Source: an uncultured Sphingomonadales bacterium
GTDB lineage: Bacteria; Pseudomonadota; Alphaproteobacteria; Sphingomonadales; Sphingomonadaceae
Assembly: GCA_937129355.1 (NCBI GenBank)
Contig: CAKZNA010000151.1
Span: 1-39,811, forward strand
DNA: 39,811 nt
Reading direction: 5' to 3'
Under the pieces are notes generated by a model. That model searched no databases, was not told the origin of the DNA, and was given only the letters and a program-made list of their open reading frames with translations. Positions 1 to 39,811 of this stretch are shown here, piece after piece. Made by a program: the position numbers and the translations under genes. Every line of letters starts with the position of its first letter. Positions within the stretch are counted from its first letter, which is position 1.

Positions 1-745
1 CTTCGCCTCACAAATTCTCACGCTCTATCCCGAAATGTTCCCCGGCCCGCTTGGTATCTCGCTGGCGGGTAAGGCGCTGGGTGATGGCAAATGGTCCTGT
101 GACCCTATCAACATGCGTGACTTCGCGACCGACAAGCATCGCAGTGTCGATGATACGCCTGCGGGAGGCGGGGCAGGGATGGTGCTGCGCGCTGATATTC
201 TGGGGAAGGCTGTCGATCGCGCCATTGAGCAACAACCGAAAGCCCCCATCCTCGCGATGACACCGCGCGGAAACCCGATCACGCAATCGCGTATTCGTGA
301 CCTATCATCCGGCCCGGGCGTCACCATCCTGTGCGGTCGTTTTGAAGGCTTTGACGAACGTATTTTCGACGCACGCCCGCAAATCGAACAGGTATCGATG
401 GGTGACATCATCCTATCCGGCGGAGAAATCGGCGCATTGATGCTTTTAGACGCTTGCATTCGCTTGCTTCCTGACGTAATGGGCGCGGCTTCGAGTGGTG
501 TTGAAGAAAGCTTTGAACAAGGCTTGCTTGAATATCCGCACTATACCCGGCCCGCAATGTGGGAAGGGCGCGAGATCCCTGAAGTGCTGCGGTCGGGGGA
601 TCACGCGAAGATCAAGGCCTGGCGGAAAAGCCAAGCGGAAGATCATACACGGTTACGCAGGCCAGACCTTTGGGATCGGTACAACGCCGATCGGGACTGT
701 CCTGCCTCTGGCGCGCGGCGAGAAGAAAAAGGCAAAGAGGAATGA
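1..745 (+). CDS. trmD: tRNA (guanine-N1)-methyltransferase TrmD, 5' end cut by window
   Basis: TrmD methylates guanine-37 at N1 in tRNAs reading CNN codons, using S-adenosylmethionine, and so prevents frameshifting. The reading frame is already open at base 2 and begins [18 protein letters not shown], close to the usual TrmD N-terminus, so probably only two or three codons are missing. The trefoil-knot SAM-binding segment is visible ([17 protein letters not shown]), as are the GGGAGMV loop and the [10 protein letters not shown] segment typical of the family. The C-terminus ends in a short basic-acidic tail. The TGA stop overlaps the next ATG (ATGA), so rplS is translationally coupled. rimM and rpsP would be expected upstream but lie outside the window. 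Confidence 0.96.
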
Positions 746-1125
746 ACCTCATCCAAACACTTGAACAGGAAGCTATGGCTGACCTGTCAAAAGAAAAAAA
801 CATCCCGGAATTTCGTGCCGGAGACACATTACGGGTTGGCGTTAAAGTCGTCGAAGGCGACCGCAGCCGTGTCCAGAATTTTGAAGGCGTTTGCCTCGCG
901 AAAGTAAATCGCGGCATGGGCAGCAACTTCACCGTTCGCAAAATGTCTTTCGGTGAAGGCGTGGAACGTGTGTTTCCGCTCTATTCACCAAATGTAGCAT
1001 CGATAGAAGTCGTGCGCCGCGGCGTTGTTCGCCGTGCGAAACTATACTATCTGCGCGGACGCACAGGTAAGAAAGCTCGTATTGCGGAACGCAAGGTTAC
1101 AGCCAAGGAGAGCGCTGCGAAATAA
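742..1125 (+). CDS. rplS: 50S ribosomal protein L19
   Basis: L19 is a structural protein of the large ribosomal subunit, located at the 30S-50S interface. The 127-residue product has the family features: an N-terminal helix ([12 protein letters not shown]), then the [18 protein letters not shown] strand region, the [15 protein letters not shown] loop, and the conserved [30 protein letters not shown] segment in the second half. I chose ATG 742 because it overlaps the trmD stop by four bases and gives the standard N-terminus. The open frame extends upstream to 670, but only as an out-of-frame shadow of trmD. The gene is followed by a strong terminator, so trmD-rplS looks like the end of the usual rpsP-rimM-trmD-rplS operon. 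Confidence 0.97.
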
Positions 1126-1154
1126 GCCAATTGGCCAATTTCAGTTTCTTAAAG

Positions 1155-1193
1155 CAGCCGGCTCTCCAACAAACGGGATTGCCGGCTGTTTTT
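1155..1193 (+). terminator. Rho-independent terminator after rplS
   Basis: An 8-bp stem, CAGCCGGC (1155-1162) with GCCGGCTG (1181-1188), encloses an 18-base loop and is followed directly by TTTTTA. It lies 30 bases after the rplS stop and ends the ribosomal operon before asd. Confidence 0.88.
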
Positions 1194-1223
1194 ATATTAT
1201 CTTGTGAATAAGGGATATATTTG

Positions 1224-2249
1224 ATGGGTTATAAGATCGTAGTGGCAGGCGCGACGGGCAATGTGGGCCGCGAGATGCTCGCCATCTTGGCAGAACGCGA
1301 ATTTCCTGCAGACGAGATTGCTGTATTGGCGTCATCGCGCTCGCATGGCACCGAAGTCGAGTTTGGCGAAACCGGCAAGATGTTGAAAATCCAGAATATC
1401 GAGCATTTTGACTGGAGTGGCTGGGACATGGCTCTCTTTGCCATTGGTTCCGAAGCCACAAAGACTTTCGCGCCTAAAGCGGCTGCAGCAGGCTGTACCG
1501 TGATCGACAATAGCTCGCTCTACCGAATGGACCCGGATGTTCCGCTGATCGTGCCGGAAGTGAACCCAGAAGCGATTGATGGATATAAGGTGCGGAACAT
1601 CATCGCGAACCCCAATTGTTCGACAGCGCAAATGGTCGTGGCGTTGAAGCCATTGCATGACACCGCAAAAATCAAGCGTGTCGTGGTCGCGACATATCAA
1701 TCGGTTTCCGGCGCAGGCAAAGAAGGTATGGACGAGCTGTTCGAGCAGAGCCGCAATATCTTTGTCGGCGATACCGCTGAACCCAAGAAATTCACCAAGC
1801 AAATCGCTTTCAATGTGATCCCACATATCGACAGCTTCCTCGACGATGGCTCGACCAAAGAAGAATGGAAAATGGTCGCGGAGACCAAGAAGATTCTGGA
1901 TAGCAAGATCAAGGTGACCGCAACCTGTGTTCGCGTGCCGGTGTTCGTTGGCCATTCCGAAGCCATCAATATCGAATTTGAAAAAGAACTTTCGGCAAAG
2001 AAAGCCCAATCAATCTTGCGTGAAGCCCCGGGCATTATGCTTGTCGATAAGCATGAAGATGGCGGATATACCACGCCGGTTGAATGCGTTGGTGATTATG
2101 CCACCTTCATCAGCCGCGTGCGCGAAGATTCAACAGTAGATAGCGGCCTCAATATCTGGTGCGTTTCGGACAATCTCCGCAAAGGCGCGGCGCTTAACGC
2201 GGTGCAGATTGCTGAGCTGTTGGGGCGCAAGCATTTGAAAAAGGGTTAG
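1224..2249 (+). CDS. asd: aspartate-semialdehyde dehydrogenase
   Basis: Asd reduces beta-aspartyl phosphate to aspartate semialdehyde with NADPH. This is the branch-point step toward lysine/diaminopimelate, threonine and methionine. The 341-residue protein starts with a Rossmann motif (VVAGATGNVGREM) and has the catalytic cysteine in NPNCST (Cys132), the YQSVSGAGKEG loop and the C-terminal RVREDSTVDSGLNIWCVSDNLRKGAALNAVQIAE signature, so it is complete. ATG 1224 is preceded by an AAGGG ribosome site at about 1209-1213; a TTG three bases earlier is less likely. It stands alone after the rplS terminator, and its promoter must lie in the short gap after 1193. Confidence 0.97.
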   Translation: MGYKIVVAGATGNVGREMLAILAEREFPADEIAVLASSRSHGTEVEFGETGKMLKIQNIEHFDWSGWDMALFAIGSEATKTFAPKAAAAGCTVIDNSSLYRMDPDVPLIVPEVNPEAIDGYKVRNIIANPNCSTAQMVVALKPLHDTAKIKRVVVATYQSVSGAGKEGMDELFEQSRNIFVGDTAEPKKFTKQIAFNVIPHIDSFLDDGSTKEEWKMVAETKKILDSKIKVTATCVRVPVFVGHSEAINIEFEKELSAKKAQSILREAPGIMLVDKHEDGGYTTPVECVGDYATFISRVREDSTVDSGLNIWCVSDNLRKGAALNAVQIAELLGRKHLKKG

Positions 2250-2250
2250 C

Positions 2251-2280
2251 TTGACCTGAGCAGGCGCGTCCGCATATCGT
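2251..2280 (+). promoter_or_regulatory. candidate promoter for the DUF4336 operon
   Basis: TTGACC (2251-2256) and TATCGT (2275-2280) are separated by 18 bases, a reasonable vegetative-type -35/-10 pair. Transcription would start near 2287, which is the ATG of the next gene, so the message might be leaderless. This is a motif match only. Confidence 0.35.
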
Positions 2281-2286
2281 GGATTG

Positions 2287-3042
2287 ATGACAAATTGCTC
2301 GCTTGAACTTTATCAACCTATCAATATTCTCAAGCCAATCGACGACAACATATGGATGGTCGATGGTCCGATCATCCATATGGACTTTGTTTTGGGTGCG
2401 AAGGTTCCATTCTCAACCCGGATGATGGTTGTGAAAATGCCCGATGGCGGGCTGTGGTTACATTCGCCGATCGCTCCTGATGAGGAGCTATTCGCTCAAA
2501 TCGATGCTCTGGGTGAACCAACGTCGATAATTGCGCCGAACAGCATTCATTATTGGTATGTGCCCGATTGGGTGGAACGCTACCCAAACGCGAAAGTATA
2601 TGCCGTTCCCGGGTTAGGAGATACCGCAAAACGGCCGCTTCCTATCGATGAAACATTGTCGGATGGCGATACTGATGATTGGTACGGAATATTCGATCTA
2701 CTGGTTTTCCCTGGCAGTGTTGTCACTGAAGCCGTGTTCCACCATCGACCATCTAAAACCGTCATCTTATGCGATCTGATAGAGAATTTTGAACCACGCA
2801 GGGTGCAAAGTTGGTGGTTGAGGCAAATGTTGAAACTGGCTGGTGCGGCTGATCCAGATGGTAAAGCACCAATCGATCTTCGCATGACATTCTGGAAATA
2901 CCGGAAGATATTTGCCGAAAAGGCCAAACAGATGATTGCATGGAACGCGGATATCGTGATTATGGCCCATGGTCGGCCATATCTCGAAAATGGCACGAAG
3001 GAATTGCGGCGCGCGTTCCGTTGGGTGAAAGGAATAGAGTAA
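2287..3042 (+). CDS. DUF4336 family protein
   Basis: This 251-residue protein matches the DUF4336 pattern as I know it: an N-terminal VDGPIIHMDFVLGAKVPFSTRM region, a GGLWLHSPI motif, a IIAPNSIHYWYVPDWVERYPNAKVYAVPGL block and a VFHHRPSKTVILCDLIENF block. The family is distantly related to metallo-beta-lactamase folds but lacks the HxHxDH metal motif, and its function is unknown. ATG 2287 is preferred over a TTG three bases upstream; no clear ribosome-binding site is visible. The TAA stop shares one base with the ATG of the next gene (TAATG), so it is coupled to the isomerase gene. Family assignment is firm, function is open. Confidence 0.85.
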   Translation: MTNCSLELYQPINILKPIDDNIWMVDGPIIHMDFVLGAKVPFSTRMMVVKMPDGGLWLHSPIAPDEELFAQIDALGEPTSIIAPNSIHYWYVPDWVERYPNAKVYAVPGLGDTAKRPLPIDETLSDGDTDDWYGIFDLLVFPGSVVTEAVFHHRPSKTVILCDLIENFEPRRVQSWWLRQMLKLAGAADPDGKAPIDLRMTFWKYRKIFAEKAKQMIAWNADIVIMAHGRPYLENGTKELRRAFRWVKGIE

Positions 3043-3689
3043 TGACGCTTTCGGCAGATATCTTCTGGTCCTTTCGTTCTCCATACAGCTATCTCGCCAC
3101 ACAGCGATACGTGGCGTTGGCGAAGGAATATGATCTCGATCTAAGCCTGCGTCCCGTTTATCCGCTCGCCATCCGCGAACCTGATTTCTTTGAAAAGAAC
3201 CATCCCAACTGGCTGCGCTATACAATGACGGATATATTCCGCGTGGCGCAGTTCTTGGAAATTCCAATGGCGCCGCCAAATCCGGATCCGATTGTTCAGG
3301 ATATGGCAACACGCAAGATTGCCGATGAGCAGCCCTATATTTACAGGCTTACACGGCTAGGGCAAGCAGCCGCACGGCGCGGCAAAAGCCTGGCCTTTTG
3401 CGACGAGGTTTCGCGATTGATCTGGGGCGGCACCGCGGGTTGGCATGAAGGCGATCATTTGGCGCAGGCTGCAAAACGGGCTGGGCTTGATCTGGATGAA
3501 CTTGACCAAGAGGCGGGGAGTGACGCAGATTCGCTCGATACGGAAATATCTGAAAACCAGTCGGCATTGGAAGGCGCTGGTCATTGGGGCGTGCCGACAC
3601 TTGTTTTTGACGGCGAACCTTTCTTTGGTCAGGACCGCATAGAATTGGCGGTTTGGCGGATGCTGCAAAGCGGATTGGTAAAGCGATGA
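3042..3689 (+). CDS. 2-hydroxychromene-2-carboxylate isomerase family protein (GST kappa-like)
   Basis: The 215-residue protein belongs to the DsbA/GST-kappa thioredoxin-fold family. Characterised members isomerise 2-hydroxychromene-2-carboxylate with glutathione during naphthalene breakdown; many others have unknown substrates. The N-terminal DIFWSFRSPYSYL motif carries the serine (Ser13) that replaces the DsbA cysteine and binds the glutathione thiol. The C-terminal GHWGVPTLVFDGEPFFGQDR segment contains the cis-proline and the usual end of the fold. ATG 3042 overlaps the upstream stop by one base. The TGA stop overlaps the next start by four bases. No aromatic-degradation genes are nearby, so a detoxification role on another electrophile is as likely as naphthalene metabolism. 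Confidence 0.85.
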   Translation: MTLSADIFWSFRSPYSYLATQRYVALAKEYDLDLSLRPVYPLAIREPDFFEKNHPNWLRYTMTDIFRVAQFLEIPMAPPNPDPIVQDMATRKIADEQPYIYRLTRLGQAAARRGKSLAFCDEVSRLIWGGTAGWHEGDHLAQAAKRAGLDLDELDQEAGSDADSLDTEISENQSALEGAGHWGVPTLVFDGEPFFGQDRIELAVWRMLQSGLVKR

Positions 3690-4156
3690 CGGATAGCCTC
3701 GCCGGCGGCTGCCTTTGCGGTGTGGTGAGATATGTCGTAAAAACCGATACGATGCCGCCGTGTTATGCCTGCCACTGTACCGATTGCCAAACCCAAACTG
3801 GAAGCGCTTTCGGATTGCAGGTGCCTTTGATGTCAGACTCTTTGGAGATATCGGGATGTCTGCGGGAAGGGAAAAGGGAGATGCCCAGCGGATCTATCGG
3901 CCGTATATACTGCTGCACGGTCTGTGCCGTTCGTATCTACGCCGAAAATGGTGCTAGGCCGGGCATGAAGATACTCCGCGCTGGCACTTTGGATGATAGC
4001 GCAAGCATTGAACCCAGGTTCCATCTGTGGACCAGCAGCAAACAGCCTTGGGTAGAAATACCTAAAGATGTTGAAGCGCTCGCCAAGCAGCCGGAAACGC
4101 AGCAGGATTGGATGCAGCTATTCGCTGGCACCTATCGGGCCGAAGCTGGCGGTTGA
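3686..4156 (+). CDS. GFA family (glutathione-dependent formaldehyde-activating-like) zinc protein
   Basis: This 156-residue protein has the Gfa/DUF636 (CENP-V-like) fold motifs: GGCLCGVVRY near the N-terminus, CHCTDCQTQTGSAFG around residues 30-45 and a CCTVC pair near residue 80. These cysteines bind structural and catalytic zinc in the family. Gfa was described as helping glutathione react with formaldehyde, but most family members are uncharacterised. ATG 3686 overlaps the isomerase stop as ATGA, so the three genes 2287-4156 form one translationally coupled operon. The pairing with a glutathione-using isomerase suggests shared small-thiol or electrophile chemistry; this is inference from context. 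Confidence 0.85.
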   Translation: MTDSLAGGCLCGVVRYVVKTDTMPPCYACHCTDCQTQTGSAFGLQVPLMSDSLEISGCLREGKREMPSGSIGRIYCCTVCAVRIYAENGARPGMKILRAGTLDDSASIEPRFHLWTSSKQPWVEIPKDVEALAKQPETQQDWMQLFAGTYRAEAGG

Positions 4157-4213
4157 CCCCTAGAGCTAATCTGATAGCCATTAGCAGACCGACAGATTCA
4201 AGAGGAGACGCAC

Positions 4214-4387
4214 ATGGCGCATTATTTCGAGATCAAGAAAAACAAGAAAGGCGAACATGTCGCCTATTTCAAATATAACAGTGAAACGATTTTCTGGACA
4301 GAAGGCTATAGCTCGAAAGCCGGCGCAACAAATGCGATTGAATCAATCAAGAAGAACGGCCCAGGTGCCGAGACACGCGACGCCTGA
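4214..4387 (+). CDS. small DUF1508 (YegP-like) protein, 57 residues
   Basis: A short gene of 57 residues begins at ATG 4214, eight bases after a strong AGAGGAG ribosome site (4200-4206). The protein is MAHYFEIKKN..., with a FKYNSETIFWTEGYSSKAGATNAIESIKKN core, which is a single DUF1508 unit (YegP has two). The family gives a small beta-beta-alpha domain of unknown function. The 57-base gap before it contains an inverted repeat, GCTAAT (4165-4170) with ATTAGC (4180-4185), and a TTGACC at 4153-4158 that could be part of a promoter. It may therefore have its own transcript. The hydrolase gene follows 29 bases later on the same strand. Confidence 0.85.
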   Translation: MAHYFEIKKNKKGEHVAYFKYNSETIFWTEGYSSKAGATNAIESIKKNGPGAETRDA

Positions 4388-4416
4388 AAGCAGGTCGGCG
4401 CTGGATTGTACCTGAT

Positions 4417-5169
4417 ATGGAAAGACGCAGCAGCAAATTCACATCATTCGATGGCGTAGAACTTGCTATACATGAGATGGGGCAGGGGCGTCCGCTTCTC
4501 CTTCTTCATGGGTTGTTCAGCGACGCGCATATGAACTGGATTAAATTTGGCCATGCGGAAAAGTTGGCCGATGCAGGGTTTCACGTCGTGATGCCGGATT
4601 TACGTGCGCATGGCCAAAGCGATGCGCCGCATGATCCGAAAGCCTATCCTAAAGACGTGTTGGTTAAGGATATTAGCGCGATAATCGATAGCTTTGGTTG
4701 GGATGAATTTGACCTTGGCGGTTTTTCCCTTGGCGCGCGAACGACGGCAAAACTGCTCGCGACAGGGACATGCCCGCGCAAGGCAATATTGGCCGGGATG
4801 GGGTTGGAAGGCCTTTCGGGCTGGCTTCAACGCCGCAATTTCTTCTTCACCGCTATCGACAAACGCAATAGCGCAAAGCGAGGAGACCGGCACTGGATGG
4901 CAATCCAGTTCATGAAAAGTCAAAAAATCGATCCGATCGCTGCCCGTTTTCTACTTGGCACATTTACGGATATGGAAACCGCAGATTTGGCAGAAATCGA
5001 TGTGCCAACGCTTGTCTTGTGCGGATCAAATGACCGGGACAATGGTTCGCCTGAAAAACTTGCCGCTGCTCTTCCAGATGGCCAGCATGTAGCGATCCCC
5101 GGGACCCATATGAACAGCGTAACACGGCCTGAACTGGCTGTTGCTATCAAGATGTTTCTGGAGGGCTAG
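4417..5169 (+). CDS. alpha/beta fold hydrolase
   Basis: This is a 250-residue cytoplasmic alpha/beta hydrolase. Visible elements are the oxyanion LLLLHGLFSD motif (near residues 27-36), the DLRAHGQSD loop, the nucleophile elbow GGFSLG with Ser104, an acid region VLCGSNDRDNGSP and the histidine in PGTHMNSV near the C-terminus. The catalytic triad is thus complete. The substrate cannot be told from sequence; esterase, lactonase and peptidase members all look like this. It sits two bases upstream of a membrane protein gene and 29 bases downstream of the DUF1508 gene, so the three may be co-transcribed. Confidence 0.88.
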   Translation: MERRSSKFTSFDGVELAIHEMGQGRPLLLLHGLFSDAHMNWIKFGHAEKLADAGFHVVMPDLRAHGQSDAPHDPKAYPKDVLVKDISAIIDSFGWDEFDLGGFSLGARTTAKLLATGTCPRKAILAGMGLEGLSGWLQRRNFFFTAIDKRNSAKRGDRHWMAIQFMKSQKIDPIAARFLLGTFTDMETADLAEIDVPTLVLCGSNDRDNGSPEKLAAALPDGQHVAIPGTHMNSVTRPELAVAIKMFLEG

Positions 5170-5171
5170 TT

Positions 5172-5702
5172 GTGGCTGCATTAGTGACACAAAGCAATTT
5201 TTGGCGGTTCTGGCTGGGAGGAATACTAATCTTCGCGGTTATGGTAGCCATCAACCCATCTTTGTCGGTTAGCGGTGTTGAGGGCGGCATTCCCGATATC
5301 CAGGCGGCGGGGAGCGCTGACCGTGTTGACGAGATTTTTGCCGCTTGGCGAAATGCGGGCGTTTTTGACTTTGCCAAACTTAGCATATCGCTCGATTTAA
5401 TATTCATCGGCATTTACAGTTTCGGGGCATTCTGCGGCGCTATGTTATTCCGGCGTATGTCATTATCCGCGATGCGCCGGTTGGGCAGTGTGGTTGCAGC
5501 GGCGACCGTCATTTTCTTTATTCTGGATTATGTTGAAACCGCCTGTCAGTTTATCCAGATAATGGATGGCGCGGGATCAGACGGCCTCGCGGAAACATCG
5601 GCGTTGGTAAAGCCCGTTAAAAATATCAGCTTTATCATCACCTTTGTTGGAATACTTGCCGGATTGATGCTTCAGGGCAGGTTAAACCGGGTCACCAAAT
5701 AA
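5172..5702 (+). CDS. four-helix membrane protein of unknown function
   Basis: I do not recognise this 176-residue protein. It has four likely membrane segments: about residues 11-30, 75-97, 104-128 and 150-170. The loop after the first segment (residues 30-70) is hydrophilic and probably faces the periplasm. I chose GTG 5172 because a GGAGGG ribosome site lies six bases upstream and because the frame begins directly after the hydrolase stop, two bases away. A later ATG at residue 24 would cut the first membrane segment. Its link with the hydrolase is only positional. Confidence 0.75.
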   Translation: MAALVTQSNFWRFWLGGILIFAVMVAINPSLSVSGVEGGIPDIQAAGSADRVDEIFAAWRNAGVFDFAKLSISLDLIFIGIYSFGAFCGAMLFRRMSLSAMRRLGSVVAAATVIFFILDYVETACQFIQIMDGAGSDGLAETSALVKPVKNISFIITFVGILAGLMLQGRLNRVTK

Positions 5703-5798
5703 CGCGTGCATTCGACGAGCGTCGCTTGACGCTGACGCAGCAAAGTTTCAAACAGGCGCAATAAATTTGTGCTTTAAAAATCACTGGGGACGCTATCC

Positions 5799-7679
5799 AT
5801 GAAAAATCTCGTTTCAATCGCCGCGCTGGCCGTCGCCAGCATTTCCACGCCTGTGTTCGCAGATAATCATACGGCCGATGCCCAAGAGGAACAGGCCGCG
5901 CCGACAGTTGCCGATGCCGAAGCATTTATCAAACGAGCTGAAGCAGAATTGTTGGCTCTATCCAACGAAGCAGGCCCGGCCTTTTGGCTCCAATCAACCT
6001 ATATTAATCAGGATAGCGCAAGCATTGCAGCGGCTTATGGGGCCAAGGGCACCAAGCTTGCCGTTGATCTCGCACTGGAAGCAGCCAAATTTCAGAATGT
6101 GAAGGGGCTTTCATCTGAAACCGCCCGGAAACTCAATACATTAAAGACAGCTATCGTTCTTCCTGCCCCAACGACGGAAGGCACTGCCGCAGAATTGGCG
6201 AAAATATCAACCGGGCTCGAAGGCCTTTACGGCAAGGGGAAAGGGACGTTGAAGGGGAAAGAGATTAACGGCTCTGACATTGAAGCCGAGATGGGCAAAA
6301 ATCGAAATCCAGCGGAACTTTCTGAAATGTGGGCAAGCTGGCACAGCAATGTCGGCGCCCCGATGAAAGAAGATTACAGCAAACTTGTGTCCATCGCGAA
6401 TGCCGGCGCGAAGGAGCTCGGGTATAAAGATACCGGGGCGCTTTGGCGGTCTAACTATGACATGTCGGCTGATGAATTTGCCCAGACAATGGACAAGCTT
6501 TGGTTGGAAGTGAAACCGCTTTATGACGAACTGCATACCTATGCGCGCACCAAGCGGAACGAAAGAGATGGCGATGATGTTCAGGCCAAAACCGGCGCAA
6601 TTCGCGCTGACTTGCTCGGCAATATGTGGGCGCAGGAATGGGGCGGTATCTATGACATCGTTGCGCCGGAAGGCAGCGGTGACCTTGGTTATGACGTCGG
6701 TGACCTCCTAAAAGCAAAGGGCTATGTCCAGACGACTGACGCCACACCCGATGCAGATCGAGGCAAGAGCGAAAAAGAAATGGTGAAAGTCGGCGAGGGC
6801 TTTTTCTCATCACTTGGTTTTGAACCATTGCCCGAAACTTTCTGGCAGCGATCACAATTCATCAAGCCGCGCGACCGTGAAGTCGTGTGCCATGCGTCGG
6901 CATGGGACCTTGATAATGTGGATGATCTGCGCATTAAAATGTGCATCAAGGTGAATACCGATGATTTCACAACCATTCATCACGAGCTTGGCCATAATTA
7001 TTACCAGCGCGCCTATAACAAGCAAAGCTATCTGCATTTGAATGGTGCAAATGATGGCTTCCACGAAGCGATCGGCGATATGCTCGCGCTTTCCATCACA
7101 CCGGAATATTTGGTGCAAATCGGCCTTCTTGACCGCAGTAAAATCCCCGGCGCAGACAAAGACACCGGATTGCTGCTGCGTCAGGCGATGGACAAAGTTG
7201 CGTTTCTACCATTTGGACTGCTTGTTGATAAATGGCGCTGGGGCGTCTTCGACGGCTCAATCACACCCGATACCTACAATACCGCATGGCATGGGTTGAA
7301 GAAGCAATATCAAGGGATCACACCGCCCGTCGAACGACCTGCCGATGCTTTTGATCCGGGCGCGAAATATCATATACCGGGCAACACGCCTTACGCCCGC
7401 TATTTTCTCGCACGCATTTTGCAGTTCCAATTTTACAAGGCCGCCTGTGATACAGCAGGCTGGAAAGGCCCGCTTCACCGTTGTTCTTTCTACGGCAACA
7501 AGGAGGTTGGCAAGAATTTGAACGCGATGCTCGAAATGGGCGCATCAAAACCTTGGCCAGATGCGCTGGAAGCTTTCACTGGCAGCCGCGAAATGTCCGG
7601 CAAGGCAATGATCGACTATTTCAAGCCGCTTATGATCTGGCTCAAAAAACAGAATAAGGGGCAGAAAAACGGTTGGTAG
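5799..7679 (+). CDS. M2 family metallopeptidase (peptidyl-dipeptidase A / ACE-like)
   Basis: The 626-residue protein is a bacterial relative of angiotensin-converting enzyme, which removes dipeptides from peptide C-termini. The N-terminus (MKNLVSIAALAVASISTPVFA) is a signal peptide, so the enzyme is exported to the periplasm. The zinc site is complete: HELGH (His395, Glu396, His399) and the third ligand Glu423 in FHEAIGD, with the 24-residue spacing of ACE. Other ACE-like segments are FWQRSQF, the TPYARYFLARILQFQFY block and WPDALEAFTGSREM near the end. It is monocistronic. The 96-base upstream gap holds a hairpin, AGCGTC (5718-5723) with GACGCT (5728-5733), but I see no clear promoter. The physiological peptide substrate is unknown. 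Confidence 0.93.
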   Translation: MKNLVSIAALAVASISTPVFADNHTADAQEEQAAPTVADAEAFIKRAEAELLALSNEAGPAFWLQSTYINQDSASIAAAYGAKGTKLAVDLALEAAKFQNVKGLSSETARKLNTLKTAIVLPAPTTEGTAAELAKISTGLEGLYGKGKGTLKGKEINGSDIEAEMGKNRNPAELSEMWASWHSNVGAPMKEDYSKLVSIANAGAKELGYKDTGALWRSNYDMSADEFAQTMDKLWLEVKPLYDELHTYARTKRNERDGDDVQAKTGAIRADLLGNMWAQEWGGIYDIVAPEGSGDLGYDVGDLLKAKGYVQTTDATPDADRGKSEKEMVKVGEGFFSSLGFEPLPETFWQRSQFIKPRDREVVCHASAWDLDNVDDLRIKMCIKVNTDDFTTIHHELGHNYYQRAYNKQSYLHLNGANDGFHEAIGDMLALSITPEYLVQIGLLDRSKIPGADKDTGLLLRQAMDKVAFLPFGLLVDKWRWGVFDGSITPDTYNTAWHGLKKQYQGITPPVERPADAFDPGAKYHIPGNTPYARYFLARILQFQFYKAACDTAGWKGPLHRCSFYGNKEVGKNLNAMLEMGASKPWPDALEAFTGSREMSGKAMIDYFKPLMIWLKKQNKGQKNGW

Positions 7680-7692
7680 CCTTTTTCGCGCC

Positions 7693-8481
7693 TTAGGCGT
7701 TTCTTGCCACCAGCCCGCCGTCAACCGGAATAACCGCGCCGGTTAGAAAACTGGCCGCGGGCAGCACGCAATTGAGTGTTATCTGTGCAACCTCTTCTGG
7801 TTCGCCATAGCGTCTTAAGGCGGTGCGACGATTTGCGTAAATACCTTTATGCTCGTCGCTAATCGTTTCGGTCATTCCGGTATTTATGGGGCCAGGGCAA
7901 ATGCAATTTACAGTGATGCCTTCTTTACCAAGATCCATTGCCAATCCGCGTGTTAACCCGATAACTCCCGTTTTTGCTGCAACATAGGGCGTATCGCCCG
8001 GCGTTGCGCCCAATCCTTCGGTAGAGGCGATATTTACTATCCGCGGTGCATTGCTTTTACGGAGCCATGGCAAAGCGGCGCGCACCATTCGCTGATGCGC
8101 GGTTAACATAACCGAAATCCCTCGATCCCAAATCTCGTCATACTCATTGCCTGCATCCAGCGAGCAAAAGCACGAAACACCTGCATTGTTTATCAAAATG
8201 TCGACAGCGCCAAAATGTTCGGCAATATTCTCGACCTCATTTTTGATCGCAGCGTGATCTGAAACATCCAAAGCAAATGCTTGCGCTACACCCAAGCCGG
8301 CGGATTCGATTTCATCTACGACTGATTGGCAGGCCGCCAAATCCAGGTCGGTTACAGCCACCTTCGCGCCTTCACCCGCAAAGAGGTGCGCCGTTGCTCG
8401 TCCCATTCCACTGGCTGCTCCAGTGATTACTGCAACTTTGCCTTTGATCGAACGATCCAAAGATTGATAGGGTTTTGGCAT
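7693..8481 (-). CDS. SDR family NAD(P)-dependent oxidoreductase
   Basis: A 262-residue classical short-chain dehydrogenase/reductase. The cofactor motif TGAASGMG (residues 20-27), the NNAG motif (98-101) and the catalytic Ser153, Tyr166 and Lys170 (YVAAK) are all present, as is the PGPINTGMTE turn after the active site and the C-terminal VDGGLVARN end. An aspartate after the second strand (VTDLD) suggests NAD preference. The substrate is not deducible. Its ATG directly follows the amn stop codon with no spacer, so the two genes are co-transcribed. It ends 13 bases from the convergent peptidase gene. Confidence 0.9.
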   Translation of the reverse strand: MPKPYQSLDRSIKGKVAVITGAASGMGRATAHLFAGEGAKVAVTDLDLAACQSVVDEIESAGLGVAQAFALDVSDHAAIKNEVENIAEHFGAVDILINNAGVSCFCSLDAGNEYDEIWDRGISVMLTAHQRMVRAALPWLRKSNAPRIVNIASTEGLGATPGDTPYVAAKTGVIGLTRGLAMDLGKEGITVNCICPGPINTGMTETISDEHKGIYANRRTALRRYGEPEEVAQITLNCVLPAASFLTGAVIPVDGGLVARNA

Positions 8482-9921
8482 CTATCTAAACGGTGGCTCA
8501 TTAAAGGCCCTCAATTTGCGACTATGCATACTGTTGCCGGCCTCTTTGAGTAACTGACAAGTCTGAATACCAATCTGCAAAAGTGCTTCAATGGCTTCTT
8601 CATAAAAGCGATTGGCCTGTCCGGGTAATTTGATCTCGCCGTGAATGGGCTTGTCGGAAACGCATAACAGCGTGCCGTAAGGAACACGGAAACGGTAACC
8701 TTGCGCCGCAATTGTGGCCGATTCCATGTCGATGCCAATCGCTCTGGACTGTGAAAAGCGCAAGGCGGAATCCGAATAGCGCAACTCCCAATTGCGATCA
8801 TCGGTTGTAACAATCGTTCCGGTCCGCATGCGCCGTTTCAGATCAGCGCCACTTGCTCCGGAAACTTGCCCGGCTGCCTTTGCCAAAGCCTGCTGAACCT
8901 CTGCGATTGGCGGAATGGGGATTTCGGGCGGCAGAACATTGTCCAAGATATTGTCATCGCGAAGATAAGCATGCGCAAGAACATAATCACCGATCCGCTG
9001 CGTTTCACGAAGGCCGCCGCAGTGACCAATCATCAACCATGCTTCTGGTCTGAGGACTGCCAAATGGTCGCAAATTGTCTTGGAGTTGGATGGTCCAACG
9101 CCAATATTCACCAGAGTTATGCCATGCCCATTTGGAGCGATCAGGTGATAGGCGGGCATTTGATGTTTCCGCCATGTGCTGTCGGCTATCAACTGCTCCG
9201 CATTTTCCGTCTTCGCATCTACATAAAGCCCGCCGGCGCCGGAAAGCGCATCATAGGTACCTTGCCCGACCTGTTCGCAGCCCCAGCTTACAAATTCGTC
9301 GACATAACGGTGATAGTTAGTGAAGAGTACATAACGCTGGAAATGCTCTGGCGCAGTCCCCGTATAGTGAGCCAATCGCGCGAGCGAGAAATCGGTGCGC
9401 AGGCCGTCAAACAAAGCAAGCGGCGTGCCACCGTCGACATCTGATAATATGTGACCATCGGCAATCTCGTCACCAATATACGCCAATTCTGTTGTTGGAA
9501 AATGCTGGGCAAGCTCTATCGGCGTCGTTTGGCCAAGTTCGGTGCTGCCATCAAGCACATAGGGGAAGGGGATTTCCTGCGCGCTAGACACAACTTCGAA
9601 TTCGACTTCATATTGCTCACATAGCAATTCGAGCTGTTGCTCCAGATAATCCGCAAACAGTTCGGGGCGGGTTAGAGTTGTGCGGAATGTGCCAGCCTTT
9701 TCAAGCCGACCAAATGACAAGTTGCTACTGACTTCCTTCTCCACGCCGCCATAACGGATTGTGAGCTCAGGATATCCGTAAATCCGCTCAGCCCGCGATG
9801 AAGGCGAAGGTACTGTTCCGTCATTCAAGAAAGTCCTAATATCATCGCGCAGACGCTTCACCGCTATGTGATAAAGATCGGAAATTTCCGCGACTATTTT
9901 TTTTGTTTGATTTGCAGCCAT
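8482..9921 (-). CDS. amn: AMP nucleosidase
   Basis: Amn hydrolyses AMP to adenine and ribose 5-phosphate, helping control the adenylate pool. The 479-residue protein has the N-terminal regulatory domain (TRPELFADYLEQQL and DGLRTDFSLARLAHYTGT) followed by a nucleoside-phosphorylase-like catalytic domain (VGPSNSKTICDHL, IGHCGGLRETQRIGDYVLA, IDMESATIAAQGYRF, CVSDKPIHGEIKLPGQ). ATG 9921 gives the usual start; a TTG two codons earlier is unlikely. The gene begins about 34 bases after the minus-strand peroxiredoxin terminator, so its promoter must overlap or follow that hairpin. It is directly joined to the SDR gene. Confidence 0.94.
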   Translation of the reverse strand: MAANQTKKIVAEISDLYHIAVKRLRDDIRTFLNDGTVPSPSSRAERIYGYPELTIRYGGVEKEVSSNLSFGRLEKAGTFRTTLTRPELFADYLEQQLELLCEQYEVEFEVVSSAQEIPFPYVLDGSTELGQTTPIELAQHFPTTELAYIGDEIADGHILSDVDGGTPLALFDGLRTDFSLARLAHYTGTAPEHFQRYVLFTNYHRYVDEFVSWGCEQVGQGTYDALSGAGGLYVDAKTENAEQLIADSTWRKHQMPAYHLIAPNGHGITLVNIGVGPSNSKTICDHLAVLRPEAWLMIGHCGGLRETQRIGDYVLAHAYLRDDNILDNVLPPEIPIPPIAEVQQALAKAAGQVSGASGADLKRRMRTGTIVTTDDRNWELRYSDSALRFSQSRAIGIDMESATIAAQGYRFRVPYGTLLCVSDKPIHGEIKLPGQANRFYEEAIEALLQIGIQTCQLLKEAGNSMHSRKLRAFNEPPFR

Positions 9922-9954
9922 GGTCAATTCTGTTCAATTATGGCGAGCAAGGCA

Positions 9955-9982
9955 AGAAAAAAGGGAGCAAATTGCTCCCTTT
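9955..9982 (-). terminator. Rho-independent terminator after the peroxiredoxin gene
   Basis: Read on the - strand, an AAAGGGAGC/GCTCCCTTT stem (perfect dyad between 9960 and 9982, five-base loop) is followed by a run of T (complement of the A-run 9956-9962). It lies about 35 bases beyond the peroxiredoxin stop. Confidence 0.85.
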
Positions 9983-10015
9983 CCCCAATATTCTATTTAT
10001 GCGCGATTGCGCGAA

Positions 10016-10495
10016 CTATAGCTGGCCGAGCATATGTTCAGCCGAGCTAACATTGAAATCGCCGGGTTCTTCGACATTCACATGCTCAACCTTACCGTCG
10101 TTTATGACGAGCGAGAAGCGTTGGCCCCGCGTCCCCATACCAAAACCCGATGCATCCATTTCCAGGCCGAGTGCCTTTGCAAAATCACCATTTCCATCTG
10201 CCAGCATTGTAATTGCGTCGGAACCGCCGCTTTGGTTCCATGCGCCGAGTACAAAGGCATCATTCACAGCTGTGCAGGCAATTTCATCAACGCCCTTTGC
10301 CTTTAGTTCATCTGCTTTTTCGACAAATCCCGGCAGATGTTTGGCTGAGCAGGTTGGTGTAAATGCGCCCGGTACAGAAAATAGCGCGATCTTCTTTCCA
10401 GCAAAATATTCACTAGCCTGCGTTTGCTGTGGGCCTTCATTGGTCGCTTTGACCAGCTTTACGTCAGGAATGCTGTCACCAACAGAAATTGTCAT
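10016..10495 (-). CDS. peroxiredoxin, Prx5/AhpE-like type
   Basis: The 159-residue protein is a cytosolic thiol peroxidase of the Prx5 group, reducing hydrogen peroxide and organic hydroperoxides. The peroxidatic cysteine is Cys49 in PGAFTPTCS. A threonine three residues earlier and the downstream arginine in GTRGQRFSLVI complete the usual active site. There is no second conserved cysteine after residue 73, so it is probably a one-Cys enzyme or uses glutathione/glutaredoxin. A ribosome site (AAGG) lies just upstream of the ATG. It is divergent from ahcY, with 214 bases between the start codons, and is terminated by a hairpin. Confidence 0.93.
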   Translation of the reverse strand: MTISVGDSIPDVKLVKATNEGPQQTQASEYFAGKKIALFSVPGAFTPTCSAKHLPGFVEKADELKAKGVDEIACTAVNDAFVLGAWNQSGGSDAITMLADGNGDFAKALGLEMDASGFGMGTRGQRFSLVINDGKVEHVNVEEPGDFNVSSAEHMLGQL

Positions 10496-10625
10496 TTTGG
10501 ATTACCTTTCGAGGAGTTTTCTTTTTGCGTGATGCGTTCGGATATGGAAGGCTTATGTGAGGCCTTATGTTTGCATTGGCAAGATGCCGCTCCATCATTT
10601 ATCGTGGATTGAAATATAATTACGG

Positions 10626-10645
10626 ATATAAAGCAATCTTTATAT
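10626..10645 (+). promoter_or_regulatory. perfect inverted repeat, candidate SahR operator upstream of ahcY
   Basis: ATATAAAG (10626-10633) and CTTTATAT (10638-10645) form a perfect 8-bp inverted repeat around a CAAT centre, 65 bases before the ahcY start. From memory, the ArsR-family regulator SahR, which senses S-adenosylhomocysteine in Proteobacteria, binds a dyad with these same arms upstream of ahcY and met genes in alphaproteobacteria. The match in sequence and location supports that reading; SahR itself is not in this window. It could also simply be a hairpin, but no T-run follows. Confidence 0.55.
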
Positions 10646-10671
10646 TTGATTTGAACTTCAGTCGCCGCTAG

Positions 10672-10694
10672 GGGAGGCGCATTCCAAACCTCCC
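10672..10694 (+). other. hairpin in the ahcY leader
   Basis: GGGAGG (10672-10677) can pair with CCTCCC (10689-10694) around an 11-base loop, 15 bases before the ahcY start. It lies just ahead of the GGAG ribosome site at 10703-10706. It may affect translation, but I could not fit it to a known riboswitch. Confidence 0.35.
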
Positions 10695-10709
10695 AACAAT
10701 CCGGAGAAT

Positions 10710-12107
10710 ATGACTGTGTCCTTCAATGACTATGTAATTGCCGACATCGGCCTTGCCGATTTTGGCCGTAAAGAGCTTGATATTGCCGAAACCGAAATGC
10801 CCGGCCTGATGGCTTTGCGTGAGGAATACGGCTCTTCGCAACCTCTAAAGGGTGCACGTATTGTTGGCTCGCTCCACATGACGATCCAAACCGGCGTGCT
10901 TATCGAAACGCTTGTTGCTTTGGGCGCTGAGGTTCGCTGGGCAACCTGCAATATCTTTTCAACACAGGATCATGCCGCGGCTGCAATAGCGGCTCAGGAT
11001 ATCCCGGTATTCGCCGTTAAGGGTGAGAGCTTGGCAGATTATTGGGACTATGTTGGCCGCATCTTTGATTGGGGCGACATTACATCTAATATCATTCTGG
11101 ATGATGGCGGCGATGCTACGGCATTTGCTCTTTGGGGGGCGAAGCTGGAGCGCGGTGAAGAGTTTGCTGCACCAGAAAATGATGAAGAAGTCGAAATGCA
11201 ACGCGCCGTGAAAGAGTTTATCGCTCGCAAGCCCGGATATTTGACCGAAACAGTCAAAAATCTTCACGGCGTTTCGGAAGAAACTACGACCGGCGTTCAC
11301 CGCCTATATGACATTTCGAAGAAGGGCGAATTGCCATTCCCCGCTATCAACGTGAATGATAGCGTGACCAAATCAAAATTCGACAATCTGTATGGTTGCC
11401 GTGAATCGCTGGTCGACGCGATCCGCCGCGCAACAGACGTTATGTTATCAGGTAAAGTTGCGTGTGTCGCCGGTTATGGCGACGTTGGCAAAGGTTCCGC
11501 TGCTTCCCTGCGTCAGGGCGGTGCCCGCGTTATGGTGACAGAAATTGATCCAATATGTGCGCTACAGGCTGCAATGGATGGCTATGAAGTTGTGAGCATG
11601 GATGAGGCCGTTGCGCGCTGTGACATTTTCTGCACTGCGACCGGTAATGCAGATGTTATCACCGCGGAACATATGAAAAATATGAAACCGATGAGCATCG
11701 TTTGCAACATCGGTCACTTTGATAGTGAGATCCAGATTGGCGCTCTTTCCAACTATAACTGGGATGAAATCAAGCCGGGTACCGACATGGTGACATTCCC
11801 CGATGGCAATAAAATCCTGATCCTTGCGAAAGGCCGCCTGGTCAATTTGGGTTGCGCAACCGGCCACCCTTCTTTCGTCATGTCTGCAAGCTTTACCAAT
11901 CAGGTGCTGGCGCAGATTGAACTATATACCAAGGGCGACGAGTATAAGAATGAAGTCTACGTATTGCCTAAGCATCTCGACGAAAAAGTTGCGATGCTGC
12001 ATTTAGCAAAATTGGGCGTAACGCTTAGCAAGTTAGATGAGAAACAGGCAGGCTATATCGGCGTGCCAGTTGATGGTCCCTTCAAACCGGACCACTATCG
12101 CTACTAA
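10710..12107 (+). CDS. ahcY: adenosylhomocysteinase
   Basis: AhcY splits S-adenosylhomocysteine into homocysteine and adenosine, relieving product inhibition of all SAM-dependent methyltransferases. The 465-residue protein is full length and contains the substrate region [27 protein letters not shown], the [20 protein letters not shown] motif, the NAD-binding [12 protein letters not shown] loop, the [13 protein letters not shown] block and the C-terminal PFKPDHYRY tail needed for the tetrameric active site. ATG 10710 is preceded by GGAG (10703-10706). The leader carries the SahR-like dyad. A terminator directly follows, so it is probably transcribed alone and separate from divL. Confidence 0.98.
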
Positions 12108-12130
12108 TAATAACCAAATTTGCGAAAATG

Positions 12131-12162
12131 AGCCCGTTTCCGAAAGGAGGCGGGCTTTTTTC
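12131..12162 (+). terminator. Rho-independent terminator after ahcY
   Basis: AGCCCG (12131-12136) pairs with CGGGCT (12151-12156), with further pairing of CC/GG inside around a GAAA tetraloop region, and is followed by TTTTTT. It begins 24 bases after the ahcY stop. Confidence 0.88.
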
Positions 12163-12232
12163 TTTGCTTTCACGGGCATCTTTGCTCTTTAAGGGAAGTA
12201 GGGGATTAAATATCAGGTATGGGAAATAGTTA

Positions 12233-14554
12233 GTGGCGTTGGGCAATGACAGCATATTGGCATTAGTTGGCCTGCTTCTTGCGCTATGGTTAGTCGCGGC
12301 AACGGTCCTAATTTGGCTTGGCTTGTCCGCGCGGCGAAAAGCGCAAAAAACACTTCGGCAAACGGCACGTTTGACGCGGCTCTTGGAAACAGGGCCTGCA
12401 GTCCCGGTTGTTGTACGAAGCGACGGAAAGATCGAGGTATCCGAGCGTCTTTCAAAAATTTTGGGTCTTGAGACTGCTGCGGATAGCCTTTCGGGGCTCC
12501 ATGATCCATCGGGGAAGGGGATTGTGGAAAGTGACCTGGAAGCGTTGCAGGAACATGTGCTCAACACGCAAAGGATGGGAAGCAGGTTTGATTTGCCTAT
12601 CCGGCTCGTAGGGTCAGAGCGCCGTTTTTTGGTGGTTGGAAATATAGCTGACACGCTTGTCTATCCTAACGGAGCGGCTTTGCTTTGGTTTTTTGATCTG
12701 ACCAACAACATTCAGGAATTGGAAAAGTCAAAAGAGCAAGCGGAAGAAGCGCGTAAAGCATTCGCAGCATTGTCTGGATTGATAGAAGAAGCCCCGATTC
12801 CGATGTGGCACCGTGGCAATGATCTTAAGATAAGTCTTGTAAACAACGCATATGTGCAAGCTGTTGAAGGCGAAAGCAGTGAGCAGGTTGTTGCAGATTC
12901 CATAGAGCTTGTTGAAATGCAGGATGGCAAATCACCTGTTTCTTTCGCAGCAGAAGCGAAGCAGGCTGGGGTCGCTCAAGAACGCGTTATTTCCAACACG
13001 CTCGATGGTGAGCGACGTCAGATCAAGGTGCTTGATATCCCTCTTGGAGAAGCAGGCGTCGCGGGTATGGCGATCGATATGCAGGAGCTGGAGGACGCCA
13101 AGATTCAGTTTCGCCGGTTGTCAGATGCGCAGCGAGACCTGCTGGATATGATGTCAGCTGGTGTTGCCCAGTTCGAAGCCGATCAGAGCCTGGTTTTTGC
13201 CAATAGCCCATTCCAGCGCATTTTTGCGCTTCGTGACCAGTGGCTGGAGGATAAACCTGAATTTGCGCGGCTTTTGGACCGGATGCGCGAAAATGGAAAA
13301 TTGCCCGAAGTTCGCGATTTTCCCGAATGGCGTGTCCAAAGAGAAAATTGGTTCCGGTCAACCCAGCCTAACGAAGAAAATTGGCTCCTGCCCGATGGCA
13401 CTCATTTGCGCGTGCTCGCACAGCCGTTACCTAATGGCAGTTTACTGGTAATATTCGAAGATCGAACAGAGCAAGTTCAGTTAGCAAGTTCGCGCGACAC
13501 CTTGCTGCGCGTTAGAACCGCGACCTTTGACAACCTGTTTGAAGCGATTGCGGTATTCGCTTCTGATGGCCGGCTTTCGATCTGGAATCGCAAATTCGCT
13601 GAAACCTGGGGGCTTGAAGAGAAAAAATTGGCGGAGCATCCTCGTTTGGATGAATTGTTGCCTGAATTGGCTAAGCTCCTTGACAGCCCGGCCCAAATTT
13701 CTGTGGTCGGTGAATTGTTGAGAATGACGACAGCAAATAGGGAGCACCGCCAAGCGCGCGTGGCTTTTGCTGATGACCGAATGTTCCAGATATCAACGGT
13801 GCCGCTGCCGGACGGCAATGCCCTGTTTGCCATGCTCGATATGACAGACAGTATTCAAATAGAGCAGGCACTTCGTGATCGTAACGAAGCTTTATCGGAA
13901 GCTGACACGGTGAAGAACAAATTTCTCGCCAATATGAGTTACGAGTTCCGCACACCGTTGACGTCGATTAGCGGATTCGCAGATCTCCTGAAGGAAGGGA
14001 TCGCTGGCGATCTGACTGATCAGGCCCAAGAATATGTTGCAGCGATCTCCGCCTCTGCAGACCGGCTGTCTCAGCAGATCAACACTGTACTCGACTTTAG
14101 CCAAGGCCAGGCGGGCGAATTACCGATAGCGATGGAAGAAGTTGACTTGGCTTCGCTTTTAGAAGCTGTCCTTCAGTCTAATGAAGAGTCAGCGGTTTCA
14201 CGTTCCATCGCACTACGACTGGACATTGAAGGTGGCTTGCCATCCGTGAGTGGTGACAGCGAACGCCTGTATCAGGCAATTAGCCATGTTGTCGAAAATG
14301 CCATTACATACGGCAATGAAGATGGGCAGGTGCTGATCGCCGCCGCTGCGCAAAATAAGGTTGAGATTGTCATCTCCGATGATGGGCCCGGGCTAGATGA
14401 AGAAAAATGTGCTGCAATTTTCAATGCCAGTAAGGACGGAGGGCTTGGACTACCGCTCGCAAAGCAACTAATAGAAGCGCATGACGGTAAATTGGATTTG
14501 CGGTCTGAAGTTGGTAAAGGCACCACAGTAACCATCACACTGCCCAAACCGTGA
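12233..14554 (+). CDS. divL: DivL-type PAS histidine-kinase-like protein with tyrosine in the H-box
   Basis: The 773-residue protein has one N-terminal membrane segment (residues 7-30), a long PAS-rich middle, a dimerisation/H-box helix and a C-terminal HATPase domain. The H-box reads NMSYEFRTPLTSI: the phospho-acceptor histidine is Tyr570. The ATPase motifs remain, with VVENAITYG (N-box), SDDGPGLDEE (G1), GGLGLPLAK (G2) and a final GKGTTVTITLP. In Caulobacter, DivL has the same tyrosine substitution and similar length (about 770 residues). There it binds phosphorylated DivK and controls the kinase CckA instead of acting as a normal kinase. GTG 12233 is the likely start. The stop overlaps the tsaE start. 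Confidence 0.88.
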   Translation: MALGNDSILALVGLLLALWLVAATVLIWLGLSARRKAQKTLRQTARLTRLLETGPAVPVVVRSDGKIEVSERLSKILGLETAADSLSGLHDPSGKGIVESDLEALQEHVLNTQRMGSRFDLPIRLVGSERRFLVVGNIADTLVYPNGAALLWFFDLTNNIQELEKSKEQAEEARKAFAALSGLIEEAPIPMWHRGNDLKISLVNNAYVQAVEGESSEQVVADSIELVEMQDGKSPVSFAAEAKQAGVAQERVISNTLDGERRQIKVLDIPLGEAGVAGMAIDMQELEDAKIQFRRLSDAQRDLLDMMSAGVAQFEADQSLVFANSPFQRIFALRDQWLEDKPEFARLLDRMRENGKLPEVRDFPEWRVQRENWFRSTQPNEENWLLPDGTHLRVLAQPLPNGSLLVIFEDRTEQVQLASSRDTLLRVRTATFDNLFEAIAVFASDGRLSIWNRKFAETWGLEEKKLAEHPRLDELLPELAKLLDSPAQISVVGELLRMTTANREHRQARVAFADDRMFQISTVPLPDGNALFAMLDMTDSIQIEQALRDRNEALSEADTVKNKFLANMSYEFRTPLTSISGFADLLKEGIAGDLTDQAQEYVAAISASADRLSQQINTVLDFSQGQAGELPIAMEEVDLASLLEAVLQSNEESAVSRSIALRLDIEGGLPSVSGDSERLYQAISHVVENAITYGNEDGQVLIAAAAQNKVEIVISDDGPGLDEEKCAAIFNASKDGGLGLPLAKQLIEAHDGKLDLRSEVGKGTTVTITLPKP

Positions 14555-14964
14555 TAGTGGCTGATGAACAAGCTATGGTCGAACTTGGCCTTAGCATAGC
14601 GAACCAACTTAAAATTGGCGATATCGTAGCGATTGACGGGCCGCTGGGAGCGGGCAAAACTGTTCTTTGCCGCGGAATTCTGGCAGGTTTTGGGTATTCA
14701 GGCGAAGTATCAAGTCCATCCTATGCTTTCGTAAATAGCTATGGGAAAGAGGATACAAGCATTCCCATTATACATGCCGATTTGTATCGGATGGCAAGCG
14801 AGGCCGATATTGAAGAATTGGGGCTGTTTGACGATTCCGAAAACTGCCTGACATTGATTGAATGGGCCAGCCTTTCAGAAGCCTGTATCAAAAGAACGGA
14901 GAAAACAGTGAGCATTGAACCGGCACGCGACGGCGCGCGGCGTTTGATCATAAACGGATTTTAG
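14551..14964 (+). CDS. tsaE: tRNA threonylcarbamoyladenosine biosynthesis ATPase TsaE
   Basis: TsaE is the ATPase partner of TsaD/TsaB in making the t6A modification at position 37 of ANN-decoding tRNAs. The 137-residue product has the Walker A motif GPLGAGKT (Lys36, Thr37), the SSPSYAFVNSY segment, the HADLYRM motif and the LIEWAS motif typical of the family. The likely start is GTG 14551, which overlaps the divL stop (GTGA); GTG 14557 is an alternative. Coupling with divL is common in alphaproteobacteria as I recall. The phosphotransferase and nucleotidyltransferase genes that often follow tsaE are absent here. Confidence 0.93.
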   Translation: MIVADEQAMVELGLSIANQLKIGDIVAIDGPLGAGKTVLCRGILAGFGYSGEVSSPSYAFVNSYGKEDTSIPIIHADLYRMASEADIEELGLFDDSENCLTLIEWASLSEACIKRTEKTVSIEPARDGARRLIINGF

Positions 14965-15037
14965 TGCAAATTTCGCATTAACCGCGATTGGTGATATAAG
15001 ACGATCTTGGGCAGCTGCATTGTCGGCCTACCTAAAA

Positions 15038-15418
15038 ATGATGGATCGCAACAAATCTGGGATATTTTGCATGTTTGGTTCAATTTCGTTCGGAATGTTT
15101 CTCGTTATGGCGGCATATGCTGGTGACCCGGTTGATGATGCTCGCAAGGGATTTAACAACTGTCTGGTGCGATACACCGTTGAGCAGCTTGAGTTAAAAA
15201 CAACCTCGAATGCTTTCAAGAAGGCAGTCAAAACGTCTTGCGCACCAGAAAGCAAAGCGTATCGCGATATTATTGTAAGCGAAGAAGTTAAGATCGGTGA
15301 GCCAAAATCAGATGCAGAAACATATGCTGATGAAGAAGTGCAAATGATCGTGGAGGGCTTTGCAAACTCTTATGCGCGTCATGCCGCAGACAGAACAGCC
15401 CCAGTGGAAGAAAAATAG
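15038..15418 (+). CDS. small exported protein of unknown function
   Basis: I do not recognise this 126-residue protein. The N-terminus is a signal peptide: a basic start (MMDRNKSG), a hydrophobic stretch ending near VMAAYA, and a mature chain beginning GDPVDD. The mature part is helical and charged and has two cysteines (in FNNCLVRY and KTSCAPES) that could form a disulfide. ATG 15038 is followed immediately by a second ATG at 15041, and either may be used; a TTG at 15020 also extends the frame. It follows tsaE by 73 bases. Nothing connects it functionally to tsaE or to the tRNA downstream. Confidence 0.7.
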   Translation: MMDRNKSGIFCMFGSISFGMFLVMAAYAGDPVDDARKGFNNCLVRYTVEQLELKTTSNAFKKAVKTSCAPESKAYRDIIVSEEVKIGEPKSDAETYADEEVQMIVEGFANSYARHAADRTAPVEEK

Positions 15419-15515
15419 GCTTTCTTTTGCAAGTGATGCGCGAGGCCGTGGTTTGTTGCGACCGAAGCACGACCGCTAAGACGGGGCATATATAGAAAAT
15501 TATCAAAAAATATTC

Positions 15516-15605
15516 TGGCGGACAGGGTGGGATTCGAACCCACGGTACGCTTGCGCGCACGCTGGTTTTCAAGACCAGTGCATTCAACCGCTCTGCCACC
15601 TGTCC
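15516..15605 (-). tRNA. tRNA-Ser (anticodon UGA)
   Basis: Read on the - strand, the acceptor stem GGACAGG pairs with CCTGTCC and is followed by discriminator G and an encoded CCA (complement of 15516-15518). The anticodon stem-loop (CTGGT-CTTGAAA-ACCAG) gives UGA. A long variable arm (GCGTGCGCGCAAGCGTACC region) and a T-loop GGTTCGAATCC mark a class II tRNA. The length is 90 bases including CCA, normal for serine tRNA. No strong terminator follows, though a T-rich stretch begins just beyond the 3' end. Confidence 0.95.
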
Positions 15606-15619
15606 GCAGAACGTGGTCC

Positions 15620-15647
15620 GATTATCCATTGAACGCGTTAAAGACAA
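15620..15647 (-). promoter_or_regulatory. candidate promoter for tRNA-Ser
   Basis: On the - strand, TTGTCT (15647-15642) and ATAATC (15625-15620) are spaced by 16 bases and would start transcription a few bases before the tRNA 5' end. Motif match only. Confidence 0.35.
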
Positions 15648-15781
15648 GCGTAAAGGACATGCGTGGCAAATATAATTTGTGGCCATTAAGCGTTCAGGTG
15701 GTGTTTGCTAGCGACAAATAGGGATTCACAGCGGAATCGGGTTGTGGCACTATGTGGCAAACGTCTCAGAAGGATATTGCT

Positions 15782-16822
15782 TTGAAGAATTTGCGTTATT
15801 TGTTGTTTTGCCTTGCCGGGTTGGGTTCAGCCTCGTTGCTGTCTCAATCAATTTCTGCCCAGCAAGTTGATCAAAGCGGCTTCCGCCAATATCTCTCTCA
15901 GGTGCGGGGCAAGGCGATTTCGCAAGGCGTTAAGCCGCAAACTGTCGATCGCGTATTTGCGTCTATCAAATATAATGACCGGGTTGTTCGGCTAGACCGT
16001 AAGCAACCAGAAGGCGGCTCCAACAAAAAGATACCTCCATTTGCGCCGTATAAGCGCCGGCATGTTGATGCGGCCCGGATCAACGGCGGCCGCGCAAAAT
16101 ACCGTAGCCTTCGTTCCGCATTGACGCGGATCGAGAATGAAACCGGCGTTCCAAAACAAATGATGATCGCCATCTATGGGCATGAAACCAACTACGGGTC
16201 TTATACTGGTAACTTTAACGCGCCAAACGCGCTAGCATCCCTGGCCTATGAAGGCCGCCGCCGTGCGCTGTTTGAAGGGGAGTTAATTGCGGTTCTTAAG
16301 ATGATTGATAGCGGTGTCCCGCAATATGCAATCACCGGCAGTTGGGCTGGCGCGTTGGGTAAGCCGCAATTTTTGCCATCGGTTTATTTGCGGTTGGCAA
16401 AAGATGGCGATGGAGACGGCTATGCCGATATCTGGAAAAGCGAAGTTGACGCGCTGGCTTCGATAGCGAATTATTTCGTCAATTCCGGTTGGCGCCGCGG
16501 ACAGGAATGGGGTTTTGCAGTCAATGTACCTTCTTCGCTCAGCCGTGCTTCAGTCGCATCGAAGATTAAGGCACCGCGTTGCCCCCGTGTATTCGCCCGT
16601 CATAGTGAATGGAAAACGGTCGCTGAATGGAAGAGGCTGGGCATTGCACCACAGCGAGGTTACTGGCCAAATGACAATATGATGCTAACGTTGCTGGAAC
16701 CGGACGGGCAGGGCAAAACCGCCTATTTACTCGGAAGCAACTACCGCGTGATACTGGATTATAACTGTTCGAATTTTTATGCATTATCAGTGGGGCTTTT
16801 GGCAGATGCAGTACGGAACTAA
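15782..16822 (+). CDS. mltB: lytic murein transglycosylase, MltB (SLT_2) family
   Basis: This enzyme cleaves the glycan chain of peptidoglycan to form 1,6-anhydro ends. The catalytic glutamate lies in IAIYGHETNYG. The LASLAYEGRRRALFEGEL, SWAGALGKPQFLPSVYL and DGDGDGYADIWKSEVDALASIANYF segments are classical for the family. An LGSNYRVILDYNCSNFYALSVGLLADAVR end completes the domain. I prefer the TTG at 15782 because AGAAGGA (15768-15774) lies eight bases upstream and because it gives a clean signal peptide (KNLRYLLFCLAGLGSASLL... to SISA). An ATG at 15752 would add ten residues before it. No lipobox is seen, so it is probably a soluble periplasmic form. Confidence 0.9.
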   Translation: MKNLRYLLFCLAGLGSASLLSQSISAQQVDQSGFRQYLSQVRGKAISQGVKPQTVDRVFASIKYNDRVVRLDRKQPEGGSNKKIPPFAPYKRRHVDAARINGGRAKYRSLRSALTRIENETGVPKQMMIAIYGHETNYGSYTGNFNAPNALASLAYEGRRRALFEGELIAVLKMIDSGVPQYAITGSWAGALGKPQFLPSVYLRLAKDGDGDGYADIWKSEVDALASIANYFVNSGWRRGQEWGFAVNVPSSLSRASVASKIKAPRCPRVFARHSEWKTVAEWKRLGIAPQRGYWPNDNMMLTLLEPDGQGKTAYLLGSNYRVILDYNCSNFYALSVGLLADAVRN

Positions 16823-17843
16823 ATTACTAACTGCGGCATCCGCTGCCGTCTTGCTTTCATCATGCGGAACCAGTGGCGGTGTTTCTAACGCGGATAGCGG
16901 CCTGAAACCGGCTAATGCGCCAACAACTTCGGGCGTATCCGATTTTCCGTCGAAACTTGGTGCGCCGTATAAAGTGGGCGGAAAAACCTACACACCGGTC
17001 GATGTCGCCAATTTCGATGATGTTGGTTATGCGAGTTTTTATGGGCAGGAACTCGCGGGCAGGCCGACGGCCAATGGCGAGACATTCAATCCTGCTGGCA
17101 TAAGCGCAGCGCATAAAACGCTTCCATTGCCAAGTTATGTTGAAGTTACGGCGCTTGATACCGGAAAGACAATTTTGGTGCGTGTGAATGATCGAGGTCC
17201 ATTTGCAAATGACCGCTTGATCGACCTTTCTGAAGGCGCGGCGCGTCAGCTGGGCATCATGGGACAAGGTGTTGCTGGCGTTCGTGTTCGCAAGGTTAAT
17301 CCACCGGAGCCAGAACGTGCCGTTTTGCGGAATGGCCGGGCTGTAAACACGCGGATCAATACGCCAGACTCGCTGCTTGTTGTGCTGCGCGAAAATTTGG
17401 CGAAGTTGCCGAAACCGCGCGCCGTCGCTCAGAATACTGCGCCGACGGCGGTTCCAGGGACTGCTCCGGCCTCAAATGGGCAGCGTTCCGGTCGTTTCAT
17501 TCGCGAAGGAGGCGGCGCTGTGTCCACTTCTCCGCGAGCTCCGGTTTCGCGGCCGCCTTCACCGGCGCAGCGTGATGGCCGTTTCGTCCGAGAGGGCGGA
17601 GGCACGCCTGAACGGGCTAACCTCCCCGTCAGCGGTCTCTATGTCGTCCAACTTGCTTCTTTCTCTTCAAAGGCTCGGGCGAGTGCGCTTGCTCGCAAAC
17701 TGGGTGCCAATGTCGCGGCCAGCAGCGATGGTAGATTATACCGCGTAAGGTTGGGCCCGTTTAATTCAGCGGCGGAGGCACAAAAGGGTCTGGAAACTGC
17801 GAAGCAACGCGGCTATCCCAATGCAAGAGTTTTCCGCCAATAA
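16806..17843 (+). CDS. rlpA: septal ring lytic transglycosylase RlpA, lipoprotein with SPOR domain
   Basis: RlpA is an outer-membrane lipoprotein that acts on stem-peptide-free glycan strands at the septum in several Proteobacteria. ATG 16806 gives a lipoprotein signal ending in LLSSC (Cys20). A double-psi beta-barrel domain follows, with GYASFYG, the histidine of AAHKTLPLPS and the aspartate of VRVNDRGPFANDR. A proline-rich linker holds two copies of a GRF(I/V)REGGG motif, and the C-terminal SPOR domain (YVVQLASFSSKARASALARKL to the end) binds denuded septal peptidoglycan. It starts 17 bases inside the mltB gene, so it is coupled to it. The longer open frame from 16779 would hide the lipobox. 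Confidence 0.93.
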   Translation: MQYGTKLLTAASAAVLLSSCGTSGGVSNADSGLKPANAPTTSGVSDFPSKLGAPYKVGGKTYTPVDVANFDDVGYASFYGQELAGRPTANGETFNPAGISAAHKTLPLPSYVEVTALDTGKTILVRVNDRGPFANDRLIDLSEGAARQLGIMGQGVAGVRVRKVNPPEPERAVLRNGRAVNTRINTPDSLLVVLRENLAKLPKPRAVAQNTAPTAVPGTAPASNGQRSGRFIREGGGAVSTSPRAPVSRPPSPAQRDGRFVREGGGTPERANLPVSGLYVVQLASFSSKARASALARKLGANVAASSDGRLYRVRLGPFNSAAEAQKGLETAKQRGYPNARVFRQ

Positions 17844-17890
17844 TCCTTTGTCGGCGGAGGCGGTGTTTCTCTGCTGTAAACGGGGGTTTT

Positions 17891-19033
17891 ATGAAGGTGA
17901 GGCTATTAAGCCTGATTGCGTTGCTGGTGTTGTCCGTGTTTCCGGCAAAGGCTGCACCTACGTTCGAAACGGCGGCACCGATAGCGTATCTGCTTGATAT
18001 GTCATCGGGCGCAGTTTTGTTCGACAAAAATTCGGAAAAACGAATCCCGCCAGCATCGATGACAAAGATGATGACGGCTTATGTAATTTTTGAAGAACTT
18101 GCCGCTGAGCGGCTGAAGCTTGAGCAAAATTTCAAAATTTCACCTGCCACTGCAAGTGAATGGAGCGGAAGAGGTTCGACCATGTATTTGCGGGCGAGGC
18201 AAGAAGTGAGCGTGTCCAACCTCCTGCACGGATTGATAACTGTATCGGGTAATGACGCAGCCATTGCGCTTGCCGAAGGGGTGTCGGGTTCTGAAGTCGC
18301 CTTCATAGCGCGGATGAACGAGACCGCGCGCAAGATCGGGCTAAAAAATAGCCGTTTTGGGACAGCAAATGGTTGGCCGGATGAAGGCCGCACGCTAGTT
18401 ACCGCCCGGGACCTTGCGATATTGGCTCAGCGCACAATGGCCGATTTTCCGCTCTTGTATAAGAAATTCTACGCAAAAGAGAAATTCACGTGGAATAACG
18501 TGACGCAGCCGGATCGCAACCCGCTGCTTGGGAAGGTCGTTGGCGCAGATGGCCTTAAAACCGGGCATACAAATGAAGCAGGTTATTGCTTCACGGGCAG
18601 CGCAGTTCGTGATGGACGCAGGTTGGTGATGGTTGTTGCTGGGATAGGCAGCTTCCAGAGCCGGATCGACGAGTCGGTTAAGTTTATGAACTGGGGCTTT
18701 GATGCATGGCAAAGCCAGCGGCTTTTTGCAGGTGGGGAAAAGATTACCGCGGTGCCGGTGCAATTGGGCGAGGCCAATTCAGTGGATCTAGTGACTCCGC
18801 AAAATGTTGCTGTCACCATACCGGTGTCGGACAGCCGAAAATATACGCTCTCGGTCCGATACAATGGCCCGATAAAAGCTCCCTTCAAGAAAGGAAAACG
18901 CGTTGCTTTGCTTGTGGCGAAATTTGCCGATGGCAGCGAACAAGTTACCCCGTTACTGGCGGCAAATGACGTCGGAACAGCGGGATTCTTCGGCCGCGCG
19001 ATGAACGGATTCAAGGCGCTGGTCGGTTTGTGA
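17891..19033 (+). CDS. D-alanyl-D-alanine carboxypeptidase, PBP5/6 (DacA) family
   Basis: The enzyme trims the terminal D-alanine from peptidoglycan stem peptides in the periplasm. All penicillin-binding motifs are present: Ser56-x-x-Lys59 (SMTK), Ser119-Gly-Asn121 (SGN) and Lys223-Thr-Gly (KTG). A signal peptide ends near FPAKA (residue 21). The second, beta-rich domain is followed by a C-terminal segment (FFGRAMNGFKALVGL) that could be the amphipathic membrane anchor of the family. ATG 17891 has a GGGGG ribosome site just upstream. Its stop shares one base with the tmk start. It continues the wall-remodelling theme of the preceding two genes. Confidence 0.94.
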   Translation: MKVRLLSLIALLVLSVFPAKAAPTFETAAPIAYLLDMSSGAVLFDKNSEKRIPPASMTKMMTAYVIFEELAAERLKLEQNFKISPATASEWSGRGSTMYLRARQEVSVSNLLHGLITVSGNDAAIALAEGVSGSEVAFIARMNETARKIGLKNSRFGTANGWPDEGRTLVTARDLAILAQRTMADFPLLYKKFYAKEKFTWNNVTQPDRNPLLGKVVGADGLKTGHTNEAGYCFTGSAVRDGRRLVMVVAGIGSFQSRIDESVKFMNWGFDAWQSQRLFAGGEKITAVPVQLGEANSVDLVTPQNVAVTIPVSDSRKYTLSVRYNGPIKAPFKKGKRVALLVAKFADGSEQVTPLLAANDVGTAGFFGRAMNGFKALVGL

Positions 19034-19662
19034 TGGAGCAGGGTGTTTTCATTTCTATTGAAGGCGGCGAAGGAGTTGGGAAAAGCACCCAGATAAAGGC
19101 GCTCGCTGAAGCTTTGCGCTCTCGCGGAAAAGATGTGGTCGTAACGCGCGAACCCGGCGGCACTGATGGCGCAGAAGCCATTCGCCAATTATTGTTAAGC
19201 GGTAGCGCTGATCGCTGGGAAGCAGGTGCAGAAGCGCTTTTGTTCGCAGCTGCGCGAAGCGACCATGTGAAACGGTTGATCAAACCGGCACTGAAGGCTG
19301 GAAAATGGGTGATATCAGATCGTTTTCTGGATAGTAGCCGTGCCTATCAAGGTGGCGGATCGGGGTTCAGTGATGATGATATTCTTGAATTGCATCGTAT
19401 CGGAAGTGGCGGCTTTTTGCCGTCTAGAACGCTTATCCTTACGCTCAAAGAGAGCGAGGCAGCGTCACGTGCAAGCGAAAGGGACGGTGCATCGTCGGAC
19501 AGAATCCAGGACAGGGAGAGTAGCTTTCATGAGCAGGTTCACCGAAGTTTTGAGCATTTTGCCGAAATGGAGCCTGAGCGCGTAAGGCTTGTCGATGCAA
19601 ACGGGAGCCCCGAAGATGTGACCGCGCGCTTGCTAAACGAATTAAGCGATCTTCTTGCGTGA
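19033..19662 (+). CDS. tmk: thymidylate kinase
   Basis: Tmk phosphorylates dTMP to dTDP, an essential step in making dTTP. The 209-residue protein has the P-loop EGGEGVGKST (Lys17), the TREPGGT motif, the DRFLDSSRAYQGGG motif and a LID region (RASERDGASSDRIQDRE). ATG 19033 shares one base with the preceding TGA; a GTG three bases upstream would overlap more. The stop overlaps the holB start (GTGA). The tmk-holB pair is very common in bacteria. Confidence 0.96.
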   Translation: MEQGVFISIEGGEGVGKSTQIKALAEALRSRGKDVVVTREPGGTDGAEAIRQLLLSGSADRWEAGAEALLFAAARSDHVKRLIKPALKAGKWVISDRFLDSSRAYQGGGSGFSDDDILELHRIGSGGFLPSRTLILTLKESEAASRASERDGASSDRIQDRESSFHEQVHRSFEHFAEMEPERVRLVDANGSPEDVTARLLNELSDLLA

Positions 19663-20627
19663 ACCCAATACTCGGCCATGACAAGAATTTCGAGAAGGTG
19701 AGCTTTGGTTTGAGCAAAGCTACGCTCCATCACGGCATAATTCTTGCCGGACCAAAAGGTGTTGGCAAGGCGAGTTTCGCCAAGGCTATCGCCGCTATGA
19801 TTGTGGACCCCGACAAGGCAAATCAAGCTTTGATAGCCAGCGGAAACCATCCGGACATTGTCACCATTTCGCGGCCGCCAAAGGAACCGCCTAAGCCCGG
19901 TGAAGCTGTCGCGGAAGATGCAGAATTGAAGCGCTCTATTGGTGTTGATCAAATTAGGCGATTACAGTCTGTTCTCACAAAAAGGCCAACGGTCGCGGAA
20001 ACGCGCGTTGTTATCATAGATGCGGCAGATGACATGGAATCCAGCGCCAGCAATGCGCTGCTAAAATCATTGGAAGAACCGCCTGCCGGATGTCATTTTC
20101 TGTTGATAAGCCATGCTAGCGACCGGCTGCTCCCCACAATTCGGTCACGTTGCCAGATGTTGCGGTTTGAGCCTCTGGAAAGCGAGCTTATGACGCAGGT
20201 GCTGCAGAAACTGCTTCCAGGCCATGATGCAGGCGAGATTGCATTGCTATCGAAGCTTGGCAACGGCGCGCCCGGGGCTGCCATAGAATTTGCGGGTTTG
20301 AATATTGGCGAATTAGAAAATTCGATGCAGAAAATTGTTGAAGGCGGCGACAGTGACAATGCCATCCGCAGCGCGCTTGCATCGAAGCTGGCGCTGAAAG
20401 CCGCGCAGCCGCGATATGAAGCATTCTTGCGAAGGGCTCCTGCGCTCATAGCAAACCAAGCGCGCCAACAGCCTGCTGAACAAAATCTTGCTGCGGTCGA
20501 CGCTTTTCAGCGCGCCACGCAGCTTGCATCACGGGCGACAGGTTTGAGCCTTGATAAAAATGCCGTGATACTGGAAATGGGAAGCTTGCTGGCTGGCCTT
20601 AATCAGCATAAGCATACAAGCAGATAA
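19659..20627 (+). CDS. holB: DNA polymerase III delta' subunit
   Basis: Delta' is a fixed part of the clamp loader that opens the sliding clamp ring. The 322-residue protein has an AAA+ P-loop-like GPKGVGKAS (Lys37), a DDMESSASNALLKSLEEPPAG block, a LLISHASDRLLPTIRSRCQ sensor/SRC motif and a helical C-terminal domain. The cysteine quartet that binds zinc in E. coli delta' is missing. GTG 19659 overlaps the tmk stop by four bases. metG follows after 22 bases. Confidence 0.94.
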   Translation: MNPILGHDKNFEKVSFGLSKATLHHGIILAGPKGVGKASFAKAIAAMIVDPDKANQALIASGNHPDIVTISRPPKEPPKPGEAVAEDAELKRSIGVDQIRRLQSVLTKRPTVAETRVVIIDAADDMESSASNALLKSLEEPPAGCHFLLISHASDRLLPTIRSRCQMLRFEPLESELMTQVLQKLLPGHDAGEIALLSKLGNGAPGAAIEFAGLNIGELENSMQKIVEGGDSDNAIRSALASKLALKAAQPRYEAFLRRAPALIANQARQQPAEQNLAAVDAFQRATQLASRATGLSLDKNAVILEMGSLLAGLNQHKHTSR

Positions 20628-20649
20628 TTTCCCGACTTAAACGAGTGTT

Positions 20650-22221
20650 ATGGCCGAACCTTTCTATATTACGACTGCAATCGCATATCCCAATGGCCGC
20701 CCGCATATTGGCCATGCTTATGAAGCGATAGCAACGGACGCGATTGCGCGCTTTCAACGGATGATGGGCCGCGATGTCCGGTTCGTGACCGGAACCGATG
20801 AGCATGGGTTGAAGATGGTCCAAACCGCGCGAGATGCAGGGCGTGATACGCTCGAATTCGCTAGCGAAATGTCATCTTATTTCAAAGATATGTGTTCGAA
20901 ACTTGATATTTCTTACACAGATTTTCTGCGTACAAGCGATCCCAGGCACCATGACGCTAGCCAGGCATTGTGGAAAGCAATGGAAGCCAGTGATGATTTC
21001 TATCTTGATCGCTACGAAGGCTGGTATTCGGTCCGCGACGAGGCCTTCTATGATGAGAAAGAGCTTATCGATGGGGAGGGGGATGCAAAACTCTCTCCTC
21101 AAGGTACGCCGGTTGAGTGGACGAAGGAAGAAACCTGGTTCTTCAAGCTTTCGAAATATCAGGATGCTTTGCTGACACTTTACAACGAAAACGCCGACTT
21201 TATTCAGCCCGAAAGCCGCAGAAATGAAGTGACGCGCTTTGTCGAAGGCGGTTTGAAAGACCTTAGCGTTTCGCGCACAAGCTTTGACTGGGGCGTTCAG
21301 GTTCCCGGTTCGCAGGACCATGTGATGTATGTTTGGGTAGACGCGCTCACGACTTATATGACCGGCGTTGGTTATCCGGACACCGATGGTGACTATGCCA
21401 AATATTGGCCTGCTCACCTGCATATTATCGGCAAGGATATTGTACGTTTTCACGCGGTATATTGGCCTGCATTCCTGATGTCAGCAAAACTACCGCTGCC
21501 AAAGAAGATATTTGGCCACGGGTTCCTGCTAAATCGCGGGGAGAAAATGTCTAAATCGACGGGAAATGTGGTTGATCCGATGGAGCTGGCGGAGTTGTTT
21601 GGCGTTGATGCTCTGCGTTATTTCCTGATGCGGGAGGTAAGCTTCGGGCAAGATGGCAGTTACAGCGCGGATGCCATTGTGACGCGCGTTAATGCCGATC
21701 TGGCAAATAGCTTTGGCAATCTGGTTCAGCGTAGCTTGTCTATGATTTTTAAGAATATGGATGGCAAGCTAGAGCGTTACGAAGCATCTCCTGCGGATGA
21801 TGAACTCCATGCTACCGTTCGAATAGCTTGCGGTACAGATTTGATACGTGAATTCGGTAACCTGAACTTCACGCAAGGGCTGGATGCCTGGATGCGCGCT
21901 GTATTTGCGTGTAATCAGTATGTAGATGAGCAGGCGCCATGGGGTTTGAAAAAGACTGACCCAGAGCGGATGCAGGCTGTTTTGATGACATTGTTTATAG
22001 CGATCCGTGATCTTACAATTGCGATTGCACCAATCGTCCCAAAATCAGCTGCAGCCATTCTCGATCAAATGGGAATTCCGGAAAATGAACGGAACTATGC
22101 CGCGCTCGAAAATGATCAATGGTTTCCGGCGTCAGTTGAAACAGGATTTGTCATCAGCAAGCCAGTTCCCGCCTTTCCGCGCCTTGAGCTGCCCGAAGGG
22201 GAAGGGGAAGTCGCCGGCTGA
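20650..22221 (+). CDS. metG: methionine-tRNA ligase
   Basis: MetRS charges tRNA-Met. The 523-residue protein is the short type without a C-terminal tRNA-binding dimerisation domain. The HIGH motif is His19-Ile-Gly-His22 (RPHIGHAYE) and the KMSKS motif starts at Lys299 (GEKMSKSTGN). The knuckle region (TSDPRHHDASQALWKAMEAS to KLSPQGTPVEWTKEETWFFKLSKYQD) lacks the four zinc cysteines, as in other short forms. The anticodon-binding helical domain is complete. The TGA stop shares one base with tatD. Confidence 0.97.
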   Translation: MAEPFYITTAIAYPNGRPHIGHAYEAIATDAIARFQRMMGRDVRFVTGTDEHGLKMVQTARDAGRDTLEFASEMSSYFKDMCSKLDISYTDFLRTSDPRHHDASQALWKAMEASDDFYLDRYEGWYSVRDEAFYDEKELIDGEGDAKLSPQGTPVEWTKEETWFFKLSKYQDALLTLYNENADFIQPESRRNEVTRFVEGGLKDLSVSRTSFDWGVQVPGSQDHVMYVWVDALTTYMTGVGYPDTDGDYAKYWPAHLHIIGKDIVRFHAVYWPAFLMSAKLPLPKKIFGHGFLLNRGEKMSKSTGNVVDPMELAELFGVDALRYFLMREVSFGQDGSYSADAIVTRVNADLANSFGNLVQRSLSMIFKNMDGKLERYEASPADDELHATVRIACGTDLIREFGNLNFTQGLDAWMRAVFACNQYVDEQAPWGLKKTDPERMQAVLMTLFIAIRDLTIAIAPIVPKSAAAILDQMGIPENERNYAALENDQWFPASVETGFVISKPVPAFPRLELPEGEGEVAG

Positions 22222-22997
22222 TGCTTGTCGATTCCCATTGCCATCTCAACTATAAAGGGATCGTGGAACAGCAAGGCGATGTTCTTGCAAGGGCCCGTAA
22301 TCGCGGCGTGACGGCTATGCTCAATATATCGACACGCGAAAGTGAATGGGATGAGGTTGTTGGGCTTGCCGAAGAAGAAAAGGACATCTGGGCGACTGTC
22401 GGTATTCATCCGCATGAAGCCGATGCGCATCCGGAAGTCGATACTGCCAAACTGATTGAGCGCGCGCAAAACCCGCGCGTCATAGGTATCGGGGAAACCG
22501 GCCTCGATTATTTCTACGAACATAGCGACCGGGCAAATCAGCAAGCATCATTTAGGGCGCATATCGCTGCATCGCGAGAAACGGGTTTGCCCTTAATCGT
22601 GCATACTCGGGACGCCGAAGATGATACGGCGCATATTATGACTGAAGAGATGGAGAATGGGGCCTACCCCGCAGTTATCCATTGTTTTACAGCGAGCGCG
22701 GATTTTGCTCGAAAAGCGCTAGAGTTGGGATGTTATATTTCGCTATCGGGCATCGTAACGTTTAAGAATGCCAAAGACTTGCAGGACGTGGCCAAATGGC
22801 TTCCTGCTGATCGGATCCTTGTTGAGACAGACTCTCCATTTCTTGCGCCTGTTCCGCATCGCGGAAAAACCGGAGAGCCAGCCTACGTTTCAGATACAGC
22901 GGCTTTCGTCGCCGAATTGCGCGGCGAAACGATTGAGCAGTTGCAGCAACAAACAAGCGACAATTTCTACCGGTTATTTAGCAAGGCAAAGCCATGA
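22221..22997 (+). CDS. TatD family hydrolase
   Basis: TatD-type enzymes are metal-dependent TIM-barrel phosphodiesterases with 3'-5' exonuclease activity, linked in some bacteria to repair. The 258-residue protein carries the metal ligands in DSHCHL (His6, His8), the GETGLDY motif, IVHTRDAEDDT and the VETDSPFLAPVPHRGK motif. Its ATG shares a base with the metG stop, and its stop overlaps the next gene by four bases. Whether it acts on DNA, RNA or small substrates here is not shown. Confidence 0.94.
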   Translation: MLVDSHCHLNYKGIVEQQGDVLARARNRGVTAMLNISTRESEWDEVVGLAEEEKDIWATVGIHPHEADAHPEVDTAKLIERAQNPRVIGIGETGLDYFYEHSDRANQQASFRAHIAASRETGLPLIVHTRDAEDDTAHIMTEEMENGAYPAVIHCFTASADFARKALELGCYISLSGIVTFKNAKDLQDVAKWLPADRILVETDSPFLAPVPHRGKTGEPAYVSDTAAFVAELRGETIEQLQQQTSDNFYRLFSKAKP

Positions 22998-23593
22998 ACC
23001 CCGAAGACGGAAGCTCGCTTATTTGGGGCGTCGTGATGGCGGTGCTGTTGATCAGCTCGCTTGCCGCACGCAGGCTTCCGCTGGGCGAGACTTTGAAGAT
23101 GATACTAGCTTGGGTAGCGATTTTTGCCGCGCTTTTTGCAGTTTTCAGCTTTCGAAGCGAATTTGGTATGATCTGGGAAAGGGTTAAAGCCGATGTTGCC
23201 GGAACCGCAAACCAGCAACTGGTTGGCAACACGCTGAAACTTAAACGCGGCGATGGCGGGCATTTCAGCGTCCTCGCGCGTATCAATGGTAAGCCGGTGA
23301 ACTTTCTTGTCGATAGCGGTGCGTCCGTGACTAGCGTTTCGACGGAGACCGCAGATGCCGCGGGTATTGAATATAGCCGCAGTTCGATTCCCGTTATGCT
23401 CGAAACGGCAAATGGCCGGGCCATGGCGTGGCGCGGTGAAATTTCTGAATTTGATGTTGGCGGCATTAAAACTAGCGATCATTTCGTATTGGTTGGTGAA
23501 GCGCTGGGCGACACAAATTTGTTAGGCATGAATTTTCTGGACAGTCTTTCAAGATGGAAAGTTGAAGGTAATGTCATGACCCTAGAACCATGA
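22994..23593 (+). CDS. membrane-anchored retropepsin-like aspartic protease
   Basis: The 199-residue protein starts with two membrane segments (about residues 9-24 and 34-52) and continues into a single retropepsin-like domain. The catalytic motif is FLVDSGA (Asp107), followed by an ILG-like LLGMNFLDSL segment near the C-terminus. This is the TIGR02281-type clan AA family, whose members need to dimerise to build the active site. The domain orientation suggests a periplasmic location if the two segments form a hairpin, but topology is uncertain. It overlaps the tatD stop by four bases (ATGA). Substrates are unknown. Confidence 0.85.
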   Translation: MNPEDGSSLIWGVVMAVLLISSLAARRLPLGETLKMILAWVAIFAALFAVFSFRSEFGMIWERVKADVAGTANQQLVGNTLKLKRGDGGHFSVLARINGKPVNFLVDSGASVTSVSTETADAAGIEYSRSSIPVMLETANGRAMAWRGEISEFDVGGIKTSDHFVLVGEALGDTNLLGMNFLDSLSRWKVEGNVMTLEP

Positions 23594-23610
23594 CATAGAC
23601 TATATTTAAC

Positions 23611-23624
23611 ATAATATATATTAT
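23611..23624. promoter_or_regulatory. AT-rich perfect palindrome upstream of glpD
   Basis: ATAATATATATTAT is a perfect 14-base palindrome in the 98-base gap before glpD, surrounded by other A/T runs. It could be an operator or part of a promoter for glpDK. Chance is a real alternative because the local composition is A/T-rich. Confidence 0.3.
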
Positions 23625-23691
23625 CGGACTTAAATAAACGCTTCGGAGTTACGCCTCATTTCATCCCCCTTCTTCATAGGCCGCCCATCAG

Positions 23692-25188
23692 ATGCATGAC
23701 ATTCTGGTCATTGGCGGTGGTATAAATGGCATTGGAATAGCCCGCGACGCTGCTGGCCGCGGATTGGATGTTGTCCTTTGCGAGAAAGATGATCTTGCAA
23801 GCCATACATCATCTTCCAGCTCAAAACTGATACATGGTGGCCTGCGTTATCTGGAGCATTATGAATTTCGGCTTGTACGGGAATCTCTTGGTGAACGAGA
23901 AACATTGCTGCGGACCGCACCGCATATAATTTGGCCGGTCCGTATTGTTTTACCAGTGGAGCCAGGCATGAGACCTTCATGGCTTCTGCGGATTGGTTTG
24001 TTTTTATACGACAATTTGGCAAAACGATCGATCTTACCAGGAACAAAGACGCTGAATCTACGCAATTCGAACCAAGGTGCGGCATTGCAAGAAAAATTGC
24101 GCAAGGGTTTTGAATATTCGGACTGCTGGGCTGATGATGCAAGGCTTGTAGCGCTTAATGCAGTCGATGCGAAAGAACGCGGTGCGGAGATATTAACTCG
24201 AACCGAATGCATAGCGCTTGAGCGTCACCCGGAGCATTGGACGGCTACCCTGCGTACCCAATCCGGTGAAGAGCGCAAAGTTGATGCCAAGTTACTCGTC
24301 AATGCTGCCGGGCCATGGGTTGAGCGGATATTGGATAGATTTGACCGAGTCGACGAGAGCGCGGCCGTCCGCCTGGTTAAGGGCAGTCATATCGTTACGA
24401 AAAAGCTGTATGAAGGATCACATAGCTATATATTTCAGTCTGCTGACGGACGGATTATATTCGCCATGCCTTATGAAGGCGAATTCACGTTAATCGGCAC
24501 AACAGATGTCCCGATGGATGCTCCGGACGCGACCGTTGAAATATCCGATTGGGAAATCGACTATCTTTGTGGTGCGGTGAATGGTTATTTCCACAAGCAA
24601 ATATCGAAAAGCGACATCGTGTGGAGTTATGCAGGTGTCCGCCCTCTTTCCGACGACCAAGCTGAATCGGCTAGCGTTGTTACCCGCGACTATGTGTTCG
24701 ATTTGGAGGGTGGCCAGGGTTCATTTGCCCCTGTCCTATCTATTTTCGGCGGCAAGCTGACAACCTATCGAAAACTAGCAGCGCATGCGATGGAAAAAAT
24801 AGGGAAATTCTTCCCATCTATGGGCGAAGGATGGACGCGCAGTAGCCCCCTTCCCGGCGGAAATTTCGAATTTGATGAGATAGATGAACTTATCGAAAGT
24901 TACATGGCCGCCTATCCCTGGCTTGCCGAAAAGACACTTCGCCGGATGGTACGCAGTTATGGGACTCTGATTCCTACAATATTGGGAAATGCACAATCGT
25001 TGGCGGATATGGGACGAGATTTTGGTGCAGGGCTTTATCAGAAGGAGGTTGATTATCTTCGTGCCAATGAATTTGCGAAGTCTCATGAAGATATATTGTG
25101 GCGCCGGTCAAAGTTGGGTCTGCATATGACGGACAATCAGATTGCTGCGTTTGCAAAAGCCTTCGACGAATTTCCGGACAAGGATTGA
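23692..25188 (+). CDS. glpD: aerobic glycerol-3-phosphate dehydrogenase
   Basis: GlpD oxidises sn-glycerol 3-phosphate to dihydroxyacetone phosphate and passes electrons to quinone at the inner membrane. The 498-residue protein has the N-terminal FAD dinucleotide motif VIGGGINGIGIARDAAGRG, the SSSSSKLIHGGLRYLE flavin motif, a YAGVRPLSDD segment and the IFGGKLTTYRKLAAHAMEKI block, all typical of GlpD. The C-terminal helical domain is complete. glpK follows after four bases, so they form one operon. No glpF or glpR gene is in the window. Confidence 0.96.
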   Translation: MHDILVIGGGINGIGIARDAAGRGLDVVLCEKDDLASHTSSSSSKLIHGGLRYLEHYEFRLVRESLGERETLLRTAPHIIWPVRIVLPVEPGMRPSWLLRIGLFLYDNLAKRSILPGTKTLNLRNSNQGAALQEKLRKGFEYSDCWADDARLVALNAVDAKERGAEILTRTECIALERHPEHWTATLRTQSGEERKVDAKLLVNAAGPWVERILDRFDRVDESAAVRLVKGSHIVTKKLYEGSHSYIFQSADGRIIFAMPYEGEFTLIGTTDVPMDAPDATVEISDWEIDYLCGAVNGYFHKQISKSDIVWSYAGVRPLSDDQAESASVVTRDYVFDLEGGQGSFAPVLSIFGGKLTTYRKLAAHAMEKIGKFFPSMGEGWTRSSPLPGGNFEFDEIDELIESYMAAYPWLAEKTLRRMVRSYGTLIPTILGNAQSLADMGRDFGAGLYQKEVDYLRANEFAKSHEDILWRRSKLGLHMTDNQIAAFAKAFDEFPDKD

Positions 25189-25192
25189 AACG

Positions 25193-26680
25193 ATGGACAA
25201 AAAAATCCTGGTGATCGATGAAGGTACGACGTCAACGCGCGCGATGTTGTTTACGTCAGAAGGGAAACACACCGGGAGCGCACAAAAACCGATTATACAA
25301 CATTATCCCTCCCCTGGCCTTGTGGAACATGATGCAGCAGAGATCTGGGAACATACACTCAGCTGTTGTCAGGAAATGGTCAAAAAAGCTGGTGGTGCAG
25401 AGCATATTGCGGCGATTGGCATTACAAACCAACGCGAGACTGTAGTTTTTTGGGATAGAAGGACAGGTGAACCCGTTGCGCCGGCCATAGTCTGGCAAGA
25501 TCGCCGCACGGCCAGTGATTGTCTTCGTCTGAAGGAGGACGGCCACGAGACTTTGGTGCAGGAAAAGACGGGGCTGCTTTTAGACCCTTATTTTTCTGGC
25601 AGTAAGATAGCATGGGCGCTCGCCAATTGGCCGGAATTGGCAGAACTCGGAGATAATCTCGCTGTTGGGACGGTGGAGAGCTACCTTGTGTACCGCCTAA
25701 CAGGCGGCACTCACATCACCGATGCGACCAACGCTTCGCGGACCGCTTTGATGAATATAGAGAGCGGCGAATGGGATAATGATCTGTTGGATTTGTTCGG
25801 TGTCCCCTCCTCTATCCTGCCAAAGATTGTTGATTGCGCTGGCCCGCTTGGCTCAACCAAGCGCGAAATATTCGGGCAACCAATTCCGATTACCGGAATG
25901 GCTGGCGATCAACAGGCCGCTACGATTGGGCAGTCCTGTTTGGAGTTAGGCCAGACAAAGGCAACCTTTGGAACGGGTGCCTTTATTCTTACGCAGGCTG
26001 GCAAAACAAAACCCAAATCCAAACATAAATTGCTTTCTACAATCGCGTGGCAGCTAAACGGTGAACGGAATTACGCTTTGGAGGGTTCGGTATTTGTCGC
26101 CGGTTCGTTGATGCAATGGCTGCGTGATGATTTGGAACTGTTGAAGGATACAGCCGATAGTGAAATGCTGGCGGGCAGCGTCGATGACAATGCCGGTGTA
26201 TATATTGTTCCCGCCCTATCGGGACTAGGCGCACCTTATTGGCAACCAGATGCTCGCGCGGCAATTTCAGGGCTTAGTTTTTCGGCAAAGAAGGCGCATG
26301 TTGTGAGGGCCGCTTTGGAAGCGATGGCACACCAAGCGCATGATCTAAAAGCTGCATATGCAGCGGACGGTTCCGATTGGAAAGAATTGCGCATAGATGG
26401 CGGTATGGCGGCAAATGATTGGATGGTTCAGGATATCGCGGATATCCTTGGCATTTGCGTCGAGCGGCCGAAATTTGTCGAGACCACTGCATTGGGAGCG
26501 GCGATGCTCGCTGGCGTTGGAGCGGGCATGTATTCTTCACTAGCGGACGCATCGGTGATGCGCGGCGATATTCAAAAATTTAATCCGCGAATGCCAGATT
26601 CCGCGCGGCAATTGCGGCTGAGCGGATGGTTTAATGCTGTAGAATCGGTGCTTGGAACCAGCGGAGGGAATGTTGGCTAA
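25193..26680 (+). CDS. glpK: glycerol kinase
   Basis: GlpK phosphorylates glycerol to sn-glycerol 3-phosphate, the substrate of the adjacent GlpD. The 495-residue protein begins with the nucleotide-binding VIDEGTTSTRA motif (Asp9-Arg16). It contains the glycerol-binding NQRETVVFWDRRTGEPVAPAIVWQDRRT segment, and the second FGGY domain has GMAGDQQAATIGQ, TFGTGAFIL and LRIDGGMAANDWMVQDIAD. ATG 25193 is four bases after the glpD stop; a longer open frame reaches 25142 but overlaps glpD. Its end overlaps the mazG start. Confidence 0.97.
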   Translation: MDKKILVIDEGTTSTRAMLFTSEGKHTGSAQKPIIQHYPSPGLVEHDAAEIWEHTLSCCQEMVKKAGGAEHIAAIGITNQRETVVFWDRRTGEPVAPAIVWQDRRTASDCLRLKEDGHETLVQEKTGLLLDPYFSGSKIAWALANWPELAELGDNLAVGTVESYLVYRLTGGTHITDATNASRTALMNIESGEWDNDLLDLFGVPSSILPKIVDCAGPLGSTKREIFGQPIPITGMAGDQQAATIGQSCLELGQTKATFGTGAFILTQAGKTKPKSKHKLLSTIAWQLNGERNYALEGSVFVAGSLMQWLRDDLELLKDTADSEMLAGSVDDNAGVYIVPALSGLGAPYWQPDARAAISGLSFSAKKAHVVRAALEAMAHQAHDLKAAYAADGSDWKELRIDGGMAANDWMVQDIADILGICVERPKFVETTALGAAMLAGVGAGMYSSLADASVMRGDIQKFNPRMPDSARQLRLSGWFNAVESVLGTSGGNVG

Positions 26681-27437
26681 ACCGGATATATCACCTCTTG
26701 CCGACATTATGCAGCGGTTACGCGACAAAGAAACGGGTTGCCCTTGGGACGTCGAACAAAATTTTGCTTCGATTGCACCTTATACCGTAGAAGAAGCATA
26801 TGAAGTTGCCGATGCCATAGAACGCGCAGATATGGCGGATTTAAAGGATGAACTTGGCGATCTTCTGCTGCAAGTCGTGTTCCATAGCCAAATGGCGGCC
26901 GAAGAAAATGCGTTTAACCTTCAAGCCGTCATAGACGGGATTTGCGACAAAATGGTCCGCCGTCATCCGCATGTATTTGGTGATGCAAGCATCGGGATTG
27001 CAGAGGCGGTTGTGCAAAATTGGGAGCAGATAAAGGCTAGCGAACGGGCCCAAGGCGGCAAAGGTGATAGCGCCTTATCAGGTGTAGCGAATGCCCTCCC
27101 TGCCCTATTGCGTGCGCAAAAAATCCAAAAACGTGCTGCGCGAACCGGTTTTGATTGGCCCGATAAATCTGGTCCAGAGGCCAAGATCGCAGAAGAACTG
27201 GCCGAACTTGACGAAGCCGAAAGCGATGATGATCGCTTCGAAGAAATGGGTGACTTATTGTTCGCCGCGGTGAATTTATCACGTCACAGAGGCATCGATG
27301 CTGAGCTAGCATTAAAGGCTGCTAGTCAAAAATTTGAAAAACGCTTCCGCCTTATGGAAGAAATGGCCGGTGAGAAGTTTGTGGACCTAAACCTTGATGA
27401 GAAAGAAGAATTGTGGCGTCGCGCCAAGAAGGTGTGA
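26670..27437 (+). CDS. mazG: nucleoside triphosphate pyrophosphohydrolase MazG
   Basis: MazG hydrolyses NTPs and dNTPs to monophosphates and pyrophosphate, and lowers ppGpp levels in E. coli. The 255-residue protein has the tandem MazG domains: EEAYEVADAIERADMADLKDELGDLLLQVVFH in the first and EELAELDEAESDDDRFEEMGDLLFAAVN in the second, each with an EExxE...ExxD metal site. The first 30 residues match the usual LRDKETGCPWDVEQNFASIAPYTVEEAYE start. The start could be ATG 26670 or TTG 26673; the GGAGGG at 26663-26668 fits the TTG spacing better. It overlaps the glpK stop and converges on hflX after 13 bases. Confidence 0.94.
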   Translation: MLAKPDISPLADIMQRLRDKETGCPWDVEQNFASIAPYTVEEAYEVADAIERADMADLKDELGDLLLQVVFHSQMAAEENAFNLQAVIDGICDKMVRRHPHVFGDASIGIAEAVVQNWEQIKASERAQGGKGDSALSGVANALPALLRAQKIQKRAARTGFDWPDKSGPEAKIAEELAELDEAESDDDRFEEMGDLLFAAVNLSRHRGIDAELALKAASQKFEKRFRLMEEMAGEKFVDLNLDEKEELWRRAKKV

Positions 27438-27450
27438 ACGTCACTGTCCG

Positions 27451-28791
27451 CTAGTCGTGACCAATCAAGCTACCAAACCGTTTGTCAAACTGTCCCCAAC
27501 TTTGGGCGGTCAACGAGGCTTGAATTTGTATCTCGGTTCCATTGTCTGATGAATTTATAACATGCCCCTTTTGGTGAAGCCAAGCCAGTGCGGCGCCTGC
27601 CGTAACAGGCAGTGAAAATTGGCGTTCCTCATTTGAAGCTATAATAGCTTTGGATACGAAGGTTAACAGTTCAGGAACGCCCTCCCCAGTTTGCGCCGAT
27701 ATAATCCGCACGTCACCGCGCCGCGATGCCAAATGTGATAAACTCTCTTTGATTTCAGGTGATACGCGATCAATTTTGTTCCAAACTTCGATCATCAGCG
27801 GCGTATCTTCGCCTCCCTCACCCTCGGGATCATTTCCTACGCCAAGTTCTTGTAATATCTGAACCACATCATCGCGCTGCTCATCACTGGATCCGTGTGA
27901 AATATCGCGAACATGCAATATGATATCGGCAGAAATAACCTCTTCCAATGTCGCACGAAATGCCGCTACCAGTTGTGTTGGAAGGTCGGACACAAAGCCA
28001 ACCGTATCTGACAAAATCGCTTTCTCAATACCGGGAAGTGTGACCTCCCGCATTGTTGGATCCAAAGTTGCAAACAGCATATCCTCTGCAACCACATCAC
28101 CGAGGGTAAGCCGATTAAACAGCGTTGATTTACCCGCATTTGTATAACCAACCAGCGCTATCACAGGCCATGGTGCCTTTTGCCGGCGTTCGCGGTGCAA
28201 GCCGCGTGTGCGCTTCACTTCGGAAAGTTCGCGGCGCAATCTTGCCATACGATCACGGATAAGTCGCCTGTCGGCTTCGATCTGCGTTTCACCTGGGCCG
28301 CCGAGAAAGCCGAATCCACCTCGCTGCCGCTCAAGGTGGGTCCAGCTTCGAACCAAGCGTCCGGCTTGATAGTCCAAATGAGCCAGTTCAACTTGCAAGC
28401 GGCCTTCGGCTGTGTTTGCTCTCTCTCCGAAAATCTCCAGTATTAGGCCGGTTCGGTCGATTGTTTTGAGACCCGTTTTCTCTTCAAGATTACGTTGCTG
28501 GATTGCCGATAGCCCGCCGTCGATTATCAGTAAATCTATATCAAGAGCTTCGCCGATTGCCTTTATTTCGTCAACTTGACCACCGCCGAGCAGCGTCGAT
28601 GCTCGCGGATTGCGCACTCTGAAATATTTGCTTTCTACGACATACAGGCCAATTGCTAGGGCAAGGCCTTCCGCTTCGGCAATACGTGCTTCTACAGATG
28701 CAACCTGCTTGCCGGCAATTTCTGGAAACACAACCAGCGCTCTAGCGCCGCGAGCAAATTCGTCTGCGTCTTCACGCCCAAAACCACTCAA
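27451..28791 (-). CDS. hflX: GTPase HflX
   Basis: HflX is a ribosome-binding GTPase that rescues stalled ribosomes under heat and antibiotic stress. The 446-residue protein has the N-terminal HflX domain with [11 protein letters not shown], the glycine-rich [20 protein letters not shown] linker and a GTPase domain with GYTNAGKST (Lys221), [10 protein letters not shown] and VWNKID. A short acidic insert ([11 protein letters not shown]) precedes the NKID strand. The start is TTG 28791, which overlaps the hfq stop by four bases (TTGA). hfq-hflX is a conserved pair. The C-terminal tail is short. Confidence 0.95.
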
Positions 28792-29294
28792 TCGCTGTCC
28801 TTCTCGGTTTCTTCAAAACCTTCATTATATTCGGCCAAATTTACCGGGCGTGCTGGCTGAATTGTCGATATCGCGTGTTTGTAAACGAGCTGTGTTACAC
28901 CGTCTCGCTCCAACAAAACTGAAAATAGATCATATGCCGCGATAACACCCTGCAACATTACTCCGTTGACCAAAAATGCGGTGACGGATTCCTGACGATC
29001 GCTCATGGCGTGCAAAAATACGTCTTGTAGAACGCCCGGTCTATGTTTGGTCTTTGCCATCATATCGTTGAAAATCGTAATATCCGGTGACGACGAAGGC
29101 ATGACGGTGGAAATACTATGCTTGTAAACGAGCTGTGATTGCCCGTCGCGGCGGAGCAATACCGAAAAATTGTCGAACCACGTAACAACGCCCTGTAATT
29201 TAACACCTTTTACAAGGAACATCACGACAGGAGTTTTTGATTTTCGGACAGAATTCAGGAAAAGATCCTGCAATCCATTATTCTTGTCAGTCAT
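28788..29294 (-). CDS. hfq: RNA chaperone Hfq with two tandem Sm domains
   Basis: Hfq binds small RNAs and U-rich or A-rich RNA as a ring and promotes sRNA-mRNA pairing. This 168-residue protein contains two complete Hfq units, residues 7-68 and 88-150. Each has the QD(L/V)FL start, a (K/N)GV(K/M)LQGV Sm1 motif and a YKH(S/A)IST Sm2 motif (Lys58-His59 and Lys139-His140). The repeats differ: the rim motif is RKSK in the first but SDRQ in the second, and the distal-face lysine (Lys32, KGVKLQG) is methionine in the second (NGVMLQG). A six-Sm ring would then need only three chains. It is coupled to hflX. To my memory tandem Hfq is known in sphingomonads. Confidence 0.94.
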
Positions 29295-29318
29295 TATGTT
29301 TTTCCGTTTATTGTTATA

Positions 29319-29347
29319 TTTTTACGGTCCGCCGACATCTATTTCAA
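29319..29347 (-). promoter_or_regulatory. candidate promoter for hfq-hflX
   Basis: On the - strand, TTGAAA (29347-29342) and TAAAAA (29324-29319) are 17 bases apart, about 25 bases before the hfq start. The rest of the 122-base ntrX-hfq gap shows no clear terminator. Weak motif evidence. Confidence 0.3.
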
Positions 29348-29416
29348 TATCAGCGGCCAAAACGCATCATTCATATAACTTAAGCGGAGATGATAAGCAA
29401 ATTTCAGAATTGCAAG

Positions 29417-30805
29417 TCAGTCGGCATCGGCACCTTGCTTTTTGCGAACAACCACACCGAGAAGTTTCAATTTGCGGTGTAAAGCAGAGCGTTCCATTCC
29501 CACGAACTCAGCCGTTTTCGAAATATTGCCGGAGAAACGTTTGATCTGAACCTGAAGATATTCGCGTTCAAACGATTCCCTCGCCTCTCGCAAGGGAACC
29601 CCCATAAGTGCCGAAACACTGGTATCGGCGCCTTTATAGTTGCTCAATATCTCCGATGGCAGCATATCTGCTTCGATAAATTCTACTCGTTCGGTTGGGG
29701 CAAGAATGATTGTGCGCTCTATTATATTTCTCAGCTGCCTGACATTCCCCGGCCATTCACATGCTTGAAGCGCGGCCATAGCGTCGCTGGAAATCTCTGG
29801 CGGGCTAATCCTGTTTTCTGCGGAAAACCGAGCGGCATAATGTGCTACCAGGTCGGGAATATCTTCCCTGCGTGCCGATAATGGCGGAATACCAACCGGA
29901 ACAACATTCAATCGGTAGTACAAGTCTTCGCGAAACGAGCCAGCTTCAATCTCAGCCGATAGATCGCGTGAAGTTGCAGATACAAACCTGACATCGACAC
30001 GAATTTGACGATCTCCGCCGAACCTTACAAAGCTTTGCTCCGTCAAAACGCGAAGAATTTTACCCTGTGTGGTAAGCGGCATGTCCGCAACTTCATCCAG
30101 AAACAACGTTCCGCCATGTGCCTTTTCAAGCATGCCAGCTTGGATAAGCTGACCATTTTCTTCAATTCCGAAAAGCTCTTCTTCGAACCGGTCCGATGAA
30201 AGTCGTGCAGAGCTGACGGATACAAACGGCGCATCGTGCCGCGGACTCCAACTGTGCAGCAATCTTGCGGCGACCTCTTTCCCGACACCTGCCGGTCCGG
30301 TTATTAAAAGCCGGCTTCCGGTGGCGGCCACTTTTTTCAACGTGGCGCGAACATTATTTATGGTCGTGGAGTTCCCGGTGAGTTCTTCTGCGTGGCCTAA
30401 TACAGCACGCATGGAAGCGTTCTCTCGGCGCAATCGTTCAGTCTCGGTGCCTTTTGCCACGAGATGCAGCAACTTCTCGGCCTCGAACGGTTTCTCGATA
30501 AAATCTACCGCGCCTTCCGAAATGGCGGCAACCGCCGTGTCGATATTCCCATGCCCTGAAAACACAATCACTGGAATGTTTCGATCACGTTCTTTGATAG
30601 CCTTTAACAACTCAAGACCATCCATCGAGGAACCGCGAAGCCAAACATCTAGAAGGATAAGAGAAGGTAGCCGCTCATCCAGCGCAGCTAGCGCCTGATC
30701 GGCAGATTCTGCTGTACGTGTCTCGTAGCCTTCATCGTTCAATACACCCGAAACCAGTTCGCGGATGTCTTTTTCGTCATCGACAACTAAAATATCGAGT
30801 GCCAT
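29417..30805 (-). CDS. ntrX: nitrogen/redox response regulator NtrX
   Basis: NtrX is the response regulator partner of NtrY. The 462-residue protein has a receiver domain with phospho-acceptor Asp53 (LLDVW) and lysine in IEKPFEAEK, an AAA+ domain with Walker A-like GPAGVGKE (about 170-177) and a C-terminal Fis-type helix-turn-helix (NISKTAEFVGMERSALHRKLKLL). The place where sigma-54 activators have GAFTGA is replaced by IEENGQLIQAG (residues 214-224), so it probably does not activate sigma-54 promoters. Other alphaproteobacterial NtrX proteins show the same loss as I recall. Its start directly follows the ntrY stop with no gap. Confidence 0.93.
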   Translation of the reverse strand: MALDILVVDDEKDIRELVSGVLNDEGYETRTAESADQALAALDERLPSLILLDVWLRGSSMDGLELLKAIKERDRNIPVIVFSGHGNIDTAVAAISEGAVDFIEKPFEAEKLLHLVAKGTETERLRRENASMRAVLGHAEELTGNSTTINNVRATLKKVAATGSRLLITGPAGVGKEVAARLLHSWSPRHDAPFVSVSSARLSSDRFEEELFGIEENGQLIQAGMLEKAHGGTLFLDEVADMPLTTQGKILRVLTEQSFVRFGGDRQIRVDVRFVSATSRDLSAEIEAGSFREDLYYRLNVVPVGIPPLSARREDIPDLVAHYAARFSAENRISPPEISSDAMAALQACEWPGNVRQLRNIIERTIILAPTERVEFIEADMLPSEILSNYKGADTSVSALMGVPLREARESFEREYLQVQIKRFSGNISKTAEFVGMERSALHRKLKLLGVVVRKKQGADAD

Positions 30806-33088
30806 TTACTTTTCCCGGTCCAAGTCTGATGAAGTTTTTTCTTTTGATGCAATACCGATTTGTTCGCTCAAAACTGCCGGGCGAAGCACTATTCTGACGA
30901 GTGCGCCCCCGTTTTCGGAATCCTCTAGTTCGATTTCTCCAAAATGTTCTGCAACTATTTTTTGAACGATGGCGAGCCCAAGACCTGAACCGCTTTTCCG
31001 CGTTGTCACATATGGCTCAAGAATTCGGCAACGGTCTGCAGGGAACCCTGCTCCATTGTCAGTAAATTTGATTGTAACGGTGTCGTTAGCGCGATTAAGT
31101 GAGATAGAAACTTCGCCATTTTTGACGGAGCTATCTTGCTCCATATGATCTTTGACGGCCTCGGCAGCATTCTTCAGCAAATTTGTAATGGCCTGACCAA
31201 TTTGCCGCCGATCACAGATCACAGTGATGGCATCTTTGGGTTTTTCGAAATTGAAGGTGATATCGTCATGGGCCACCTCGAACAAGAATACCGAATGGGC
31301 CACAATATCTGTAAGGCTCTCTTCACGGAACACCGGCTTCGGCATTCTGGCAAAAGAAGAAAATTCGTCGGCAATATTACGAAGGTCGCTCACCTGTCGC
31401 ACAATAGTCTCCGTCAACTGCCCAAAGACGTCTGAGTCATCATTGTCATTCTTGAGCTGCTTTCCAAACCGGCGTTGCAGCCTCTCTGCCGCTAATTGGA
31501 TAGGCGTCAGCGGGTTCTTAATTTCATGTGCTATTCGTCTGGCAACATCGGACCAAGCAGCTCTGCGTTGATCTGCTAGCTGCTGACTAATATCTTCAAA
31601 TGTAATCACATGCCCGGTCTCTCGCTCGGAGATTTTTACCGCCAAAGTTTGAGGGTCTGGTCCATCGCCCATTTGAACGACAGCGCGATATTGCTCGTCT
31701 TCCAAAAGAGCTACGAAGCGCGCTGAAACATCCGAAAGCGGTTGGCCAACGATCGTTGTTTCCCCTTCCGGCAGTAGAATTCCAGCCGTAGAATTGGCCA
31801 GCGTGATCATCCTGTTGCGATCAATATTGATGACGCCAGCGGAAACGGATTCCAGAACCGCTTCAATAAAGGCACGTCTATCGTCAAGCTGCTGGTTGGC
31901 GTTTAACAGCGTACTTGTCTGCGTTTCCAAACGGGTCGTCATAGCGTTGAAGGATCTGGACAATAACGCCACTTCATCTTGGCGGTCTGTATCTTCCTCT
32001 ACGCGCGCAGATAGATCCCCGTCAGCGATCTTCTGGGCGGTATCAACAAGGCTGTTAACCGGCTTAATCAAGCGATCTGCAACTACCAAGGCAACCCAAA
32101 CAACAATAGCGATAATCAGCAACGAAATCACATAAAGTGCGATATTGAACTGGAATTGTAACTGCTGAGAGCGCGAAACCATATCACGATAATCGGTCAA
32201 CACCGATTGCGCTTTTTCTCCAAGTTGGAATGACGGCACATCACCTGTACGTTTTGTGAAAAGATACGTTTTTTCCGGTTCTTCAAACAGCACCGTGACC
32301 GCCACGATCCCGTCTTTTTTTACCGAAACAACAAGGCCCTTTCCATTGTTCAATTGGTTCAACATATCACTGTCGATCCAATTTTTCCGCGGGCTATCAT
32401 CCGGTGAAACAACAGCAACTGTCTGCTGGGTTTCGTCGGCCCGAATAGTAACTATGGCAGATTCGCTTAGCTTGCGTCCGAGTACTTGTTTCACATACCC
32501 ATCGAGAAATGCGGGATCATCAGCTGACAATCCTCCCAAAGCAAACCTTAAGTCCCCCGCCATTGTTGTCGTTTCGGCTCCAACATCGTCGAGTTTTTCA
32601 CGGTAATAGCCTGTCGCGAGTTCTCCTGCATTAACGAGCATATCCCTTGCGGAATCTGAAAACCAAAATTGCACTCCGGTTTGGAAGAGGAATGATGCGA
32701 AAATAACCAAGAACAGAGTTGGAATGGCGGCGATCAAGGAAAAGATTGCTACCAGGCGAACATGGATCAATTGTCGGCTCGAAATATCTGCCTTTCGCGC
32801 GCGCGCCAAAGCCAACCGCCGACCTATTAGGACCAGCATAGCCGCCGCCGGCAAAAGGTTGACGATAAGCAACGCCGCCGCTTGATATGGGCGCAGCGGT
32901 TCGGATTCCGGTTGTTGATTTAGCAAAACAAAGGCAGTTAGAGAGGCTATGATAACTAGTGCCGCAAGTACGGCCAGCTCAAGCCATTTCATGGAACGAC
33001 TACGTTCAGACCAAGCCGGCCCGGAGCTTATTCCGAACTGCGCGTCTTCTGCGTCTAGATTTTCTGACTGCATTCCAACTGTGGCCAT
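30806..33088 (-). CDS. ntrY: sensor histidine kinase NtrY
   Basis: NtrY is an inner-membrane sensor kinase for NtrX, linked to nitrogen and redox signals in other alphaproteobacteria. The 760-residue protein has membrane segments near residues 35-56, 69-90 and 108-134, a periplasmic region and a fourth segment near 315-337. A HAMP domain, a PAS domain, a HisKA domain with His521 (RRIAHEIKNPLTPIQ) and an HATPase domain (TNLLKNAAEAV, FTDNGAGFP, KSGSGLGLAIVQKI) follow. It lies 87 bases downstream of ntrC and abuts ntrX. Confidence 0.94.
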   Translation of the reverse strand: MATVGMQSENLDAEDAQFGISSGPAWSERSRSMKWLELAVLAALVIIASLTAFVLLNQQPESEPLRPYQAAALLIVNLLPAAAMLVLIGRRLALARARKADISSRQLIHVRLVAIFSLIAAIPTLFLVIFASFLFQTGVQFWFSDSARDMLVNAGELATGYYREKLDDVGAETTTMAGDLRFALGGLSADDPAFLDGYVKQVLGRKLSESAIVTIRADETQQTVAVVSPDDSPRKNWIDSDMLNQLNNGKGLVVSVKKDGIVAVTVLFEEPEKTYLFTKRTGDVPSFQLGEKAQSVLTDYRDMVSRSQQLQFQFNIALYVISLLIIAIVVWVALVVADRLIKPVNSLVDTAQKIADGDLSARVEEDTDRQDEVALLSRSFNAMTTRLETQTSTLLNANQQLDDRRAFIEAVLESVSAGVINIDRNRMITLANSTAGILLPEGETTIVGQPLSDVSARFVALLEDEQYRAVVQMGDGPDPQTLAVKISERETGHVITFEDISQQLADQRRAAWSDVARRIAHEIKNPLTPIQLAAERLQRRFGKQLKNDNDDSDVFGQLTETIVRQVSDLRNIADEFSSFARMPKPVFREESLTDIVAHSVFLFEVAHDDITFNFEKPKDAITVICDRRQIGQAITNLLKNAAEAVKDHMEQDSSVKNGEVSISLNRANDTVTIKFTDNGAGFPADRCRILEPYVTTRKSGSGLGLAIVQKIVAEHFGEIELEDSENGGALVRIVLRPAVLSEQIGIASKEKTSSDLDREK

Positions 33089-33175
33089 TTAGACACTATC
33101 GCAGCAATAAAGTTGCAATAAAAGCACAAAATGGAGCGACGTGCCGTTCTAGCGTAGCCATGGCTCGCCTCGTCT

Positions 33176-34594
33176 CTATCGCGAATAGAGAATGCCATGT
33201 TCATTCAGTTTTTTGCGCAATGTATTCCGGTTAATGCCGAGTATTTCTGCAGCGCGTAACTGGTTTCCGTTTACGTCTTGCAATATGCGTTTCAGCAAAG
33301 GCGCCTCGAATTGCATGAGAGCGCGTTGATAGACATTCCTATCATGGCCTTCCTTGCCCAAATTTTCGGCAAAGAAAGTCTCTATCGCCTGTTCAAAGCT
33401 AGCGCTCTCAGCATGCGGGATGGGTCTCTTCTCCGGCATAGTTTCCGACGAAATAAGTTCGTCCGAAATCACATTCTCTCGCGATATCAAGGCAAGTCGA
33501 TAGACGAAATTTTGCAACTCTCTTACATTGCCCGGCCATGGCATACGCGACAGCAGTGCAATCGCGTCATCGCTAATCTGCCGTTTTGGAAGTCCTTCGC
33601 CAACCGCCAATGTCAGGAAATGTTCGGCGAGCAGGCCGATATCTTCAGATCGGTCACGCAATGCCGGAATGGCAATGGGCACAACATTCAAACGGTAATA
33701 TAAGTCTTCCCTGAATTTACCATCGGCGATCAATTGGTCCAGATTTTGATTGGTCGCTGCGACTATCCGTACATCTAACCGGATGCTCGCTTTGCCGCCT
33801 ACCCTATTGATGGCGCCACTTTGTAATGCGCGCAGCAACCGTGTCTGCGCCTGGTAAGGCATATCGCCAATTTCATCGAGAAATAACGTCCCGCCTTGCG
33901 CTTGTTCGAACCGGCCTATCGATTGTCCGATCGCGCCAGTGAAAGCCCCTTTTTCATGTCCGAATAGCTCTGCCTCAATTAGGTCCGCCGGAATTGCGGC
34001 CATATTCACGGCAATGAAAGGCCCCGTTTTGCGGTGTCCCATATTGTGAATTGCTTCTGCGACAAGTTCTTTGCCCGTCCCAGACTCGCCCAGGATAAGT
34101 GCAGAAAGGTCATTGCGCAGCAAACGCGCAACCATTCGATAAACGTCCTGCATGGCCGGGCTACGGCCAACCATAGGAAGTTTTTCTTCGAATTTTTCAT
34201 CCGCCGATGCGTCTTGTGGACCCGCTTTCTTTCTCTCAGCCGCCTGTTTGATCGCGGTGATAAGCTCATCCAGATCGAAAGGTTTGGGAAAATATTCGAA
34301 AGCGTCAATTTCAGTGGCGCGAACGGCGGTTTCGAGGGAGTTTTGCGCGGACATGATAATAACTGGCATGTCACCATGACTGTCCAAAACAGGTTGAAGG
34401 CTGGCTATTCCGTCATCGTCTCGCAGCACAACATCCGTCACCATGACGTCAAATTCCTGCTTAGCCAAGAAATCATCCCTACCGGTCGTGGTATCGCAAA
34501 TTGAAACTTTAAAACCCTCACTTTCAAGAGCCGTGCAGACAACAAGGCCGATCGAACTATCATCTTCAACTATTAAGACCCGTCCAGTTGTCAT
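33176..34594 (-). CDS. ntrC: nitrogen regulation response regulator NtrC
   Basis: NtrC activates sigma-54 promoters of nitrogen assimilation genes when phosphorylated by NtrB. The 472-residue protein has receiver Asp54 (VTDVVLRDD), the Walker A motif GESGTGKE (169-176), an intact GAFTGA loop (216-221), the [13 protein letters not shown] Walker B block and a Fis-type helix-turn-helix ([24 protein letters not shown]) at the end. Its ATG overlaps the ntrB stop (ATGA). It contrasts with NtrX, which has lost GAFTGA. ntrY starts 87 bases further along. Confidence 0.95.
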
Positions 34595-35751
34595 TTGTTT
34601 TTTCCTGTTTCAGCGGTTGGCAAATAGAAGCAGAACTTGGTCTTTAGGTTCTTTTCGTCGTCACGTTCAAAATGGATTCGACCGTGCATTTGCCGCACCA
34701 ATTTGCGAACGATCGCGAGACCAATCCCCTGGCCGTCTCGTTTTGAACTGACAAAAGGCGAAAATATCTCGTCAGCAATATTTTCTGGGACGCCCGGTCC
34801 ATTGTCGCAAATCTTTATCTCAACGGGTAATTTTGTGGTTTTTCCAGTTTTTTGATCATTTTCTGCTGCGTGCAAAGCGCCGCTCATCACATATCGTGTT
34901 GTGATCTCGATTTGAGGGTCGGTCACATCTGCCAAAGCATCAACGGCATTTTGTAGAAGGTTGATCGCAACTTGCAGCAATCCATCGGAATCGATCAATA
35001 CTTCGGGTATGGATGGATCATAATTGATTGAGATAGGTGGCACTGACGGGTTTGCGGCGCGTATTGATTTAATGGCTCGTTCCAAAACAATATGCACATT
35101 CTGCGGTTCTAGGTTGAGTTCACCGCCGCCGCCTAAATGCTGCATTTGATCGAGAAGGCGGGCTATACGGTCGACCTCAGCTACAATCAATTCCGTCATG
35201 CCAATCTGTGCAGCATCTGCATTACGCGCAAGCAACTGCGCGGCCCCCCGAATGCCTGCCAACGGGTTTTTTATTTCATGCCCCAAAATTGCAGGTGCAC
35301 CAACAGCTTGGTGAGTTCCTATAAGCTGGTTCTCGTTAATATGCTTTCGGGCAGGTTTGCGCGGCGAAATCGTAATTAGACGTAGCTCCGCCTCGTCTTC
35401 GGCGTAGCTTGAAAGGGTGATATCGACGTTTGAAGAGATTTTCGGATGCGTCAATTTCATATTTTGCGCCGTCAAATCACTCGAACTGGACACGAGAATT
35501 TTGTTCAGTCGTTCTTCTTCGAACATCAGACAATCAGATATCGACAGGCCAAGAAGTTTCTGCCGGGCCTTACCCAAAAATGCCTCGCACGCTTCATTTG
35601 CAAATGTAACAATGCCCGCCTCATCCAAAATGAAGAGTGGAATGGGAATATGCGATATTATTGCCGTGCTATCGGGCTGATCGAATGTCGATTGCACTGG
35701 ATTATGCAGCAATGCGTTTGATAAACGGCTCGTAGAAGCGAGAAAGCTCAC
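34591..35751 (-). CDS. ntrB: nitrogen regulation sensor histidine kinase NtrB (GlnL)
   Basis: NtrB is the soluble kinase that phosphorylates NtrC and is controlled by PII protein. The product is about 386 residues: a PAS domain ([28 protein letters not shown]), the H-box [20 protein letters not shown] and the HATPase motifs ([36 protein letters not shown]). No membrane segment is seen. No ATG exists at the start; the best choices are GTG 35751 or TTG 35754, both within the dusB 3' end, giving an overlap of about 50 bases. A TTG near residue 15 is another option. The stop overlaps ntrC. Confidence 0.9.
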
Positions 35752-36700
35752 CAACGACTTGTTCGGGGTCCTCGATACGGTTCACTTGGTTGCGAAAGTC
35801 AGCAGAACCGGGCAGACCTTTGGTATACCAACCAATATGTTTACGGGCAATTCTGACGCCAACATAGGGCCCGTAAAGTTCCTGCATCATTCCATAATGC
35901 TCGATAATCAAATGATACTGCTCTTCCAGCGTTGGATCAGTCACTTCACCGCCATCGGTAAAACTGCGCATAACCTGGCCCAGCAGCCATGGCTTTCCGT
36001 AGGCGCCTCTGCCAATCATAACGCCATCTGCACCAGATTGTTTGAGGGCCTCTTTAGCGTCGTCAATCGAACAAATATCTCCATTTGCGATAACCGGTAC
36101 ACTAACGGCATCTTTCACATTGCGGATGAACGCCCAATCAGCACTGCCCTTATACATTTGGTTCCGCGTCCGCCCGTGAACGGTTATTAGTTTTGCGCCC
36201 AAATCTTCGGCAATATGCGCCAGTTCAGGCGCGTTGAGACTATCATGGTCCCAACCCATCCGCATCTTGACCGTGACCGGAACCGAGACAGCCTTGACAG
36301 TTGCTTCAATTAAGCTCGCGGCAAGCGGCAAATCGCGCATCAATGCGCTACCCGCATCGCCATTGACGATTTTTTTGACGGGGCATCCCATGTTGATGTC
36401 GATAATCGCGGCGCCGCGATCTTCATTCAGCTTGGCCGCCTCTCCCATCTCATGGGGTGTACAGCCCGCGAGCTGCATCGACACTGGTTCTTCAAGCGGA
36501 TCCCAGGCGGCCTTTTGCAAGGATTGGCGCGTTTCGCGGATCATGGCCTGACTGGCAATCATCTCGGTCACGTTAAGGCCGGAACCAAAGCGCCGGACGA
36601 GCGTCCTGAAAGGGCGGTCTGTCACGCCTGTCATAGGTGCCAGAACCACCGGGCATGGGATAGTGATCGGCCCGATCTGAATGGGTTTAAGTGTCGTCAT
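35702..36700 (-). CDS. dusB: tRNA dihydrouridine synthase DusB
   Basis: DusB reduces uridine to dihydrouridine in the D-loop of tRNA using FMN and NADPH. The 332-residue protein has the [13 protein letters not shown] opening, the catalytic Cys106 in [21 protein letters not shown], the VKMRMGWD and [13 protein letters not shown] motifs, NGDI and the [13 protein letters not shown] phosphate-binding segment. In many Proteobacteria dusB precedes fis, and in alphaproteobacteria it precedes ntrBC, as here. The 80-base gap to the divergent ispDF presumably holds both promoters. Confidence 0.96.
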
Positions 36701-36780
36701 TTCGCAATTGCCTAAAATTTAAGCAGCCGCATATCCTTTTCCGGCTTGGCGAGCAAGTGGCTACTGGCTAGGAACCCCTT

Positions 36781-37923
36781 ATGACGCGAAATGCCGCCAT
36801 TATTGTTGCCGCTGGAACCAGCAGCCGAATGGGCGGGGATATCCCGAAGCAATATCTTCCCCTGCGCGGCAAGCCGATGATAGCCCATAGTTTCGCGGCT
36901 TTTCATCAGCATCCCGCCATAAATAAAATAATTGTGGTGATCGGGCTTGGTCAGGAAGAACTGGCCAATAAATCGCTTGAAGGCTTTGAACATCCGAATT
37001 TTGTGCAAGGCGGGGCAACTCGCCGCGAAAGTGTTTTTAAAGGGCTGGATGCATTAAAAGAGCATGGCGGTATCGATAATGTCCTTATCCACGACGCCGC
37101 GCGCCCCGGCCTTTCACCGGAGGTTGTCGATCGCTTGATTGCAGCATTGGACAATCATGTTGGTGCCGTCCCTGCATTGCCGGTGGTGGACAGCCTTGCG
37201 CGTGGGGGAACAATGATGGTCGAAACGGTTGAGCGCGATAACCTATGGCGCATTCAAACTCCGCAAGCGTTTCGCTTTTACGATATCGCGCAGGCACATA
37301 GTGAGTGGACATCATTACAGGAAGCGACCGATGATGCGCGGATTCTAGCCGCTGCTGGCAAAGAGGTTGCGATCGTTGCGGGCGATGAGGCGCTTGCAAA
37401 ATATACCTTTCCGGGCGATCTGGATAATTATGGGGAGCGGAATATATCGATGATGAGAACGGGGTCGGGAATTGATGTGCATCGCCTCGTCAAGGGCGGC
37501 GAGCTCTGGCTGTGCGGGGTAAAGATTGATCATAGTCACGGTCTATCCGGCCATAGCGACGCCGATGTTGCGGTCCACGCTCTGGTAGATGCCATTCTTG
37601 GCGCATTGGCGCTTGGCGATATTGGCGACCATTTCCCGCCTTCCGATCCGCAGTGGCGCGGCGCTTCGTCGGATCAGTTTCTTGATCATGCGATGAAGCT
37701 TTCGCAAAAAGCGGGTTACAGCCTTTCCAACGCGGATATCACCATTATTTGTGAAGCGCCAAAGATTGGGCCGCATCGATTGGCCATGCGAGAAAGGTTA
37801 TCCAAAATTATGGACGTTCAGCTTTCACAAATATCGGTGAAGGCAACTACGACAGAGAGATTGGGTTATGCCGGACGAGGTGAAGGAATAGAGGCGCAGG
37901 CCACAGTCTGCTTGACCAAATAG
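36781..37923 (+). CDS. ispDF: bifunctional IspD/IspF isoprenoid biosynthesis enzyme
   Basis: The 380-residue fusion catalyses two steps of the methylerythritol phosphate pathway: IspD joins CTP to MEP, and IspF cyclises the later intermediate. Residues 1-222 are IspD, with AAGTSSRMGGDIPKQYLPL, the IHDAARPGLSP loop and the TPQAFRF motif. From about residue 226, IspF begins with the metal ligands Asp232 and His234 (SGIDVHRL), followed by GHSDADVAVHALVDAILGA, GDIGDHFPPSD and the KATTTERLGYAGRGEGIEAQA end. The IspE step of the middle is encoded elsewhere. The fused form is common in alphaproteobacteria. Confidence 0.96.
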   Translation: MTRNAAIIVAAGTSSRMGGDIPKQYLPLRGKPMIAHSFAAFHQHPAINKIIVVIGLGQEELANKSLEGFEHPNFVQGGATRRESVFKGLDALKEHGGIDNVLIHDAARPGLSPEVVDRLIAALDNHVGAVPALPVVDSLARGGTMMVETVERDNLWRIQTPQAFRFYDIAQAHSEWTSLQEATDDARILAAAGKEVAIVAGDEALAKYTFPGDLDNYGERNISMMRTGSGIDVHRLVKGGELWLCGVKIDHSHGLSGHSDADVAVHALVDAILGALALGDIGDHFPPSDPQWRGASSDQFLDHAMKLSQKAGYSLSNADITIICEAPKIGPHRLAMRERLSKIMDVQLSQISVKATTTERLGYAGRGEGIEAQATVCLTK

Positions 37924-37932
37924 GAGATGAAT

Positions 37933-38502
37933 ATGAACAGAATAATCAAATATATAGCGGCAGGGACAGTATGTTTCTCCATATCGTCTCAAGCCATCGC
38001 ATCAACAGCCATAGATTGTTTGAATCACAACGAGGCAACTGATGTTATGGTTGCCCTAGCACCTGGACTTATGCGTCAGGGAATGAGCGAATGCTCCAAA
38101 TTCCTTCCGGCAAATGCAACCTTGATGGAAAAAGGCCCGGCGGCCTTAAATAGATACGAGGCCTCAGCGGAAAATGTTTCGAACAGCGCAGGCAATGCCA
38201 TTCGCAAATTTGCGGGCGATTTCGTTCCAGAAAGCCTTCCTCCTTCGGCGATAGTTGCGTTTGCCGGGGCCATGTTGGTCGATCGGACAGCAGGAAAGCT
38301 GGATGAGGAAAGCTGCCTTGGGCTCAACAATGTCTGGGCCCCGCTAGCGGAATTTCCTTCTGAAAATTTGGTTGCTGCCTTTGTTGCGGTTGGCGGTATT
38401 GTAAGTCAGGAAGAAGATGAGAAGGAAGATAAGAAGGATCCGGACAAATCCAAAAACCCCTTGGCTGGCCTCAAGATTTGTCCTTACACAGCGACGTCTT
38501 AG
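37933..38502 (+). CDS. exported protein of unknown function, four mature cysteines
   Basis: I do not recognise this 189-residue protein. ATG 37933 is preferred because AGGAG (37922-37926, overlapping the ispDF stop) lies six bases upstream; ATG 37927 is too close. The N-terminus is a signal peptide (MNRIIKYIAAGTVCFSISSQAIAS). The mature part has cysteines at 29, 54, 128 and 183, enough for two disulfides, two hydrophobic stretches (about 104-118 and 145-158), and a lysine/acid run EEDEKEDKKDPDKSK near the end. It sits between ispDF and cinA, where related genomes often have no gene as I recall. Confidence 0.75.
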   Translation: MNRIIKYIAAGTVCFSISSQAIASTAIDCLNHNEATDVMVALAPGLMRQGMSECSKFLPANATLMEKGPAALNRYEASAENVSNSAGNAIRKFAGDFVPESLPPSAIVAFAGAMLVDRTAGKLDEESCLGLNNVWAPLAEFPSENLVAAFVAVGGIVSQEEDEKEDKKDPDKSKNPLAGLKICPYTATS

Positions 38503-38513
38503 GCGCTTAACAG

Positions 38514-39011
38514 GTGCAAGAAAATTGTCTCCACCCGTCTTTGGTTGAACGCGCGCAAGAGGTTGTCGAGGCCAATTGCAAAGCACAACGTACAATATCT
38601 ACTGCAGAAAGTTGCACAGGCGGATTGGTAAGCGCTGCAATCACATAAATTTCGGGCAGTAGCGCGGTTCTTCTCGCCGGCTATGTCACCTATTCCAATG
38701 AAGCTAAGTGTGACATGCTTGGCGTAGAGTTGGAGCTTATCAAAAAGCACGGAGCGGTATCGGAGCAGGTCGCTAAGGCCATGGCTGCTGGAGCATTGAA
38801 CCGAAGCGGATGTGATCTGGCAGTATCCATCACCGGAATTGCTGGGCCCACGGGCGGAAGTGCCGAAAAACCGGTGGGTACTGTCATGTTTGGCGTAGCA
38901 AAAAAGGGAGGCAAACCTCTGTCTTTTTGCCGGAGCTTTGGCGCCAATAAAAGCCGCGCAGAAATACGGCTCGCCGCTGCCGTTTATGCGTTAGAGTTGC
39001 TGCTTCCATAA
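38514..39011 (+). pseudogene. cinA: CinA C-terminal-domain (nicotinamide-nucleotide amidase) gene, interrupted by in-frame TAA
   Basis: The frame from about GTG 38514 reads a CinA/PncC family protein: LHPSLVERAQEVVEANC, then the active-site AESCTGGLVSAAIT, then a TAA stop at 38646-38648. It continues in the same frame as [30 protein letters not shown], with [30 protein letters not shown] and a normal C-terminus ending at 39011. Family members have serine (TCA) where the TAA stands, so one C-to-A change at 38647 would explain it. No other stop or frameshift is seen. The full footprint, 165 codons, matches the family length. PncC converts NMN to NaMN in pyridine nucleotide salvage. Confidence 0.85.
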
Positions 39012-39433
39012 AGCTCTTCAGCGCGATCATTGAAGGCGCTGGTCATTTTGCGTAGAGCGGCATCGAAAAACTGACCCGCAAGTGCCTCGAACACGGCATT
39101 GTGGAATGAGAAGTCGACGGTGAAATCGATCAAGCAGCCGCCATCGGGCTTCTCTTCAAATTTCCAGACATTGTGTAAATGCTTCATCGGGCCATCGAGA
39201 TAATCAACCTCGATCTGCGTCTTGGGATGTTTGATAACGCGTGACGAGAATGTCTCACGCAGCGATTTAAATCCGACAATCATGTCGGCCATCATTTCAG
39301 TTTCACTATTAGAAGTTATACGTATCCCACTAACCCAAGGAAGGAATTGAGGATATTTTTTCACGTCAGCCACAAGATCATACATCTGCTCGGCACTGAA
39401 CGGTAACTCGCGTCTTTCGTGATGATGCGGCAT
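38984..39433 (-). CDS. ratA: RatA/COQ10 family START-domain protein
   Basis: The 149-residue protein belongs to the RatA/Coq10 START-like family. In E. coli RatA was described as blocking 70S ribosome association, while eukaryotic Coq10 binds ubiquinone; the alphaproteobacterial role is unsettled. ATG 39433 gives the family start ([34 protein letters not shown]). The [27 protein letters not shown] and [29 protein letters not shown] segments are diagnostic. A longer open frame reaches 39517 but overlaps lipA. Its 3' end overlaps the 3' end of the cinA pseudogene on the opposite strand by 28 bases. Confidence 0.9.
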
Positions 39434-39449
39434 GCCCCTGCCCTTCTCG

Positions 39450-39811
39450 TCAGCCTGCGGCCTTAGCCAGCTGTGCTTCACGAGCGGCGCGCATCTTGTT
39501 GAAGTCATCGCCGGCATGATAACTCGAACGGGTTAGCGGGCTGGAAGCAACCAGCAGAAAGCCTTTTGCGCGCGCAATCGCGGCGTAAGCATCAAAAGCC
39601 TTTGGCGTCACGAAATCGATCACCTCAGTATGTTTTGGCGTGGGCTGCAGATATTGCCCCATGGTTAGAAAATCGATATCCGCGCTGCGCATATCATCCA
39701 TCACCTGATGGACTTCGAGCCGTTCTTCCCCCAGCCCAAGCATAACACCGGATTTGGTGAAAATGGACGGGTCATGCTTCTTCACATTCTCTAGCAGACG
39801 TATCGATGCGT
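39450..39811 (-). CDS. lipA: lipoyl synthase, C-terminal part, cut by window
   Basis: LipA is a radical-SAM enzyme that inserts two sulfurs into octanoyl groups on lipoyl domains. Only the C-terminal 119 residues are visible: [11 protein letters not shown], a [28 protein letters not shown] block and the conserved [16 protein letters not shown] end carrying the serine that ligates the auxiliary cluster (RSSY). The frame is open to the window edge. The N-terminal cluster cysteines lie outside. ratA starts 16 bases after its stop, so lipA-ratA is an operon. Confidence 0.95.

Follow-up and report, generated by a model that had tools for sequence, protein, structure and literature searches.

A predicted SahR operator ahead of ahcY and its three-site regulon in an uncultured Sphingomonadales bacterium

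Which regulator acts at the inverted repeat standing ahead of ahcY in this genome, and on which gene does it act? SahR is an ArsR regulator that responds to S-adenosylhomocysteine (SAH); it recognizes a 20-bp palindrome and has sahR, ahcY, metH, metF and metK as its core targets, and its regulon has been found in 7/7 Sphingomonadales genomes (PMC4239095). A sequence-only reading of the window (the whole 39.8-kb stretch of DNA that was analysed) had claimed a perfect dyad about 65 bases ahead of the ahcY start. The dyad is present at 10626-10645, where the 20 bases ATATAAAGCAATCTTTATAT form two perfectly paired 8-bp arms with a 4-nt spacer, and 64 nt separate its end from the first base of the ahcY start codon, ATG (10710). 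The features of the locus are listed below.

10016..10495, minus strand: divergent gene for a Redoxin-family peroxiredoxin, sharing a common intergenic region with ahcY
10626..10645, no strand assigned: predicted SahR operator, ATATAAAG-CAAT-CTTTATAT, a perfect dyad conserved at ahcY in 19/19 genus members
10646..10651, plus strand: predicted -35 of ahcY, TTGATT, directly abutting the dyad, in a block strongly conserved in the genus
10667..10674, plus strand: predicted -10 region of ahcY, GCTAGGGG, with the hexamer TAGGGG at 10669-10674 and a spacer of 17 nt
10710..12107, plus strand: ahcY, S-adenosylhomocysteine hydrolase, 465 aa, the proposed regulated gene (TIGR00936, PF05221)

The identity of ahcY rests on TIGR00936, matched at 566 bits (cut-off 498), together with the match to PF05221. 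As is typical of a SahR operator, 10626-10645 is a 20-bp palindromic site lying 5' of its target gene. The window holds no other match to the dyad pattern with up to three mismatches, and shuffled sequence gives a mean of 0.11. An Rfam covariance-model scan of the window at gathering scores returned tRNA only and no SAH, SAM-SAH or SAM-alpha riboswitch, and a riboswitch in the window was rejected on these grounds.

In order to place the dyad in its genome, the whole assembly (2.87 Mb in 312 contigs) was searched for it. Allowing one mismatch, the search returned exactly three copies, two perfect and one with a single mismatch, against 0.02 one-mismatch copies and 0.0004 perfect copies expected from the assembly's own base composition. 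The ahcY site is one of the perfect copies. The other (C261:9725-9744) lies 9 nt before a sahR-type gene that heads a sahR-metF-metH run, and the one-mismatch copy (C183:1597-1616) lies 29 nt before metK. Ten more matches in the assembly all carry three mismatches, and a reversed-pattern control returned 11; a wider regulon in this genome was rejected because the ten do not exceed that control. The sahR gene (C261:8711-9715) encodes 334 aa with an ArsR-type HTH (HTH_5, PF01022, residues 13-56) and a methyltransferase domain (Methyltransf_11, PF08241, residues 153-254, 84 bits) in which the glycine-rich methyltransferase motif I, VLDIGTGTG, is intact. Next in the same orientation come metF, a first metH gene for the homocysteine-binding part, a GNAT acetyltransferase gene and a second metH gene for the B12 part, an arrangement in which the acetyltransferase gene divides metH in two (L019:3539-7905, minus strand).

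These results bear directly on the sequence-only reading, which had expected an ArsR-family regulator coded elsewhere and had proposed a genome scan for further dyads near methionine-cycle genes. The regulator is found on C261 and the further copies stand before the sahR-metF-metH run and metK; the SahR homologue and the additional dyads, whose absence that reading had taken as grounds for abandoning the idea, are thus both present. The assignment of the dyad to SahR made in that reading is supported by these findings. A site preceding the regulator's own gene is of the autoregulatory type. We infer that the dyad is the SahR motif from its occurrence before the genome's own sahR. Judged from sequence, the three sites are the published SahR core regulon of ahcY, sahR-metF-metH and metK, and they represent a clean and complete SahR regulon in a sphingomonad relative, with three sites and one regulator, all of them at SAM-cycle genes.

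The dyad is conserved well beyond this genome. Each of the 19 genus members searched has it at ahcY, 56-98 nt from the start, with a single mismatch in one genome and none in the other 18, and the ahcY upstream regions of three other families of the order contain it with 0-3 mismatches. Two genus members (L040 and L041) have an extra half-site, AAAGCAATC, adjoining the ahcY dyad in inverse orientation. In a family sample of 151 genomes, 118 have at least one dyad with up to one mismatch, and the reversed-pattern control matches in two. Operator and regulator co-occur across these genomes: with presence of SahR defined as a best hit at E<=1e-40, two fragmentary hits counted as present and the tally made by hand from two tables, SahR is found in 117/118 genomes with the dyad versus 17/33 without it (16/33 lack SahR; Fisher p = 1e-11). 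The single genome with a dyad and no SahR hit (G056) is assembled in about 380 contigs, and its sahR may be missing from the assembly because of this fragmentation. Among 73 sites found with the pattern, 28 are at ahcY or in the common peroxiredoxin-ahcY gap, 27 at sahR and 17 at metK; six of the 28 are nearer to the divergent peroxiredoxin gene within the common gap, as checked for L056. The one remaining site is a one-mismatch dyad (L137, G140:C1:704190-704209) downstream of a cupin/JmjC-like gene and away from ahcY, sahR and metK, which may be an extra target or a chance occurrence.

Two readings of the dyad dispense with SahR control of ahcY alone. The ahcY dyad contains TATAAA/TTTATA, similar to -10 elements, and might be an AT-rich palindrome present by chance, or promoter-related sequence, in either case lacking a dedicated regulator. 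The tiny number of perfect copies expected in the assembly, the conservation of the dyad in every genus member searched while the sequence 5' of it is not conserved, and its tracking of SahR across the family refute this reading, to which we assign next to no probability. The dyad could conceivably also act on the divergent peroxiredoxin gene, or on this gene and ahcY together, since it lies in the intergenic region that they have in common; this region is conserved in relatives, where the pairing of the two genes recurs. We consider this highly improbable. The other two copies of the dyad, at sahR-metF-metH and metK, have no peroxiredoxin gene beside them; the operator keeps a fixed position relative to the ahcY promoter and lies 130 nt from the peroxiredoxin start; the peroxiredoxin side of some relatives appears by eye to have its own promoter beyond the operator; and we found no evidence for the peroxiredoxin gene as a member of the regulon.

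Promoters were predicted from conserved sequence rather than mapped. At ahcY, the sequence 5' of the dyad is not conserved among relatives, TTG directly follows the dyad in 15/21 family sites, and GCTA occurs 21 nt further on in 10/21. The resulting layout (TTGATT, 17 nt, TAGGGG) fits the consensus RpoD boxes of Caulobacter, TTGaCgS / GCtANAWC (PMC8144410). A promoter suggested by a consensus scan at 10576-10605 was rejected because the sequence there is not conserved in the genus, and the TTGATT/GCTA pair was preferred. Placement differs at the other two targets. A TTGAC-like box precedes the sahR dyad by 5-9 nt, and the dyad covers the spacer and has the -10 inside its right arm. The sahR dyad is only 5-11 nt from the ATG across the family (in this genome, C261:9716-9744, L002), and the sahR mRNA is therefore predicted to be probably leaderless throughout the family. 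At metK, TTGC and CTA boxes are upstream of the dyad, which would lie at or just after the predicted start site. Given these differing placements, SahR would block three different steps, and the gene-specific arrangement suggests that repression may differ in degree among the three promoters. Where the operator sits in each promoter was worked out here and may be new to the description of the system.

The ahcY placement is the least typical of the three for steric repression, with the operator upstream of the predicted -35 and centred near -45, and it allows the reading that SahR does bind the dyad but acts at ahcY as an activator or dual regulator from a site at about -45 beside the -35. The recurrence of TTG and GCTA after the operator in the family sites noted above puts it upstream of the likely ahcY promoter, and, by eye, the same promoter layout seems to be retained in dyad-less ahcY leaders. 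Against activation, published SahR is described as a repressor whose targets are switched on by SAH, an ArsR dimer is expected to overlap the -35 when bound to its site, and the placements at sahR and metK suit plain repression. Activation therefore seems unlikely to us, if less remote than a peroxiredoxin target.

The 10626-10645 dyad is thus very probably the operator by which SahR controls ahcY, and an ordinary example of a circuit already described. The sequence basis for this reading comprises the operator, the regulator gene, the three-site regulon, the conservation and the co-variation of operator and regulator described below; the placement relative to RNA polymerase comes from predicted promoters, and the SAH signal and repression are carried over from published work on other SahR proteins. 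SahR, an ArsR-family winged-helix domain fused to a methyltransferase-like domain, would bind the palindrome beside the -35 as a dimer, as its family and the palindrome imply, and would hinder RNA polymerase at ahcY. Accumulating SAH would occupy the methyltransferase-like domain and cause SahR to let go, and its release would permit expression of ahcY, sahR-metF-metH and metK, by which SAH would be cleared and methionine and SAM regenerated.

Seventeen genomes have SahR but lack the standard dyad. In most of them an altered site, often still palindromic, occupies the usual position before sahR, as in G145 (ACTTAAAG-N4-CTTTAAGT) and G077 (ATATAAGC-N4-GCTTATAT), and in several the ahcY site shows an alteration of this kind too. 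Operator and regulator co-vary by this comparison of sequences, the dyad before sahR having diverged where SahR has diverged. Taxon-specific changes in SahR motifs are on record (PMC5343134). A set of diverged SahR proteins at 43-47% identity is accompanied by a changed operator of the AAAGACTT.. or ACTTAAAG type before sahR (L260, L263, L265, L271, L273), and apparent half-matches are seen before ahcY in the same set (L186, L188-L191).

Outside the window, the sampled genomes of six genera in the family lack the dyad at ahcY, and the leader there has a conserved hairpin of about 30 nt around GCRYGGAGCCCCGGC. This conserved block lies downstream of the usual -10 in dyad-less ahcY leaders. A covariance model finds the hairpin in 30/401 family genomes, all within the six genera, and in no other family in an order-wide draw of 401 genomes. 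Every match located against genes precedes ahcY, bar one extra weak match in G045 (C3:226207), which lies inside coding sequence and was dismissed as chance. With the same model, the 151-genome sample has the hairpin in 11/33 dyad-less genomes and 0/118 dyad genomes (Fisher p = 1e-8). Five loci are given as examples; others exist.

L158:2919-2965, minus strand: leader hairpin, ahcY leader
L159:1420-1466, plus strand: leader hairpin, ahcY leader
L160:2929-2975, minus strand: leader hairpin, ahcY leader
L177:2919-2965, minus strand: leader hairpin, ahcY leader
L216:1486-1532, plus strand: leader hairpin, ahcY leader

All 29 of the 29 distinct versions fold as a hairpin. Cognate arms pair at a mean of -14.2 kcal/mol, against -12.6 for non-cognate arms, and none of 20,000 re-pairings did as well, in a test that is inflated by related sequences. 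RNAalifold detected no covariation in the leader hairpin, and a pair count on the hairpin model alignment was not above its shuffles; the covariation tests thus disagree, with arm re-pairing alone positive. No Rfam family matched the leader hairpin at gathering scores in a scan of 14 ahcY loci, all from genomes lacking a SahR hit. Matches at E<=5 were weak and lay outside the leader. A pseudoknot of UGGAG with CUUCA was rejected, as a simple hairpin accounts better for the conserved block. Leaders with neither dyad nor hairpin occur at ahcY in G101 (L157), G102 (L161), G147 (L164), G164 (L163), G092 (L166), G057 (L167), G179 (L180), G112 (L182) and G064 (L178).

On a tree of the AhcY protein, the hairpin needs four changes and is placed among dyad-bearing relatives. 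SahR is retained in several hairpin genomes, where the dyad preceding sahR is altered, and the swap may therefore concern ahcY alone. We tentatively hypothesize that ahcY switched its regulatory device, six genera having lost the SahR operator and gained a hairpin that is a candidate cis-regulatory RNA, perhaps responsive to SAH or a related metabolite. Just as guardedly, the dyad in the window could be regarded as the ancestral-looking alternative to the leader hairpin, with most genera using the SahR operator. As a new regulatory RNA, the candidate hairpin is a lead and not a demonstrated case. With the operator lost at ahcY and the hairpin in its place, it would offer a protein-to-RNA regulatory swap that is testable on one gene.

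Among known systems, SAH and SAM-SAH riboswitches likewise put ahcY or metK under SAH-responsive control, but they are RNA elements, none of which is in the window. SamR of Xanthomonadales, a distant SahR homologue (about 30% identity), controls methionine and SAM genes through a 24-bp palindrome, ATC-N10-GAT, and has no ahcY target. The dyad in the window does not fit that site, and a SamR-type site was rejected because ATATAAAG-N4-CTTTATAT stands at ahcY instead. SahR of Desulfovibrio alaskensis (Deltaproteobacteria) shares the regulator family and core targets of the present system, with SAH as effector. In the original work on Desulfovibrio SahR (Environ Microbiol), repression is reportedly relieved by SAH. 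Alpha- and deltaproteobacteria have slightly different operator sequences (PMC4239095), and the experiments were made in D. alaskensis. In Ensifer aridi, sahR is a predicted repressor gene of 1023 nt that seems to be autoregulated (PMC8877191); the present SahR has 334 aa. The closest counterpart is the alphaproteobacterial SahR regulon (RegPrecise; PMC4239095), with the same regulator family, a 20-bp palindrome and the targets sahR, ahcY, metF, metH and metK, from which the present case differs in nothing of substance.
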